Positions 1 to 64,000 of a stretch of DNA of 64,000 bases are shown here, in pieces (the first letter of the stretch is position 1; each line of letters starts with the position of its first letter). The stretch lies in the NCBI RefSeq assembly GCF_011174705.1, contig NZ_JAANIJ010000001.1, positions 3,100,001 to 3,164,000 on the forward strand, given 5' to 3'. Origin of the DNA: Tessaracoccus coleopterorum (GTDB lineage: Bacteria > Actinomycetota > Actinomycetes > Propionibacteriales > Propionibacteriaceae). Position numbers and translations under genes: made by a program. The notes beneath the pieces were generated by a model. That model was not told where the DNA came from and ran no database searches. It worked only from the letters and a program-made list of their open reading frames with translations.

Positions 1-554
1 TACTGGGAGGTGTCGCGCTGGCGGCCCGGTATGGCTGTGGCAGATCTGGTCGTTCGTCGCGCCCGGCCTCGTGGCGAAGGAGAAGAAGTACGCCCTCGGG
101 TTCGTGGCCGTCTCGCTCCCGCTGTTCTTCGCCGGTGCCCTGCTGGGCTACACCGTGTGGCCGAAGGGCATCGAGGTGCTCCTGGGATTCACACCCGAGA
201 ACCAGCAGATCACCAACCTCCTCGACATGGCCAACTTCCTCGGTATGGAGGTCAAGGTCATGCTCGTCTTCGGGCTGAGCTTCCTGCTTCCGGTCGTCGT
301 GGTGGGCCTCAACATGGCTGGCGTGGTGCGCGGCTACCAACTGAAGAAGGCGCGCAAGGGCGTCATCTTCGGGCCGTCATCCTGGCCGCGGTCGCCACGC
401 CGACCACCGACCCGTTCTCCATGCTCGCCCTTTTCGTCCCCATCACCGCCATGTTCTTCATCGCAGAGGTGATCTGCCGGGCCGCGGACAAGAGGCGGGC
501 ATCACCGAGGAGGAGGCCACGCAGTTCGTGATCGACATCGAGGATGGTAAGTGA
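1..554 (+). CDS. tatC: Sec-independent protein translocase subunit TatC (5' end outside window)
   Basis: This is the C-terminal part of TatC, the multi-spanning receptor of the twin-arginine export machine in the cytoplasmic membrane. The window opens inside the gene. The family motif PVWLWQIWSFVAPGL comes early, followed by long hydrophobic segments, the TatC-typical TPTTDPFSM and a short acidic tail. The frame is broken three times by one missing base, in CCC near 25, GGG near 371 and GGG near 497; adding one base at each restores an ordinary TatC. The stop overlaps the next start as GTGA. The order tatC, lipid kinase, helY is usual in actinobacteria and supports the call. Confidence 0.9.
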
Positions 555-1463
555 GCCGCGAGCTCGCCAAGCCCCGCCTCGTCAGCGTCATCTGCAACGA
601 GCGCTCGGGCGGTGGCAGGGCGGGGAGGGTGCTGCCGAAGGTGGCGACCCGGCTCCATGAGGGCCTCCCCAATGCCGAACTCCACATCGTGAAGTCCACC
701 TCCTACGAACAGGCCCGCGACCACACCCGCTCCGTCGCGCTCTCCGCCAGGCCCGGCGACATCGTCGCCGTAATGGGCGGCGACGGGATGGCCCACCTCG
801 GCCTCAACGCCTGCGCGGGCACCGATGCGACGCTCGCGGTGATCCCGGCTGGCACCGGAAACGACCTCGCACGCGGCGCAGGCATCCCCGGCAACGTGCA
901 CGACGCCGTCGAGGCTCTGGTGCGGGCAGGACCCGGGTGATGGACCTGTCGCTGCTGCGCAATTCCAGCGGCAGCCGGTATGTCGGTGCCGTCGTTTCCA
1001 GCGGCTACGACGCGCGGGTCAACCGCGCCACCAACGACATCCGGTTGCGGTTCGGCGCGCTCAGCTACGGCTACATCGCCCTGCGGGAACTCGCAGCCTT
1101 CTCCCCGCTGCACTACCGGCTCACCGTCGATGGCGTCGAGCGGGAGGTCGACGCCATGATGGTCGCGATCGCCAACACCGGCGTCTTCGGGGGAGGCATG
1201 CAGATCGCCCCGACGCCGACCCCACCGACGGGTTGCTCGACGTCACCATCATCCACGAGGCGACGCGCGGCCAACTGCTGCGCCTGCTCCCGTCGGTCTA
1301 CAGCGGCAAATTCGTCACCAACCCCGTCGTCGAGCGGTTCCGGGCACGCGTCGTGTCGTTCGAGGGCGACGGCCTGTTCGTGATGGGCGACGGCGAGGAG
1401 ATGGGCGAGGTGCCCGCCACCGTCCAGAGCGTGCCTGGGATCCTCAAACTGATCGTCGGGTAG
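551..1463 (+). CDS. Diacylglycerol kinase-family lipid kinase
   Basis: This is a lipid kinase of the diacylglycerol kinase catalytic-domain family, expected to phosphorylate a membrane lipid with ATP. The nucleotide-binding loop GGDGMAHLGLNA and the following PAGTGNDLARG are both present. The C-terminal half contains the lid-like segment FVMGDGEEMGEVPATVQ. The GTG start at 551 is chosen because it overlaps the tatC stop. Two one-base losses are evident, in GGG near 924 (restoring VRGRTRVMDL) and CCCC near 1208 (restoring APDADPTDGLLDV). The substrate cannot be told from the sequence. Length after repair, about 304 residues, is normal for the family. Confidence 0.85.
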
Positions 1464-1473
1464 TTTTGGAGGC

Positions 1474-4207
1474 GTGCCGCTCGACGACTTCACCTCGCTC
1501 TACCCCTACACCCTCGACGACTACCAGCTGACGGCCTGCCGTGAGCTCGGGCGGGCGCCGGCGTGCTCGTCGCGGCCCCCACAGGTGCGGGGAAGACGGT
1601 CATCGGCGAGTTCGCCGTGCACCTCGCTGTCGAGAGCTCCCGCAAGTGCTTCTACACCACCCCATCAAGGCCCTGTCGAACCAGAAGTACCACGACCTGG
1701 TCGAGCGGTACGGCCCCGACCGTGTCGGGCTCCTGACCGGTGACTCGTCGGTCAACCCCGAGGCGCAGATCGTGGTGATGACCACCGAGGTGCTGCGCAA
1801 CATGATCTACGCGGGCTCCCCGACCCTGAGCAACCTGGGCTACGTCGTGATGGACGAGGTGCACTACCTGGCCGACCGTTTCCGGGCGCGGTGTGGGAGG
1901 AGGTCATCCTCTCGCTCGCGGAGTCGGTGCAGATCGTCGCGCTGTCGGCCACCGTGAGCAACGTCGAGGACTTCGGCGACTGGCTGCGCACCGTGCGGGC
2001 CACACCGCGATCGTCGTGTCGGAGCGCAGGCCGGTGCCGCTGTTCCAGCATGTGCTCGTGGGCCGCAAGCTGGTGGACCTCTTCGAGGGGTCGCCCCGAC
2101 CGCCATGGAGCTGCCGAGCGAGCGGGCCGCAAAGGTGAACCGGGAACTGCTCCAGGTGAGCAGGGGAGAGGCCACCCGGGTCCGCGACGACTCACGGCGA
2201 CCGCGGGGCCGGTCGGGGCGCGGGCGTCCGACCACCACGCGGGGATCGGGCCAGTACGGGGAGGAACCCATCCGCGCTTCGCGGGTGGTAGGCCCACCGG
2301 CCGGGGCGAGATGGCCATTGTGCTGGAGCGCGCCTCCCTGCTGCCCGCCATCTGCTTCATCTTCTCCCGCGTCGGGTGCGACGCGGCCGTGCGGCAGGTC
2401 GCGGACGGCGGCATCACGCTGACCAACCGCGCGGAGGCCCGCCTGCTCGGCGAGATCGCCGACCGGCACACTGCGGGGCTCGCGGCGGCCGACCTCGAGG
2501 CCCTCGAATACGAGCGGTTCCGTGACGCCCTGATGGCGGGCGTGGCCGCCCACCACGCCGGGCAGTTGCCCGCCTACAAGGCGATCGTGGAGGAGGGGTT
2601 CTCGACGGGGCGCTGAAGCTGGTCTTCGCCACCGAGACCCTCGCGCTCGGCATCAACATGCCCGCCCGTACGGTCGTGATCGAGAAGCTCGTCAAATACA
2701 ACGGGGAGTCGCACGTCGACATCACCCCCGGCGAGTACACCCAGCTGACCGGTCGGGCCGGTCGCCGTGGCATCGACGTCGAGGGCCACGCCGTCGTGGT
2801 CTGGCAGTCGGGCATGGACCCCGAGCCGTGGCGGGCCTCGCGTCGCGCCGCACCTACCCGCTGCGCTCGTCGTTCGCGCCCAGCTACAACATGGCGGTCA
2901 ATCTGATGGCGACGATGGGACCGGTCCGCTCCCGTGAACTGTTGGAGCAGTCGTTCGCGCAGTACCAGAGCGACAAGACCGTCGTGCAGGCCTCGCGCGT
3001 GGAGCGCAACCTCGCCGCCGACCTGGCCAGGGCCCGTGAGGCCCTCGACTGCCACCTTGGCGACGCCATGGCCTACGCCCGGCTGCGCGACCGCATCGGC
3101 ACCCTGGAGGCCGAGTCGTCCAGGGCGCGTCGGGCCGGGAAGGGTGAGGCGATCGCACGGTCGATGACGACGCTGCTGGCCGGCGACATCGTGCACATCC
3201 CGCGCCAGGGCTGGAGCGTGGTGCTCAACGTCGGGCAGAAGCAGCGCCGCGACGCCGAGCCCTGGGTGCAGATCATCTCGGCCGACCACACCGTTCTCAA
3301 GTTGCAGCCCCACGACCTGCGCGGCCCGTTGGAGCCCGTGGGCGGGTGCGCGTCCCACGTGACTTCTCGCTGCGCGACCGGCGCTCCAGGAGGGCCCTGC
3401 TCAGCGCGATGTCGGACCGGATCGAGCAGACCGACCCCGACATCCCGGACACCGCGCTCCCCACCGACGACGAGGTGGCCGCCGAGATCCTGGCACTCCG
3501 CGCCGAGCTGAAGGCGCACCCGGTGCACTCCTGCCCCGACCGGGAGACCCATGCGGTCGAGGCTGCGCGCATCATCCGCCTCGAACGTGAGACGGCCGAC
3601 CTGCGCGCCCGCACCACGGGCGGGCCAACTCCCTCGGTGTCCAGTTCGACCGCGTCTGCGCCGTGCTCACCGAACTCGGCTACCTGGTCGACGACGAGCT
3701 CACCGACGCGGGCCGGATGCTGCGCCGCGTCTACAACGAGCTCGACCTCGTGGCCGCCGAATGCGTCCGTAGGGGCGTGTTCGACGGGCTCGATCCCGCC
3801 CAACTCGCCGCGGTGCTGTCGACGCTGGTCTACGAGTCGAGGCCGAGCCGCGACGCCGCCCATCCGCGGATGCCGGACCCCGTCTCCGAGCGTTCCCAGT
3901 CGGAGCTGCGGTCGGTGTGGCGCGAGGTCGGCCAGGTCGAGCGCGCCCACGGGCGCGACAGGGCCGCGAGCCCGACATCGGCTTCGCGGAGGCCGCGTGG
4001 CGGTGGTCGAGCGGCCAGGAACTGGCGAAGGTGATCGGCAACACAGGCCTGCCCGCCGGCGACTTCGTGCGCTGGGTGCGGCAGGTGATCGACCTCGCCG
4101 GCCAGCTCGCCAATGCGGTCGGGCCGGGCGAGATTCGCAGAACGTGCCACGGGGTGGCCGACTCGATGCGCCGAGGTGTGGTGGCCGCCGACATGAGCGA
4201 GGACTGA
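1474..4207 (+). CDS. helY: DEAD/DEAH-box RNA helicase HelY (Ski2/Mtr4-like)
   Basis: This is a large ATP-dependent helicase of the Ski2/Mtr4 group, called HelY in actinobacteria, thought to unwind RNA. The N-terminal [21 protein letters not shown] leads into the Walker A APTGAGKT, then the DEVH box in [10 protein letters not shown], motif [11 protein letters not shown] and motif [14 protein letters not shown]. The actinobacterial signature [15 protein letters not shown] follows. About 911 residues after repair matches the family. A GGAGG lies 6 nt before the GTG start. At least eleven single-base losses break the frame (near 1549, 1660, 1887, 1998, 2095, 2282, 2603, 2817, 3342, 3624 and 3957), all in G or C runs, so as written it encodes only fragments. 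Confidence 0.9.
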
Positions 4208-4224
4208 GCGGTAGCCTGACGCCC

Positions 4225-4986
4225 ATGTCAGTTGCCCTGCGCGTCATCCCCTGCCTCGACGTCCACGACGGCCGCGTCGTCAAGGGCGTCAACTTCACGA
4301 ACCTGCGCGACGCAGGCGACCCGGTCGAGCTCGCCGCGAAGTACTCCGCCGACGGTGCCGACGAGCTCACCTTTCTCGACATCTCCGCCTCCTCGGATGG
4401 TCGCGCCACCACCCGCGACATGGTCTCCCGGTGCGCCGAGACGGTGTTCATCCCGTTGACGGTCGGCGGCGGGGTCCGCTCCGTCGAGGATGTCGACCTC
4501 CTGCTGCGTTCCGGGGCGGACAAGGTGGGCATCAACACCGGCGCCCTCGCCAACCCGGGGTGATCGACGAGATCACCGCCCGGTTCGGCAACCAGGTGCT
4601 CGTCCTGTCGCTCGACGCGCGCCGCGAGGAGGGCACGGCGTCGGGTTTCGGTGTGACGACCCACGGCGGCCGCCGCTCCGCAGGCATCGATGCCATCGCG
4701 TGGGCCAGGGAGGCCTGCGCAAGGGGGTGGGGAGATCCTGCTGAACTCGATGGATGCCGACGGCACCACCGACGGGTTCGACCTGGAGATGACCGCTGCC
4801 GTCCGCGCCGTGGTTGATGTGCCCCTGATCGCCTCCGGCGGGGCGGGCACCGTGCAGCACTTCGTGGAGGCCGCCCGGGTCGGCGTCGACGCCCTCCTCG
4901 CGGCGAGCGTCTTCCACTACGGAACCCTCACCATCGCCGAGGTCAAGGCGGGTCTCAGGGATGCCGGTTTCGAGGTCAGGCTCTGA
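4225..4986 (+). CDS. hisF: Imidazole glycerol phosphate synthase, cyclase subunit
   Basis: HisF is the cyclase half of imidazole glycerol phosphate synthase in histidine biosynthesis; it uses ammonia from HisH to make IGP and AICAR. The TIM-barrel start [18 protein letters not shown] carries the first catalytic aspartate and [10 protein letters not shown] the second. The phosphate-binding turns VGGGVRS and IASGGAGTV are present. Three bases are missing: one in the G run near 4557 and two in the paired G runs at 4722-4732, which together restore [19 protein letters not shown]. No other his gene lies in the window, so this copy stands apart from any his operon visible here. Confidence 0.93.
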
Positions 4987-5019
4987 CTGCTTTTCAGCCA
5001 ATGGAATAGGAGAAAAACA

Positions 5020-5417
5020 ATGGATTGTCTTTTCTGTGCCATCGCGGCCGGTGATATCCCGTCGCACAGGGTTTATGAGGACGATGTTGCGTACGCATTT
5101 CTGGACATCTCCCCGTGGCAGGTGGGACACACCCTCGTGATCCCGAGGCGGCATTCGGTCGACGTTCTCGAGGACGACGCGGTGCTCGCGGAGATCGCAC
5201 CGTCGGTGGCGCGGGTGGGCGCCTGCTGCGTGAGCGGTTGGGCGCCGACGCCTGCAACGTGATGTCCAACGCCGGGGCGGTCGCGGGTCAGGAGGTGTTC
5301 CACAGCCATGTCCACGTGCTGCCCAGGTATGCCTCCGCGCCGGGGATGGCGAACCTCAAGGTGGTGGTCGAGGAACCGGTCGAGGTCACCGCCCAGAGGG
5401 TCAACGGGGCACGATAG
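5020..5417 (+). CDS. HIT-family nucleotide-binding hydrolase
   Basis: This small histidine-triad protein is expected to hydrolyse AMP conjugates such as adenosine phosphoramidate. The N-terminal CLFC pair typical of HinT-like proteins is at residues 3-6 and the triad HSHVHVLPRY is near the C terminus. One base is missing near 5217 (GGG for GGGG), which restores RVGRLLRERLGADACN. A purine-rich GGAGAAAAAC precedes the ATG. About 133 residues is normal for the family. The sequence does not decide the physiological substrate. Confidence 0.88.
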
Positions 5418-5532
5418 CGCACGGCCTTCGGAGCCTTAACGGGGCCCCCCAATTAAGGGTTTCCTCATTTCGGGGTATGTTGTTTCCCATCAAGGCGTGG
5501 ACGCGCCTGAAACAACCAAGAAAGGGACCTCA
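5418..5532 (+). promoter_or_regulatory. Intergenic region with inverted repeat CCTTAA-N13-TTAAGG
   Basis: The 115-base gap before the small membrane protein gene is noticeably richer in A and T than its surroundings. It holds the inverted repeat CCTTAA (5434-5439) and TTAAGG (5453-5458). This is probably the promoter region of the next gene, and the repeat may be an operator. No regulator can be assigned. Confidence 0.35.
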
Positions 5533-6023
5533 ATGAAGGCCACCAAGATCGTCGGCATCTTGTCGATCGTTGCCGGGATTGTCATGATCGTCGCCGGCGC
5601 ACTCACGTGGGCACCGTGACCTCGCAGCTGCAGGCCGAGAAGATCACCGTCCCTGGTGACTCGCAGCTTCTGGGCGGCGCCTTCGCGGGCAAGCCGGTCG
5701 GCGGCCCCCTGACCGCGTACGCCCAGGCTGACGCCATCAACATGCACGCCATGAAGGCTTCGGAGGGCAAGACCTACGCCGAGCTCGGCGCGCTCGCCAC
5801 CGCGGCCAAGGAGGCAGGCGACACCGAGGCCGCCGATGCCTACCAGAACCAGCGCAACACCGTCATGAACGGCTCCTTCCTGCGCGCCTCGCTGTTCAGC
5901 TCCGTCATCGCCTACGGCGTCGCCGCCCTGGTTATGGGCCTCGGGCTGATCATCGGCCTCATGGGTTGGGCGCTGACCACGATCCGTCCGCAGGTCGTCG
6001 CGGTGGAGCAGACCACCGTCTGA
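5533..6023 (+). CDS. Small actinobacterial membrane protein (the type often mislabelled LigA)
   Basis: The protein has two hydrophobic segments, one at the N terminus (IVGILSIVAGIVMIVAGALTW) and one near the C terminus (IAYGVAALVMGLGLIIGLMG), enclosing an exported or cytoplasmic middle region of about 90 residues. This layout matches a conserved actinobacterial family that databases often call aromatic ring-opening dioxygenase LigA; that label has no support in the sequence and no catalytic motif is seen. One base is missing near 5607 (TGGG for TGGGG), without which the frame stops early. An AAGAAAGGGA ribosome site precedes the ATG. A strong terminator follows. Function is unknown. Confidence 0.65.
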
Positions 6024-6043
6024 TCGCAGCATCACAACGGCTG

Positions 6044-6074
6044 AAGGGCCGGGACCCGATGGGTCCCGGCCCTT
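6044..6074 (+). terminator. Intrinsic terminator after the small membrane protein gene
   Basis: GGCCGGGACCC and GGGTCCCGGCC form a perfect 11-bp stem with a three-base GAT loop, followed by a moderately T-rich stretch. It separates the upstream gene from the ilv promoter. Confidence 0.75.
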
Positions 6075-6108
6075 CCGTCTTATATTCCGGACTCCGCACG
6101 GTGAACCC

Positions 6109-6137
6109 TTGACAGCGGTGGGGACAGCCGCGAAGGT
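6109..6137 (+). promoter_or_regulatory. Probable ilvB promoter, -35 TTGACA and -10 GAAGGT
   Basis: A perfect TTGACA at 6109-6114 is followed after 17 bases by GAAGGT at 6132-6137, which keeps the A2 and T6 positions of the actinobacterial -10 box. Transcription would then begin at about 6143-6145, on or next to the ATG of the leader peptide, so that message would be leaderless. The start site is inferred, not measured. Confidence 0.55.
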
Positions 6138-6143
6138 GTACCC

Positions 6144-6176
6144 ATGCCCATCAGCCGGCCCGTACTTATCCCATAG
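6144..6176 (+). CDS. ilvB leader peptide ([10 protein letters not shown])
   Basis: This ten-codon frame encodes [10 protein letters not shown] and ends with TAG. Four of the ten residues are Ile, Val, Leu and Ile, with V-L-I in a row just before the final Pro and stop. That is the composition expected of an attenuation leader that senses branched-chain aminoacyl-tRNAs. It lies directly downstream of a promoter whose predicted start coincides with its ATG. Its stop codon overlaps the first arm of the hairpin that follows. Leader peptides before ilvB are known from corynebacteria and mycobacteria, but this one is read only from sequence. Confidence 0.6.
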
Positions 6177-6251
6177 CGCTTCGCTGCATCAAGCTCCGAA
6201 GCGCTCCCTCGTGTGCCCAAGTCGGGCGACGGGGTTTTTTCTTGGGTACAC
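6175..6251 (+). terminator. ilvB attenuator-like hairpin array with terminator
   Basis: Three structures follow each other. AGCGCTTCG (6175-6183) pairs perfectly with CGAAGCGCT (6197-6205). CCCTCG (6206-6211) can then pair with CGACGGG around a bulged C and is followed by TTTTTT (6235-6240), an intrinsic terminator. A competing helix joins GTGTGCCCAAG (6211-6221) to CTTGGGTACAC (6241-6251), 11 pairs with one G-U. In addition GTGTACCC at the message start (6136-6143) is complementary to GGGTACAC (6244-6251). Attenuation by leader-peptide translation is inferred; the exact antiterminator is not settled. Confidence 0.55.
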
Positions 6252-6281
6252 GTCAACCGGCACAACGCGAAGGGAGAGGCT

Positions 6282-8020
6282 GTGGCAGACACCGATGGTC
6301 AGGTCATGACGGGGCGCAGGCGCTCGTCGAGTCCCTCGAACGAATGGGCGTCGATGTAGCCTTCGGGATCCCCGGCGGCGCGATCCTGCCCGCGTACGAC
6401 CCGCTCTACGATTCGAAGATCCGCCACATCCTGGTGCGTCACGAGCAGGGCGCGGGGCATGCCGCGGAGGGATACGCCATGAGTTCCGGACGGGTCGGCG
6501 TCTGCATCGCCACCTCCGGCCCCGGCGCCACGAACCTCGTCACCCCCATTGCGAACGCCTACATGGACTCCACCCCTTGGTGGCGATCACGGGACAGGTC
6601 AACAGCACGTCGATCGGCACCGATGCGTTCCAGGAGGCAGACATCCGCGGCATCACGATGCCGATCACGAAGCACTCCTTCCTGATCAAGGAGGTCTCCG
6701 GCATCCCCTTGGCGGTCAAGGAGGCCTTCCACATCGCGTCGACCGGCCGCCCCGGCCCGGTGCTCGTCGACATCGCCAAGGACGCCCTCGTCGCGAAGGC
6801 GCCCTTCGTCTGGCCCGAGGAACTCGACCTGCCGGGCTACCGTCCGACGGTCCGTCCGCACGCGAAGCAGATCCGGGCAGCGGCGAAGATGATCTCCGAG
6901 TCGAAGCGGCCTGTCCTCTACGTCGGCGGTGGGTCTCCCTCGCCCGCGCGCAGGACGAGCTCGCCACCTTCGTCGAGAAGACCAGGATCCCCGTCGTGAC
7001 CACCCTGATGGCGCGCGGCGCGTTCCCCGACAGCCACGAGTTGAACATGGGCATGCCCGGCATGCACGGCACCGTCGCGGCGGTGGGTGCACTCCAGAAG
7101 TCCGACCTGCTGATCGCGCTCGGCACCCGCTTCGACGACCGCGTCACGGGCAAGCTCGACAGCTTCGCCCCGGAGCGCTCGTCATCCATGCCGACATCGA
7201 TCCCGCCGAGATCGGCAAGAACAAGGCGGTCGACATCCCGATCGTCGGGGACGTCAAGCTGACGCTCGAGGCGCTCAATGAGGCCATCGACGCCTACGAC
7301 CGACCCGAGGCCGACGCGTGGCGTAGGCAGTTGGGCGGAATGAAGGCCCGCTACCAGCCGCGCTGGGAGGAGGCGCCCGACGGGCAGCTCTCCCCGCAGG
7401 AGGTCATCCAACGGATCGGGCAGCTCAGCCCGCCCGATACCATCTATGCCGCCGGCGTCGGCCAGCACCAGATGTGGGCGGCGCACTTCCTGCCCCACGA
7501 GCAGGTCGGCAAGTGGATCAACTCCGGCGGCGCGGGAACCATGGGCTTCTGTGTGCCGGCAGCGATGGGGGCCAAGGTCGCCAACCCTGACACCACGGTG
7601 TGGGGCATCGACGGCGACGGCTGCTTCCAGATGACCAACCAGGAACTGGTCACCTGCGCGATCAACAACATCCCCATCAAGATTGCCGTCATCAACAACA
7701 ACGCACTCGGCATGGTGCGCCAGTGGCAGTCGCTCTTCTACGAGGGACGCTATTCCAACACCGATCTCAAGACCGAGTCGGTGCCGAACTTCCCGCTGCT
7801 CGCGGAGGCGATGGGCTGTGTCGGCCTCCGTGCCACCAACGAGCAGGAGATGGACGACGTCATCCGGCAGGCGTTGGAGATCAACGACCGCCCGCTCGTG
7901 GTCGAGTTCGTCGTCCACAAGGACGCGATGGTGTGGCCGATGGTGCCCGCGGGCACCAGTAACGATGAGATCCGTGTCGCGAAGGACATGGCGCCCCAGT
8001 GGGAAGAGGAAGTGCTGTGA
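6282..8020 (+). CDS. ilvB: Acetolactate synthase, large (catalytic) subunit
   Basis: IlvB is the thiamine-diphosphate subunit of acetohydroxyacid synthase and makes acetolactate or acetohydroxybutyrate, the first common step of valine, leucine and isoleucine synthesis. Seen are the N-terminal PYR-domain glutamate in [12 protein letters not shown], the FAD-domain [12 protein letters not shown] and the cofactor motif GDGCFQ ending in [12 protein letters not shown]. The GTG start ([16 protein letters not shown]) follows GGGAGAGG. Four single-base losses are evident near 6311, 6574, 6930 and 7171. About 580 residues after repair is normal. The stop overlaps the ilvN start as GTGA, which implies coupled translation. 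Confidence 0.95.
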
Positions 8021-8520
8021 ACAACCACACCCTGTCCATCCTTGTCTCCAACCGACCGGGTGTCCTGACCCGGATCGCGGCGCTCTTCTCCAGGCGCGGG
8101 TTCAACATCCAGTCGCTCGCCGTCGGCCCGACCGAGCGGGAGGAGATCTCCCGCATGACGGTGGTGGCACAGGTGGCCGACGACGCCGCGCTCGAGCAGA
8201 TCGTCAAGCAGCTCAACAAGCTGGTCGAGGTCCGCAAGGTCCTGGAGCTCGGGGCGAACTCCGTGCGCCGCGAGATGGTGCTGGTCAAGGTGCGGGCCGA
8301 CGTCCACACCCGCAGCCAGGTCATCGACGTCGTGTCGCTCTTCCGCGGCAAGGCCGTCGATGTCTCGTCCGAGACCATCACCGTCGAGGCGACGGGCAGC
8401 GACGAGAAGCTCGCCGCACTGTTGGAGATGTTGGCGCCGCACGGCATCATCGAACTCGTCCAGTCCGGGCAGGTTGCGCTCGGACGCGGCACCCGGATCC
8501 TCACCGAAAAAGCAAAGTAG
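8017..8520 (+). CDS. ilvN: Acetolactate synthase, small (regulatory) subunit
   Basis: IlvN binds IlvB, raises its activity and confers valine feedback inhibition. It has the N-terminal ACT domain ([20 protein letters not shown], residues 4-23, and [15 protein letters not shown]) and a C-terminal ACT-like half. The frame is intact at 167 residues, the usual length. The GTG start at 8017 overlaps the ilvB stop by four bases. A GGGG run in this gene (LELGANS) is intact, showing that the base losses elsewhere are not universal. Confidence 0.95.
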
Positions 8521-8546
8521 AAACCCCAACAAGGAGAAATCGTCCC

Positions 8547-9571
<1,025 letters not shown>

Positions 9572-9588
9572 TCGCCGCACCCGCACAG

Positions 9589-9619
9589 AGGGCCGGTACC
9601 CACCAGGGTGCCGGCCCTT
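9589..9619 (+). terminator. Intrinsic terminator of ilvBNC
   Basis: AGGGCCGGTACCC and GGGTGCCGGCCCT form a stem of about 13 pairs with one A-G mismatch region and an ACCA loop, followed by TCGTC. It lies 18 bases after the ilvC stop. Confidence 0.75.
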
Positions 9620-9637
9620 CGTCATCTCCGAAACAAA

Positions 9638-9669
9638 GGCAAACCAAAGTTTGGATTGTTTGGTTTGCC
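9638..9669 (+). promoter_or_regulatory. Inverted-repeat operator candidate before the hexitol PTS gene
   Basis: GGCAAACCAAA (9638-9648) and TTTGGTTTGCC (9659-9669) form a perfect 11-bp inverted repeat with a 10-base spacer. It lies immediately upstream of the likely -35 box. The core AACCAAA/TTTGGTT recurs in the ptsI-fruR and fruR-fruK gaps, which suggests that the DeoR-type regulator of this locus binds here. Confidence 0.6.
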
Positions 9670-9698
9670 TTGACTTGTCCTGTTCTTGGGGTGAAGAT
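9670..9698 (+). promoter_or_regulatory. Probable promoter of the hexitol PTS operon
   Basis: TTGACT (9670-9675), a 17-base spacer and GAAGAT (9693-9698) make a plausible SigA promoter, built like the ilvB one. It touches the preceding inverted repeat, so a bound regulator would be expected to block or steer polymerase. Confidence 0.45.
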
Positions 9699-9756
9699 GG
9701 TGTCAGTTCCCCCGCAGGGGAGCGGCACCGTCAGTCACAGACCATGGAGGGCGACA

Positions 9757-11734
9757 ATGACGACGCTTCCCGACGCTCGCGTCAACAAGAACCTGGAGGG
9801 CCCCGGATTCCGGGCCCGCGTCCAGCGCTTCGGCGGCCAGCTCGCCGGCATGATCATGCCGAATATCGGCGCGTTCATCGCATGGGGCCTCATCACGGCA
9901 ATGTTCATCGAGTCCGGATGGCTCCCCAATGCGACCCTCGCCGGCTCGTCGGCCCGATGCTCTACTTCCTGCTCCCGATCCTGATCGGACACACCGGTGG
10001 CCGGATGGTGCACGGGCAGCGCGGCGCGGTCATCGGCGCCATCGCCACCGCCGGCGTCATCATGGGCGGCATCACCGACTTCTCGACGCTCACCGGCACC
10101 CGATGTTCCTCGGCGCCATGATCATGGGCCCTGCGGCGGCCTGGATCCTCAAGCACTTCGACAAGCTCATCGAGGGCAGGGTCAAGCCGGGCTTCGAGAT
10201 GGTGATCGACAACTTCTCGCTCGGCATCATCGGCCTGCTGCTCGCGATCCTCGGCACCCTCGGCGTCGGCCCCATCGTCTCGGTCATCATCACCGTGCTC
10301 GCCGGGGCGTGAACTGGCTCGTCGCCGCCGGCCTGCTGCCGCTGGCCTCGATCTTCGTGGAGCCCGCGAAGGTGCTGTTCCTCAACAACGCCATCAACCA
10401 CGGCATCTTCACCCCGCTGGCCGCCATCGACGTCCAGGAGGCAGGCAAGTCGATCCTCTACATGGTCGAGTCGAACCCGGGCGCCGGCCTCGGTCTCCTC
10501 CTCGCCTTCATGTTCTTCGGCCCCGGTCGCTGCGCCCCTCCACCTCCGGCGCGATCGTCATCCACTTCCTGGGTGGTATCCATGAGATCTACTTCCCGTA
10601 CGTGCTGATGCGCCCCGTGATGCTGATCGCCATGATCCTCGGCTCGATGTCGGGCCTGTTCGTCGCGACGATCACCGGCGCGGGCCTCGTCGGCCCTCCG
10701 TCGCCCGGGTCGATCATCGCCTACTTCGCCGTCACCCCGCCCACCGGCTACATCCCCATGATCCTGACGGTGCTCACGGCCACGGTCGTCTCGTTCGCCA
10801 TCGCCTCGGCGCTGCTGCGCTTCGGCAAGGGCGCCGACGACTCCGCCGAGCTCGCTGCTGCGACGACCGCGGCCCCATCGCCGACGGCTCGCGTCCCGCC
10901 TCTGTCCCCGGCGGCGAGATCCGCAAGGTCGTCGTCGCCTGCGATGCGGGCATGGGCTCCTCCGTGATGGTTGCCGGGCAGTTGAAGAAGAAGCTGGCCC
11001 CTACGGCGTCGACGTCATCCACACCCCGGTCAACGAGATCCCGCACGACACCACCGTGGTGCTCACGCAGGAGGGCCTGGCCTCCAATGCGGCCAAGCGC
11101 GTCCCGAACTCGCTCATCGTGCCCTTCAAGTCGTACCTCGGCGACCCGGCCTTCGACCGCATCGAACAGGCCATCCGGGAGGGACGCGAGCTCACCGCCA
11201 CCGGCCTGGGTGACCCGGTCGGGGCCGCGGCCTCGCCGACGGAGCCCGCCTCGGCGCCGGCCCGTAAGCCCCGCCCGAAGAAGCGTCTGCAGTCCGGCGT
11301 ACTTCCCAGGGGAACGTGCTCCTCAACCAGCGCGCGGCCTCCAAGGAGGAGGCCATCCGGCTCGCCGGCCGGGTGCTCGTCGATTCCGGGCGGCCGAGCC
11401 GGGCTACGTCGATGGCATGTTCGCACGCGAGACCCAGACCAGCACCTACCTCGGCCAGGGCGTCGCGATCCCGCACGGCACGAACGAGGCACGGCGCTTC
11501 ATCTCGAAGGCGGCGCTCGGCTTCATCCAGTTCCCTGACGGCGTCGACTGGGACGGTGAGACGGTGACGGTCGTCATCCCGATCGCCTCGAACAGCGACG
11601 AGCACGTCTCGATCCTGGCCGCGCTGGCCACCACGCTGGCCGACCCCGAAAACGCCGGGCAACTCCGTCACGCCACGAGCGTCGACGAGGTGCTCGACCT
11701 GCTGACGCCCCGGGAAGAGGAGATCCATTCATGA
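9757..11734 (+). CDS. mtlA: Mannitol-type PTS transporter, fused EIICBA
   Basis: This PTS permease imports and phosphorylates a hexitol, most simply mannitol. The membrane EIIC part ([35 protein letters not shown]) comes first. A linker leads to EIIB with the phosphocysteine motif [10 protein letters not shown], and then to EIIA with the phosphohistidine in [11 protein letters not shown]. No start or stop separates EIIB from EIIA after repair, so one fused protein of about 660 residues is likely. At least eight single-base losses occur, near 9941, 10100, 10305, 10511, 10890, 10999, 11312 and 11390. The stop overlaps the dehydrogenase start as ATGA. Substrate is inferred from family alone. Confidence 0.88.
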
Positions 11735-12774
11735 AGGCACTGCGCTACCACGCGCCCGGTGACGTCCGGATCGAGGAGGTGCCGGAGCCGACCTGCGGCC
11801 CCGCCGAGATCAAGATCCGGGTGCGCAACTGCTCCACCTGCGGCACGGACGTCAAGATCCGCGCCAACGGCCACGTCAACATCACCCGCGTCACGACCAT
11901 GGGTCACGAGATCGCGGGGAGATCGTCGAGATCGGCGACCGGGTGGCGGGGCAGTTCGCGGTGGGTGACCGGGTGCAGGTGATCGCGGCGGTGCCATGTG
12001 GCGACTGCCACGAGTGCCGCAAGGGCTGGATGGCGGTCTGCCAGAACCAGACCTCCATGGGCTACCAGTACGACGGTGGGTTCGCCGAGTTCATGATCGT
12101 GCCGGAGGCCGTGCTGCGGGTCGGCGGACTCAACCCCGTTCCCGACGGGGTCGGGTTCGCGGAGGCCTCGGCGGCCGAGCCGCTCGCCTGCGCCATCAAC
12201 GCGCAGGAACAGATCGACATCGGCAAGGGCGACTTCGTCGTCGTCTTCGGTGCGGGTCCGATCGGCTGCATGCACATCCGGGTCGCCCGAGGCCTCTATG
12301 AGGCGGGCACCATCGTGCTGGTCGACATCAACGAGGAGCGACTCGCCATGTCGGCCGCCGCCGTGCAGCCCGACGTCGTGGTGGACGCCTCGAAGACCGA
12401 CGTGGTGGCGGAGATCATGCGCCTCACCGACGGCCGCGGGGCCGACGTGGTCATCACGGCGACCCCGCCAACGTTGTCCAGGAGCAGGCGGTCGCGATGG
12501 CCGCCCGCAACGGGCGGATCTCGTTCTTCGGCGGCCTGCCGAAGACCGACCCGACCATCACCCTCGACAGCAACCTGGTGCACTACCGCCAGTTGCACAT
12601 CCACGGCGCCAATGGCTCGGCCCCGAGCATCACCGTCGGGCGTTGGGCTACATCGCCACGGGCAGGATCCCGGTCGGCGACCTCATCACCGAGCACGTCC
12701 CGCTCGAGAGGGCAGCGGAGGCCCTCGACCTCGTCGCCGCAGGGGCGGCCATCAAGGTGACCGTCGAGCCCTGA
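11731..12774 (+). CDS. Zinc-dependent medium-chain dehydrogenase, probably sugar-alcohol (phosphate) specific
   Basis: This is a medium-chain zinc dehydrogenase of the sorbitol/threonine dehydrogenase group. The catalytic zinc ligands are in CSTCGTD and MGHEIAG, the structural zinc cysteines in CGDCHECRKGWMAVC, and the nucleotide loop is VFGAGPIGC. Translational coupling to the hexitol EIICBA implies that it oxidises the phosphorylated hexitol delivered by that permease, in place of the usual MtlD. The exact substrate (mannitol-, sorbitol- or galactitol-phosphate) is unresolved. Three single-base losses occur near 11916, 12466 and 12630. Length after repair is about 348 residues, normal for the family. 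Confidence 0.85.
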
Positions 12775-12790
12775 GCGGCGGCACATGGAG

Positions 12791-12816
12791 GAGCCCGGGT
12801 GAAGGGCCCCGGGCTC
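12791..12816. terminator. Bidirectional terminator between the dehydrogenase gene and ptsI
   Basis: GAGCCCGGG and CCCGGGCTC form a perfect 9-bp stem around an eight-base loop, in the 58-base gap between two converging genes. It can serve both strands, though no T run is present. Confidence 0.6.
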
Positions 12817-12832
12817 CCGCTCTGTGTGCAGG

Positions 12833-14490
12833 TCAGGCGAGCAGTTCGCGCGCCAGTTCCTTTGCATCCCGGGAGTTGCGTGCCCCGATGACGCCACGCG
12901 CGACCTCCCGGCACTCTTCAGCCGTGACCTTCCCGAGCTGCACCCGACCGCGGGAATCGCATTGGTGGCCATCGACAGCGAGGAGATGCCGAGCCCGATC
13001 AGCACACAGGCCAGCAGCGGGTCGGCGGCGGCCTCGCCGCACACCCCCACGGGCTTACCAGCCTTCCGGCCAGCCTCGGCGGCCAACCTGATGAGCCGCA
13101 GCACGGCCGGCTGCCAGGGATCGGTGAGGGCCGCCAGACGGCTCGACATGCGGTCGGCCGCCATCGTGTACTGCGTGAGGTCGTTGGTGCCGATGGAGAA
13201 GAAGTCGACCTCGGCGAGGAACTGCTCGGCGAGCAGTGCCGCCGAGGGCACCTCGATCATGATGCCGGGCGACAGGTTGCGCTCCCGGCACATGGTCGCA
13301 AACTCATAGGCCTCGTCGACGGTGGCCACCATCGGCGCCATCACCCACGGGTGGTCACGCCGTTGTCCTCCGCGGCCTGCGCGATCGCGTCGAGCTGGCG
13401 CTCGATGATGCCCTCGTTGGTCCAACCGAGCCGGATCCCGCGGACGCCGAGCGCTGGGTTCTCCTCGTGCTCGTGGTTCGCGAACGGCACCGGCTTGTCG
13501 GAGCCTGCGTCGAGGGTGCGCACAACCACCTTCCGGTCGGGGAAGGCGGCGAACACCTCGCCGTAGATGCGGCCTGCTCGGCGACGCTGGGCTCGGTGCG
13601 GGCGGTGAGGAAGCAGAGTTCCGTGCGGAACAGGCCTACGCCCTCTGACGACCCTCGGACGCCTTGCGCGCGGCCGCACCGTCCTGCACGTTGGCGAGGA
13701 GCTGCACGTGCACGCCGTCCGCTGTCAGGGCCGGGCCGCGCCACGCCCGGATCTCCGTCTGGAGCGCGGTGTCCTGTTCCACGAGGCGCCGGGCCTCCTG
13801 CTCGTCCGGGCCGACCGTGAGGATGCCGTTGGTGCCGTCGACGAGCAGCATCGCGCCCTCAACGACCTGATCCAGCGTGGTGGCAGCCACGACGCACGGG
13901 ATGCCGAGCTGCCGCGCGATGATCGCGGTATGGCTGGTGGGGCCGCCGAGCCGGGTCACGAGCGCCTTGACGAGGCTCGGGTCGAGCCCGGCGGTGTCGG
14001 CGGGGCCAGGTCCTCGGCGCAGAGGATGACCTCGTGGGTCGGCGTCTGTACGCCGGGTTCCGGGAGGCCCATGAGCTCGGCGATGACGCGGTTGCGGATG
14101 TCGCGCAGGTCGGTGGTCCGTTCCGCCATCACGCCGCCCAGCTTCTCGAACTGTGCCACGAAGCCGTCGATGGCCTGCGTGGTGGCGGACTCGGCCGTGT
14201 CGCCGGCGTTGATCGCCTTCGTCGCGGTGCGCAGCCAGCCGCGGTCGCGGGCGAGGGCGGCCGTCGCGCCCAGCACCTCCGTCGCGACGCCCGTTGCCGC
14301 ACTGGCGCGGGCTGCGAACCGTTCCGCGACGGTCTCGGCTGCGGCCTTGAAGCGCTCCACCTCCGCGGGCCGCGACTCCTCGGGCACCTGACCGGTGACG
14401 GGCGGGGGACGGGCGCGGGTCGGGCCCACGCGACAGGGCGTACGCGAAACCGGAGACCACTCCGGTGCCTCGCAGGGACAGTGCTTCCAT
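12833..14490 (-). CDS. ptsI: PTS enzyme I (phosphoenolpyruvate-protein phosphotransferase)
   Basis: Enzyme I takes phosphate from PEP and passes it to HPr, the first step of all PTS transport. The active-site histidine motif GGPTSHTAI, the PEP-binding signature in VDFFSIGTNDLTQYT and the catalytic cysteine segment GVCGEAAADP are all seen. About 553 residues after repair is the family length. Several frame breaks occur, for example in the GGGG run near 13996 (restoring DLAPADTAGLD). It is transcribed away from the DeoR regulator, sharing with it a 124-base promoter region that has TTGGTTT repeats. In Corynebacterium glutamicum ptsI also lies divergent from fruR-fruK. Confidence 0.93.
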
Positions 14491-14560
14491 GAAGCCTCCA
14501 CGGTGAGGGACCTTACGGCCTATCCTCGCCATTGGAGGTCCGATAGTCAACATTGAACCC

Positions 14561-14593
14561 TTGGTTTTTGTGGGATCATGTCTGTATTGGTTT
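14561..14593. promoter_or_regulatory. TTGGTTT direct repeats in the ptsI-fruR promoter region
   Basis: TTGGTTT occurs at 14561-14567 and again at 14587-14593, 26 bases apart, in the gap between the divergent ptsI and DeoR-type genes. The same heptamer is inside the mtlA inverted repeat and before fruK. This is a candidate operator for autoregulation and for control of ptsI. Confidence 0.45.
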
Positions 14594-14614
14594 TCTGGGA
14601 GTGGATGGAGCGAC

Positions 14615-15379
14615 ATGTACGCGGAGGAACGCCAGCACGAGATCGTGACCCTCGCGAGGGTCTGGGACGGGTGTCCGTCACCGACCTCGCCGGCAGGTAC
14701 GGCGTCACGCCTGAGACGATCCGGCGCGACCTCGACGCGCTCGCGGTCCGTGGTCTGCTCAGCCGGGTGCACGGGGGGCCGTGCCTGTCGACAAGCTGCG
14801 GTTGGCGGAGGCGTCGCTGCGGGAGCGCCAGGTGACGGTGCCCGAGCAGAAGTTGGCCATCGCCGAGCGGGCCGTCGCGCTGCTTCCTGACCGCGAGGAG
14901 CTCACACTGTTGATCGATGCCGGCACCACAACCGCGCGGATGTGTGGGCTGCTGCCGTCGAGGGTGTCCATGGTGGTCACCAACTCGGTGCCGATCGCGG
15001 GGGAACTCGCCGACCGCGGTGACGTCGGTGTCCTGCTGCTCGGTGGTCAGGTGAGGGGGTTGACGCAGGCGACCGTCGGGCCGAGGCGCACGAGGCCCTC
15101 GGGCGGCTGCGCGTGGACGCGGCCTTCATCGGGGCGAACGGCTTCTCGTTGGATCACGGCTTCTCCACGCCCGACCCCACGGAGGCAGCCATCAAGCGTG
15201 CGATGGTCGCCGCGTCCCGCAATGTCTATGTGCTGGCCGACTCGTCGAAGTTCGGTGCCGACTATCTCGTCGCGTTCGCCGGGTTCGGCGATGTCGATGC
15301 ACTCGTGACGGACGGTCGGCTCGACCGGGATTCGCTCGCCGCGCTGGAGGCGGCCGACCTGCGCGTCGAGACAGCCTGA
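14615..15379 (+). CDS. fruR: DeoR-family sugar regulator (FruR-like)
   Basis: This is a DeoR-family repressor with an N-terminal helix-turn-helix (VSVTDLAGRYGVTPETIRRD) and a sugar-phosphate-binding C-terminal domain carrying LIDAGTTT, VVTNS and the late DSSKFG. About 255 residues is typical. Its place between divergent ptsI and fruK suggests that it senses fructose-1-phosphate or a related effector and controls the local PTS genes; that role is known for FruR of corynebacteria and is inferred here. Three single-base losses occur, near 14669, 14775 and 15078. Confidence 0.85.
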
Positions 15380-15470
15380 TCCTGTTTTGTGTTGGTTTGA
15401 GTTGGAATGCCTTGCTTTGGGATGGTGCTTGGGGTATTTTCGGACATGATCCGAGAGTGGAGGCGTCGAA
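15380..15470 (+). promoter_or_regulatory. fruK upstream region with a TTGGTTT element
   Basis: This 91-base gap holds TTGGTTT at 15392-15398 followed by a second T/G-rich stretch (TTGCTTTGGGATGGTGCTTGG). Base composition differs from the flanking genes. A promoter for fruK-ptsH under the DeoR-type regulator is likely, but no clear -35/-10 pair was identified. Confidence 0.4.
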
Positions 15471-16428
15471 ATGGCTGACGAAGTGGTCACCCTAACCGCT
15501 AATCCGAGCGTCGACCGGACGATCGTCCTGGATGGGCCCTTGGAGCGCGGGCAGGTCCAACGTACCGGACACGTCACCGAGCAGGCCGGTGGTAAGGGCC
15601 TCAATGTGGCGAGGGTGCTCGCGGGGCCGGGGTGCGGGTGGTCTCGCTCGCGCCCGCCGTCGACAACTCCTACCGGCTGCTCGCGGCCGTGCCGCCGTCG
15701 GGCAACCTGCTCGCCCGCTCCCTGCCTGCGGGAGCCGGGTGCGGATCAACACCGCCGTCACCGAGCCGGACGGCACCACGACGAAGATCAACGAGCCTGG
15801 GCTCATGGCCCGGGCCGACGACCTGGACGAGGTCGCGGCCAGGCTCGCGGAGTTGGCAGAGGGAGCGACCTGGGTGGTGCTGAGCGGGTCGCTCCCACCG
15901 GGCGCCCCGTCGACTGGTACCCGCGGCTGGCCGCCCGCTCGGTTGCCGGGTCGCCGTCGACACCTCCGGGCCGTACCTGCGCGCCGTCGTCGCCGCGCTA
16001 CCCGAGGTCGGGGTCGACCTGCTGAAGCCGAACTCCGATGAGCTCGCCGAGCTCACCGGCGGTGACGCGGTGGCCTTCGAGGAGGCGGCCGCGCGCGGCG
16101 AGGTCGGCGAGATCGCCGCGGCCGCCGCGGCCTCGTCTCCGCCGGTGTGACGAATGTGCTCGTCACCCTCGGAGGATCGGGTGCAGTCCTGGTCACCACC
16201 GATGGCGCCTGGTTCGCACCCCACCCGAGATCGCCGTCCGCAGCACCGTGGGTGCGGGGACTCGTCGGTGGCGGGCTTCATCCTCGCCGACCTGCGGGGG
16301 ACGGCCCGGCGGGTTGCCTCGCCAGCGCCGTCGCGTACGGGTCGGCCGCCGCCGCGCTGCCCAGTACCACGCTGCCGCGACCCATGGACGCCGAGTCCCT
16401 GGTGCCCACAGTTGTCGCCGTGGGATGA
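15471..16428 (+). CDS. fruK: 1-phosphofructokinase (PfkB family)
   Basis: This PfkB-family kinase most likely converts fructose-1-phosphate to fructose-1,6-bisphosphate. It starts with the family's TLTANPSVDRTIVLD, has the glycine-rich QAGGKGLNVARVLAG near residue 42 and the catalytic anion hole GAGDSSVAGF near the C terminus. About 320 residues is normal. Several single-base losses occur (near 15625, 15735, 15902, 16128, 16226 and 16253). The gene lies between fruR and ptsH, where C. glutamicum has fruK followed by the fructose EII gene ptsF; that permease gene is absent here. Tagatose-6-phosphate kinase is a less likely alternative. Confidence 0.85.
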
Positions 16429-16468
16429 TTCCACGAGCGATAAGGAAGCCAACTCAGAGGAGAGATTC

Positions 16469-16734
16469 ATGGCAAGCAAGACCGTTGTCGTCGGCTCGAC
16501 CGTCGGCCTGCACGCCCGTCCCGCAACGCTGGTCGCCCAGGCGGCCGCGGAGTTCGATGACGATGTGACCCTGCGGCTCGCGGACGGTGACCCCGAGGAT
16601 GCGGTCGATGCCGGCTCGTCGATGATGATCATGTCGCTCGGGCGGCGGCCGGCGCCGAGGTCGTCGTCGAGTCCGACAACGAGGAGGCCGTCGACAAGGT
16701 CGCGGCCCTCATCGAGCAGAACCTGGACGCCTGA
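16469..16734 (+). CDS. ptsH: Phosphocarrier protein HPr
   Basis: HPr relays phosphate from enzyme I to the EII permeases. The phosphorylated histidine is in VGLHARPATLVAQAA and the second interaction segment is SSMMIMSLG. The serine in that segment is the position of HPr-kinase regulation in firmicutes, but no such kinase is visible here. One base is missing near 16640 (GGG for GGGG), which restores LGAAAGAEVVVESDNEEAVD and gives 88 residues. AGAGGAGAG precedes the ATG. Confidence 0.92.
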
Positions 16735-16809
16735 GAGGGTCGAAGGTCCGCCCGCGCTGAGAGTGCGGCCCTGGCGGGCGCGGCCCGGGCCGCCGGGTGG
16801 CGGGCCCTG

Positions 16810-17431
16810 TCAGGGAGTCGGGTTGGCCGCCTCGTCCTCGACCACGGGGATCCAGGCGTCGGCCGACACGATGGCGGTGGCCGTCGCCGGGTCGAGCAGG
16901 CCGTGCGTCTCCCGGACGGAGATGGTGACCTGCCGGCCCGCCCGATCGATGAAGGTCCAACTGGCGGGCGTGCCCGGCTTTCCATCGGCCGCGCCGTCCA
17001 GGTACATCAGGTCACCTCCCTCGACCGGGTCAGGGTGCACATGGGAGACACGCAGTTGGCGGGGTCGCCATAGGTGTACTCCGGCCCGATGAGCATGTCG
17101 CCGGGGCAGAGAGCGAGCCGTTGCTCAGGGTGAAGCTGACCCACCTGCCCGGGTTGTCGGCCACGCGTGCGTCCGAGTAGTCCGAGAGCGTCATACCTTC
17201 GGGCAGGAGGGTGGAGAGGATCTCGTACATCTCGCTCGCCCTCTCCGCCCTGTCAGGCACGGGGCCCGGGCGTCTCGGAGGCGGGGTGGGGCCGGTGGGG
17301 TGCCGGGTCCGTTACCGGGTGCGACATCGGCTGTCGGGCCGACGATGGAGATCACGCCGACGCCGAGCGCGCCAACCAGCGTGACGGCGCTGACACCTGT
17401 GATGGCGCGCCGGGCGCTCCTCCTTCTTCAT
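16810..17431 (-). CDS. Uncharacterised membrane-anchored protein with proline-rich linker
   Basis: I do not recognise this protein. It begins with a basic stretch (MKKEE, then RR) followed by a hydrophobic segment (AITGVSAVTLVGALGVGVIS), a proline-rich linker (PGNGPGTPPAPP) and an extracellular-looking domain of about 140 residues. That domain includes SEMYEILSTLLPEGMTLSDY and ends in AWIPVVEDEAANPTP. The layout suggests a signal anchor and an exported domain. The frame is broken at least three times, including near 17410 and between 17030 and 17110, so the start (ATG at 17431) and length of about 207 residues are approximate. It converges with ptsH. Confidence 0.5.
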
Positions 17432-17561
17432 CCTCACTACGCTCCGCCGACCGCCGGACGTTTCACCTCGCCCGGGTGTTCATCCCCAATCCTGGCTCCG
17501 GTCGGTTCTGCCCGGGAGAGGTGAGGCAATAGGCTGACGATCGGCTGGAAGGAGGCAAACG

Positions 17562-18832
17562 ATGCAGGAACCGACCGAGGCGCACGAGATCGCCGACAGC
17601 ATCGCCCGGCTCTCCGACGTCGAGGCGGCCCTGGAGTTCCGATCGCTTCCGAAGGACCTGGGCCTCGAGGTGTTCGAGGAACTGGAGGCCTTCGATCAGC
17701 AGCGCATCCTGTCCGGGTTGCGCGAGGACGCCTACCAGCAGGTGCTCGAGGATCTGCATCCTGACGAGCGCTCGCGGCTGCTGCAGGAGGCGCCGGCCAC
17801 CGTCGTGAAGCGCGCGCTCGCCGGCCTCAGCGCCGGAGAGCGGGAGGTGACGGCGCGGCTCCTCGGGTTCCCGCGCGGGTCGGTCGGCCGGATCATGTCG
17901 CCCGAGGTCGTCACCCTTCCGGAGGATCTCCTCGTCGGCGAGGCGATCGAGCTGGTGCGCGGCAAGGGCCGCGCGGCCGACAACGTCAACACGCTCGCCA
18001 TCGTCGACCGCTCGCGGCGCCTTCTCGGCCCGCTCCCGCTCAGCCTCCTCGTGCTCGCCGAGCCGTCCGCACGCCTCTCCGATCTGGTGGACCGTAGCGC
18101 GGTGGTGGTCGCGGCGACCGAGCCGGCCGAGCAGGCTGCCCGTCTCATCCAGGAGACCAACCAGGCGAACCTGCTGGTTGTCGACAGCGAGCACCGGCTC
18201 ATCGGCCTGCTCTCCTATGACGATGCGATGGAGGTGCTGGAGGAGGCCGACTCGGAGGATGTGGCCAGGCTGTCCGGCGCCGAGCCCTGGGAGGGGCATT
18301 ACGTCTCTGTCGGCGTCTTCCGGCTGGCCCGGTACCGGGCGCTCTGGCTGAGCCTGCTGCTGGTCGCGGCGACGCTCACCGTGTCCGTGACGCAGGCCTT
18401 CGAGGACACCCTGGTGAAGGTGGCGGCGCTGGCGTTGTTCATCCCGATGCTGATCGGCGCGGGCGGCAACGCCGGCGCCCAGGCCGCCACCGCGTCGGTG
18501 CGGGCCCTGGCCGTGGGCGAGTTGCGGTTCTCCGACCTGCCCAGGGTGCTGTGGCGCGAGTTCCGGGTGGGGCTGCTGCTCGGCCTGATGCTGGCGGCGC
18601 TCGGCCTGGTCGTCGGGGCGCTCTTCGTGGGCTGGCAGGTCGCGCTGGTGGTGGCGAGCAGCCTGGTGGTGGTGTGTGCCTGGGCCGCCTCCATCGGGGA
18701 GCCATGCCGCTGGTGGCCAAGAAGATCGGGATCGACCCGGCCGTGGTGTCGGCGCCGCTGGTGACCACGCTCGTGGACGCAACCGGCCTGCTGATCTACT
18801 TCCTGATGTCCAAGCTCATCCTCAAGGTCTGA
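17562..18832 (+). CDS. mgtE: Magnesium transporter MgtE
   Basis: MgtE is a magnesium channel gated by intracellular magnesium. The N domain (helical repeats such as [18 protein letters not shown]) is followed by a pair of CBS domains starting at [20 protein letters not shown] and ending near [14 protein letters not shown]. The five-helix channel domain has the family signature [17 protein letters not shown]. One base is missing near 18697 (GGGG for GGGGG), in the loop before [12 protein letters not shown]. About 423 residues is normal. GGAAGGAGG precedes the ATG. No M-box-like riboswitch was identified upstream. Confidence 0.93.
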
Positions 18833-18838
18833 GCCCGG

Positions 18839-19180
18839 TCACCGGCTCTCGGGCGGCGGGAACTCCGCCCGTCGGAGCCGTTCGGGACGCCCTCCAGATA
18901 GGCGGGGCGATCCCCGACGATGTGCAGGAGGACGAGCATCTGGTTGGTGCCGCCGATGAGCACGAAGTCGGGCTCGCCGGCCGGTGCAGCCCCGCTCCCG
19001 GGGTGACCAGTTCGATTGATGGGCAGGTGCCGCACCCGCAGCGTTGTCCTGCGAGCACACCGTCGAGGTGCTGCAGCCAGGTGAAGCGCTGAGCGACATC
19101 GGGCTTGACGCCGAACGTGGTTCCGTGGCTGACGAGGTAGCGCGCCCAACCGATCTCGTCCGGGTGAGTGAACGTGCCAT
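18839..19180 (-). CDS. Uncharacterised small protein with CxCxxC motif
   Basis: I do not recognise this family. Reading the minus strand and correcting single-base losses in G runs near 18881 and 18991 and near the start gives about 115 residues. It opens with THPDEIGWARYLVSHGTTFG, continues with AQRFTWLQHLDGVLAGQ and then CGCGTCPSIEL, and ends in PDFVLIGGTNQMLVLLHIVG and FPPPESR. Coding-like composition across three repaired frames argues for a real gene. The cysteine cluster could bind metal. The ATG at 19180 requires one restored base (GGG), so the start is uncertain. It converges with mgtE, with stops 6 bases apart. The 205 bases upstream hold no other gene. Confidence 0.45.
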   Translation of the reverse strand: MARSLTRTRSVGRATSSATEPRSASSPMSLSASPGCSTSTVCSQDNAAGAAPAHQSNWSPRERGCTGRRARLRAHRRHQPDARPPAHRRGSPRLSGGRPERLRRAEFPPPESR

Positions 19181-19385
19181 TCAGGCAGGTTATCGCCCGC
19201 CCGATGGGGGTTCGTCCGGGGTCGGGCAGCCGGCGGCTCGACCGTCGGCTGCCTGACCGTCCGTCAACGCTGGTGGCCCCATCGTGCAGAACCTCGACGC
19301 CTGAATCACCGGCCCTCCCAGGGCGGGGGATACCCTTGAGCGGATGGTTCGCGGTGGCGCCTGTGCGTCGTTTAAGGAGGCTCGC

Positions 19386-20071
19386 GTGATAGGGCGGAGC
19401 AGGGTGGATGAGGTCGTCGACTTCCTCCTGAATGGCATCGAGAACGGCACCTTCTCGATGGAGGAGCGGATTCCCTCGGAGGAGGCGCTTGCCGAACTTT
19501 CGGGCGCAAGCCGCCTCACCGTGCGAGAGGCCACCAAGGTGCTCGCAGGTCAGCGCGTACTCAAGTCGGTGCAGGGTAGTGGAACCTATGTCGCTCCCGT
19601 GGAGGAGTGGCTCTCCATTGACGCGCTGGTCAGGATCAAGCAGGGCACGCCCGTGAAGTGATGGCACAGCTTTTCGACGTGCGCGCGATGATCGAGGTCG
19701 GCGCGGCCGAGCGATTCGCCGAGTTGGCGTCGGAAGCCGAGCTGGTGTCGCTTGGCCTGCAGCTCGATGCGCTCGTCAGTGCGCATGCGCAGGGCGATGG
19801 CCTTGCCGCGGCCGACGCCGACTGGGCCTTCCATGACATCATCCTGCAGGGCTGTAGGAACCCCTTCCTCCTGGCCACGATGCAGCCGCTGGGTCGCGCT
19901 CTCCGGGAGGCCCGGCGGGCCACGTCCAACCTGCCCGTGATGCGGGAGCATGCCATCACGGAGCACGGCAGGATCCTCGAGGCTCTCAGGGCAGGGGACA
20001 GGGCGGCGGCGCGGGCGGCAATGCGGTCCCACATGCGTCAGACCCAGCGCGACTCGGAGCGCTACTTCTGA
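19386..20071 (+). CDS. GntR/FadR-family transcriptional regulator
   Basis: This regulator has an N-terminal winged helix (RIPSEEALAELSGASRLTVR and QGSGTYVAP) and an all-helical FCD ligand domain (AMIEVGAAERFAELA, WAFHDIILQGCRNPFLLA, EHGRILEALRAGD). The histidines in FHDII, REHAITEH and RSHM are the usual FCD metal or ligand positions. The perfect AAGGAGG 5 bases before the GTG at 19386 fixes the start. One base is missing near 19650 (CCC for CCCC). Neighbouring sugar-acid genes and a 32-bp palindrome downstream make it their likely repressor, with a sugar acid as effector. Confidence 0.88.
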
Positions 20072-20105
20072 CCCACCGTTGTCTCCTCCTGGTCCGTGTG
20101 TTACG

Positions 20106-20137
20106 GTGCAAGTCCTCAGAGGTCTGAGGACTTGCAC
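20106..20137. promoter_or_regulatory. 32-bp palindrome, probable GntR operator
   Basis: GTGCAAGTCCTCAGA (20106-20120) and TCTGAGGACTTGCAC (20123-20137) are perfect inverted repeats separated by GG. The palindrome ends exactly where the AAGGAGG ribosome site (20138-20144) of the kinase gene begins. It is a strong operator candidate for the adjacent GntR regulator. As RNA it would also form a long hairpin abutting the ribosome site. Confidence 0.7.
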
Positions 20138-20149
20138 AAGGAGGTGTAC

Positions 20150-21583
20150 ATGCAGAGCAGGCAGGAACTACTCACGGACCATCGTCCTCCCACGCCGATC
20201 GCTGCGGCCGAGGTGGCGGGGCGGAGACGCGACTCGCGTCAACTCGTCGTGCTGGACGACGATCCAACCGGTACCCAGTCGGTGGCCGACCTACCGGTCC
20301 TGAACTCATGGTCGAAGGAGGATGTGGCCTGGGCGCTCGGGACGGGTGCCCCGCCGTCTACGTGATGACGAACTCGCGCTCGCTCCCGGAGGCGGAGGCG
20401 GCGAACCGAAACCGCGAGGTCGTCGAGGCGTCCCTTCAGGCCGCCGACGAACTGGGATGCGAGGTCGATTTCGTGTCGAGGAGCGACTCGACGCTCCGTG
20501 GTCACTACCCACTCGAACCTGATGCGATCACGGGTGTGCTCACCACCCGTGGCGAAGCCATCGACGGTGTGATTCTCGTGCCCGCATTCGGCGAAGCGGG
20601 ACGGATCACCGTTGACGGGATCCACTACGCGGGCAATGACCGCGACGGCTACGCACCGGTCGGAGACTCGGAGTTCGCACGGGACGCCACCTTCGGGTAC
20701 GCGAGCTCTGACCTGCGCGATTGGGTCGCCGAGAAGTCCGGTGGCCGAATCCCGCGCAATGAGGTGGGACTCATCCGCCTCGACGACCTGCGCGGCGACC
20801 GCGACGCCGTTGTGGCCCAACTCCTGGGCGGCGCAGAGGTCATCGCGGTTGACATCGTCGAGGAGACCGATCTCAGGGCGCTCGCCCTCAGCCTGGCCGA
20901 GGCGGAGACGAAGGGAAGCGGTTCGTCTTCCGAGTCGGCCCGCCGTTCGTCCGCGCCATGATCGGCCAGGATGTCCGGCCGCCGCTCGACGGCGACCGAC
21001 TGGCTGAGACCCTGCCGCCGGATGCTGAGGTCGGAGGACTCATCGTCGTCGGCAGCCACGTTGCGCTCACCACGCGGCAACTTGAGTATCTCGTCGCCGA
21101 CCAGCAGCCCCATGAGGTTGAGGTTGATGTCGAACAGGTACTCGGGGCTGACAAGGGCACGTACCTGTCGGGAGTCGCCGATGATGTGGTGGAGCACCTC
21201 AGGTCGGGCAACGTCGTGCTCAGAACAAGTCGTGAACTCGTCCGTGGCAGGGACGGAGACGACTCGCTGCGGATAGCCCGGTCCGTCTCGGATGCGGTTG
21301 TCCAGGTGGTGCGCCGGACGTTGGCCGCAGCCAGGCCGCGCTTCGTCATCGCGAAGGGTGGCATCACCTCTTCAGACGTCGCGGCCCATGGACTGCAGAT
21401 CGGGCGCGCTGTCGTGCGCGGCCCGATGCTCCCAGGCATCGTCTCTCTCTGGGAGCCGATCGACGGCCCCGCCGTCGGCATCCCTACATCGTTTTCGCCG
21501 GCAACGTCGGCGATGACTCATCCCTGGCGGTCGTCGCCAGGAAGCTGACCCACCCATCACTCAACGAGGAGTACCCGTCATGA
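20150..21583 (+). CDS. Four-carbon acid sugar kinase (OtnK/DUF1537 family)
   Basis: This kinase belongs to the DUF1537 family, which phosphorylates oxo-tetronates or threonates. The N-terminal substrate domain has LDDDPTGTQSVADLPV and SRSDSTLRGHYPLE; the C-terminal nucleotide domain has FVIAKGGITSSD, VRGPMLPGI and FAGNVGDDSS. About 478 residues after repair is slightly long for the family, owing to the N-terminal leader. Three single-base losses occur near 20348, 20908 and 21483. AAGGAGG precedes the ATG. The stop overlaps the dehydrogenase start as ATGA. Substrate (threonate or erythronate type) is inferred from the neighbours. Confidence 0.85.
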
Positions 21584-22478
21584 CCGAGCCAACAACCATC
21601 GCCATCCTCGGCCTCGGAGCCATGGGCCTTCCCATGGCCACCCGGCTGGCCGAGAAGTGGGGCGTGAAGGGGTTCGACCCGACGCCCGAACGCGCGGCCC
21701 TTGCAGAGGGCGGGGAGTGGAGACCTGCCCGTCGGCCCGTGAGGCGGCAACCGGGGCTGATGTCGTCCTGCTCGCCGTCCGCAACCGCGCCCAGCTCGAT
21801 TCGGCCCTCTACGGAGATGACGGTGTCGCGGCGGTGTTGCGGCCAGGTGCGGTGGTGATCCTGACCTCGACCGTGGGGATCGATGCCGTTCGTGAGGTGT
21901 CGGCTGAGCTGGGGCGCTCTGCCATCGGCATGGTCGATGCACCCATTTCGGGTGGACCGGTGCGTGCGGGCAACGGGGATCTGCTCATCACCGTGGGTGC
22001 CGACGACGTGGCCTATGCCGCGGTCGAGCCGGTCCTTGACCATCTCGCCTCCACCCTGGTGCGGATCGGGGACCAGCCGGGAGACGGACAGGCGATGAAG
22101 ACCGTCAACCAGTTGCTGTGCGGTGTGCACATCGCGGCTGGAGCCGAGGCGCTTGCCCTCGCCAGCGCGCTGGGACTCGACCCGGCGAAGGCGCTCGAAA
22201 CACTCGGCGCGGGCGCTGCAGCCTCCTTCATGCTGGGCGACCGGGGCCCGCGCATGTTGGAGGCCTACGGCGAGGAGGGTGCCGAGGTGCGAAGTCGCCT
22301 GGACATCTTCGTCAAGGACATGGGGATCGTGACGACCGCTGCCCGTGCGGCGGGACTGGCCACGCCGATCGCGGCCGCGGCCGAAGGGCTGTACCTCATC
22401 GGTAATGCGCACGGCCAGGGTGGCATGGACGATTCGTCCGTCATCACGGTGATCGCACCGACCCGCCGGGAGCGGTGA
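21580..22478 (+). CDS. NAD-dependent beta-hydroxyacid dehydrogenase, LtnD-like
   Basis: This is a beta-hydroxyacid dehydrogenase of the 3-hydroxyisobutyrate/tartronate-semialdehyde reductase superfamily. It shows the Rossmann loop LGLGAMGLPMA, the substrate loop VDAPISGGPVRAGNGDL and the catalytic lysine in MKTVNQLL. Beside a DUF1537 kinase and a GntP permease it is most likely the first enzyme of the pathway, oxidising a four-carbon sugar acid such as L-threonate to its 2-oxo acid, as LtnD does. One base is missing near 21711 (GGGG for GGGGG). About 300 residues is standard. It overlaps the kinase gene by four bases. Confidence 0.82.
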
Positions 22479-22479
22479 A

Positions 22480-23830
22480 GTGGGTACGCTGGCGCTGTTG
22501 ACCATCGCGATTGTGGCGGTCGCGGTGCTTCTCCTCCTTGTCATCAAGGTGGAACTTCCCGCCTTCGTGGCGATGCTGCTCGTGAGCATGGGGACCGCAC
22601 TCGTGGCAGGCATTCCCGTTGGCGACGTCGTTCCAGTGATGGTCGCCGGGATGGGCAAGGTGCTCGGATCCGTCGCGATCGTTGTCGGTCTGGGATCGAT
22701 GCTCGGACAGCTCATCGAGTCGTCAGGCGGAGCCGAGAACCTCGCCCGCACCTTCACGGAACGACTCGGCGAGAAGAGGGTGATCGCCGCCCTGTGTGCT
22801 GCGGCATTCATCCTGGGCATCCCGGTCTTCTTCGATGTCGGATTCATCATTCTTGCGCCCATCGTGTTCGGCTTCGCACGGGTCGCGAAGCTGAACCCGC
22901 TGAAGGTGGCGCTCCCAGTGGGCGCGATCCTCCTGACCGTGCATGTCGCCGTGCCTCCACATCCCGGCCCGGTGGCCGCTGCGGCGCAACTCGGCACCGA
23001 TGTCGGGCTCATGACCCTTGTCGGTCTGGGAATCTGCGCCGTCGTCGCCGTCGTGGCGTTCTACGCGGCCAAGCTCTTCAAGGTTGACAAGATCGTGCTC
23101 GGCGCCTCACCGGCCTCCGAAGCGCGGGTCTCGGAATCCGGAGACCTCGACCGTTCGAAGGTGCCGAGCGCTGGCACCGTTGTCGGCCTGATTGTGCTGC
23201 CCATCGCACTGATCATGGTCGGATCGGTGCTCCAGACCGTGCTGGAGAAGGAGGCCCGCTCTACCCCATCGCGGCCTTCATCGGGGCTCCGACGACGGCA
23301 CTGCTGGTGGGGCTGCTCGCGGCCTACATCGTCGTGGGCTCGAAGGCCGGCTGGAACCGGACCAGGCGCAGCTCGATCGCCGACTCGGCTCTGCCGACCG
23401 TGGCCATCATCATCTTCGTCACGGGTGCCGGCGGGGTGTTCGGCAACGTGCTTGTCGAGTCGGGGATCGGTGCTGCCCTCTCGGACTCGCTGTCCGCGGT
23501 GGGGATGCCGGTGATCGTCGCCGCCTACGTGATTTCGCTGGCGCTGCGCGCTGCGCAAGGCTCCGCCACGGTCGCGATCCTCACCACGGCCGGGCTTCTC
23601 ACACAGGCCGTCGAGGTGGCGGGCTACTCCCCGATGCAGGTGGTCCTCATCACGCTTGCGATCGGATTCGGGGGCTCGGCATGTCACATATCAACGACTC
23701 GGGCTTCTGGATCGTGACGAAGTATCTCGGCCTGAGTGTCGGTGACGGACTCAAGACCTGGACGGTGCTGACCACGATCTGCGGACTCGTCGGCTTCGCC
23801 GTGACGGGACTGCTCTGGCTCGTCGTCTGA
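22480..23830 (+). CDS. GntP-family sugar-acid permease
   Basis: This is a GntP-type proton symporter for gluconate-like acids, with about twelve hydrophobic segments. Family features include SSGGAENLARTF, GIPVFFDVGFIILAP, VHVAVPPHPGPVAAA, RAAQGSATVAILTTAG and the C-terminal MSHINDSGFWIVTKYLG. The GTG start lies two bases after the dehydrogenase stop, so it is the third gene of one operon. Two frame breaks occur, near 23262 and 23672. About 451 residues is normal. It presumably imports the four-carbon acid used by the two enzymes. Confidence 0.88.
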
Positions 23831-23835
23831 CAACT

Positions 23836-23869
23836 CGGTGGGCCCCGGCCTCAGCGCCGGGGCCCACCG
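23836..23869 (+). terminator. Intrinsic terminator of the sugar-acid operon
   Basis: CGGTGGGCCCCGGC and GCCGGGGCCCACCG form a perfect 14-bp stem with a six-base loop, 6 bases after the permease stop. It is followed by ATTGTCTC rather than a T run. It may also terminate leuB transcription arriving from the other side. Confidence 0.75.
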
Positions 23870-23878
23870 ATTGTCTCC

Positions 23879-23953
23879 CCGTGAGGGGCTCAGGCCAGGC
23901 GGCCCGTGAGGGGCTCAGGCCAGGCGGCCCGTGAGGGGCTCAGGCCAGGCGGG
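23879..23953. repeat. Three tandem 25-bp repeats at the 3' end of leuB
   Basis: A 25-base unit beginning GTGAGGGGCTCAGGCCAGGC occurs at 23881, 23906 and 23931 with no differences within the shared part. Read on the minus strand, each copy includes the leuB terminal codons and stop (CTGGCCTGA). Only the first copy met by the ribosome is used. A recent tandem duplication of the gene end, or an assembly slip, explains it. Confidence 0.85.
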
Positions 23954-24991
23954 CGGCGATCCGGTCGCCGGTCTCGACCGTGGAGGTGCGCGTCGTGCCC
24001 CGCTCCGCAATGTCGGAGGAGACCGCCGCATCGATCCGGGCTGCCAGTTCCGGGCGGCCGAGATGGTCGAGCAGCAGACCCATCGACGAGATCGCGGCCG
24101 TGGGATCGGCGATGCCCTTGCCCGCGATGTCGGGGCCGAGCCGTGCACCGGCTCGAACATCGACGGGAACTCGCCGCTCGGGTTGATGTTGGCCGACGCG
24201 GCCAGTCCGATTCCGCCGGTGACGGCCGCGGCGAGGTCGGTGACGATGTCGCCGAAGAGGTTGTCGGTGACGATGACGTCGAACTGCGAGGGATCGACCA
24301 CGAGGGCGATCATCGCGGCGTCGATGTGCAGGTACCTGCGCTCGACGTCGGGGAACTCCTCGCCGACCGAGTTGAAGATGCGGTTCCACAGCGACCCGGC
24401 GTTGACCAGGACGTTGTGTTTGTGCAGCAGCGTCAGGTGGCCGCGGCGGGCCTGGGCGCGGCTGTAGGCGTCGCGCACGACGCGCTCCACACCGTAGGCG
24501 GTGTTGACCGACACCTCGGTGGCGAGTTCGTGTTGCGTCCCGACCCGCACCGCGCCGCCGTTACCGCAGTACAGGCCCTCGGTGCCCTCGCGCACCACCA
24601 CGAAGTCGATGTTGCGGCCATCGACCACGGACGGCGCCAGCGGGGTGGGGACGCCCGGATACAACTTGGAGGGGCGCAGGTTGATCGCGTGGTCGAACGC
24701 GAACCGGAGCTTCAGGAGCAGCCCGCGCTCCAGCAGGCCGCTCGGGATCGCCTTCGAGCCCGGTGCCGCACCGACGGCGCCGAGCACGATGGCGTCGACC
24801 GCCTTCAACTCCTCGAGCACCGAATCGGGGAGCACCTCGCCGGTTCGCTGCCAGCGTTCGGCGCCGAGGTCATAGTGGACGAAGTCGAAGGCGTCGCGGC
24901 CCGCGACGGCGGTCAGCGCCTTCAGCGCCTCCGCGGTCACCTCAGGGCCGATACCGTCTCCGCCGATCACGGCGATCCTGGCTGAAGTCAT
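23940..24991 (-). CDS. leuB: 3-isopropylmalate dehydrogenase
   Basis: LeuB oxidises and decarboxylates 3-isopropylmalate to the leucine precursor 2-oxoisocaproate. The start [20 protein letters not shown], the substrate arginine segment [17 protein letters not shown], the catalytic [19 protein letters not shown] and the metal site [17 protein letters not shown] are all present, followed by [19 protein letters not shown]. About 351 residues matches the actinobacterial form. One base is missing near 24133 (GGGG region). It is divergent from cimA, with a 131-base shared promoter region. Confidence 0.95.
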
Positions 24992-25030
24992 GGGCGGAAC
25001 CCTACGCGAGCCCCGCCGGGCGGTGCGTCG

Positions 25031-25061
25031 CGTCTCAGGTGTCCGTCCACTGGTTGAGACG
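25031..25061. promoter_or_regulatory. Inverted repeat in the leuB-cimA promoter region
   Basis: CGTCTCA (25031-25037) and TGAGACG (25055-25061) form a 7-bp inverted repeat with a 17-base spacer between the divergent leuB and cimA genes. The right half resembles GGTGAGATTATCA beside ltbR at 30399. A branched-chain regulator may bind both, but the likeness is loose. Confidence 0.35.
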
Positions 25062-25122
25062 TCAACGGGGTCGTTGCGCAGCGTATCCTCGGCCAGAGTT
25101 TTCTACCGAGCTGGAGTGAGAA

Positions 25123-26699
25123 ATGCCGACGCTGCCCGTGCGCCCCGCCGAGTTCCACGTGTTCGACACCTCCCTGCGCGACGGTGCGCAGCAGGAGGGC
25201 CTTCATCTGTCAGTCCAGGACAAGCTGAAGATCGCGGGCTACCTCGACGAGCTCGGAGTCACGTTCATCGAGGGCGGCTGGCCGGGTGCAAACCCTGCCG
25301 ACACGGAGTTCTTCCAACTCGCCAAGGGCTCGGGCTGAAGCGGTCGAAGCTGGTGGCGTTCGGGGCGACCCGCAAGGCGGGTGCGAAGGCGTCGGAGGAT
25401 CCGCTGACGCGGGCCCTCGTGGAGGCCGACACCGAGTACATCTGCATCGTCGCGAAGTCGCACGAGGACCACGTCCGGCGCGCCCTGCGCACCACGCTCG
25501 AGGAGAACCTCGAGATGATCACCGACACCGTCACCTACCTCCGGTCGCAGGGCAGGAGGGTGTTCGTCGATGCCGAGCACTTCTTCGACGGCTACCGGGC
25601 GCACCCGGAGTACGCCGTCACGGTGGTGCAGACGGCGCACGACGCCGGCGCCGAGGTGGTCGTCCTCTGTGACACCAACGGCGGGATGCTGCCGAGCTGG
25701 ATCGGTGACATCGTGCGGGCCGCGGGGGAGACGGGCGCCAACCTCGGCGTGCACGTGCACAACGACACCGCGTGCGCCGTCGCGAACACCATCGCGGCCG
25801 TCGAGGCGGGCGTCATGCACGTCCAGGGCACGTTCAACGGGTACGGGGAGCGCACCGGCAACGCCGACCTGTCCGCCGTCATCCCGAACCTCCAGCTCAA
25901 GTTCGGCTGGGACGTGCTGCCTGCCGGGCAGCTCGCCGACCTCACCCGCGTGGCCCACGCGATCTCGCTCGTGGCGCACCAGCCTCTGCTCGGCCGCACC
26001 CCCTACGTGGGGCACTCGAGCTTCGCACACAAGGCGGGCCTCCACGCCTCCGCCATCAAGGTCGACGAGAACCTGTACCAGCACATCGATCCGTCGCTCG
26101 TCGGCAACGACATGCGGATGCTGATCTCCGACATGGCGGGGCGCGCCAACATCCAGATCAAGGGGAGCAGCTGGGCTTCGATCTGGCCGACCGTGAGCTC
26201 GCGGCCCGGGTGACCGAGGTCGTCAAGGCGCGGGAGGCCGAGGGTACTCGTACGAGTCGGCCGATGCAAGCTTCGAGATGCTGCTGCGCGACCAGCTCGG
26301 CGTGCTCGACCTTCCCTTCGAGGTCGACTCCTGGCGCGTGTTCACCGAGGAGCGGGCGGGCGAGAACACCTCGGAGGCCACCGTGAAGCTGACCGCCAAG
26401 GGTGAAAGGCAGATGGTCGTCGGTGAGGGCAACGGCCCCGTCAACGCCCTCGATGCGGCCCTGCGCGCGGCGCTCATCCCCGCCTTCCCTGCCGTCGCGG
26501 ACTTCGAGTTGACGGACTACAAGGTGCGCCTGATGGACGAGGAGCACGGCACCGACGCCATCGTCCGCACCCTGATCGACACCTCCTTCGGCGGTGAGTC
26601 CTGGACGACGGTGGGGTCGGCACCAACGTCATCGAGGCGTCGTGGGAGGCGCTCTCGGACGCCCTCGCCTACGGGATCATGACTCACCTCGACGACTGA
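25123..26699 (+). CDS. cimA: Citramalate synthase
   Basis: CimA condenses pyruvate with acetyl-CoA to citramalate and so makes isoleucine without threonine deaminase. The HMGL-like catalytic start [12 protein letters not shown], the metal site [14 protein letters not shown] and the [16 protein letters not shown] segment are seen. The C-terminal LeuA-type dimer domain (about residues 395-510) contains [17 protein letters not shown]. This subgroup can be confused with 2-isopropylmalate synthase, but the start and the citramalate-type [15 protein letters not shown] favour CimA. Four single-base losses are evident (near 25333, 26161, 26243 and 26613). About 527 residues after repair. Confidence 0.9.
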
Positions 26700-26727
26700 T
26701 CGTGCGCGGGCGACTACGCTGGCCCGC

Positions 26728-27530
26728 ATGCGCATTGCTCGTTTCGCCCTCGCAGGTAAGGATCCCGAGTACGGGATCATCGAACTCGCCATCGACGGTG
26801 GTGACCATCCCGACACGATCGCGACCCTGACGTCCGACCCGCTCGCTGGTGTCGCCGTCAACTACACAGGTGAGCGCCACGACCTGGAGGATGTGCGTCT
26901 CCTGTCGCCCGTGATCCCGCGCTCCAAGATCGTGGCCGTCGGGAAGAACTACGCAGAGCACGCGCGGGAGATGGGCGGAGAGGTCCCTGAGGAGCCGCTG
27001 CTGTTCTTCAAGCCCAACACCACCGTGATCGGCCCCAATGAGACCATCGTGCGTCCGGCCGGCGTCGAGAACCTGCACTTCGAGGGTGAGCTCGCCATCG
27101 TCATCGGCCGGATCTGCAAGCAGGTGCCGCTCGAGCGGGTCAAGGACGTCATCTTCGGCTACACGATCGGCAACGACGTCACGGCCCGCGACTGGCAGGG
27201 CCCGGGCACCCAGTGGGCGCGTGCCAAGGGATCCGACACCTTCCTCCCGCTCGGCCCCTGGATCAACACCCACCTCACGCTCGAGGAGGTCGGCAAACTC
27301 GACATCGAGACCCGCCTGGGCGACGAGGTGCGCCAGTCCGGCTCCACCTCCCAGATGGTGCGCGGCGTGGCCGAGCTGATCTCCTACATCACGGCGTCGA
27401 TGACGCTGCTCCCCGGTGACGTCATCCTCACCGGCACCCCGCCGGCGTCGGCGCGATGCAGCCGGGCGATGAGGTCCACGTCTCCATCGACGGCCTCGGC
27501 ACGCTCTCGAACCCCGTCGCCGACGAGTGA
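26728..27530 (+). CDS. Fumarylacetoacetate hydrolase-family protein
   Basis: This FAH-superfamily enzyme hydrolyses or isomerises a 2,4-dioxo acid-type substrate. The metal-binding FEGELAIVIG, GYTIGNDVTARDWQ and the later GDVILTGTPAGVG are conserved family features, and KIVAVGKNYAEHA marks the start of the catalytic domain. One base is missing near 27436 (CCCC for CCCCC). About 268 residues is normal. In Mycobacterium tuberculosis a homologous gene lies in the same leuB to leuCD neighbourhood, so this is a positional orthologue. Its true substrate in actinobacteria is not known to me. Confidence 0.85.
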
Positions 27531-28448
27531 GTGAGGTTCCCCGGCTGCTGTCGGTGGACGAGCCGGTCGATCCGCCCTCCGGGCTCACCTACCCTCTCGC
27601 GCTGCGTCGTCAGGGAGCGAACCCGTTCCAGGCGGTCTTCGGCATCCTCGTCGGGTTCAGTGCCTTCGCGATCCTCGTGCCGTTGATGGCCCAGGGCGTG
27701 CTGCGGCTCATGCACCTGTTCCGGGGTGGGACTGGCAGGCCTACTACGAGAAGGCGGCCGCGTACGGCTTCCCCGAGGGCCCGCGTCGGGGCACCTGGGG
27801 CTCGCGCTGCTGATTCCGGTGTCGATCCTGCTCGTGCGCTACGTGCACGGTGTCAGGCCGCGCTGGTTGGCGTCCGTGCAGCCCGGGCTCCGCTGGCGGT
27901 ATCTGGCGGTCGCCCTCGTCGTGGCCCTCGTGGTGCTGAACGCCGTCCTGTGGCTCTCGTTCGCCGCGAAGGGCGTTCCGTCGTTCCATGCCGGGGAGCC
28001 GGGTTGGGCGACCTTCGCGGTGGTCCTCCTGCTGACGTCGCCGCTGCAGGCGGCCGCGGAGGAGGTGTTCTTCCGGGGCTACCTGCTGCAGGCGATCGGG
28101 TCGGCGACCGGTAGGCAGTGGGTCGGCGTCATCGGGTCGGCGCTGATCTTCGCGCTGCTGCACGGGGTGCAGAACCCGGCGCTGTTCGCCCACCGGTTGG
28201 CGTTCGGGCTGATCGCCGGCGCGCTGGTCGCGTTCACCGGTGGCATCGAGGCCGGCATCGCCGCGCACATCGTCAACAACCTCGCCGCCTACGGATACGC
28301 GATCTTCACGGCCTCCATCGCGGAACTGAAGGCGACCACGGCGATCACCTGGGGCGACGCCGCATGGGATGTGGCGGGTCTCGCGGCTTTCGCGGCCGTC
28401 GCGTTGTGGGTGGCCAGGCGGATGGCTCTGGCCACCAAATCGGCCTGA
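27527..28448 (+). CDS. CPBP-family intramembrane metalloprotease
   Basis: This is a membrane protein of the CPBP (CAAX prenyl protease 2 / Abi) family. The glutamate pair in AAEEVFFRGYLL, the histidine in ALIFALLHGVQ and the final GIAAHIVNNLAAYG are the conserved catalytic motifs. About eight hydrophobic segments are seen. The GTG start overlaps the FAH stop as GTGA. Two single-base losses occur, near 27729 (GGGA) and 27782 (CCC). In mycobacteria gltX follows the FAH gene at this place; here this protease stands there. Targets are unknown. Confidence 0.82.
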
Positions 28449-28529
28449 CGGCCTGCGGGACCCTCAATTTGTGGGCCGTGGAAACCATGGTGTAGTGTTC
28501 TTCTCCGTGCCCAGGGAAACCTGGAACAC

Positions 28530-28601
28530 AGGGGTATGGGGTAATTGGCAGCCCGACGGTTTCTGGTTCCGTTAGTTCAGGTTCGAGTCCTGGTACCCCT
28601 G
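28530..28601 (+). tRNA. tRNA-Gln (anticodon CTG)
   Basis: The acceptor AGGGGTA pairs with TACCCCT. The D stem is GGGT/GCCC. The anticodon loop TTCTGGT gives CTG, and the T arm TCAGG-TTCGAGT-CCTGG follows. The last anticodon-stem pair is T-T, a small irregularity. The 81 bases before it hold nothing I can name. Confidence 0.9.
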
Positions 28602-28629
28602 CGGAAGCTGCTAAGCTTCCACACGCTAG

Positions 28630-28701
28630 GGCCCCGTTGTGTAGCGGCCTAGCACGCCGCCCTCTCAAGGCGGTAGCGCGGGTTCGAATCCCGTCGGGCT
28701 A
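28630..28701 (+). tRNA. tRNA-Glu (anticodon CTC), acceptor stem lacking one G
   Basis: The anticodon arm CCGCC-CTCTCAA-GGCGG gives CTC, and the T arm GCGGG-TTCGAAT-CCCGT follows. The 5' acceptor strand GGCCCCG needs CGGGGCT, but the sequence reads CGGGCT. One G of a GGGG run is missing, exactly the kind of loss seen in the broken protein genes. Confidence 0.9.
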
Positions 28702-28709
28702 CGTAGTGC

Positions 28710-28741
28710 AAGCGGCCCGGTCAGATCTGACCGGGCCGCTT
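28710..28741 (+). terminator. Terminator hairpin after the tRNA pair
   Basis: AAGCGGCCCGGTCAGA and TCTGACCGGGCCGCTT make a perfect 32-bp palindrome 8 bases after tRNA-Glu. Without a spacer it would form a stem of about 14 pairs and a four-base loop. Confidence 0.75.
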
Positions 28742-28814
28742 CGCCGTTCCCACGCCTCTTCCGTCGGCCGCGAACCTAGACTGGACCACGGGTCCTGACC
28801 GGAATCGAGGGCCG

Positions 28815-29668
28815 ATGGACGAGACGATCGTGGTGGCAGGGGCCACCGGATATGTGGGGCGGCACGTCGTCGCGGCCCTGTCTGCCGCGGGCCACAGGGT
28901 GAGGGTGTTGGTCCGCTCCCGCGAGCGTGCGGAGGCCGAGGGCCCGTTCGGGCACCCGGGCTCCGCGGGCGCGTCGCCGAGTGGCGGATCGTCGACTATG
29001 CCGAGCCCGCGACGCTGCTGGGAGCGTGCCAGGGTGCGGCCCGCGTCGTGTCGGCGCTGGGTGTCACCAGGCAGGCCGCGAGCCCGTGGGACATCGACTT
29101 CCTGGGCAACCTCGCACTCCTCGATGATGCGGAGCGGCACGGCTGCGCCTCATTCCTGTACGTCAACGTCCTGCATGCCGAGAGAGGCACCTCGCTGACG
29201 ATGCGCGCCAAGCACGCGTTCTCGCAGGTGCTCCGCCGCAGCGCCGTCGCGGGCAGCTGGTCAATCCGTCCGGCTACTTCTCGGATCTCTCCGACTTCCT
29301 GGCGCTGGCGCGGAGAGGCATCGGCTTCACGCTCGGGAGGGGAGGCGAGGCTCAACCCCATTCACGGTGCGGACCTCGCCGCGTTCATCGCAGAGCGGGT
29401 CACGGGCCCCGCCGGCAGCTGGGACGTGGGAGGGCCCGACGTGTTCACCTACCGGGAACTCGAGGAGCTCATGTTCCGGATCGCCGGACGGCGCCCGCGC
29501 GTGCTCCGGATCGGGCCGGGCGTCACCCGCCGCTGCTCTGGGTGGCGGACCGGGGTCACCGCGCGCGGGCAACCTGGCGCGGTTCTTCCTCGAGTCGCTC
29601 GCCGTCGAGGCCGTCGGGACCCGACCGGCGAGCGACGGCTGGAGACGTACCTGCGGTCGCTCCCGTAG
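28815..29668 (+). CDS. NAD(P)-binding SDR/NmrA-like protein
   Basis: This is an atypical short-chain dehydrogenase-like protein with the N-terminal nucleotide loop VVAGATGYVGRHVVAAL. It carries further family features in LVRSRERAE, VNVLHAERG and NPIHGADLAAFIAERV, then WDVGGPDVFTYRELEELMFR near residue 210. It resembles the NmrA and epimerase-like group that acts on nucleotide-linked or sensory ligands. Several single-base losses occur (near 28952, 29250, 29535 and 29620). About 286 residues is normal. No operon partner: it follows the tRNA terminator and converges with ltbR. Function cannot be set from sequence. Confidence 0.75.
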
Positions 29669-29674
29669 CGGCGG

Positions 29675-30395
29675 CTATTCGGGTGCGCCGCTGCGGCGCA
29701 GCACCTCGCTGAGGCGCTCGGCCGCGGCCAGGACCGCCGGCGCGTGCAGCCGCCCGGGGAGCGGGTCAGGCGCTCGATGGGGCCGGACACGGACACGGCG
29801 GCGATCAGCTTGCCGGAGGGCGCGAGCACAGGGCGGACACGGAAGCGACGCCGGCCTCACGTTCGGCCACCGACTGCGCCCAGCCGCGGCGACGCACGGC
29901 CTGGAGGGTCGAGAGGGTGAAGGAGGCGTTGTCGAGCAGCTTCTCCAGCTTCTCCGGCTCCTCCCAGGCCAGGAGTACCTGCGCGGCCGAGCCGCCGTCA
30001 TCGACAGCTGGGCGCCGACGGGACCGTGTCGCGCAGACCGTGCGGGCGCTCGACCGAGGCCACACAGATGCGGATGTCGCCCTGGCGGCGGAAGAGCTGG
30101 ACCGACTCGCCGGTGATGTCGCGCAACCTGTTGAGGATCGGCCCGGCAGTTGCCAGCAGTGGATCCTCGCCCGCAGACTCGGCGAGTTCGATGAGCCGGG
30201 GCCGAGCACGAAGCGACCCTGGAGGTCGCGGCCCACGAACCGGTGGTGCTCGAGCGCGACCGCGAGCCGGTGTGCCGTCGGGCGAGCGAGGCCGGTGGCC
30301 GTCACCAGGCCCGCCAGCGTCAATGGATTGCGCTCGAGCGCCGCGAGAACCGCGGCCGCCTTGTCCAGTACGCCAACACCAGAAGTTTCGTCCAT
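29675..30395 (-). CDS. ltbR: IclR-family regulator of leucine biosynthesis
   Basis: This IclR-type regulator has an N-terminal winged helix ([39 protein letters not shown]) and a C-terminal ligand domain ([35 protein letters not shown]). It is divergent from leuCD, the conserved actinobacterial position of LtbR/NdgR, which control leuCD and other amino acid genes. About 241 residues after repair of two or three single-base losses (near 29758, 29830 and 30003). The ATG at 30395 lies next to the candidate operator, so autoregulation is likely. Confidence 0.87.
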
Positions 30396-30410
30396 ATGGT
30401 GAGATTATCA

Positions 30411-30425
30411 GTCCGAATCGTGGAC
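30411..30425. promoter_or_regulatory. Candidate LtbR operator between ltbR and leuC
   Basis: GTCC and GGAC flank GAATCGT (30411-30425) in the 114-base gap between the divergent ltbR and leuC genes. A GTCCAT stands 20 bases to the left. Such short GTCC/GGAC elements in this gap are a plausible regulator site; the assignment rests on position. Confidence 0.4.
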
Positions 30426-30509
30426 ATGCAACCGAATTCCTCGCTCAGCCCGCGGATACTTGACCGCAGTTCACTTCAGAGCGCAGAGACATTTCAGAAG
30501 CGAGGAGCC

Positions 30510-31896
30510 ATGGGCAAGACCCTGAGCGAAAAGGTATGGGACGCACACGTCGTCCGGTCGGCCGAAGGTGAGCCCGACCTGCTCTACATCGACCTGCACC
30601 TGGTGCACGAGGTGACGAGCCCCAGGCCTTCGAGGGTCTCCGTCTCGCCGGTCGAGAGGTCCGCCGCACCGACCTGACCCTGGCAACAGAGGACCACAAC
30701 ACCCCGACGCTCAACATCCTGGCCCCGATCGCCGACCCGGTGTCGAAGAAGCAGGTCGACACCCTGCGCCAGAACGCCAAGGACTTCGGCGTGCGCATCC
30801 ACTCGCTGGGCGACAAGGACCAGGGCGTCGTCCACATCATCGGCCCCCAGCTGGGCGTGACGCAGCCCGGCATGACGATCGTGTGCGGCGACTCCCACAC
30901 CTCGACGCACGGCGCGTTCGGTGCGCTGGCCTACGGCATCGGCACCTCCGAGGTCGAGCACGTGCTGGCCACCCAGACGCTGCCCAGGCGAAGCCGAAGA
31001 CGATGGCGGTCAACATCAACGGCGAACTGCCCGACGGTGTGACCGCCAAGGACATCGTGCTCACGCTGATCGCGAAGGTCGGCACCGGCGGTGGCCAGGG
31101 CTACATCGTGGAGTACCGCGGCAGCACCATCGAGGCGCTCTCGATGGAGGGCGCATGACGATCTGCAACATGAGCATCGAGTGGGGCGCGAAGGCGGCAT
31201 GATGGCCCCGACGAGACCACCTTCGCGTACCTGAAGGGCCGCCCGCACGCCCCGAGGGCGAGGACTGGGATGCCGCCGTCGAGTACTGGAAGACGCTGCG
31301 CACCGACGATGACGCCACCTTCGACGTCGAGGTCGACATCGACGCCACCCAGCTGACGCCCTTCGTCACCTGGGGCACCAACCCCGGCCACGGCGTCCCG
31401 CTGGGCGCCACCGTGCCCGCCCGGAGGACTTCGAGGACGAGGTCGAGCAGGCCACGGCCAAGCGTGCGCTGGAGTACATGGACCTGAAGCCCGGCACGCC
31501 GATGCGCGAGATCGCCGTCGACACCGTCTTCCTCGGCTCCTGCACCAACGGCCGCATCGAGGACCTGCGCCTGGCCGCGTCCGTGCTGAAGGGCCGCAAG
31601 AAGGCCGACTCGGTGCGCATGCTGGTCGTTCCCGGTTCGGCGCGCGTCCGCCTGGAGGCCGAGCTGGAGGGCCTGGACAAGGTCTTCCTGGACTTCGGCG
31701 CCGAGTGGCGTGCCGCAGGCTGCTCGATGTGTCTCGGCATGAACCCCGACCAGCTCGCCCCGGCGAGCGTTCAGCGTCGACGTCGAACCGCAACTTTGAG
31801 GGTCGCCAGGGTAAGGGCGGCCGCACCCACCTGGTGTCGCCGGCCGTGGCCGCCGCCACAGCCATCACCGGCCACCTGTCCGCCCCGCCGACCTGA
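30510..31896 (+). CDS. leuC: 3-isopropylmalate dehydratase, large subunit
   Basis: LeuC carries the [4Fe-4S] cluster of isopropylmalate isomerase, the third step of leucine synthesis. The N-terminal [20 protein letters not shown], the [18 protein letters not shown] segment, and the cluster cysteines in [13 protein letters not shown] and [12 protein letters not shown] are present. AGCGAGGAG precedes the ATG. Five or so single-base losses occur (near 30621, 30985, 31203, 31247, 31420 and 31765). About 464 residues after repair is the family length. It is followed 14 bases later by leuD. Confidence 0.95.
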
Positions 31897-31910
31897 TCGG
31901 AGCCTGAACC

Positions 31911-32515
31911 ATGGAACCCTTCGTCAACCACACCGGCATCGCGGTCCCGCTGGAGCGCAGCAACGTCGACACCGACCAGATCATCCCGGCCGTCTACCTG
32001 AAGCGCATCACGCGCACCGGGTTCGAGGACGGGCTGTTCGCGGCCTGGCGCAACGACCCGGAGTTCGTGCTCAACAAGGAGCCGTTCACCACGGGCACGG
32101 TCCTGATCCCGGCCCCGACTTCGGCACCGGCTCCTCGCGTGAGCACGCAGTGTGGGCGCTGCAGAACTACGGTTTCAAGGTGGTCATCGGCACCCGGTTC
32201 GGCGACATCTTCCGTTCGAACTCCGGCAAGGCCGGCCTGCTGGTCGCCCTGGTCTCCGAGGCCGACCGGGACGCGCTGTGGGAGGCCATCGCGGCCGACC
32301 CGAACGTTGAGACCACGGTCGATCTGCCGAGCCAGACGATCACCCGTGGCGACCTGACGGTGGGCTTCGAGATCGACGCCTACACGAAGCACCGCCTGCT
32401 GAACGGGCTCGATGACATCTCAGTGACGCTGCAGCACGCCGATGCCATCGCGGCATACGAGGCGACGCGTCCGTCGTTCAAGCCGAAGACGCTGCCGGCC
32501 CGCACCGCCGGCTGA
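31911..32515 (+). CDS. leuD: 3-isopropylmalate dehydratase, small subunit
   Basis: LeuD is the swivelling small subunit of isopropylmalate isomerase. [19 protein letters not shown] near the N terminus and [20 protein letters not shown] are diagnostic, and SNSGKAGLL contributes substrate residues. One base is missing near 32116 (CCCC for CCCCC), which restores the [11 protein letters not shown] segment. About 201 residues is normal. It ends the leuCD operon before a strong terminator. In mycobacteria hupB follows; here it does not. Confidence 0.95.
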
Positions 32516-32531
32516 CGACCGGCAACGCCCA

Positions 32532-32560
32532 GGAACGCCCCGCCGATGGCGGGGCGTTCC
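32532..32560 (+). terminator. Intrinsic terminator of leuCD
   Basis: GGAACGCCCCGCC and GGCGGGGCGTTCC form a perfect 13-bp stem around GAT, 16 bases after the leuD stop. Confidence 0.8.
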
Positions 32561-32603
32561 CGTTTCCGCGCCCGGCGGAGGCGGCCGGTACGGTCGGGAC
32601 CTG

Positions 32604-33159
32604 ATGACCGCTGAGAGGCTCCTGGCAAGGCCGCAGGGCCGCCGACTGCTCCTGCACGCAGCGATGACCTGCGACCTCGACCCGGAGCCGAGCCTCGCCC
32701 TTGCCGTTTCCGACACCTCGTATGCCAGTGCGGTCGCCCGCGGCCACTCCGCCTCGCGGTCCGCTCTCCGGCTGGCGGGAGGAGGAGCGTGCCACGGTGG
32801 AGCGGGCCGGGTCCGTGGAGGAGATGATCTCCGGGTTCTGGTGGTCCCGTCCACCGCACTGGCTGCGCCCCAGCACCCGCCTGGTCGACGGCGTGCCTGT
32901 GGGGATGCGGCTGGTCGAGGATGCCTTCGGCTGGAGGAGGGCGACTGCGACGCGGCTCCAGGTCGCCGAGAGCGCGCGCGTCTACGAGGTCGACTCGGCC
33001 GCAGCCTGGGCCGGACTCTGCCGGGAGTTCCCGCTGGAGGTCACCGCCCAGCGGCGCCACGACTGGTACCGGACGACCGGCCGGGAGGGTCGCTGGGTGG
33101 TGGCTGACTGGGGGCGCTACGCCGACGGAGGAGACGCGCAGATCGAACCACGCGTCTGA
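32604..33159 (+). CDS. Uncharacterised cytoplasmic protein
   Basis: I do not recognise this protein. The N-terminal part (RLLARPQGRRLLLHAAMTCD, then SDTSYASAVARG) and the C-terminal part (GFWWSRPPHWLRPSTRLVDG, DWYRTTGREGRWVVADWGRY) are joined after restoring one base near 32762. It is rich in Trp and Arg, has no signal peptide or membrane segment, and is about 185 residues long. It is single, between the leuCD terminator and the converging amidohydrolase gene. A defence or toxin role cannot be excluded or supported. Confidence 0.6.
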
Positions 33160-33169
33160 GGTCGGCGGC

Positions 33170-34485
33170 TCAGAGGCGGTCCAGTAGCCTGTCGACCTTC
33201 TCGATCCGATCGATCTCAGGGCGCGGGAGCCGTTGGCCCGGGCGACGACCATCCACGGCTCCGACAGATTGCGGAACGTCTTCAGCGGGTTCTGCTCGAC
33301 CACGACCAGGTCGGCCGAGAGCCCCGGTGCGATGCTGCCCGTGACCTCCTCCAACCCGAGGATCTGCGCGTTGACCTGCGTCGCCGCGTTCAGCACCTTC
33401 CCGGATGAGAGGTTGGCATAGCGCTCCAGCAGGTCGAGCTCGCGCCAGAAGTTGGAGTGCGTGACGAAGCTGACCGCCGAATCTGTCCCCACACCCACCG
33501 GGATGCCGTGCTCGAGTGCGGTGCGGATGCCAGCCCGCATCTCCTCGACGATGAGTTCGGCGTTGGCCTTGACGATGGGATCCGCGCCGGTGTCCTCGAT
33601 CGGGAGCTTCACCAGCGGGAGCGCGACCTGCAGCGTCGGGATCAGGGCGGAGGAGCCGCGCAGCGACGCGGGGTTGTCGAGGAACAGCCCGATCACCTCC
33701 TCGTTCATGGCGCTGCCGTGCTCGATGGTGTCGACGCCGGCGCGCAGTGCCGCGGCGACACCCTCGGCCGACTGGGCGTGCGCCGCGACCAGGATCCCCG
33801 CCTCGTGAGCCTCGCGGCAGATGGCCCGCATCGACTCCTCCGGCATCTCCGGCTTGCCTGCGTACCCGACCTCCTTTGCGTCGCTGACCCCGGCGGTGGC
33901 CGCGATCTTGATGGCGGTCACGCCGGCGCGGATGCTCGCCCTGGTGTTCGCCCGCGCCTGCTCAGGGTGTCGCAGATCAGAGCGATCGTCGGGCGCCGTG
34001 ACCGCCCGTGATCGCCATCAGGGGACCGGAAGCGAGGATCCTGGGGCCGACCAGTTCGTGCCGCTCGATCGCCGCCCGTGCCTCGACCACCTCGTAGGCG
34101 ACATCCCCGACGCTCCTCAGCGTGGTGACCCCCGAGTGCAGTTGGGTGGTGAGGTTCGTGCGGATCCGCCTGCGGATCATGGCGTTCCCGACAAAGGAGC
34201 GCATGAAGCCCGCAACCAGATTGACGGTGGCGGGCCGGGTGAGGAGCGGCGGGAGGAGGGTGCCGTCGGCGAACAGGTGGGCGTGCGCGTTGATGAGGCC
34301 GGGGAGCACGAACCGATCGGCGAGGTCGATACGGGAGTGCCCCGGGGAAGCCCGACTTCCGCGGATGGGCCGGCCGCGGTGATGGCACCGGAGGCATCGA
34401 CGACGATGGTCCAGTCGCGGTGGACAGTGCCCTCCGCGTCCCCGGTGAGTACGGTCGCATGTGTGAACGCGACGGGGGTGATCAT
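33170..34485 (-). CDS. Metal-dependent amidohydrolase (imidazolonepropionase/prolidase-like group)
   Basis: This amidohydrolase-superfamily enzyme has the first metal pair in LINAHAHLFADG, the bridging lysine region AIKIAATAG, histidines in LVAAHAQS and TIEHGSAM, and the final aspartate in VGVGTDSAV. The C-terminal segment SIAPGLSADLVVVEQNPL is typical. Relatives hydrolyse Xaa-Pro or other peptide or lactam bonds, so the substrate is open. Several single-base losses occur (near 33218, 33960, 34003 and 34340). About 440 residues. No signal peptide is seen, so it is probably cytoplasmic. It converges with the uncharacterised gene, stops 10 bases apart. Confidence 0.8.
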
Positions 34486-34595
34486 GGGGTCCAATTTGCG
34501 CCAGGAACCGCCCCTTCGGGCGCGAACCGGGAGAGCGTCCGGCCGTCAACAGGCCGGAATCCGGATGAAAAACTGTCAGTGGCGCGGCGGATGAT

Positions 34596-36239
34596 ATGGG
34601 TATGGATGGATCGGCGTTGATCACGGCGCGGGAGGCGTTCGCGGATGTCCGCGAGGGCCTCACCCTGCGCCGTCGGGGCGAGGCCCAGGTGATCCGCGCC
34701 CTGTGCGATCTCGCCGCCTGTTACCGCCTCAACGAGGACGAACTCATCGAGCCGCTCGCCGAGAGGCTGGTCAGCGTCGGAGGCGAGGGTACCCGAGCGT
34801 CTCGGAACACCTGCGCCTCGAGGTACAGGGGCTCCTGAGCTGCAGCGCCCCGTCGGCGGCCTGCCAGATCGCTGACGCGATCAACCTCAGATTCCGGCAC
34901 CCCATGCTTTACGAGGCGGTGCAGCAGCTGACCATCGACTCGGCGCGCGCCCTTCGCGCCGCCCGTCGCTGTGCCGATCTCGATCCGGTCGCGGCCGAGA
35001 AGGTGACCTCAGCCTGGCTGCCCCGGCAGGCCGGGTTGGGGTGGACGGCCGCCATGAACCTGCTCGACAAGCTGATCGTCGAGGCCGACCGGGTGCTCGC
35101 CAGGGAGAAGGAACTTCGGGCGCTGGCACAACGTGGTGTGTGGGTGTGGGGTCTCGAGCACGGCGCGATGAATCTCACGGGCAGGCTCGACGTGCTCGAC
35201 GCGAGGCTGCTGGACGTCAGGCTCGACCAGGTGGCTGAGCTGCTCGAGGACCGCTATCCCCACCTGAACCATCAGCAGCGGCGGGCGAAGGCCATCGCGC
35301 TGCTGGCCGAACCCGCGCGGGCCATGGCCCTGCTCGCCTCGGAGGGCAGGCCGAGCTTCCGCTCGAGACCGACCAGCCGGAGGCGCGACGGCTTGTCCCC
35401 GTGGAACTGCTGGTGCCGCCGGAGGACGAACAGGCGGCACCGCCGCCGGAAGACCACTTCCCGGAGCCCACCTGGGCCGTGGAGGCCTCGGAACCACCGG
35501 GTGCCGTGGAGGTCGTCGATCCCGCGGGTCCGCCCGGTGATCCGACCCGACCGCCGGGTGTGGGCAGAGGTGCTGCCATTGCGGTCAGGTCCTCGGCGGT
35601 CCACCCACCCAGGCTCCTCCACCCGCATCGGCACTGCCCGCGGATGATCAGGGCAGCGCTGTGCCCGCCGACCGGCAGGGCACAACTGCGCCCTTCGACG
35701 CCGCCACGCTGGCGCGGCTCCGCCCGAGCCTCGGCATCGCGGTCCACATCCACTCCGACGCACTGGGCCATCTCGCGGGCGCCGCCCGGATCGAGCGGGC
35801 CGGGCACATCACGACGTCGCTTCTCGCTGACCTCCTCGGGAGGGCGGCTTCGCGTTGAAGGTGCACCCTGTGATCGACCTGCCGCGGATGGCACCGGCCG
35901 ACGCCTACGTGGCGGGGCCGCGGATGCGGCGGGCGGTTGAGATGGTGTTCCCGACCGAGCCCTTCCCGTTCTCGGCCAGGCGCTGCCCGGCCTCGACCTC
36001 GACCACACCGTGGAGTACCGGCCCGGCCGTCGCGGCCAGACCCGCGTCGGGAACCTGGCCCCGCTCAGTCGCGGCGTGCACCGGGCCAGGACCGCGGGCT
36101 TCTGGGCGTGGAACAACCTGAGCCAGGCCGACTGGTGTGGACCAGCCCGCTCGGCTACCGCTATGAGGTCTCCGAATGGGGCACGCTGACGGTCCCCGCC
36201 GAATCGCGATCGCTCGCCAGGTCGGCAGCCGGCGGCTAG
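34596..36239 (+). CDS. DUF222 protein with C-terminal HNH-like domain
   Basis: Actinobacteria carry many DUF222 proteins with a C-terminal HNH nuclease fold. The long helical N-terminal part (EHLRLEVQGLLSCSAPSAAC, ADRVLAREKELRALAQRGVW) is followed by a proline-rich acidic linker (VPPEDEQAAPPPEDHFPEP) and the HNH-like end LDLDHTVEYRPGRRGQT, VGNLAPLSRGVHRARTAGFW. The zinc cysteines of classical HNH enzymes are absent and the usual second histidine of HHR reads VHR, so nuclease activity is doubtful. Several single-base losses occur (near 34790, 35350, 35605, 35857, 35990 and 36133). Its stop overlaps the converging nadC stop at CTAG. Confidence 0.78.
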
Positions 36240-37098
36240 AGGTCCAGGCCCAGGTCCAGCACCGGGGCGGAGTGCGTGAGTGCACCCACGGCGAGGAAGT
36301 CGACGCCGGTCTCCGCAACCTCCCGGGCCCGCTCCAACGTCAGGCCCCCGCTCGACTCCGTCCGCACCCCGCCGCCCGGCAGCGGTGCACCGCATCCAGG
36401 GTGTCGTCGAGGGTGAAGTTGTCCAGCAGCACCAGGTCGGCGCCCACTGCGATGGCCTCGTCGACCTGGGCGAGGGTGTCGCACTCCACCTCGACGGGAA
36501 CCCCGGGCGCGTGCGCCCGGACGGCGCGGAAGGCGGCCGCCACCGAGCCCGCCGCGGCGATGTGGTTGTCCTTGATCAGCGCCGCATCGCCGAGCGCCAT
36601 CCGGTGGTTCTGTCCGCCGCCGCACACCACGGCGTATTTCTGCAGAGCACGGAGCCCGGGGACGGTCTTGCGTGAGTCGCGCACGGCCGCGCCGGTGCCG
36701 GCGATCGCGTCCACCCACTGCGCCGTCGCCGTCGCGACACCGGACAGCTGCCCCAGGTAGTTCAGCAGCGTCCGCTCGGCGGTCAGGAGGCAGCGCAGTT
36801 GCCCGGAGATCTCCAGGACGGTGTCACCGGGGGAGACCCGCGACCCGTCGGGCCGGAGCACGGTGGCTGTCACGTCCACCTGCATCCGCGCCGACACCTG
36901 GCGCAGCACCTCGAGCGCCACGGGGACCCCGGCGATCACGCCCGGCTGACGCGTCACGACGCGTGCCGTCCCGACGGCGTCGGCCGCCACGGTTGCCTCG
37001 GTCGTCACGTCCGGCCCCAGGCGCAGGTCCTCGTGCAGGGCGAGCGTGACGCTGCGGCGCACCTCGTCGATGGAGATGGTGGTCCACTGGTCGTTCAC
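36236..37098 (-). CDS. nadC: Nicotinate-nucleotide pyrophosphorylase (carboxylating)
   Basis: NadC converts quinolinate and PRPP to nicotinate mononucleotide, the third step of de novo NAD synthesis. The N-terminal LHEDLRLGPDVTTEATV, the catalytic arginines in VRDSRKTVPGLRALQKYAV, KDNHIAAAGS and the barrel end AVGADLVLLDNF and ESSGGLTLE are all present. The GTG start at 37098 overlaps the nadB stop as GTGA, so translation is coupled. One single-base loss lies near 36376. About 287 residues is normal. It is the last gene of nadABC, read toward the DUF222 gene. Confidence 0.94.
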
Positions 37099-38670
37099 GC
37101 CGCGGTCCTTCCTGATCCGATGTCCTCCTGATGGTCGAGGCGGCGGTGGCAACCTGCCGACCCGGTGCGGGCGATGGCAGCCTCGAGCAGCTTCCCGGCG
37201 CACAGCCGCAGGTTGGTGGCCGTCAGCGACGCTCCGGTCACCGGCCCCTCAACGACGCCCATCGAGGCCGCGACGGCCGCGGCCGTGCGTAGGCCTGCCC
37301 CGGTGCGCTCGACGAAGGCGTGCTCCTGCATGGCATCCTTCAGCGCGGGAGGCCGTCCGGGTCGACGCTCGGTGCCGCAGCCCGCTCGACCGGCGAACCC
37401 GGCCGACTCAGCCCGGCCTCTGCCAGCAGCCGACCGACCCTGTCGCCAGCCACAAGAGCCTCGGTGAGGGAGTTCGACGCGAGCCTGTTCGCGCCGTGCA
37501 CCCCCGTCCGGGCCACCTCGCCGACGGCGAACAGCCCGGGTACCGACGTGCGGCCGGACAGGGTGGCGGCCACCCCGCCGCAGGAATAGTGCGCTGCCGG
37601 GTGCACCGGGATCGGCGCGCCGACGGGATCGACGCCCCGCTCGAGGCAGAGCGCGAGGATGCCGGGGAACCGCTCCGCCCAGGCCTCGGCCCCGAACGCC
37701 GTGGCGTCGAGGTAGGCGTGCGGCTCGCCGGAGCGGCGCAGGCTCGCCATGATGGCTGCGGAGACGACATCGCGCGGGCGAGGTCTCCCAGCGGGTGCTG
37801 ACCGGCCATGATCCGGCGCCCCTCGCCGTCGACGAGGAACGCGCCCTCTCCGCGGACCGCCTCGCTGATCAGCACGCCGCGCTCCGCCGCGGCCGGGTCC
37901 GCCAGCACCGTCGGGTGGAACTGCATGAACTCAAGATCCCTGGCCATCGCGCCGGCCCGCAATGCGGCGGCCAGGCCGTCACCTGTCGCGCCCGCCGGGT
38001 TGCTCGTCACCGGCCACAACTGGCCGATGCCCCGGTGGCGAGCACGACGGCGTCGGCGAGCAGATCGGAGACGACGCCGTCCCGTCGAGGAGTCGCACCC
38101 CGCATGCGCGGCCGGCGGCGTCGGTGAGCACGTCCACGAGGCGGGTGTGCTCCAGCAGCCGGGTGCGCGATGCGGCACGTGCCGTGCAGAGCGATGCCCA
38201 GAGCGCCCGTTCCACCTCGGCGCCCGACGCGTCCCCGTCGGCGTGGACGATCCGCCGCGCGCTGTGTCCGCCCTCGAGATGGAGGTCGAGGTCTCCCGAG
38301 GCGTCACGGTCGAACCGTGCGCCGAGCCGGATCAGCCGGGCGATCGCCCCTGGCGCGGCGGCCACGAGGTCCCGCACGACATCCACCTCGCACAGCCCGG
38401 CCCCGCCGTCAGCGTGTCGGCGACGTGGGCCTCGCGTGTGTCGGCCGCATCCCACACCGCGGCGAGCCCGCCCTGCGCCCATGCGGTGGCCGAATCGGTG
38501 ACGGCGCCGCGGGTCACAGCCACGCAGTCGACGCCCGCCCCGGCCAGGTGCAGCAGCGCCGAGAGCCCCGCGGCTCCGGTGCCGACGACCACCACGGAGG
38601 TAGATCCGATCGAGGCCGGGGGCTCGTCGCAAGCCTCATTCCCCACCCCCGGGTTGCCGATGGCGATCAT
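37095..38670 (-). CDS. nadB: L-aspartate oxidase
   Basis: NadB oxidises L-aspartate to iminoaspartate with FAD, the first step of de novo NAD synthesis. The FAD loop [36 protein letters not shown], the [19 protein letters not shown] segment, [13 protein letters not shown] and [20 protein letters not shown] are diagnostic. The ATG at 38670 overlaps the nadA stop (ATGA) and is preferred to the upstream in-frame ATG at 38679. Single-base losses occur near 37358, 37784, 38030, 38085 and 38397. About 526 residues after repair. Confidence 0.93.
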
Positions 38671-39644
38671 CGCCTCCACGGCCCGCCGGGCGGCCCCTGC
38701 AACATCGGGGCCACCTGCACCTCGTAGGACGCGGTGAGGGCCGGGTCGCCCAGACAGGCCTCGAGCTTCTCGGGCGTGGTCAACTTCATGTACGGACAGG
38801 CCGCGCGCGGGTTGACCGCCTCGAACGCAGTGCCGGGGTTGGCCATCCGCAACTGGTGCAGCATGCCCACCTCGGTGGCCACCAGCACCTTGCCCGCAGT
38901 CTCCCTCCGGGCCGCCTCCAGCATGCCGCCGGTGGAGAGGATGTGGGTGCGGTCACCCGGCAGCCTCCCGGTGCCCGCGAGCCACAGCGCGCTGGTGGTA
39001 CATCCGCACTCGGGGTGCACGTACAGGTCGGCGTCGGGGTTCGACTCGACCGCGTCGATCAGGTCGGACGGGGAGATGTCGGCGTGCACGTGGCACTCGC
39101 CGAGCCACACCTGGATGTTGCCGCGACCCGTCACCCTGCGCACGTGCGCGCCCAGAAACTGGTCGGGGAGGAACAGGATCTCGCGGTCCTCGGGATGGAA
39201 CGCACGACCTCGACGGCGTTGCTGCTCGTGCAGCACACATCCGTCAGGGCCTTGACTTCCGCGGTGGTGTTGACGTAGCTCACCACGACCGCATCGGGGA
39301 ACCGGCGCTTCCAGTCGCGCAACTGGCCGGCGTCGATGGTGTCGGCGAGCGAGCATCCGGCGGCCTGGTCGGGATCAGCACGCGCTTGGAGGGGAGAGGA
39401 TCTTCGCGGTCTCTGCCATGAAGTGGACGCCGGCGAACACGATCGTCGAGGCATCGGACGCGGCGGCGAGCCGGGAGAGCGCGAGGGAATCACCGACGTG
39501 GTGGGCCACGTCCTGGATGATCGGCGCCTGGTAGTTGTGCGCGAGGATGACGGCGTCGCGTTCCGAGGCTAGCGAGTGCACCCGCTCCTGCCACCGGGCG
39601 ATCTCCGACGGGCCCCACAGGGTCGAGTCCTGCACCACGGTCAT
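38667..39644 (-). CDS. nadA: Quinolinate synthase
   Basis: NadA condenses iminoaspartate with dihydroxyacetone phosphate to quinolinate using a [4Fe-4S] cluster. The three cluster cysteines are visible in [23 protein letters not shown] and [14 protein letters not shown], and [20 protein letters not shown] marks the substrate region. GGAGG lies 7 bases before the ATG at 39644. Single-base losses occur near 39202 and 39373, the second restoring the [13 protein letters not shown] stretch. About 326 residues. It is the first gene of nadABC and is divergent from the nrtR gene. Confidence 0.94.
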
Positions 39645-39660
39645 CTGCACTCCTCCGGGT

Positions 39661-39683
39661 TATCGCCTTATAGGCGGAAACTA
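39661..39683. promoter_or_regulatory. Probable NrtR operator between nadA and nrtR
   Basis: CGCCT (39664-39668) and AGGCG (39672-39676) surround TAT in an A/T-rich setting, in the 60-base gap between divergent nadA and nrtR. The position is right for a repressor that controls both. The match to a known NrtR consensus could not be checked. Confidence 0.5.
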
Positions 39684-39704
39684 GGAGGACGGTAGCATGC
39701 CCAC

Positions 39705-40416
39705 ATGACCAGGCACCAAATCCGCGACGCCGCCGGCGTGGCCCTGTACCGGCACGAGGCCGTCGCCGCGGTGCTCCAGGTGCGCCGCGTCGACGATGCC
39801 GAGCGGCTCTGCGTGCTGGTCGCGCGCCGCGACGGCGAGCCGTTCGCCGGCAGCTACGCGTTGCCGAGCGGCGCCGTCGAGCCGGGGAGAGCATCGATGA
39901 GGCCGCGCTCAGGCATCTGGCTCAGAAGGTCGACGTGGCAGGCCTGACGCATCTCGAGCAGCTGGGCACCCGGTCCGACCCCGGAAGGGACCCGGCGCAG
40001 CGCACCATTGCGACCGTCTACCTGGGGCTGGTGCCCACCATGAGCGACCCGGAGCTCCCGGAACACGCGACGTGGAGCCCCGTGGACCGACTTCGGAGGC
40101 TGGCGTTCGACCACGATCACGTGGTCGCCGACGCGGTCGAGCGGCTCCGCGGGAAGCTGAGCTACACGAACCTCGGATTTGCCCTGATGCCTGGCGAGTT
40201 CACCATCGCCGAACTCCGCGACGCCTACGTCGCGGCCCTGGGACGTGAGGTCGCTCCCACCAATCTCCAACGGGTGCTCACCAGGCGCGGCCAGCTGGTG
40301 GCAACCGGCGAGTTGACCCCTGCCGGGGCGAGGGCGGGCGGCCCGCCCGCCGTTTCCGGTTCCGCGACCGTCACCTCGTGGTGACCGATCCCTTCGCCGT
40401 CCTCCGCCCCGAATGA
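39705..40416 (+). CDS. nrtR: Nudix-related NAD metabolism repressor NrtR
   Basis: NrtR-type repressors have an inactive Nudix domain that senses ADP-ribose and a C-terminal winged helix. Here the Nudix-like part has FAGSYALPSGAVEPGESIDE and VATVYLGLVP-like strands, and the winged helix includes MPGEFTIAELRDAYVAALGR and TNLQRVLTRRGQLVATGEL. The Nudix box lacks the full catalytic glutamate set, as expected of a regulator. It is divergent from nadABC. Single-base losses occur near 39887 and 40340. About 238 residues. An ADP-ribose hydrolase is a less likely alternative. Confidence 0.85.
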
Positions 40417-40421
40417 GACGA

Positions 40422-40437
40422 ACCCGCCGCGGCGGGT
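40422..40437. terminator. Palindrome between converging nrtR and SHOCT genes
   Basis: ACCCGCCGCGGCGGGT is a perfect 16-bp palindrome 5 bases after the nrtR stop, followed by further G/C-rich repeats. It is probably a terminator for one or both converging genes. Confidence 0.5.
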
Positions 40438-40464
40438 GCCGCGACGGGTTCGGGTGCCTGTCGG

Positions 40465-40863
40465 TCAGGCGGAGGCGGGCGTCAGCACCGCCGCCTTCAG
40501 CGCGGCGAACTCCGCCTCGGTGATGGTGCCCGCATCCAGCAGGGCCTTCGCCTTCGTGATCTCGTCGGCTGGGCTGGAGCCGGCCACCTCCCGGATGTAG
40601 GACTCGGCCTGCTCGCGGTTCTGGCGCGCCTCGGCGTCGGCGCGCGCGGACATGGAGTCGCCGCGGGCGATGAGGTAGACGAGCGAGGTCACCAGAGGCA
40701 CGAACACGAGGAACAGGATCCACAGGGCCTTGGCCCAACCCTTCAGGGCCCGGTCGCGGAAAAGATCCGTGATGACAAGCACCAGGGCCACGAGGGAAGC
40801 GATGAACACGAAGGCAGAGAAGAAGACGAGAATGAGGTCCCAGATGGTCTGGAGGAAGGACAT
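40465..40863 (-). CDS. SHOCT-domain membrane protein with PLDc_N-like segment
   Basis: This small protein has two hydrophobic helices (IWDLILVFFSAFVFIASLVA and ALWILFLVFVPLVTSLVYLI) in the arrangement of the PLDc_N domain. A charged stretch follows, and then a C-terminal SHOCT motif (ITKAKALLDAGTITEAEFAA). SHOCT domains are short oligomerisation modules. The frame is intact. The ATG at 40863 gives the common MSFLQTIWDL start; an ATG at 40905 would add 14 residues. It belongs to the cluster linked by the TCATCC-N5-GGATGA motif, one copy of which lies 96 bases upstream. Confidence 0.75.
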   Translation of the reverse strand: MSFLQTIWDLILVFFSAFVFIASLVALVLVITDLFRDRALKGWAKALWILFLVFVPLVTSLVYLIARGDSMSARADAEARQNREQAESYIREVAGSSPADEITKAKALLDAGTITEAEFAALKAAVLTPASA

Positions 40864-40959
40864 GATCGTGTCGCTTTCAGGTAGGTCGGTTGTGTCTGGA
40901 CTCATCCTGAGGCGCGCGGCCGCATGTGGGACAGCCGCCGGCGGTCGGTTGGGCCGAAA

Positions 40960-40976
40960 TCATCCACTATGGATGA
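40960..40976. promoter_or_regulatory. Shared palindrome copy 1, TCATCC-ACTAT-GGATGA
   Basis: The arms TCATCC (40960-40965) and GGATGA (40971-40976) are perfect inverted repeats with five bases between. The copy lies 96 bases before the SHOCT gene start and covers the sulP stop codon. Together with the flanking GAAA it matches the copy at 46569 in 19 of 21 positions. Confidence 0.7.
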
Positions 40977-42628
40977 GCCTCCGGTTGCGAAGGGGCGCGG
41001 AGCGAAGGGCGGCCAACGCCTCGCGGTTCGTGGGGAACAGCTCGATGCCCTCGAGCAGGCCGAACCGCTCGAACCTCTGGCGTAGGCCGGGGCGGAGCCG
41101 CGCCACGGTCAGCGCGATCCCGCGGTCCGTGAGCGAGGCCCGGATGCCGTGGAACGCCTCGGCACCCGTGACGTCGACGTCGGTGATCCCCTCGGCATCG
41201 AGAACCACCGCCCGTAGGTCGTTCCCGTGGCCGTCCACCACGCGCTCGACGGCGGACGTGAGCGCCGAGGCATTGCCGAAGAAGATCGGGGCCGAGAAAC
41301 GCAGCACGACGATTCCGTCGGTCACGGCGAAGTCCCCGCCCGTGGCCGTCGTCACCGATGCGCCCGGATCCATCGGCTCCTCGAGAAACTCGACGGCCGG
41401 GGAGCCTGCGCGGCGCACCAGGTTGATCAGTGACAGGACGAAGGCCAGCAGCAGGCCGCTGATCGGTCCCAGCACGAGGACGCCGAGCAGGCATACGAGG
41501 GCCACCGCAAGCTCGGAGCGGGACTGGCGGGCGATGGTGGCCAGTTCGTCGATGCCCAACAGCTTCAGCACCGCCACCGCCACCACCGCGCCGATGGCTG
41601 GCATCGGGATCGGTTCGAGCAGCGCCGTGCCGACGAGCAGCAGCAGGAGGGTGCCGGCTGCCAGCACGAGGCTCGGCAACTGGGTGCGGGACCCGACCTG
41701 ATCCATGGCCGCCGTGCGTGACGTGGACGAGCCCACCGCAAACGACATCGAGAACCCGGCCGTGACGTTGGCGGCTCCGAACGCCAGCAGGTCACGGTCC
41801 GGAGAGACCCGGTACCCGCGCTTGGCCCCGTAGGACTGCGAGATCAGCACGCCCTCGGCCGTTGCGACCAGCGCGAGGGCCAGGGCGGAGGGCACCAGCG
41901 AGAGCCACTGCTCGAGCGCCAGCGATGGCACGGCCATCCGCGGCAGCCCCGCGGGCACCTCGCCGAGCACCGCGATCCCCGCCGACTCCAGCTTGAACAC
42001 CACGGTCGCGACCGTCGTGAGCACCAGCACGATGAGAGCCGCGGGCGCCGCCGGGGCGAACCTGCGACCAGCCAGCAGCACCGCGAGCGCGGCAGCCGCC
42101 ATCGCTGCCGAGGCGACGGACGTCTGCCCCAGGTGGGTCACCAGCGTGAAGAGCCTGGGGAAGAACTCCTCGTCACTGGGGAGGCGGATTCCCAGCATCT
42201 TGGCCACCTGGCTGAGCAGCACCTCGAGCGCGAGCCCGCCCACGAACCCGACGAGAATGGGGCGCGAGAGGAAATTCGCGAGCGCGCCGAGCTTCAACAC
42301 CGAGGCGGCCACCAGAAACAGCCCACACAGGATCGCCTGGGCGGCGGCCATGGCCGCGAAGTTGTCACCGGCAACACCCAGGGCGGTCAACGACGAGAAC
42401 ACCAGCGCCGCGGCGGCCGCGTCCGGGACGCGACGACCTGACGCGACGAGACGAGCAGCGCGTAGACGATGGTGGGCACGATCAGGGCCGCGAGGCCGGC
42501 GGTGACGGGCAGACCGGCGATCTGCGCGTAGCCGATGTTCAGGGCACCGAGATGGCAAGGAGCGTGACGCCCGCCAGCGCCTCCCTCGCAAAGTTGTCGG
42601 CCCTCAGGCCTGGGAGGAGTCTGCCCAT
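40960..42628 (-). CDS. SulP-family anion transporter with STAS domain
   Basis: SulP proteins transport sulfate, bicarbonate or other anions. The N-terminal AGVTLLAISVPLNIGYAQIAG, the FLSRPILVGFVGGLALEVLL segment and the SSTSRTAAMDQVGSRTQLPS region are family signatures. About twelve membrane segments precede a C-terminal STAS domain (about residues 425-540, IVVLRFSAPIFFGNASALTS and LDAEGITDVDVTGAEAF). Two or three single-base losses near the N-terminal end (42430, 42441 and 42542) restore the frame. About 557 residues. The anion is undetermined. It is divergent from the LuxR gene. Confidence 0.88.
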
Positions 42629-42723
42629 TTCACCAGCTCTCTTTCGGCCGGTGCGGGCCCGTCCGCGCACCAGTCCCAACCTTGAAGCCCCGATGGGCGC
42701 GAGTCCAGCACAGCGGGGTGATC

Positions 42724-42740
42724 TCATCCGAATCTGATGA
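42724..42740. promoter_or_regulatory. Shared palindrome copy 2, TCATCC-GAATC-TGATGA
   Basis: TCATCC (42724-42729) and TGATGA (42735-42740) keep the five-base spacing of copy 1 with one arm mismatch. The site lies 95 bases before sulP and 60 bases before luxR, in their shared 172-base promoter region, which is otherwise featureless. Confidence 0.6.
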
Positions 42741-42800
42741 GCCGCAGGCGGCCCATGTCATCACTACGATGACCAGCGTGGTCGAACTAACCGAGCTGCT

Positions 42801-45395
42801 GTGGATCCAGTCGCCGTGGTTTCTCACGTTTCCCCCGAGACGGGCGCAAGGACCCCGGCCCGTGCCCGGCTGCTCGGGAGGCTGGACGACGCTGTGGGCG
42901 CGTCCACGGTGACGGTCGTGGCCGCCCCGTCCGGGTTCGACAAGACCACGCTGCTGTCGGCGTGGGCGGTGGGCCGCCCCGGCCACACCGCGTGGCTCAC
43001 CCTCACCCAGCACGACCGCGACGACCAGGACCTCATCCTCGCGGGCATCGCCAGCGCGCTCTCGCGGGTGGAGACCGGGGCGGATGAAGGGCCGCCGTCA
43101 CCGCGGGTGAGCTGGGGGTGGGGACGGGCGCATCACGATCAGCCGCATCGTCGCCGCCGTCGCGGCGCTGGGCGAGGTCGTGGTCGTGATAGACGACGCG
43201 CAGCACGGGGAAGGATCCCCGCTTCAGGGTGATCGACGTCCTCGTGGCGCTGGCGGGTGGGCGGCTGCGGTTCATCGTCGCCGGAGCACCGGTGGTGGCC
43301 TCCTGGTTCGCGGGAGCCCTTGCCGGACGGCACGCGACCTTGATCACGGCCGGTGAACTCGCCATGACGGCGGACGAGGTCGCAGATGAGTACGCCAACT
43401 GGGGAGAGCAGCTGAACGCCACGGACGCGGCAGCGGTCGCTGCCTCGAGCCACGGATGGCCGGTGGCCGTGCGGCTTCAGCGGCTCTCCGGTGGCACGAG
43501 GCGGGTGGGGTCACCGTCACCCGGCGACCGGGAGGCGGGGAGGGACCCGACGACCTGCTCACGGCCTACATCGCCAATTACGTTCTCGCGCCCCTGCGTG
43601 CGGAACTCGCCGACTTTGTCCTCGCGGCCACCACCAGTTCCTTCCTGACGGCCGACCTCGCCAATGCCCTGACCGGGGAACGGACGCCTCCGAGCTGCTG
43701 CCTGAGGCCCTCGAGGTCGGCCTGTTCCTGGACCGCTACCGTGACGCGACGGGCAGGCTGGTCTACCGCTGGAATGAACAGTTCGCGAGCTCGTGTCGCG
43801 CGCTGCTCGCCGACTCCGATGCAGGTAGGGCGCGCGAACTGCACTCCAGGGCGGCGAGATGGTTGTCGACCGTGGTGCCCGTGCAGGCGATCGCACACGC
43901 CCTGGAGTCGGGTGACGACGATCTCGCACTGGAGATCATCCGCGACCAGTGGATCCGGATCGTCACCGAGACCGGAGCCCGGGCGTTGAACGCGCAGTGC
44001 CTGACCCTCCCGTCGCGCTGGCCCGGCACCCCGACATCCTGTTCATCCGTGCGGCCTGTCTGCACCTGCTCGACGACAACCTCGGTGCGCGCCTGCTGCG
44101 GAGCCAGGCATACGCGGCCGGGGTGAGGGACCCGACTGCCGGGACACGCGCACGTTCACCTCGCTGATGGTCTTGGAGGACCACGCGGCCCTCAGCGCGG
44201 CCGCCGATGAGGCGAGGGCCATCATCGGGTTCGGCAGGACCGACCCGGTGATGAACGCCTACCGACTCTTCCTGCTCGGATGGGTCGAGGTGCGGCTGCG
44301 GCGTGACCTCGCGACGGCCGTGCAACTCCTTCGGGCCGCCTCGGGGAGGCGGCCGCTGCCGGGCGTGACGTGCTCGCCCGCCGCGCGGCGGGAAACCTGC
44401 TGTTGGCGCTCAGCTACGGCGGCCGGTTCGCCTCCGCCCGCCAACTCCTCGAAGGGCACCCGCCGAGGACCCGGAGGACGACTGGCACCGCTACGACGGT
44501 GGCATCGCCGCCTTCGCCAGCGGGTTGACCGACTACTGGCAGGGGCGGCAGGAGTCGGCGCAGAGGACCTTCCAGGCGTTGGCCGACACGGCGGGACACG
44601 GGGCGTCATACTCCGCGTTGGCCCGCGTCTTCGTCGCCTTCTGCGCCGCCGACCAGGGCTCGCCCGAGGCGGTCCAGTCCGCGCGGGGGCTGCTGGCCGG
44701 GGTCAGCTCCGAGGAGGCGCAGGGCGTCCCGTGGCCCGCCTACCGCGCCATCGCCGAGGCCAGGCTCCTTGCGGCCTCGGGGAACCTGAGGCGGCGTTCG
44801 CCGTCATCGACGCCCTGGCCGAGGCCCCGACATCCCGGTGGTGCGCGCGATGGCCGCCGAACTGCTGCGCAGCGGCGGACGGCTTGCCGATGCGGCCCGT
44901 CAGTTGCGTGGCATCGCGCCGTCAGGCATGCAACTGTCCTACGTCGCGGCCGGCGCGACCCTGACGGCCGCGCTCATCGCGCACCAGCACGGCGACCACG
45001 AGCGCGCGCACGAACTGCTCGAGCGGTCGCTGGATGCGGGCGTCCCGGAGGGGGTGGTGCAGCCGTACCGGTCGCGCGATCCGCGCCTGAGGGAACTGCT
45101 GGCGGCGCACGCGGCGTGGGGGACGGGTCATGGCGCGTTCGTCGCGGCCCAGGTCGCGGCGCTCGATGAGACCCGCGGCGCGACGCCCGGCCTCGGGGAG
45201 CCTCTCTCGGCACGCGAGCGGGAGGTCTTCGGCTTTCTCCGCACGAGCATGACGGCCCAGGAGATCGCCGACGCCCTGTTCGTCTCCGTGAACACGGTGC
45301 GCACCCACCAGCGGGCCATCTACCGCAAGCTGGGCGTGCCAGGCCGCCGTGAGGCGGCGAGGCTCCGACCGCAGGGCTGGTTTCCTCCGCGCTAG
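42801..45395 (+). CDS. Large MalT-like LuxR-family transcriptional regulator
   Basis: This regulator of about 865 residues has an N-terminal NTPase domain, a long helical repeat region and a C-terminal LuxR helix-turn-helix. The P-loop reads VAAPSGFDKTTLLSAWA, with Asp where the usual MalT-type loop has Gly; the Walker B aspartates are in VVVIDDAQHG. The HTH is LSAREREVFGFLRTSMTAQE through VSVNTVRTHQRAIYRKLGV. Members are signal-gated activators. Many single-base losses occur (near 43110, 43205, 43505, 43680, 44010, 44135, 44345, 44465, 44793 and 44828). Its stop shares CTAG with the converging herA gene. It is the probable regulator of the surrounding cluster. Confidence 0.85.
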
Positions 45396-46478
45396 TCGCC
45401 GGAGCGCAAAGGCACCCGCACGTCACCACCGGCCTCCTCCGTGAGGCGGGCCCCATCTGGACGAAGGTGGGCTCGGCGATGAACCCGCCCGCGAACAGGG
45501 CCTGACCCTGTGCGAAGCCCGGGGCGCGGGCGATGTTGTGTTCGCCCGCGAAGCCGAAGATGTTGCCGAGCTCCACGAGATCGCGGGGTGCGTTGACGCG
45601 CATCAGCCCCAGGTTGTCGCATTGGGAGAGCACGTTGGGGTGGATCTTCGTCGGCCGCTGGGTCGAGAGGAAGAGCCACAGCCCGAACTTACGGCCCTCC
45701 GCCGCGATCTGCACGAGCTGCTCGGTGAGGGCCCGCTCGACCGCGGTGCGCGGTTCGGGTGAGCAGAGGTTGTGCGCCTCATCGATGACGATGAGGATCG
45801 GGCGTCGCTCCTCGCGCCGCGCCCACAGGTGCTCCAGCACCGCCAGGGCTGCGACCTTCGGCTCGGCGGGGTGCGGGAAACCGCCCAGATCCAGCACCGT
45901 GGCTCGGGGCGCTCGTCGATGATGTCGGTGACGGAGTCGTCCCGAAGGACCACAGATCCCAGTCGAGCACCTGCAGGTTGTCGATGCGGTTGGCCAGCGC
46001 CGCCATCGCGGGCTGCCCGAGGCACGCAGCGTGGCGAGGACCTCGGCGCCGTCGAAGGTGGCCGGGTCGTTCTCGCCGTGAACGAGCACGTTGTACTCCT
46101 CGGCGTCCAGGACCGGGTCGAGCTGCAGGAGAGCTGCCTTGGAGGCGGGGAGAGATCCGTGTACCGGGCGCGCAGGCGCTCCCCGGTGGAGGCCTTCCCC
46201 GAGCGGAGGACACGGATGTCGACCTCCGCCAACCGGGCCGCGTCCTCCGGGCCGGCGGTGGGGCGGGTCTCGGCAAGGCGCACGAAGTCGCCGTTCGGGT
46301 CCAGGATCAGCATCGGCAACTCAGTGTGGAGCAGCAACTGCTCAAGGATCACGCCGAGGGCGTAGGTCTTGCCACTGCCGCTCTGCCCACACCAGAAGGT
46401 GTGCCGGTTGAACCTGCGCGCGTCAAGGCGCGCCGCGTCGGCCCCGCCCAACGTCGTCCCGATGGTGAACTCGGTCAT
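45392..46478 (-). CDS. HerA-like P-loop ATPase (DUF87)
   Basis: This HerA/FtsK-superfamily ATPase has an N-terminal short beta region, the Walker A WCGQSGSGKTYALGVILEQL near residue 35 and a Walker B IVIDEAHNLCSPE near residue 225. The sensor-like LFLSTQRPTKIHPNVLSQCD and GNIFGFAGEHNIARAPGF come after. HerA-like proteins pump or translocate DNA, but solitary actinobacterial forms have no set role. No NurA, Sir2 or other nuclease partner adjoins it. AGAGAGGAC precedes the ATG at 46478. Single-base losses occur near 45452, 45905, 45945, 46018 and 46150. About 363 residues. Its promoter region is shared with the DUF1254 operon. Confidence 0.82.
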
Positions 46479-46568
46479 CAGCCGTCCTCTCATGCACCGG
46501 CGACGTCGGCCGCCTGGGACACAAGTCAAGCAGGCGACGGCCTCCGGGCGCAGGCCCGGCGCCGGAAA

Positions 46569-46585
46569 TCATGCACTCTGGATGA
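46569..46585. promoter_or_regulatory. Shared palindrome copy 3, TCATGC-ACTCT-GGATGA
   Basis: TCATGC (46569-46574) and GGATGA (46580-46585) keep the five-base spacing with one arm mismatch. The site lies 90 bases before herA and 57 bases before the first DUF1254 gene, in their shared promoter region. The distances almost equal those of the other copies. Confidence 0.65.
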
Positions 46586-46642
46586 TGCGCAGTGACGGGC
46601 CCGGGAACCATCATGGTCCAGCCACCACAGAAAGGCGTGCAG

Positions 46643-47581
46643 ATGAACGCTCCCAATCCCGTCACCTTTGCGAACTTCGTCCGAGCTGAGAGTGAGCGCA
46701 TGTTCGCCGGTATCGCGGCAGCCGCCGCCCCAACGAGTGGAGCCACTTCAGGGTCCCGACGCCGGTGGAGCAGCAGACGGTGATCAGGATGAACCGGGAC
46801 ACGCTGTACAGCGCCGTCATCCTCGACATCTCGGAGGGCGGCACGATCACGCTTCCGGACGCCGGATCCCGCTACCTGTCGGTGATGCTGGTCAACCTCG
46901 ACCACTACATCCCCGCGTACTCCACGCCGGTGGCACGTATGAGCTGACCGCCGAGGAGATCGGGAGCGACTACGTGATGGCCACGGCCCGCCTCCTCGTG
47001 GACCCGGAGGATGCCGACGATGTCGCGGCCGTCAACGCGCTCCAGGACCAGTTCAGGGCCCACTCGGTTGCCGGCCGGGCGTTCCAGCCACAGGACTTCG
47101 ATCAGGAGTCCCTCGCCGCCGTGCGCGCCCCGCTGATCGAACTGGCCCGCGGCCTGGACGGGCTCGCCGGGTGCTTCGGAACCCGGGACCAGGTCGAACC
47201 GATCCGCCACCTGCTCGGTTCGGCCTCCGCCTGGGTGGGCTCCCCGAGGAGGAGGCCTACTACATCAACGTCGACCCCGGTCTGCCGACGGGCAGCTACG
47301 AGTTGGCCGTGCGGGACGTCCCCGTCGACGGGTTCTGGTCCATCACCGTCTACAACGCCGAGGGATACGTCGTGCCCAACGCGACCGGCGCCTACAGCAT
47401 CAACAACATCACAGGCGTCCGCGAGCCCGACGGATCGATCATCGTCCGCTTCGGCGGCGACCCGGAGCGCCCGAACGCCCTTCCGATCACCGACGGCTGG
47501 AACTACCTTGTGCGTATGTACCGGCCACGCCCCGAGGTGCTCGACGGCACCTGGAACTTCCCGACCCTTGGAGACAACTGA
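46643..47581 (+). CDS. DUF1254/DUF1214 protein (first copy)
   Basis: This protein of about 314 residues joins an N-terminal DUF1254-like part (RMNRDTLYSAVILDISEGG, TITLPDAGSRYLSVMLVNLD) to a C-terminal DUF1214 part (VPVDGFWSITVYNAEGYVVP, INNITGVREPDGSIIVRFGG). Such proteins are beta-rich and common in actinobacteria and proteobacteria; their biochemical activity is not established. No clear signal peptide is seen here. AAGGCGTG stands before the ATG. Single-base losses occur near 46728, 46932 and 47240. It starts the operon DUF1254, DUF6325-like, SHOCT, GAP, DUF1254. Confidence 0.8.
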
Positions 47582-47582
47582 G

Positions 47583-48019
47583 ATGGATGACACCTACACG
47601 TTCGGACCGGTCGAGTTCTTCGTCATCGAGTTCGTGGGCGACGGACCCGATCCCGCCGTCCTGGCGAGCCTGGCCGAGCTGAGCGCGGCAGGCACAGTGC
47701 GCGTGCTCGACCTCGTCACCGCCGTCCGCGGCCCGGAAGGCGACGTGGTCATGACGGAGCTCGCCCAGACCTCGGCGGCCACCGCGTTACCGGACCTCGC
47801 CTTCAGGGGACTCGTGGCAGAAGAAGACCTGGTCGAGATGCTCACCGGGGCGCCCCAGGGGTCCGGAGTGGCCATCGCGGCCCTCGAACTGCTCTGGGCC
47901 ACTGAACTGGCCGCCCGCGTCGCGGCCGCTCAGGGCCGGGTCGTGCGCTCCGAGCGCATCCCCGCCCGCTGATCAATGAACTGCTCGCGGCCGCCACCGC
48001 GCTGGAAGAGGAGAACTGA
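47583..48019 (+). CDS. DUF6325-like protein
   Basis: This small acidic protein of about 145 residues has the layout of the DUF6325 family: YTFGPVEFFVIEFVGDGPDP, then GTVRVLDLVTAVRGPEGDVV, a Gly-rich middle and a C-terminal helix ending ELLAAATALEEEN. Members are probable cytoplasmic proteins of unknown function that tend to lie beside SHOCT-domain genes, as here. One base is missing near 47965 (CCC for CCCC); without it the frame stops early at 47972. The ATG is one base after the DUF1254 stop and the next ATG is one base after its own stop, so the genes are tightly coupled. Confidence 0.65.
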
Positions 48020-48020
48020 C

Positions 48021-48343
48021 ATGGTGTTCATCGCACGGGGAGGACGCCCGGGGCTGCTCGGCATGGCGGCGCGCACCGCCGTCGTCGCAGGCACCGCCAC
48101 GGCCGTCAGCGGGGCCGTCGCACGCCGCCAGAGCGATCGTGCCTACGATCACGCCGCCGCGCAGGCCGCGCAGGTCCCGCAGCCCGCAGCCGAGCCGGCC
48201 CAGGCGGTGGCCCCGGTCGCCGCGCCCGCTGCGCCGGCCGGCGACATCGTCTCGCGCCTGCAGCAGCTCGGCGCCCTGCAGCAGCAGGGCCTCATCACCG
48301 CCGAGGAGTTCGCCCTCGCGAAGCAGCAGTTGCTGGGGGCTGA
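48021..48343 (+). CDS. SHOCT-domain protein
   Basis: This protein of about 107 residues has a small hydrophobic N-terminal segment (MAARTAVVAGTATAVSGAVA), an Ala/Pro-rich linker (PQPAAEPAQAVAPVAAPAAP) and a C-terminal SHOCT motif (VSRLQQLGALQQQGLITAEE, then FALAKQQLL). One base is missing in the G run at 48335-48339. Restoring it creates the TGA at 48341, separating this gene from the GAP-family gene that otherwise appears fused. SHOCT modules mediate oligomerisation; two such proteins exist in this cluster, which suggests partner proteins at the membrane. Confidence 0.7.
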
Positions 48344-48347
48344 CCGG

Positions 48348-49021
48348 GTGCTTGAGATTCTGGGGGCCGTGCTGCCCAACGCCGTCGCCATCGCCATCAG
48401 CCCGGTTCCTATCATCGCGGTCATCCTGATGCTCATGTCCCCGCGGCCGGTGCAACTCGGCCTCGGCTTCCTCGTCGGCTGGTTCGTCGGCATCGTCGTG
48501 GCCGTGACGGCGTTCACGCTGCTGGCCGGGGTGATCCCGGAACCGGCCGAGACAGGGAGGGTCAGCCCGTCATCGGCGTCATCCAGCTCGTCCTCGGCGT
48601 GGCGTTGCTGGCGCTCGCCGTCAGACAATGGCGCGGCAGACCCGAGGCCGGGACCGAGCCACAACTGCCGGCCTGGATGTCGAAGATCGACACGATGGGA
48701 CTGCCCGCGGCCGTCGGCCTCGCGTTCGCGCTGGCCGCCGTCAACCCCAAGAACCTCCTCGTCTCCGCCGCCGCCGGAAGCACGATCGGTCGTTCCGGGG
48801 TCGAGACCGCTACCGCGATTGCCATCGGTGCGGTCTTCACGGTCATCGCGGCGCTCAGCGTCGCCGTCCCCGTCGTCCTCGCCCTGGCCGCACCCGCCAA
48901 GGCCGCAACCGCCCTGGCGGCACTGCGCACCTGGCTCACCATCAACAACGCCACCATCATGGCGGTCGTCATGGCCCTGCTCGGCGCACAGGTCATCGGC
49001 AAGGGCCTCGGAAGCTTCTGA
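48348..49021 (+). CDS. GAP-family (Sap) membrane protein
   Basis: This is a six-helix membrane protein of the GAP/Sap family, known in mycobacteria for roles in moving surface glycolipids such as sulfolipid or glycopeptidolipid. Seen are VLPNAVAIAISPVPIIAVIL at the N terminus, FLVGWFVGIVVAVTAFTLLA, LAAVNPKNLLVSAAAGSTIG and the final IMAVVMALLGAQVIGKGLG. The GTG start at 48348 (MLEILGAV) follows the repaired SHOCT stop by 4 bases. One base is missing near 48555 (GGGA for GGGGA). About 225 residues is normal. Lipid export is an inference from relatives. Confidence 0.8.
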
Positions 49022-49059
49022 CCCGGTCCCCTCCCAGATCCCAGCGAAAGGAACACCGC

Positions 49060-50393
49060 ATGCTCCCGGAACCACCCACCGGCCTGCCGGAGGCCTACAC
49101 CTTCGGCTTCCCGCTCGTGTTCAACCTCGACCAGGTCAACCGCTACGTCTCCGAGGGCGTCGGGGCCAACCCCGCGGCGCCCTTCAACCGGTTCAGCCAC
49201 GCCCGCACGCTGGCGGGGCCCGAGGACACCTTCGTGTCCATCAACAACGACACCCTCTACTCGATGGCCCAGATCGACCTGAGCGTCGGGCCGGTGTTGT
49301 TGTCGACCCCGGACACCGGCGGGCGCTACTACGTGCTGCAGTTTGTCGACGCATGGACCAACAACTTCGCCTACGTCGGCCACCGCGCCACGGGCACCTC
49401 CGCCCAGCGGTTCCTGCTCGTGCCGCCAGGGTGGGAAGGCAGCGCACCCGAGGGCGTGCGCGTGATCAAGGCACCCACCTCTGTCTTCTCGATCGTCGGG
49501 CGCTGGGCGTGCACCGGCGTCGACGATCTTCCCGCCGTCCACGCCCTGCAGGACGCGGCCACCCTCACCCCGCTGGATGGGGATGCGGTGGGCGCGGGCA
49601 TCCCGGTGCCCGACGCTCGGGTGTCGGAGGACCTGCTGTTCCTGGAGAAGCTGCGGCTCTGGTCGCAGGCATTCCCGCCGGCGCCGAGCGACGCGACGGC
49701 GCTGGCGGCGCTCGCACCGCTGGGTGCCGCGACGGCCGGGGAGAGCCCTACGTAGGCGTCGATCCGGCGGTGGCGCAGGGCTGGGGTGCCGCGCTCGACG
49801 GCGCACGGGGTGCCCTGCTCGAGTTGCTGCGCACCGGCATGGTGCCCATCGTCAACGGGTGGCAGCTGCCCTTCCACGCCTTCGACTACAACACCGACTT
49901 CTTCGAGGTCGGCGCCCTCGACGCGCCCGCCTACACATCCGTGCCCGCGGAGTTGAAGTACGTGACCCGTGCGGCCGCGGCCATGGGCGGGTTGTGGGGA
50001 AACCACGCCTATGAGGCGGTCTACGCGCCCACCTACGTCGACGCGGACGGCGAGCAGCTCGACGGCGGCAACGCGTACACGCTCACGCTGAACCCCACCC
50101 CGCCCGCCGGTGCGTTCTGGTCGCTGACCATGTACTCGGTGCCGGAGTTCTTCCTCGTGGCCAACGACGCCGGACGCTACTCGATCGGAAGCAACACCCC
50201 GGGCATCATCTGTGGCGACGACGGCTCCCTGACCATCCACATGAGTGCCGCCGAGCCGGCCGATCCACAGGCCCGGGCGAACTGGCTTCCGGCGCCGGAC
50301 GGCCCGTTCCGCCCGATGCTGCGCGTGTACGAGCCCGACGAGTCGATCGTCGACGGGCGCTATGAGCTGCCCGCCGTCGTGCGCGTCCGGTAG
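49060..50393 (+). CDS. DUF1254/DUF1214 protein (second, longer copy)
   Basis: This full-length DUF1254-DUF1214 protein has about 445 residues. The N-terminal DUF1254 domain shows PEAYTFGFPLVFNLDQVNRY, FVSINNDTLYSMAQIDLSVG and GGRYYVLQFVDAWTNNFAYV; the C-terminal DUF1214 shows TPPAGAFWSLTMYSVPEFFL and YSIGSNTPGIICGDDGSLTI. It is related to but longer than the copy at 46643. No signal peptide is seen. CGAAAGGA precedes the ATG. One base is missing near 49740 (GGGGA for GGGGGA). It is the last gene of the operon and converges with the MFS gene. Activity is unknown. Confidence 0.85.
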
Positions 50394-50396
50394 GCC

Positions 50397-51677
50397 TCAC
50401 GCGGCCGCATGCTCCTCTGCGACCTCGTCGGCGGCGGGTTCCCGCAGCTCGTGCTCGTCGACGAGGCGCTGAGGAACCCGTGTGCCGACGTAGGCGGTCG
50501 ACGCGAGCATGAGGACGACGACGCCCGCGATCACCACGGGGATGCCGAACAGTTCGGCGATCTGGCCGCCCACGAGCGCGCCCAGCGGCATGGCGCCGAA
50601 GGCGACCACGCGGGCCGCGCCCTGCACCCGGCCGAGCAGGTGCCCGGGCACCATCCGCGGCCGGATCGACCCGCCGATCACGTTGCCCATCACCCCGAAC
50701 AGTCCTGCGCCGAGCAGGAAGCCCATCAGCGACCACAGACCGGGCCAGAACAGTGGGAGCAGGTTCAGCAGCGCATTGACGCCCCAGCAGACCACCACGA
50801 CGTGCATCTCCTTGAACCGCTTGGCCGCGGGTCCGGCCAGCGTGCTGCCGATCACTGCGCCGATGGGCATGGCGATCAGGGCGAGCGACCATGCCTGCGG
50901 GGTGAGCCCTCCGCGGACCCGGGTCCGACCAGCCACAACAGGATGAGCGCGGAGATCGCCGTCCCGCCGAAATTCCAGACGCCGGCCGCGATCAGCATGG
51001 GGCGCAGCACCGGGTGTCGCCACACCGTCGAGACGCCCTCGCGCAGCTCAGCGGTGATGGAGGTGCCGACCTCCGGCTCGGGGCGACGCGCGACGAAGCT
51101 GCCGCGCAGCCCGACCGCGAGCACGATGATCGCGGCAGCCACCACCAGCGCGGGGCCCCGGTAACCCAGGCGGCACCCAGCGCCATCAGGACGCCGGCCA
51201 GCGGCGGGCCGGCGAACCCGTTGGCCACCGACTCGACGGCCAGCAGTTTCGAGTTGGCGCCGCGCAGGTCGACCGCGTCGCGCCCGACCAGCGCGGGTAC
51301 CTGGGCCTGGGCCGCCAGGTCGGTGAACACCTCGGTGACGCCGTAGGCGAACGCGAATGCCACGAGCACCCACGTGCCGAGCAGGTCGAGGGCCGCCAGT
51401 GTGCCCAGGCCGCCGAGGATCACGGCGCGCACGCCGAGCCCTACGAGCATCGTCCTGCGGCGGTCCCACCGGTCGACGAGGACGCCCGCCGGGATGCCGA
51501 ACACGAGCCAGGGGAGCCAGACGGCCGCGGTCAGGGCCCCGATCAGGAGGGGGAGCGGGTCAGTGTGATGGCGATCAGCGGGACGCCGGTCTGCACGATG
51601 CCGTCGGCCAGGTTGGCGAGCCCGACGGCGGACAGGTGGGCGGTGAAGCGGGGGTTGCCGCGGTGGGCCTGTGACAT
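50397..51677 (-). CDS. MFS transporter (multidrug efflux-like)
   Basis: This is a major facilitator protein with about twelve hydrophobic segments. The MFS motif-A-like VLVDRWDRRRTMLVGLGVRA lies between helices 2 and 3, and GVTEVFTDLAAQAQVPALVG and LLGRVQGAARVVAFGAMPLG are typical of the enterobactin/macrolide exporter-like group. GGAGG lies 8 bases before the ATG at 51677. Single-base losses occur near 50921, 51156 and 51556. About 428 residues. It is divergent from an ArsR-type regulator that probably represses it. The substrate is unknown. Confidence 0.85.
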
Positions 51678-51700
51678 GTGAAAACCTCCGTTAAGATGGG

Positions 51701-51732
51701 TGCAGAACAAGTTATGCCAAGCTTTCTCTGCA
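51701..51732. promoter_or_regulatory. Inverted repeat in the MFS-ArsR promoter region
   Basis: TGCAGA (51701-51706) and TCTGCA (51727-51732) flank a 20-base A/T-rich centre in the 71-base gap between the divergent genes. It is a candidate operator for the adjacent regulator. Confidence 0.4.
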
Positions 51733-51748
51733 AAGGTAACTCTGTACC

Positions 51749-52357
51749 ATGTCCGAACGCAAGACCCAACCGAAGAGTCGTCCCGCGACGCCGCAGGAGA
51801 TCAAGGCCTTCACCCATCCGCTGCGCATGGAGATGTACCGCATCCTGACCGACCGTGGCCAGGCCACCGCCAGCATGCTGGCCAAGGAGACGGGGAGAGC
51901 ACCGGCCAGACGAGCTACCACCTGCGGCAACTCGAGAAGTACGGCTTCATCGAGGAGGTCGAGGGGAGGGCACCGCGCGGGAGCGCTGGTGGAAGGCGAT
52001 CGGGTTCTCGTTCGACGACAGCGTCGGTGCCCCGAGCCGCTCGTCGCGCACACCGTCAACCGGTGGATGGTGGAGAAGGAGTTCGACACCATCAAGGCCG
52101 CCCTCGTCGAGTTGGAGGCCCCGGGTCGACCTGGCACGAGGCGAGCGTGCTCAGCAGCTCCAGCCCCTGGCTCACCCGGGAGGAGCTGGAGGCCATGACA
52201 GGCGAACTGCTGGGCGTCGTCGCCCGACACGCCGACGCGGCCCAGAGCCGACGCGAGGCGGGCGGCCCGGCCCCGCCCACCGTGCCGTGCGCGAGGGGAA
52301 CGCCGGACCCGGGTCTTCATCAGCGCGGTGCCGCTACCACCGGCACCCGGCAGCTAG
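51749..52357 (+). CDS. ArsR-type winged-helix transcriptional regulator
   Basis: The N-terminal winged helix (EIKAFTHPLRMEMYRILTDR, STGQTSYHLRQLEKYGFIEE) is of the ArsR/HTH_20 type. The C-terminal part (EPLVAHTVNRWMVEKEFDTI, SPWLTREELEAMTGELLGVV) is helical and could bind a ligand. No metal-binding cysteines of classical ArsR are seen. It is divergent from the MFS exporter gene and is therefore its likely repressor. Single-base losses occur near 51895, 51965, 52033, 52128 and 52290. The stop at 52357 and a length of about 205 residues follow from repair. Confidence 0.8.
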
Positions 52358-52379
52358 GCGCACCGCTACCCTTGCCGAC

Positions 52380-52685
52380 ATGAAACACAAGTGGCTCGCC
52401 TTCGGGCTGACGACGCTCGCCGCCCTCGGCGCGGTCGCCGTGGCCTTCACGGGGCAGGGCGGGCAGAGGGCGGCCGCCATCGCGGTGGGCATCCTGATCG
52501 CGGCGACGCTCCCGTTCGTCCGACGCCCCTGGTGGGCCTGGGCCGTCATCGGCTCCGCCGCCGTCACGGCCGTCACCGCCATCGTGCTGCGCGGCGGCGT
52601 CGGCCTGTACCTGCTCCCGACCGCATTCCTGGCCGCGGTGGCGGGCGCGTTCGACCTCGCGGCACCCCGGAAGGAGGTCGTGTGA
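52380..52685 (+). CDS. Small membrane protein
   Basis: I do not recognise this 101-residue protein. It has four hydrophobic stretches (LAFGLTTLAALGAVAVAF, AAAIAVGILIAATLPF, WWAWAVIGSAAVTAVTAIVL, LYLLPTAFLAAVAGAFDLA) separated by short basic loops, so it is a polytopic membrane protein. The frame is intact. Its stop overlaps the plsC start region (GTGATG), which suggests co-expression with the acyltransferase and a membrane-lipid context. Confidence 0.65.
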   Translation: MKHKWLAFGLTTLAALGAVAVAFTGQGGQRAAAIAVGILIAATLPFVRRPWWAWAVIGSAAVTAVTAIVLRGGVGLYLLPTAFLAAVAGAFDLAAPRKEVV

Positions 52686-53455
52686 TGGCCTGGAGGCGCC
52701 CCCACTTCGACGAGACCAACAGCGAGTCCGTCTCCTGGGTCTACCGCACGATCGGCCACCTGGCCCGCAACATCGTGCCCCTGCTCGGGCGCACCCACTG
52801 GTCGGGCGGTGAGAACATCCCGCAGAGCGGCCCCGCGATCGTGGTGTCCAACCACATCGGCAACTTCGACCCCATCGTGCTGGGGCAGTACCTGATCTGG
52901 CACGGCCGCTGGCCCCGCTTCCTCGGCAAGTCCGACATCTGGAAGATCCCGGGCCTCGGGTGGGTGGCGAGGAAGTGCGGACAGATCCCCGTCTACCGCA
53001 ACACCGTCCGTGCGGGCGAGTCGCTCATCCATGCCGAGGAGGCGCTCGCCGAGGGAAGCTCGTCGCCATCTACCCGGAGGGCACCATCACGGCCGATCCC
53101 GACGGTTGGCCCATGACGGGCAGGCGTGGTGCCGCCCGGCTCGCCCTGAAGACCGGCGCGCAGGTTGTCCCCGTCGTCCAGCGGGGCGCCGAGCTGGTGT
53201 TGGGCGGCAAGAAGATCGACCTGCGGCTGCTGTTCGGCCGTCGCCGCGACTTCCACGTGGTCGCGGGCCCTCCCATCGACCTCGACGCCTACCGGGGCGG
53301 GAGCTCACCCCAGCTCTCCTCGACGAGGTGACCACACTCCTGATCGACACGCTGACCTCCATGCGCGCCGAGCTGACCGGCCTCACGCCCCCGGCGGGCG
53401 CTACGACATGCGGCAGGGCCGCAGGGTGGAGATCGCGGGCGGAACCGGCGAGTAA
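52685..53455 (+). CDS. 1-acyl-sn-glycerol-3-phosphate acyltransferase (PlsC family)
   Basis: PlsC-family enzymes acylate lysophosphatidic acid in membrane phospholipid synthesis. The catalytic HX4D motif is in VVSNHIGNFDPIVLGQYL, the substrate site in FLGKSDIWKIPGLGWV, and VAIYPEGTITADPDGWPMTG is the third family block. Three single-base losses occur, near 53057, 53302 and 53399. About 257 residues. The C-terminal RYDMRQGRRVE is a basic tail. In many actinobacteria plsC, gpsA and ddl are adjacent; here gpsA is absent and ddl follows directly. Confidence 0.88.
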
Positions 53456-53493
53456 AGTTGCGCCCGACATCCACCCTCAGGAGGTTCGAAACA

Positions 53494-54603
<1,110 letters not shown>

Positions 54604-54604
54604 C

Positions 54605-55523
54605 GTGTCGGGCGAGTTCGAACTCATCGAACGGATCACCAGCGGACTCACCGTCCTCGACGACGTGATCCTTCCGGTCGGTGACGATGCGGCCGTGCTG
54701 CGCTTCTCCGGCGACACCGTCGTGACCACCGACCTTCTCATCGAGAACGTGCACTTCAAGCGGCAGTGGTCGCCGGCAAGGGCGGTCGGGCGCAAGGCCG
54801 TGGCGGTCAACGTCTCCGACGTCGAGGCCATGGGGCGCGGCCGAGCGCGGTCGTCGTAGCTCTGGCCTTCCGAAGGACCTCGACCAGGACTGGGTCGCAG
54901 AGTTCGAGGAGGGTGTGAAGGAGGAGTGCGCCGCCGCGCGCGTCAGCCTCGTCGGCGGCGACCTCAGCAGCGCTGCGGCCATCTGCATCTGCGTCACCGC
55001 GATCGGTGATCTCGAGGGCAGGCACCCGGTCACCCGCGCCGGGGCCCGCGCCGGCGAGGTGGTCGCGGTCAAGGGCCGGCTCGGCTGGTCCGCCGCGGGC
55101 CTGACGGTGCTGCAGCGCGGCTTCGGGTCGCCCAAGGACCTCGTCGCCGAACACCTCACCCCAGCGTCCCTACGGTCAGGGGATCGTGGCCGCCGACGCG
55201 GGCGCCACCTCGATGATGGACGTCTCCGACGGTCTGCTGGCCGACCTCGGCCACATCGTCGAACGTTCCGGTGTCGGAATCGATGTCGACACCTCGCGGC
55301 TCGAGGTACCCGACGGTGTGCAGCGGGTCTCCGCGGCCACCGGCAAGGATCCCTCGGGTTCGTGCTCGGTGGAGGCGAGGACCACGCGCTGGTGGCGACC
55401 TTCCGGCACGACGCGATCGTGCCGCCCGGCTGGACGGTGATCGGCACCGTCAACGACTCGCGTGCGGTGACGGTCGACGGTCGGCCGTGGGAGGGCACCG
55501 CAGGGTGGGACCACTTCGCCTGA
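54605..55523 (+). CDS. thiL: Thiamine-monophosphate kinase
   Basis: ThiL phosphorylates thiamine monophosphate to the active cofactor thiamine diphosphate, which IlvB in this same window needs. The N-terminal ILPVGDDAAVLRFSGDTVVT, the AVNVSDVEAMGARP segment, LVGGDLSSAAAICICVTAIG and the later SMMDVSDGLLADLGHIVERS are conserved. The GTG start directly follows the ddl stop. Three single-base losses occur, near 54835, 55165 and 55363. About 307 residues is normal. ddl-thiL adjacency is usual in actinobacteria. Confidence 0.92.
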
Positions 55524-55603
55524 GCGGCCCGCTGCCGGTTTTCGGAGCATCCGACGGCGTGGGGGATAGGTGGACGGTGTGCCTGTGGGTTAGCGTTGCG
55601 CCC

Positions 55604-58142
55604 ATGGCGTCCCGCGGAACTTCCTCCTCAGCGCGGAACACCGGCACTTCGACGCGCTCAAAGAGCACGTCCAGCGCTGCACGTTCCAGCACCAAGAAAC
55701 CGGCCACGAAGTCGTCGACCACCAGGTCGTCGACGGCCACGAAGCGCCCGGCCGCGCAGTCGCGTGCCAAGGCGCCCGCCAAGCCGGCCCCGAAGCAGGG
55801 CCCCGGCATCGGCGTCACCATCCTCAAGGGGATCGGTGCCGCGGTGATGGGGATTGCGCACGGCGTCGGCTGGGTGGCACGCAGCTTCGGCGGTGCCGAG
55901 CGGGACATCGACCCCGAACACCGGCGCGACGGGTGGGGCTCCTGCTGCTCACCCTCGGCGCCGTGGTCGCGGCCCGGTTCTGGTTCGCGCTCCCGGTGCC
56001 GTGGGTGAGTGGATCGGCATGGCGGTGGCCACCGTCTTCGGATCCCTGTCGGTCGTGGTGCCCGCAGTGCTGCTCTACGGAGCGTGGCGGGTGCTCCGGC
56101 ATCCCCGCGAGGTGGACGCGGCACCGCGCACGGGGCTCGGCTGGACCCTCATCACGCTCGGCGTGCTCGGCCTCGTGCACATCGCACGCGGGCTGCCTGA
56201 GCCCACCGACATGGACGCCGTCCGGGCCGCGGGCGGCGTGCTCGGATTCGTGAGTTCCAGCATCCTGACCGACCTGCTCACCACCTGGGTGAGCGTGCCG
56301 CTGCTGGTCATCGTCACGCTGTCGGGTGTGCTGGTCGTCATCGGCCGGCCGCTGGGAGAGATCGCCGCCGGCATCGGTGCCGCCTTCGGCTCCCTGGTGG
56401 AGAAGGACGAGCCCGCGGAGCGGCTGCAGCTCGGAGTTGACGTCCCCTACGACACCCCGCTCATCGAGGACGAGCCGATCGACTACTACGCCGACGACGA
56501 GGACTCCTACGCAGGCGCGGACGACCAGATGCTCCAGCCGCCGCTCGCCGCCGCGCCCCCGCCGATCCCGAGCCTCCCGCCGGAAGGCCGGCCTCCCGAA
56601 GGACGCCCCGCGCGACCTCGAGCCCCCGCAGCACACCCCGGCCCCACCGCGCGCCGAGCAGTTGCAGCTCAGCGGCGATGTGGCCTACCTCCTGCCCGAG
56701 GACCGGCTCCTGATGGCAGGCACCAAGCCGAAGGCCCGCACGGAGGCCTCCGACAAGGTGGTCCGGCAGCTCGCCGCTGTGCTGACCGAGTTCGAGATCG
56801 ACGCGCGCGTCACCGGCTACACGCGCGGCCCGACGGTCACGCGCTACGAGGTCGAGCTCGGTTCGGCGATCAAGGTCAGCAAGGTCACCGGCCTCGCCGA
56901 CAACATCGCCTACGCGGTCGGCTCCAACGAGATCCGCATCCTGACGCCGATTCCCGGCAAGTCCGCCATCGGCATCGAGATCCCCAACGTCGACAAGGAG
57001 GTCGTCAGCCTCGGCGACGTGCTCCGCTCGAACAAGGCCAAGAACGACCACCACCCCATGACGGTCGGCCTCGGCAAGGACGTCGAGGGAGGCTACGTGC
57101 TGGCCAACATGGCCAAGATGCCGCACCTCCTCGTCGCGGGCGCCACCGGTTCAGGTAAGTCCAGCTTCATCAACTCGCTCATCACGTCGATCATGATGCG
57201 TTCCACTCCCGACGAGGTGCGGCTGCTGCTCGTCGATCCGAAGCGCGTCGAGCTCAACCAGTACGAGGGCATCCCGCACCTCGTCACGCCCATCATCACC
57301 AGCCCGAAGAAGGCCGCCGAGGCGCTCGCCTGGGTCGTCCGCGAGATGGACATGCGCTACGACGACCTCGCGGCCTTCGGGTTCCGCCATGTCGACGACT
57401 TCAACAAGGCGGTGCGCGCCGGGCAGGTGAAGGTGCCCGAGGGTCGGAGCGGGTGCTCACCGCCTACCCGTACCTCCTCGTCGTGGTCGACGAGCTCGCC
57501 GACCTCATGATGGTCGCGCCCCGCGACGTCGAGGAGTCGGTGGTGCGGATCACGCAGCTGGCGCGTGCCGCGGGCATCCACCTGGTGCTGGCCACCCAGC
57601 GTCCCTCCACCGACGTCGTCACGGGCCTGATCAAGGCCAATGTGCCCTCGCGACTGGCGTTCGCCACCTCGTCGATGACCGACTCACGGGTCATCCTCGA
57701 CCAGCCGGGAGCTGAGAAGCTCGTCGGCAAGGGCGACGGACTGTTTCTGCCGATGGGTGCGGGCAAGCCGATCCGCGTGCAGGGCGCGTGGGTCAACGAG
57801 TCGGAGATCCGCGGCGTCGTGGAGTACGTCAGCGAGCAGCTGAAGCCCAACTACCGCGAGGACGTCGCCGTCGCGGGCGGTGGTGAGAAGAAGGTGGTCG
57901 ACGACATCGGCGACGACCTCGAGTTGGTGCTCGACGCCTGCCGCCTCATCGTCGAGCTGCAGCTCGGCTCCACCTCGATGCTCCAGCGCAAGCTGCGCGT
58001 CGGCTTCGCGAAGGCCGGCCGCCTGATGGACATCCTGGAGAGCAGGGGAGTGGTGGGACCGTCCGAGGGCTCCAAGGCGCGTGAGGTGCTGGTCAAGCCC
58101 GACGACCTCGACGAGGTGCTCGCCAACCTCGCCAACGGCTGA
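55604..58142 (+). CDS. ftsK: DNA translocase FtsK
   Basis: FtsK pumps chromosomal DNA at the division septum and promotes dimer resolution. A Ser/Thr/Lys-rich N-terminal tail of about 65 residues precedes four membrane segments (for example [20 protein letters not shown]). A variable acidic and proline-rich linker leads to the motor, with Walker [38 protein letters not shown] and Walker [15 protein letters not shown]. The C-terminal gamma winged helix ([20 protein letters not shown]) reads orienting DNA sites. Four or so single-base losses occur (near 55932, 56003, 56590 and 57447). About 847 residues after repair. Confidence 0.95.
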
Positions 58143-58148
58143 GGGATA

Positions 58149-59569
58149 ATGGTCCAGATGACCAGCCAGCTCCGCTCCGTACACATCGCCTCCCTGGGAT
58201 GCGCCCGCAACGACGTCGACTCCGAGGAGCTCGCCGCCCGACTCGAGATGGGTGGCTTCGTCCTCGTCGACACCGCCGAGGAGGCCGAGACGGTGGTGGT
58301 CAACACCTGCGGTTTCGTGGAGCAGGCGAAGAAGGACTCGATCGACACCCTGCTCGCGGCGTCCGATCTCAAGGACGACGGCACCGTCCGGTCGGTGGTG
58401 GCCGTCGGGTGCATGGCCGAGCGCTACGGCGTCGAACTCGCCACCGCGCTGCCCGAGGCGGATGCCGTCCTCGGGTTCGATGCCTACACCGACATCGCAG
58501 AGAGGCTCCGCTCCATCCTCGACGGTGAGGAGCAGATCTCGCACGTGCCCCGGGACCGACGCAAGCTGCTTCCGCTCACCCCGTCGGCCCGCCCGCAGCC
58601 GCGGTCGGCGTCGCGACGCCCGGCCATGCCGCCCTACCCGAAGGGTTGGCCCCGCTGAGCGGCCCACCGATGCTGCGCCGCAGGCTCGGCCGTGGCCCCG
58701 CCGCGTCGCTCAAGATCGCCTCGGGCTGCGACCGGCGCTGCGCCTTCTGCGCGATCCCGGCCTTCCGGGGCAGCTACCTGTCGCGCCCCATCGACGAGCT
58801 CGAGGCCGAGGCCCGCTGGCTCGTCGAGGACGGCGTGCGCGAGCTGTTCCTCGTCTCCGAGAACACCTCCTCCTACGGCAAGGACCTCGGCTCCGAGCAC
58901 CGCCTCGAGCGGCTGCTCGGGCGGCTGTCCGGCATCGACGGCCTCGAGTGGATCCGCGTCAGCTACCTGCAGCCCGCCGAGATCCGGCCCGGCCTGATCG
59001 ACGCGATGCTCGGCGTGGACAAGGTGGTGCCCTACTTCGACCTCAGCTTCCAGCACGCGTCACGCTCCGTCCTGCGCGGCATGCGCCGCTTCGGCGACCC
59101 GGACAGCTTCCTGTCCCTCATCGGGCAGATCCGGTCGCGCGCCCCGCAGGCCGGCATCCGCAGCAACGTGATCGCCGGCTTCCCGGGCGAGACCGAGGCC
59201 GACGTCGAGATCCTGCGTCAGTTCATCGTGGCGGCGAACCTCGACGTGCTCGGCGTGTTCGGCTACTCCGACGAGGAGGGAACCGAGGGTATCGACCTGC
59301 CGGGACACCTGCCCGAGGAGGAGATCGAGGACCGCAGGGCCATGCTCGCCGACCTCGCCCTCGAGGTGTGCGAGGCGCGTGCAGCCGACCGCATCGGTGA
59401 CGACGTCCTCGTGCTGGTGGAGGAGGAGGACGGCACCGGACGGGCCGAACACCAGGCGCCCGAGACCGATGGCATCGTCACTCTCGCATCCCCGGCGGCG
59501 GTAGGCTCGATAATCGCAGCCCGGGTGACCGACTCGGAGGGCATCGACCTGATCGCGGAGGCGAAATGA
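58149..59569 (+). CDS. rimO: Ribosomal protein S12 methylthiotransferase RimO
   Basis: RimO is a radical SAM enzyme that methylthiolates an aspartate of ribosomal protein S12. The N-terminal UPF0004 cluster cysteines lie in IASLGCARNDVDSEE, VVNTCGFVEQAKKDS and AVGCMAERYG. The radical SAM motif is SGCDRRCAFCAIPAFRGSY (CxxxCxxC), and a C-terminal TRAM domain follows. ARND in place of KNXVD of MiaB and the FRGSYLSRP segment favour RimO. One base is missing near 58650 (CCCC), joining the two halves. About 474 residues. The stop overlaps the pgsA start as ATGA. Confidence 0.92.
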
Positions 59570-60152
59570 GCGAGGACAAGCCGAGCAACTGGAACGTTCC
59601 CAACATCCTGACGGTGATCCGGATCATCCTGGTGCCCGTCTACGTGGCGCTGATGTTCCTCGGACCCGACCAGTTCACCTGGCGGCTCGCGGCGACCATC
59701 GTGTTCACGGTGGCGATGCTGACCGACCTGGCCGACGGGTACATCGCCCGCAGGTACAACCTGATCACCGACTTCGGGAAGCTGTGGGACCCGATCGCCG
59801 ACAAGGCACTCACGGGGCGGCCTTCATCTCGCTCAGCATCCTCGGCGAGCTGCCCTGGGTGTTCACCATCATCATCCTGGTGCGGGAGTGGGGGATCACC
59901 TGGGTGCGTGAGCGCCTGAAGAGGTACGGAACGGTGATGGCCGCCAACAAGGGAGGCAAGGCAAAGACGCTGACGCAGACCTTCGCGCTCATCCTGTTCA
60001 ACCTGAACCTCGCCTTCCTGCCCGGGCCGCTGCAGGTGCTCGCGTGGATCCTCATGTGGGCCGCGCTCATCCTGACCGTGCTCACGGGCGCCGACTACCT
60101 GCGCCACGCCTGGCGGATCCGGCGTGACGCCCTGAAGAACGCCCAAGCCTAG
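59566..60152 (+). CDS. pgsA: CDP-diacylglycerol--glycerol-3-phosphate 3-phosphatidyltransferase
   Basis: PgsA makes phosphatidylglycerol phosphate from CDP-diacylglycerol. The CDP-alcohol phosphotransferase motif DG-x2-AR-x8-G-x3-D-x3-D is clear in DLADGYIARRYNLITDFG followed by KLWDPIADK. About five membrane helices are seen. One base is missing near 59815 (GGGG for GGGGG), which restores KALTGAAFISLSILGELP. About 196 residues. It is coupled to rimO, and the order rimO-pgsA-cinA is usual in actinobacteria. Confidence 0.93.
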
Positions 60153-60161
60153 GAGCAGGAC

Positions 60162-60640
60162 ATGTCACTGGCCCAAGACGTCATCGCCAAGATGACCGAG
60201 CGGTCCATCACGCTCTCGACCTGCGAGTCGATCACCGGCGGCGGGATCGGTGCGGCCCTGACCTCCGTGCCGGGGGCCTCCGCCGTCTTCCGCGGAGCGC
60301 TGGTCACCTACGCGAGGGAGCTCAAGACCTCGCTCGCCGGGGTCGACGAGGCACTGATCGAGCGTGAGGGCGTCATCAACGAACTCACCGCGCTGCAGAT
60401 GGCGCTCGGGGCGCAGGCCGCATGCGAGTCGGACTGGGCGGTGGCGACCACGGGAGTGGCCGGGCCGACGGAGGCCGACGGCGCGAAGGTGGGCACCGTG
60501 TGGTTCGCTGTCGTGGGGCCCGGGTGGGCATGTCCGACCCGCCTTCCTATACGGAGCTGAAGCAGTTCCAGGGCGACCGCGAACAGATCCGCGGCGCCGC
60601 AGTCGAGCACGCGTTCGAGATGCTGCTGCGGGTCTTGTGA
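60162..60640 (+). CDS. CinA-family protein (nicotinamide-nucleotide amidohydrolase-like)
   Basis: This is the stand-alone C-terminal CinA domain, related to PncC, which deamidates nicotinamide mononucleotide. The start TLSTCESITGGGIGAALTSV, the GALVTYARELKTSLAGVDEA segment and WAVATTGVAGPTEADGAKVG are family blocks. One or two bases are missing near 60524, which joins VWFAVVGP to the tail YTELKQFQGDREQIRGAAVE. About 159 residues is the PncC-like length. GGAGCAGG precedes the ATG. It follows pgsA by 9 bases, in the usual actinobacterial order before clgR. Confidence 0.85.
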
Positions 60641-60732
60641 AAGCTCTGCTCACGGGGAACAAATGACAACCCGGTCGGGTTAAACCATCTGACGGCGTGC
60701 AACCGGCAACGCCAGAACGATAGGTGAGAGCC

Positions 60733-61008
60733 GTGAAGACGATTCTGATTCGTAAGGTGATGGGTGAGACTCTCCGGGAACTCCGGATGGCCTCCGGCAT
60801 GACCCTGCGCGAGGTCTCCATGGCGTCCATGGTGTCGCTCGGCTATCTCTCCGAGATCGAGCGCGGCCACAAGGAGGCCTCCAGCGAGGTCCTGTCCTCG
60901 ATCGCGTCCGCCCTGAACGTGAGCCTCTCGGAGCTGATGATCAGCGTCAGCGGGAAGCTAGCTGCCCTCGAGGCCGAACGGTTGCCGCGGGTGGCGGCGG
61001 CCGCGTAG
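60733..61008 (+). CDS. clgR: ClgR-like Cro/C1 helix-turn-helix regulator
   Basis: ClgR-type activators control clp protease and related stress genes in actinobacteria. The single helix-turn-helix (GMTLREVSMASMVSLGYLSE, then IERGHKEASSEVL) and the leader ILIRKVMGETLRELR match that group. The frame is intact at about 91 residues. The GTG at 60733 is preferred because GGTGAG lies just upstream; GTG at 60724 is possible. Its place after cinA is the conserved position. The last 51 bases overlap the 3' end of a DeoR-family gene on the other strand. Confidence 0.85.
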   Translation: MKTILIRKVMGETLRELRMASGMTLREVSMASMVSLGYLSEIERGHKEASSEVLSSIASALNVSLSELMISVSGKLAALEAERLPRVAAAA

Positions 61009-61814
61009 CGAGATGTCTCCATGGCGTACCTCGTCGACGACGTGCACCTCGATGCCCGCGTCGCGGAGCGCCTGGAGTTCGGCCTCAGGAGCGCCCGAGT
61101 CGGTGACGAGGACGTGGAAGTCGGAGACGTCTGCCATCTTGGCCAACGTGCGGTGTCCGATCTTGGTCGAGTCGACCGCGACGATCACCCGCTGGGCGCG
61201 TTCGATCATCGCGTAGTTGGTCCTGGCCTCCGTCTCATCGTGCGTCGTCAGGCCCCGGTGGCGCTGACGCCGTCCGCACCGACGACCGCGGTGCCCACGT
61301 TGACGAGCTTCATGGTCGACTCGGCCAGCGATCCCACCACCTCGAGCGAACTGGGGCGCAGCACACCGCCGGCGATGAGGACGCGGGCCTGCCCTGCTCG
61401 GCGGCCTCCATCCCGATGCTCAGTGAGTTGGTGATGATCGTGAGGTCGCGGCGGCCGTGCAGCGCACGCAGCACCTCGGCGGTGGTGGTGCCGCCGGTGA
61501 GCCCTATCGCGTGGCGGCCCTGCGGGATCAGCGAGGCGACCATCCGCGCGATCCTGCGCTTGGCCTCCTGATGGCGGCCGTCGCGCAGCCGCACGGGGAG
61601 CTCCCGGTTGCCCTGCACGGGTCGGGCGCCCCGTGGGTGCGTTCCAGCAGCCCTGGGCCGCGAGCAGCGCGACATCGCGGCGGATCGTGGCGGCGGAGGC
61701 ATCGAGCGTCTCCGCCAGATGGGAGAGCGACACCTGGCCCTGTTCGGCGAGGATCGCGAGCAGCGCAACCATCCGGTCGGATCGCTTGTGGCTCGGTGTT
61801 CCGGGAGCGTTCAC
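60958..61814 (-). CDS. DeoR-family transcriptional regulator
   Basis: This second DeoR regulator has an N-terminal helix-turn-helix (VSLSHLAETLDASAATIRRD) and a sugar-phosphate domain (AIGLTGGTTTAEVLRALHG, LTIITNSLSIGMEAAEQGRP, VIVAVDSTKIGHRTLAKMAD). AAGGAG lies 9 bases before the GTG at 61814. Single-base losses occur near 61255, 61396, 61525 and 61640. About 286 residues. Its end overlaps clgR on the opposite strand by 51 bases, which is unusual; the last dozen residues may be frame error. No metabolic gene adjoins it, so its target is open. Confidence 0.82.
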
Positions 61815-61850
61815 GAGTCTTGAGCTCCTTTGCGTTGCTGGTTCGTAGGA

Positions 61851-61932
61851 GTGAGCGCGCGGCTCACCCTTCGAACAGAAATCCTAAACGATGTGAGCGG
61901 AGATGATCGCGTGTCGCTCATTTTGGTGAGCG
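61851..61932. promoter_or_regulatory. GTGAGCG repeat cluster upstream of the DeoR gene
   Basis: GTGAGC (61851-61856) and GCTCAC (61862-61867) form an inverted repeat with five bases between. Further GTGAGCG copies lie at 61893 and 61926, and CGCTCA at 61915. Five half-sites in 82 bases between the divergent DeoR and DUF3046 genes suggest an operator array for the DeoR protein. Confidence 0.55.
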
Positions 61933-61967
61933 ACTGTGCGGGCTCCCAGTCGGGTACGGTGTGAGGC

Positions 61968-62155
61968 GTGCGTGAGGTGGAGTTGTGGCAGCGGATCAAC
62001 CAGGTGTTGCCCGGGGGTATGCGGCGTCCTGGGCCGACCAGGTCGTCATGGAGGAGCTCGGCAGCCGCACCGTGCGCGAGGCGCTCGCCGCCGGGATCCC
62101 GTGCAAGCGCATCTGGCGCGCCGTCTGGGCCCAACTGGAGCTCCCGCGAACCTGA
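61968..62155 (+). CDS. DUF3046 protein
   Basis: DUF3046 proteins are small and actinobacterial, encoded just before recA, with unknown function. The pattern VELWQRINQVLPGGYAASWA, then LGSRTVREALAAGIPCKRIW and RAVWAQLELP fits the family. One base is missing in the G run near 62015. About 62 residues. The GTG start is chosen because it gives the family-like start and no ATG is available. The link to recA is positional only. Confidence 0.82.
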
Positions 62156-62184
62156 GGTGAGCCGTCGGCGTGTCGTTTCCCCAT

Positions 62185-62200
62185 TCGAACGGGTGTTCCC
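62185..62200 (+). promoter_or_regulatory. LexA (SOS) box upstream of recA
   Basis: TCGAAC, four bases, then GTTCCC matches the actinobacterial SOS consensus TCGAAC-N4-GTTCGA in ten of twelve fixed positions. It lies 125 bases before the recA start. A half-site TCGAAC recurs at 62274. Damage induction of recA through LexA is therefore expected. Confidence 0.8.
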
Positions 62201-62325
62201 TAGGATGGGTGACAGTTCTGCACAGGGCGGAGCCGCGATGGGGAATTGTCGTAGCGCCTTCCTACAGTGATGATCGAACACACCAACTGGTCCACGACGG
62301 GCCAGTGCGAGGAAGGAAATGACCG

Positions 62326-63369
62326 ATGGCCGTTGCGGATCGGAACAAGGCGCTGGAAGCGGCGCTCGCGCAGATCGAGAAGGCCCACGGGAAGGGCTCG
62401 ATCATGCGCCTGGGCGAGGACTCCCGTCAGCCCATGGATGTCATCCCGACCGGGTCGGTCGCGCTCGACGTGGCGCTCGGTGTCGGCGGCCTGCCGCGCG
62501 GTCGCGTCGTCGAGATCTACGGACCTGAGTCCAGCGGTAAGACCACGGTCGCGCTCCACGCGGTGGCCAACGCCCAGCGCGGCGGCGGCATCTGTGCCTT
62601 CATCGACGCCGAGCATGCGCTCGATCCCGACTACGCGCAGAGGCTCGGCGTCAACACCGATGAACTGCTCGTCTCCCAGCCCGACAATGGTGAGCAGGCC
62701 CTCGAGATCGCCGACACGCTGGTGCGCTCCGGTGCCCTGTCTCTTGTCGTCATCGACTCCGTCGCCGCGCTCACCCCGCGCGCCGAGATCGAGGGCGAGA
62801 TGGGTGACTCCCATGTCGGCCTCCAGGCCCGCCTCATGAGCCAGGCGCTGCGCAAGATGACAGGTGCCCTCAAGACGACGAACACCACCGCGATCTTCAT
62901 CAACCAGCTCCGCGAGAAGATCGGCGTCATGTTCGGCAGCCCCGAGACCACCACCGGTGGCCGCGCGCTGAAGTTCTACTCGTCCGTGCGCCTTGACGTG
63001 CGCCGCATCGAGACGCTCAAGGACGGCACCGACATGGTCGGCAACCGTACCCGCGTCAAGGTCGTCAAGAACAAGGTGGCCCCGCCGTTCAAGCAGGCCG
63101 AGTTCGACATCATCTACGGCGAGGGCATCTCCCGCGAAGGCTCCCTCATCGACATGGGCGTGGACGCGGGCATCATCCGCAAGGCCGGCGCGTGGTTCAC
63201 CTACGAGTCCGACCAGCTCGGCCAGGGCAAGGAGAACGCCCGCAACTTCCTGAAGAACAACCCCGACGTCGCCAACGAGATCGAGCGGCGGATCCGTCTG
63301 CACCTCGGCGTCGACAAGGCAGAGGTGCCGGAGGGTGTCAACCCTGAGACGGGCGAAGTTGACTTCTGA
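62326..63369 (+). CDS. recA: Recombinase RecA
   Basis: RecA forms filaments on single-stranded DNA, pairs homologous strands and triggers LexA cleavage. The frame is fully intact at 347 residues. Walker A is GPESSGKTT, Walker [13 protein letters not shown], loop L1 [20 protein letters not shown] and L2 [29 protein letters not shown] precedes the ATG. Several CCCC runs in the gene are intact. The recX start overlaps its end. Because it is unbroken, it is the best single gene here for placing the organism. Confidence 0.98.
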
Positions 63370-63904
63370 GCAGGGCGACGAGCGGGCCACCCAACTCGAG
63401 GTGGCCCGCAGGATCGCGCTCGATCAGCTCACCGTGCGGCAGCGCTCCGAGGAGGAGCTCCGTCAGGCGATGGCGCGGCGCAACGTGCCAGCCGACATCG
63501 CAGCCGAGATCCTCGAACGGTTCGGCGAGGTGGGGCTGATCGACGACGCGTCATTCGCCCGCGCGCTCACGGAGTCGCGGTCGCGGCACAGCCTGAGGGC
63601 AAGGCCCGCATCCGGCAGGAACTGCGGGAGAAGGGGTCGACCGCGAGACCGCGGAGGAGGCCCTCGCGGGGCTCGATCCGGAGGACGAGTATGCGGCGGC
63701 CCTCGAACTGGCCAGGCGCAAGGCGCGTGCCATGAGCTCACTCGAACCCCACGTGGCACGCAGGCGCCTCGCAGGGATGCTTGCGCGCAGGGGCTTCTCC
63801 GGGGCGTCGTGTCGTCCGTCGTTTCGGCCGTCACAGGGGAGATCCGGTTGAGTTTTCCACAGGGGAGCAATAGGCTCAGGCCAAGGTCACAGGACCCCGC
63901 ATGA
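63359..63904 (+). CDS. recX: Regulatory protein RecX
   Basis: RecX binds RecA and limits its filament. The helical repeats are seen in [40 protein letters not shown] and [17 protein letters not shown], then after repair [20 protein letters not shown] and [20 protein letters not shown]. The start is taken as the TTG at 63359, inside the recA end ([12 protein letters not shown]). Single-base losses occur near 63604, 63634 and 63803. About 183 residues. The C-terminal tail after [10 protein letters not shown] is uncertain. Confidence 0.87.
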
Positions 63905-63911
63905 ACTGGAC

Positions 63912-63931
63912 GGCCAGCACCTGGCCTTTTT
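63912..63931 (+). terminator. Intrinsic terminator after recX
   Basis: GGCCAG, CAC loop and CTGGCC form a 6-bp stem followed directly by TTTTT, 7 bases after the recX stop. A second palindrome, CCGGCGC-CC-GCGCCGG, lies at about 63957-63972. No gene is visible from here to the end of the window. Confidence 0.8.
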
Positions 63932-64000
63932 GATACGACGAATTCTCCTCATCACGCCGGCGCCCGCGCCGGACGAAAAGCTCAGTATTCGACGGCGCAT

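Follow-up and report, generated by a model that had tools for sequence, protein, structure and literature searches.

A TCATCC-N5-GGATGA palindrome, of the kind tied to a MalT-like activator, at a SulP/HerA/DUF6325/DUF1254 cluster of Tessaracoccus coleopterorum

Described systems and the palindromes of the cluster

The palindrome 5'-TCATCC-5nt-GGATGA-3' has been tied to a MalT-like activator in Actinoplanes, where it overlaps the -35 element of 17 start sites within a region of 51 genes, and it also occurs in other Micromonosporaceae (Droste et al. 2020, PMC7567727). The MalT-like LAL of Actinoplanes is classed as an activator from deletion and overexpression transcriptomics, and the end of the motif lies 34.4 ± 1.0 nt from the transcription start; no gel-shift or binding-assay terms were found in the available text of that paper (PMC7567727). 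The MalT boxes of E. coli read GGGGA[T/G]GAGG (cited in PMC7567727), and the BldM Group I sites of Streptomyces read TCACcC-N4-GgGTGA (PMC4125116). Within the open-access literature searched, no description of the motif besides PMC7567727 and no paper on DUF6325 were found. A first-pass annotation of the window (the whole 64,000-nucleotide stretch of T. coleopterorum DNA analysed here) had proposed that its regulon was not described, a proposal superseded by the publication of both motif and regulator type in 2020 (PMC7567727). New here are the SulP/HerA/DUF6325/DUF1254 cluster, the TCACCC form of the half-site and the sites at two further LAL loci of the same genome, and the motif is spread among actinobacteria far beyond the family reported in the available text of PMC7567727.

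The three palindromes annotated at 40960, 42724 and 46569 are present with a 5-base spacer in all three (Table 1). Site 1 matches TCATCC-N5-GGATGA exactly, sites 2 and 3 each differ from it by one base, and the reported identity of sites 1 and 3 (19 of 21 bases, flanks included) was reproduced. Of the annotated site-to-gene distances, those for SHOCT (96 bases; ATG 40863), sulP (95; ATG 42628), herA (90; ATG 46478) and DUF1254 (57; ATG 46643) stand, and the 60 bases given for luxR are probably wrong. That figure assumes a start at GTG 42801, which is probably not the luxR start; the open frame at 42568-42912 reads MTSVVELTELLWIQSPWFLTFPP, resembling the N-termini of intact homologues in loci L210, L221 and L222, which would place the start at ATG 42769 or GTG 42778 (28 or 37 bases from site 2), with the frame breaking afterwards. 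The assembly is rich in frameshifts. A domain scan of the cluster found no mal genes among its annotated genes, and repeated GGGGAKGAGG boxes before mal genes were not found in the window, the sites being single inverted pairs. The predicted fold of the DUF6325 protein (mean pLDDT 83) had no match in the PDB at E ≤ 0.001.

Table 1. Genes, putative operators and presumed -10 elements of the cluster (window coordinates)
Feature	Coordinates	Strand	Basis or remark
SHOCT / PLDc_N small membrane protein	40465..40863	-	domain match
sulP anion transporter with STAS domain, 5' end frameshifted	40960..42628	-	domain match
Site 1, putative operator TCATCC-N5-GGATGA (TCATCCACTATGGATGA)	40960..40976	.	overlaps 3' end of sulP frame
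Site 2, putative operator TCATCC-N5-TGATGA (TCATCCGAATCTGATGA)	42724..42740	.	between sulP and luxR
Presumed -10 TACGAT	42765..42770	+	begins 25 nt behind site 2 (not 23/24)
luxR, MalT-like LAL regulator, in several broken frames	42769..45395	+	GerE domain and collinear tblastn
HerA/DUF87-type ATPase, frameshifted	45392..46478	-	domain match
Site 3, putative operator TCATGC-N5-GGATGA (TCATGCACTCTGGATGA)	46569..46585	.	between herA and DUF1254 operon
Presumed -10 CATCAT	46609..46614	+	begins 24 nt behind site 3
First DUF1254/DUF1214 protein, frameshifted	46643..47581	+	DUF1214 match at 47294-47530
DUF6325 protein	47583..47972	+	PF19850, E 6.6e-15
SHOCT plus SfLAP (GAP family) membrane protein(s), frame broken near 48350	48021..49021	+	domain match
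Second DUF1254/DUF1214 protein, frameshifted	49060..50393	+	PF06742, E 7.6e-32

Frequency, spacing and promoter geometry of the site

Across the T. coleopterorum genome (3.59 Mb, listed as 61% complete), TCATSC-N5-KGATGA has four exact places, three of which are in this cluster, and its reversed control has none at 0 mismatches; the palindromes are thus above chance, and not equally common at random positions. The scan-corrected chance estimate for the three sites is ~1e-5, for a pattern itself fitted to these three sites, so that tests in relatives carry more weight. Loose matches in the window say little, as shuffled sequence can equal their number (24 palindromes at 2 mismatches vs 14.2 expected, with 4 of 100 shuffles reaching 24). 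A 1-mismatch search of the genome was set aside as too noisy alone (56 and 57 strand matches vs 16 and 14 in the backwards control).

DUF6325 (PF19850) was present in 6 of 97 genomes of the family and 48 of 396 of the phylum. Two sets of loci were assembled without reference to the motif, one around DUF6325 genes and one of 80 named loci around HerA homologues (the best 80 of at least 157 relatives). Half-sites in the relatives take the form TCAYCC/GGRTGA. When the spacer of TCAYCC-Nk-GGRTGA was varied from k = 0 to 15, 27 of 32 matches in 36 DUF6325 loci (670,606 bases, the window's own locus included) fell at k = 5, with 0-1 at every other k, as did 26 of 40 matches in the best 80 HerA loci (1,545,324 bases), with 0-3 elsewhere. 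A site with at most 1 mismatch lay in the 300 bases upstream of 11 of 35 DUF6325 genes, compared to 2.7% of control windows. The exact site was held by 12 of 35 DUF6325 loci and 18 of the best 80 HerA loci, and was absent from 23 and 62, respectively. A crude gene caller placed 34 of 53 sites in intergenic DNA. The conservation that the first-pass annotation had expected in relatives carrying the cluster is borne out, although some of them lack the site, the palindrome with its 5-base spacer recurring at DUF6325 and HerA loci alike.

Much of the gene set is shared by L221 and L210 (Leucobacter), L222 (a Cellulomonas MAG), L187 (Leifsonia poae), L191 (Microbacterium), L193 (Okibacterium), L100 and L104. 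A site lies between divergent sulP and LAL units, as site 2 does, in L210 and L222, and with 1 mismatch in L221, which has the full cluster and only this 1-mismatch site. Sites also precede DUF6325 (L100, L102, L104, L112, L114, L187 and L222), SHOCT (L191 and L193) and SfLAP (L187), as well as HerA genes, and a DUF1254/DUF1214 gene is found at a site in L307 as well. Neither a LAL nor an exact site was found in L226 and L230, which have SulP, SHOCT, SfLAP and HerA.

Beyond these loci, TCAYCC-N5-GGRTGA had 150 places in 53 DUF6325-positive genomes (6 in the backwards control) and 57 places in 50 DUF6325-negative genomes (8 in the control), two sets unmatched for genome size, with the negatives picked from tables. 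The excess in the negative genomes indicates that the palindrome has uses outside this gene set. A composite pattern (site plus TATA-like -10) had 19 places in 17 of 396 genomes vs 4 in the backwards control. Of these genomes, 10 were DUF6325-positive (p = 2.8e-6), but for only 7 of the 19 places did a DUF6325 gene lie within 10 kb, and this pattern (TCAT start) had no place in the T. coleopterorum genome.

The sites of relatives are followed by a -10 element at a narrow range of distances (the window's own sites being excluded from these counts). The hexamer TANNNT started 22-24 nt from the motif end in 20 of 24 matches (offsets 1-54, 104 sides), and in 15 of 18 matches in 20 further stretches that were picked for sites and partly overlap the first set. 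Among 89 distinct sites, 68 had xAxxxT at offset 23/24 on at least one side, compared to 1-14 at other offset pairs, and only 1 of 24 palindromes with other spacers had it at 23/24. A -10 fixed 23/24 nt behind the site is the arrangement expected of an activator at -35 and fits the 34.4 ± 1.0 nt of Actinoplanes (PMC7567727). In the window, a presumed -10 lies near the expected place on the luxR and DUF1254 sides, the sides facing SHOCT, sulP and herA having none at the conserved distance and site 1 having none at offset 22-25 on either side. The earlier claim that every gene can be reached from a site is thus not supported as an established fact, although the sites may control the minus-strand genes.

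A MalT-like LAL as the candidate binder

The window luxR encodes a GerE domain, and the intact LALs of L221, L210, L222 and L100 match it collinearly across several broken frames (tblastn), with the L221 and L210 proteins covering 42831-45377. An L222 LAL matches the MalT structure PDB 8bob (E 2.5e-20), and one LAL each from L100 and L222 match the MalT model, both below its cut-off. In its P-loop the window LAL has GFDKT, in contrast to GYGKT or GFGKT in relatives.

Presence of the site tracks that of the LAL. Among the 35 DUF6325 and best 80 HerA loci, with the own locus left out and LALs sought within the fetched stretches, the exact site occurred in 14 of 17 loci with a LAL vs 16 of 98 without (p = 1.7e-7). 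Three exact TCAYCC-N5-GGRTGA places occur in the T. coleopterorum genome outside the window, two of them within 3.5 kb of other LAL genes, at 3.2 kb ahead of the second LAL of the genome (C1:998325-1001270) and 1.7 kb past the third (C1:1911629-1914377), while the fetched stretch around C1:1236842 has no LAL (p ~2e-4 for proximity, in a test made after the fact). A congener (G500) retains the second LAL, accompanied by a DUF1269 gene and by a site with 2 mismatches that has CACAAT behind it at offset 24. A paralogue code, in which TCATCC would belong to the window LAL and TCACCC to the other two, was dropped because both halves are mixed at other LAL loci (56 of 89 sites carry one T and one C half), and no significant orientation rule emerged for asymmetric sites (25 vs 14, p = 0.11).

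Overall, the palindrome is very probably the operator at which the MalT-like LAL activator encoded in the cluster itself acts. At the level of sequence this reading draws on the site, its 5-base spacer, the fixed -10 distance in relatives and the association with LAL genes, and others have shown in Actinoplanes that the genes behind the motif need a MalT-like activator (PMC7567727). The view of the first-pass annotation, a single regulon with the encoded large LuxR protein as likely binder, is accordingly supported by the LAL-motif association between loci and within the genome, together with the Actinoplanes genetics (PMC7567727). The LAL, predicted to be a STAND-type ATP-dependent regulator with a LuxR-type (GerE) DNA-binding domain, would bind TCAYCC-N5-GGRTGA as a dimer or multimer over the -35 region, ~23 nt before the -10, and the bound protein would recruit RNA polymerase to its own gene and to the target units, with an inducer acting on the LAL. 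Binding of the three sites by the window LuxR may be expected on these grounds, and its effect in this cluster would be activation, not repression.

It appears unlikely that the sites are operators of another, unseen regulator travelling with the same genes, to which the LAL would be a mere passenger. The 16 loci that hold the site with no LAL detected in the fetched stretch, and the excess over the backwards control in DUF6325-negative genomes, would fit such a regulator, but a LAL may sit elsewhere in the genomes of those 16 loci, and both the LAL association within and between genomes and the Actinoplanes genetics (PMC7567727) favor the LAL. That a BldM-like (NarL/FixJ-type) response regulator, and not the LAL, owns the sites is very unlikely. 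BldM carries a LuxR-type DNA-binding domain, which would speak for it. Though its Group I half-site is identical (PMC4125116), the BldM-type spacing (k = 4) had 0 matches in the DUF6325 loci and 2 in the best 80 HerA loci vs 27 and 26 at k = 5, and BldM was rejected as binder on this spacing; further, the motif tracks LAL genes, and the N5 motif of Actinoplanes is tied to a MalT-like LAL (PMC7567727). A chance or structural origin (terminators, codon-level coincidences) is extremely improbable even with site 1 overlapping the end of the sulP frame and loose window matches barely above shuffles, as spacer and -10 distance are sharply fixed over distant loci and refute such an origin for the motif taken as a class.

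Target genes and comparison with known systems

Among the families listed as adjoining sites (25 of 58; 64 proteins scanned) are DUF6325, HerA, MalT-like LuxR, Abhydrolase_9, the AI-2E family, DUF7144, DUF2252, SUMF1-type, SulP, DUF1269, ion channel, PLDc_N and MFS. SfLAP, sulfatase, trehalase-like GH15 and DUF1254 genes are also found at sites, as is a glutamate decarboxylase gene in L108. This last gene, together with the arginine deiminase operon of the Actinoplanes region (absent from the four other genomes of that paper; PMC7567727), may point to a pH role. More tentatively, and with rather less than even confidence, one grammar (TCAYCC-N5-GGRTGA, 22-23 nt, -10) may serve many LALs across Actinomycetota, including paralogues in one genome, and mark a phylum-wide envelope, transport and stress gene set, possibly a pH or anion-stress response. 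The gene set of this reading comprises DUF6325, DUF1254, DUF7144, DUF2252, DUF1269, SHOCT, SfLAP, SulP, the AI-2E family, HerA, SUMF1-type/sulfatase and glutamate decarboxylase.

To our knowledge, a role has yet to be assigned to the majority of LAL regulators and of these DUF families. With a portable promoter signature (palindrome, 5-base spacer, -10 at 23/24), regulon members can be listed in any actinobacterial genome, and one regulator-operator pair makes many unknown genes testable together.

The regulon signature is real; its kind is known and the cluster that carries it here is new. E. coli MalT has the LAL/STAND architecture and the half-site core GGATGA in common with this system; it has hexamer repeats at mal genes, whereas each site here is one inverted pair, its spacer fixed at 5 bases, in a cluster that lacks mal genes. 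The BldM Group I sites share the half-site TCACCC/GGGTGA, with a spacer of 4 compared to 5 here (PMC4125116), and BldM, unlike the LAL, is an atypical response regulator. The closest system, the regulon of MalT (ACSP50_3915) in Actinoplanes sp. SE50/110 (the 'maltose-regulated large genomic region'), has the same palindrome and the same type of regulator inside the cluster, many genes without an assigned function and no maltose-metabolism genes, and the operator overlap with the -35 element that characterizes it (PMC7567727) is a geometry seen in the relatives studied here. Its genes, compared by those named in the main text (arginine deiminase operon, amino acid permeases, peptidases), differ from SulP/HerA/DUF6325/DUF1254, and with 51 genes vs about nine (PMC7567727), the cluster of the window is a small, tractable version of the Actinoplanes region.

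Gene integrity and the luxR start

Frameshifts are numerous in the assembly across the cluster, with luxR, sulP, herA and both DUF1254 genes broken, which is consistent with the stated 61% completeness of the genome. The P-loop of the large LuxR (LAL) regulator reads GFDKT, versus GYGKT or GFGKT in relatives, and this may be either a sequencing error or a true change. Another, shorter palindrome, TCATC-N5-GATGA, overlaps the presumed -10 element and the likely luxR start.

Related regulators and palindromes

The same genome encodes two more LAL regulators with TCACCC-type sites, which are neighboured by a DUF1269 gene, a SHOCT protein and CitMHS-type transporters. Outside the cluster, a similar palindrome, TCATCA-N5-[GT]GATGA, occurs in this genome and in two congeners, and is possibly the site of another regulator.

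Feature coordinates (L, stretch from a relative or the same genome)
Feature	Location
Frameshifted region	window 40400-50500
Shorter palindrome	window 42758-42772
LAL P-loop	window, about 42930-42945
Further LAL regulators	L316:5373-13271; L317:6893-13474
TCATCA-type palindrome	L092:10042; L093:9891; L094:6760
Recurring protein (examples)	L100:2996-4450; L121:2800-4200; L104:6722-8278

A recurring protein

Across many loci a protein of about 470-520 residues recurs, its gene often positioned behind a site, and it bears a weak likeness to DUF4337.
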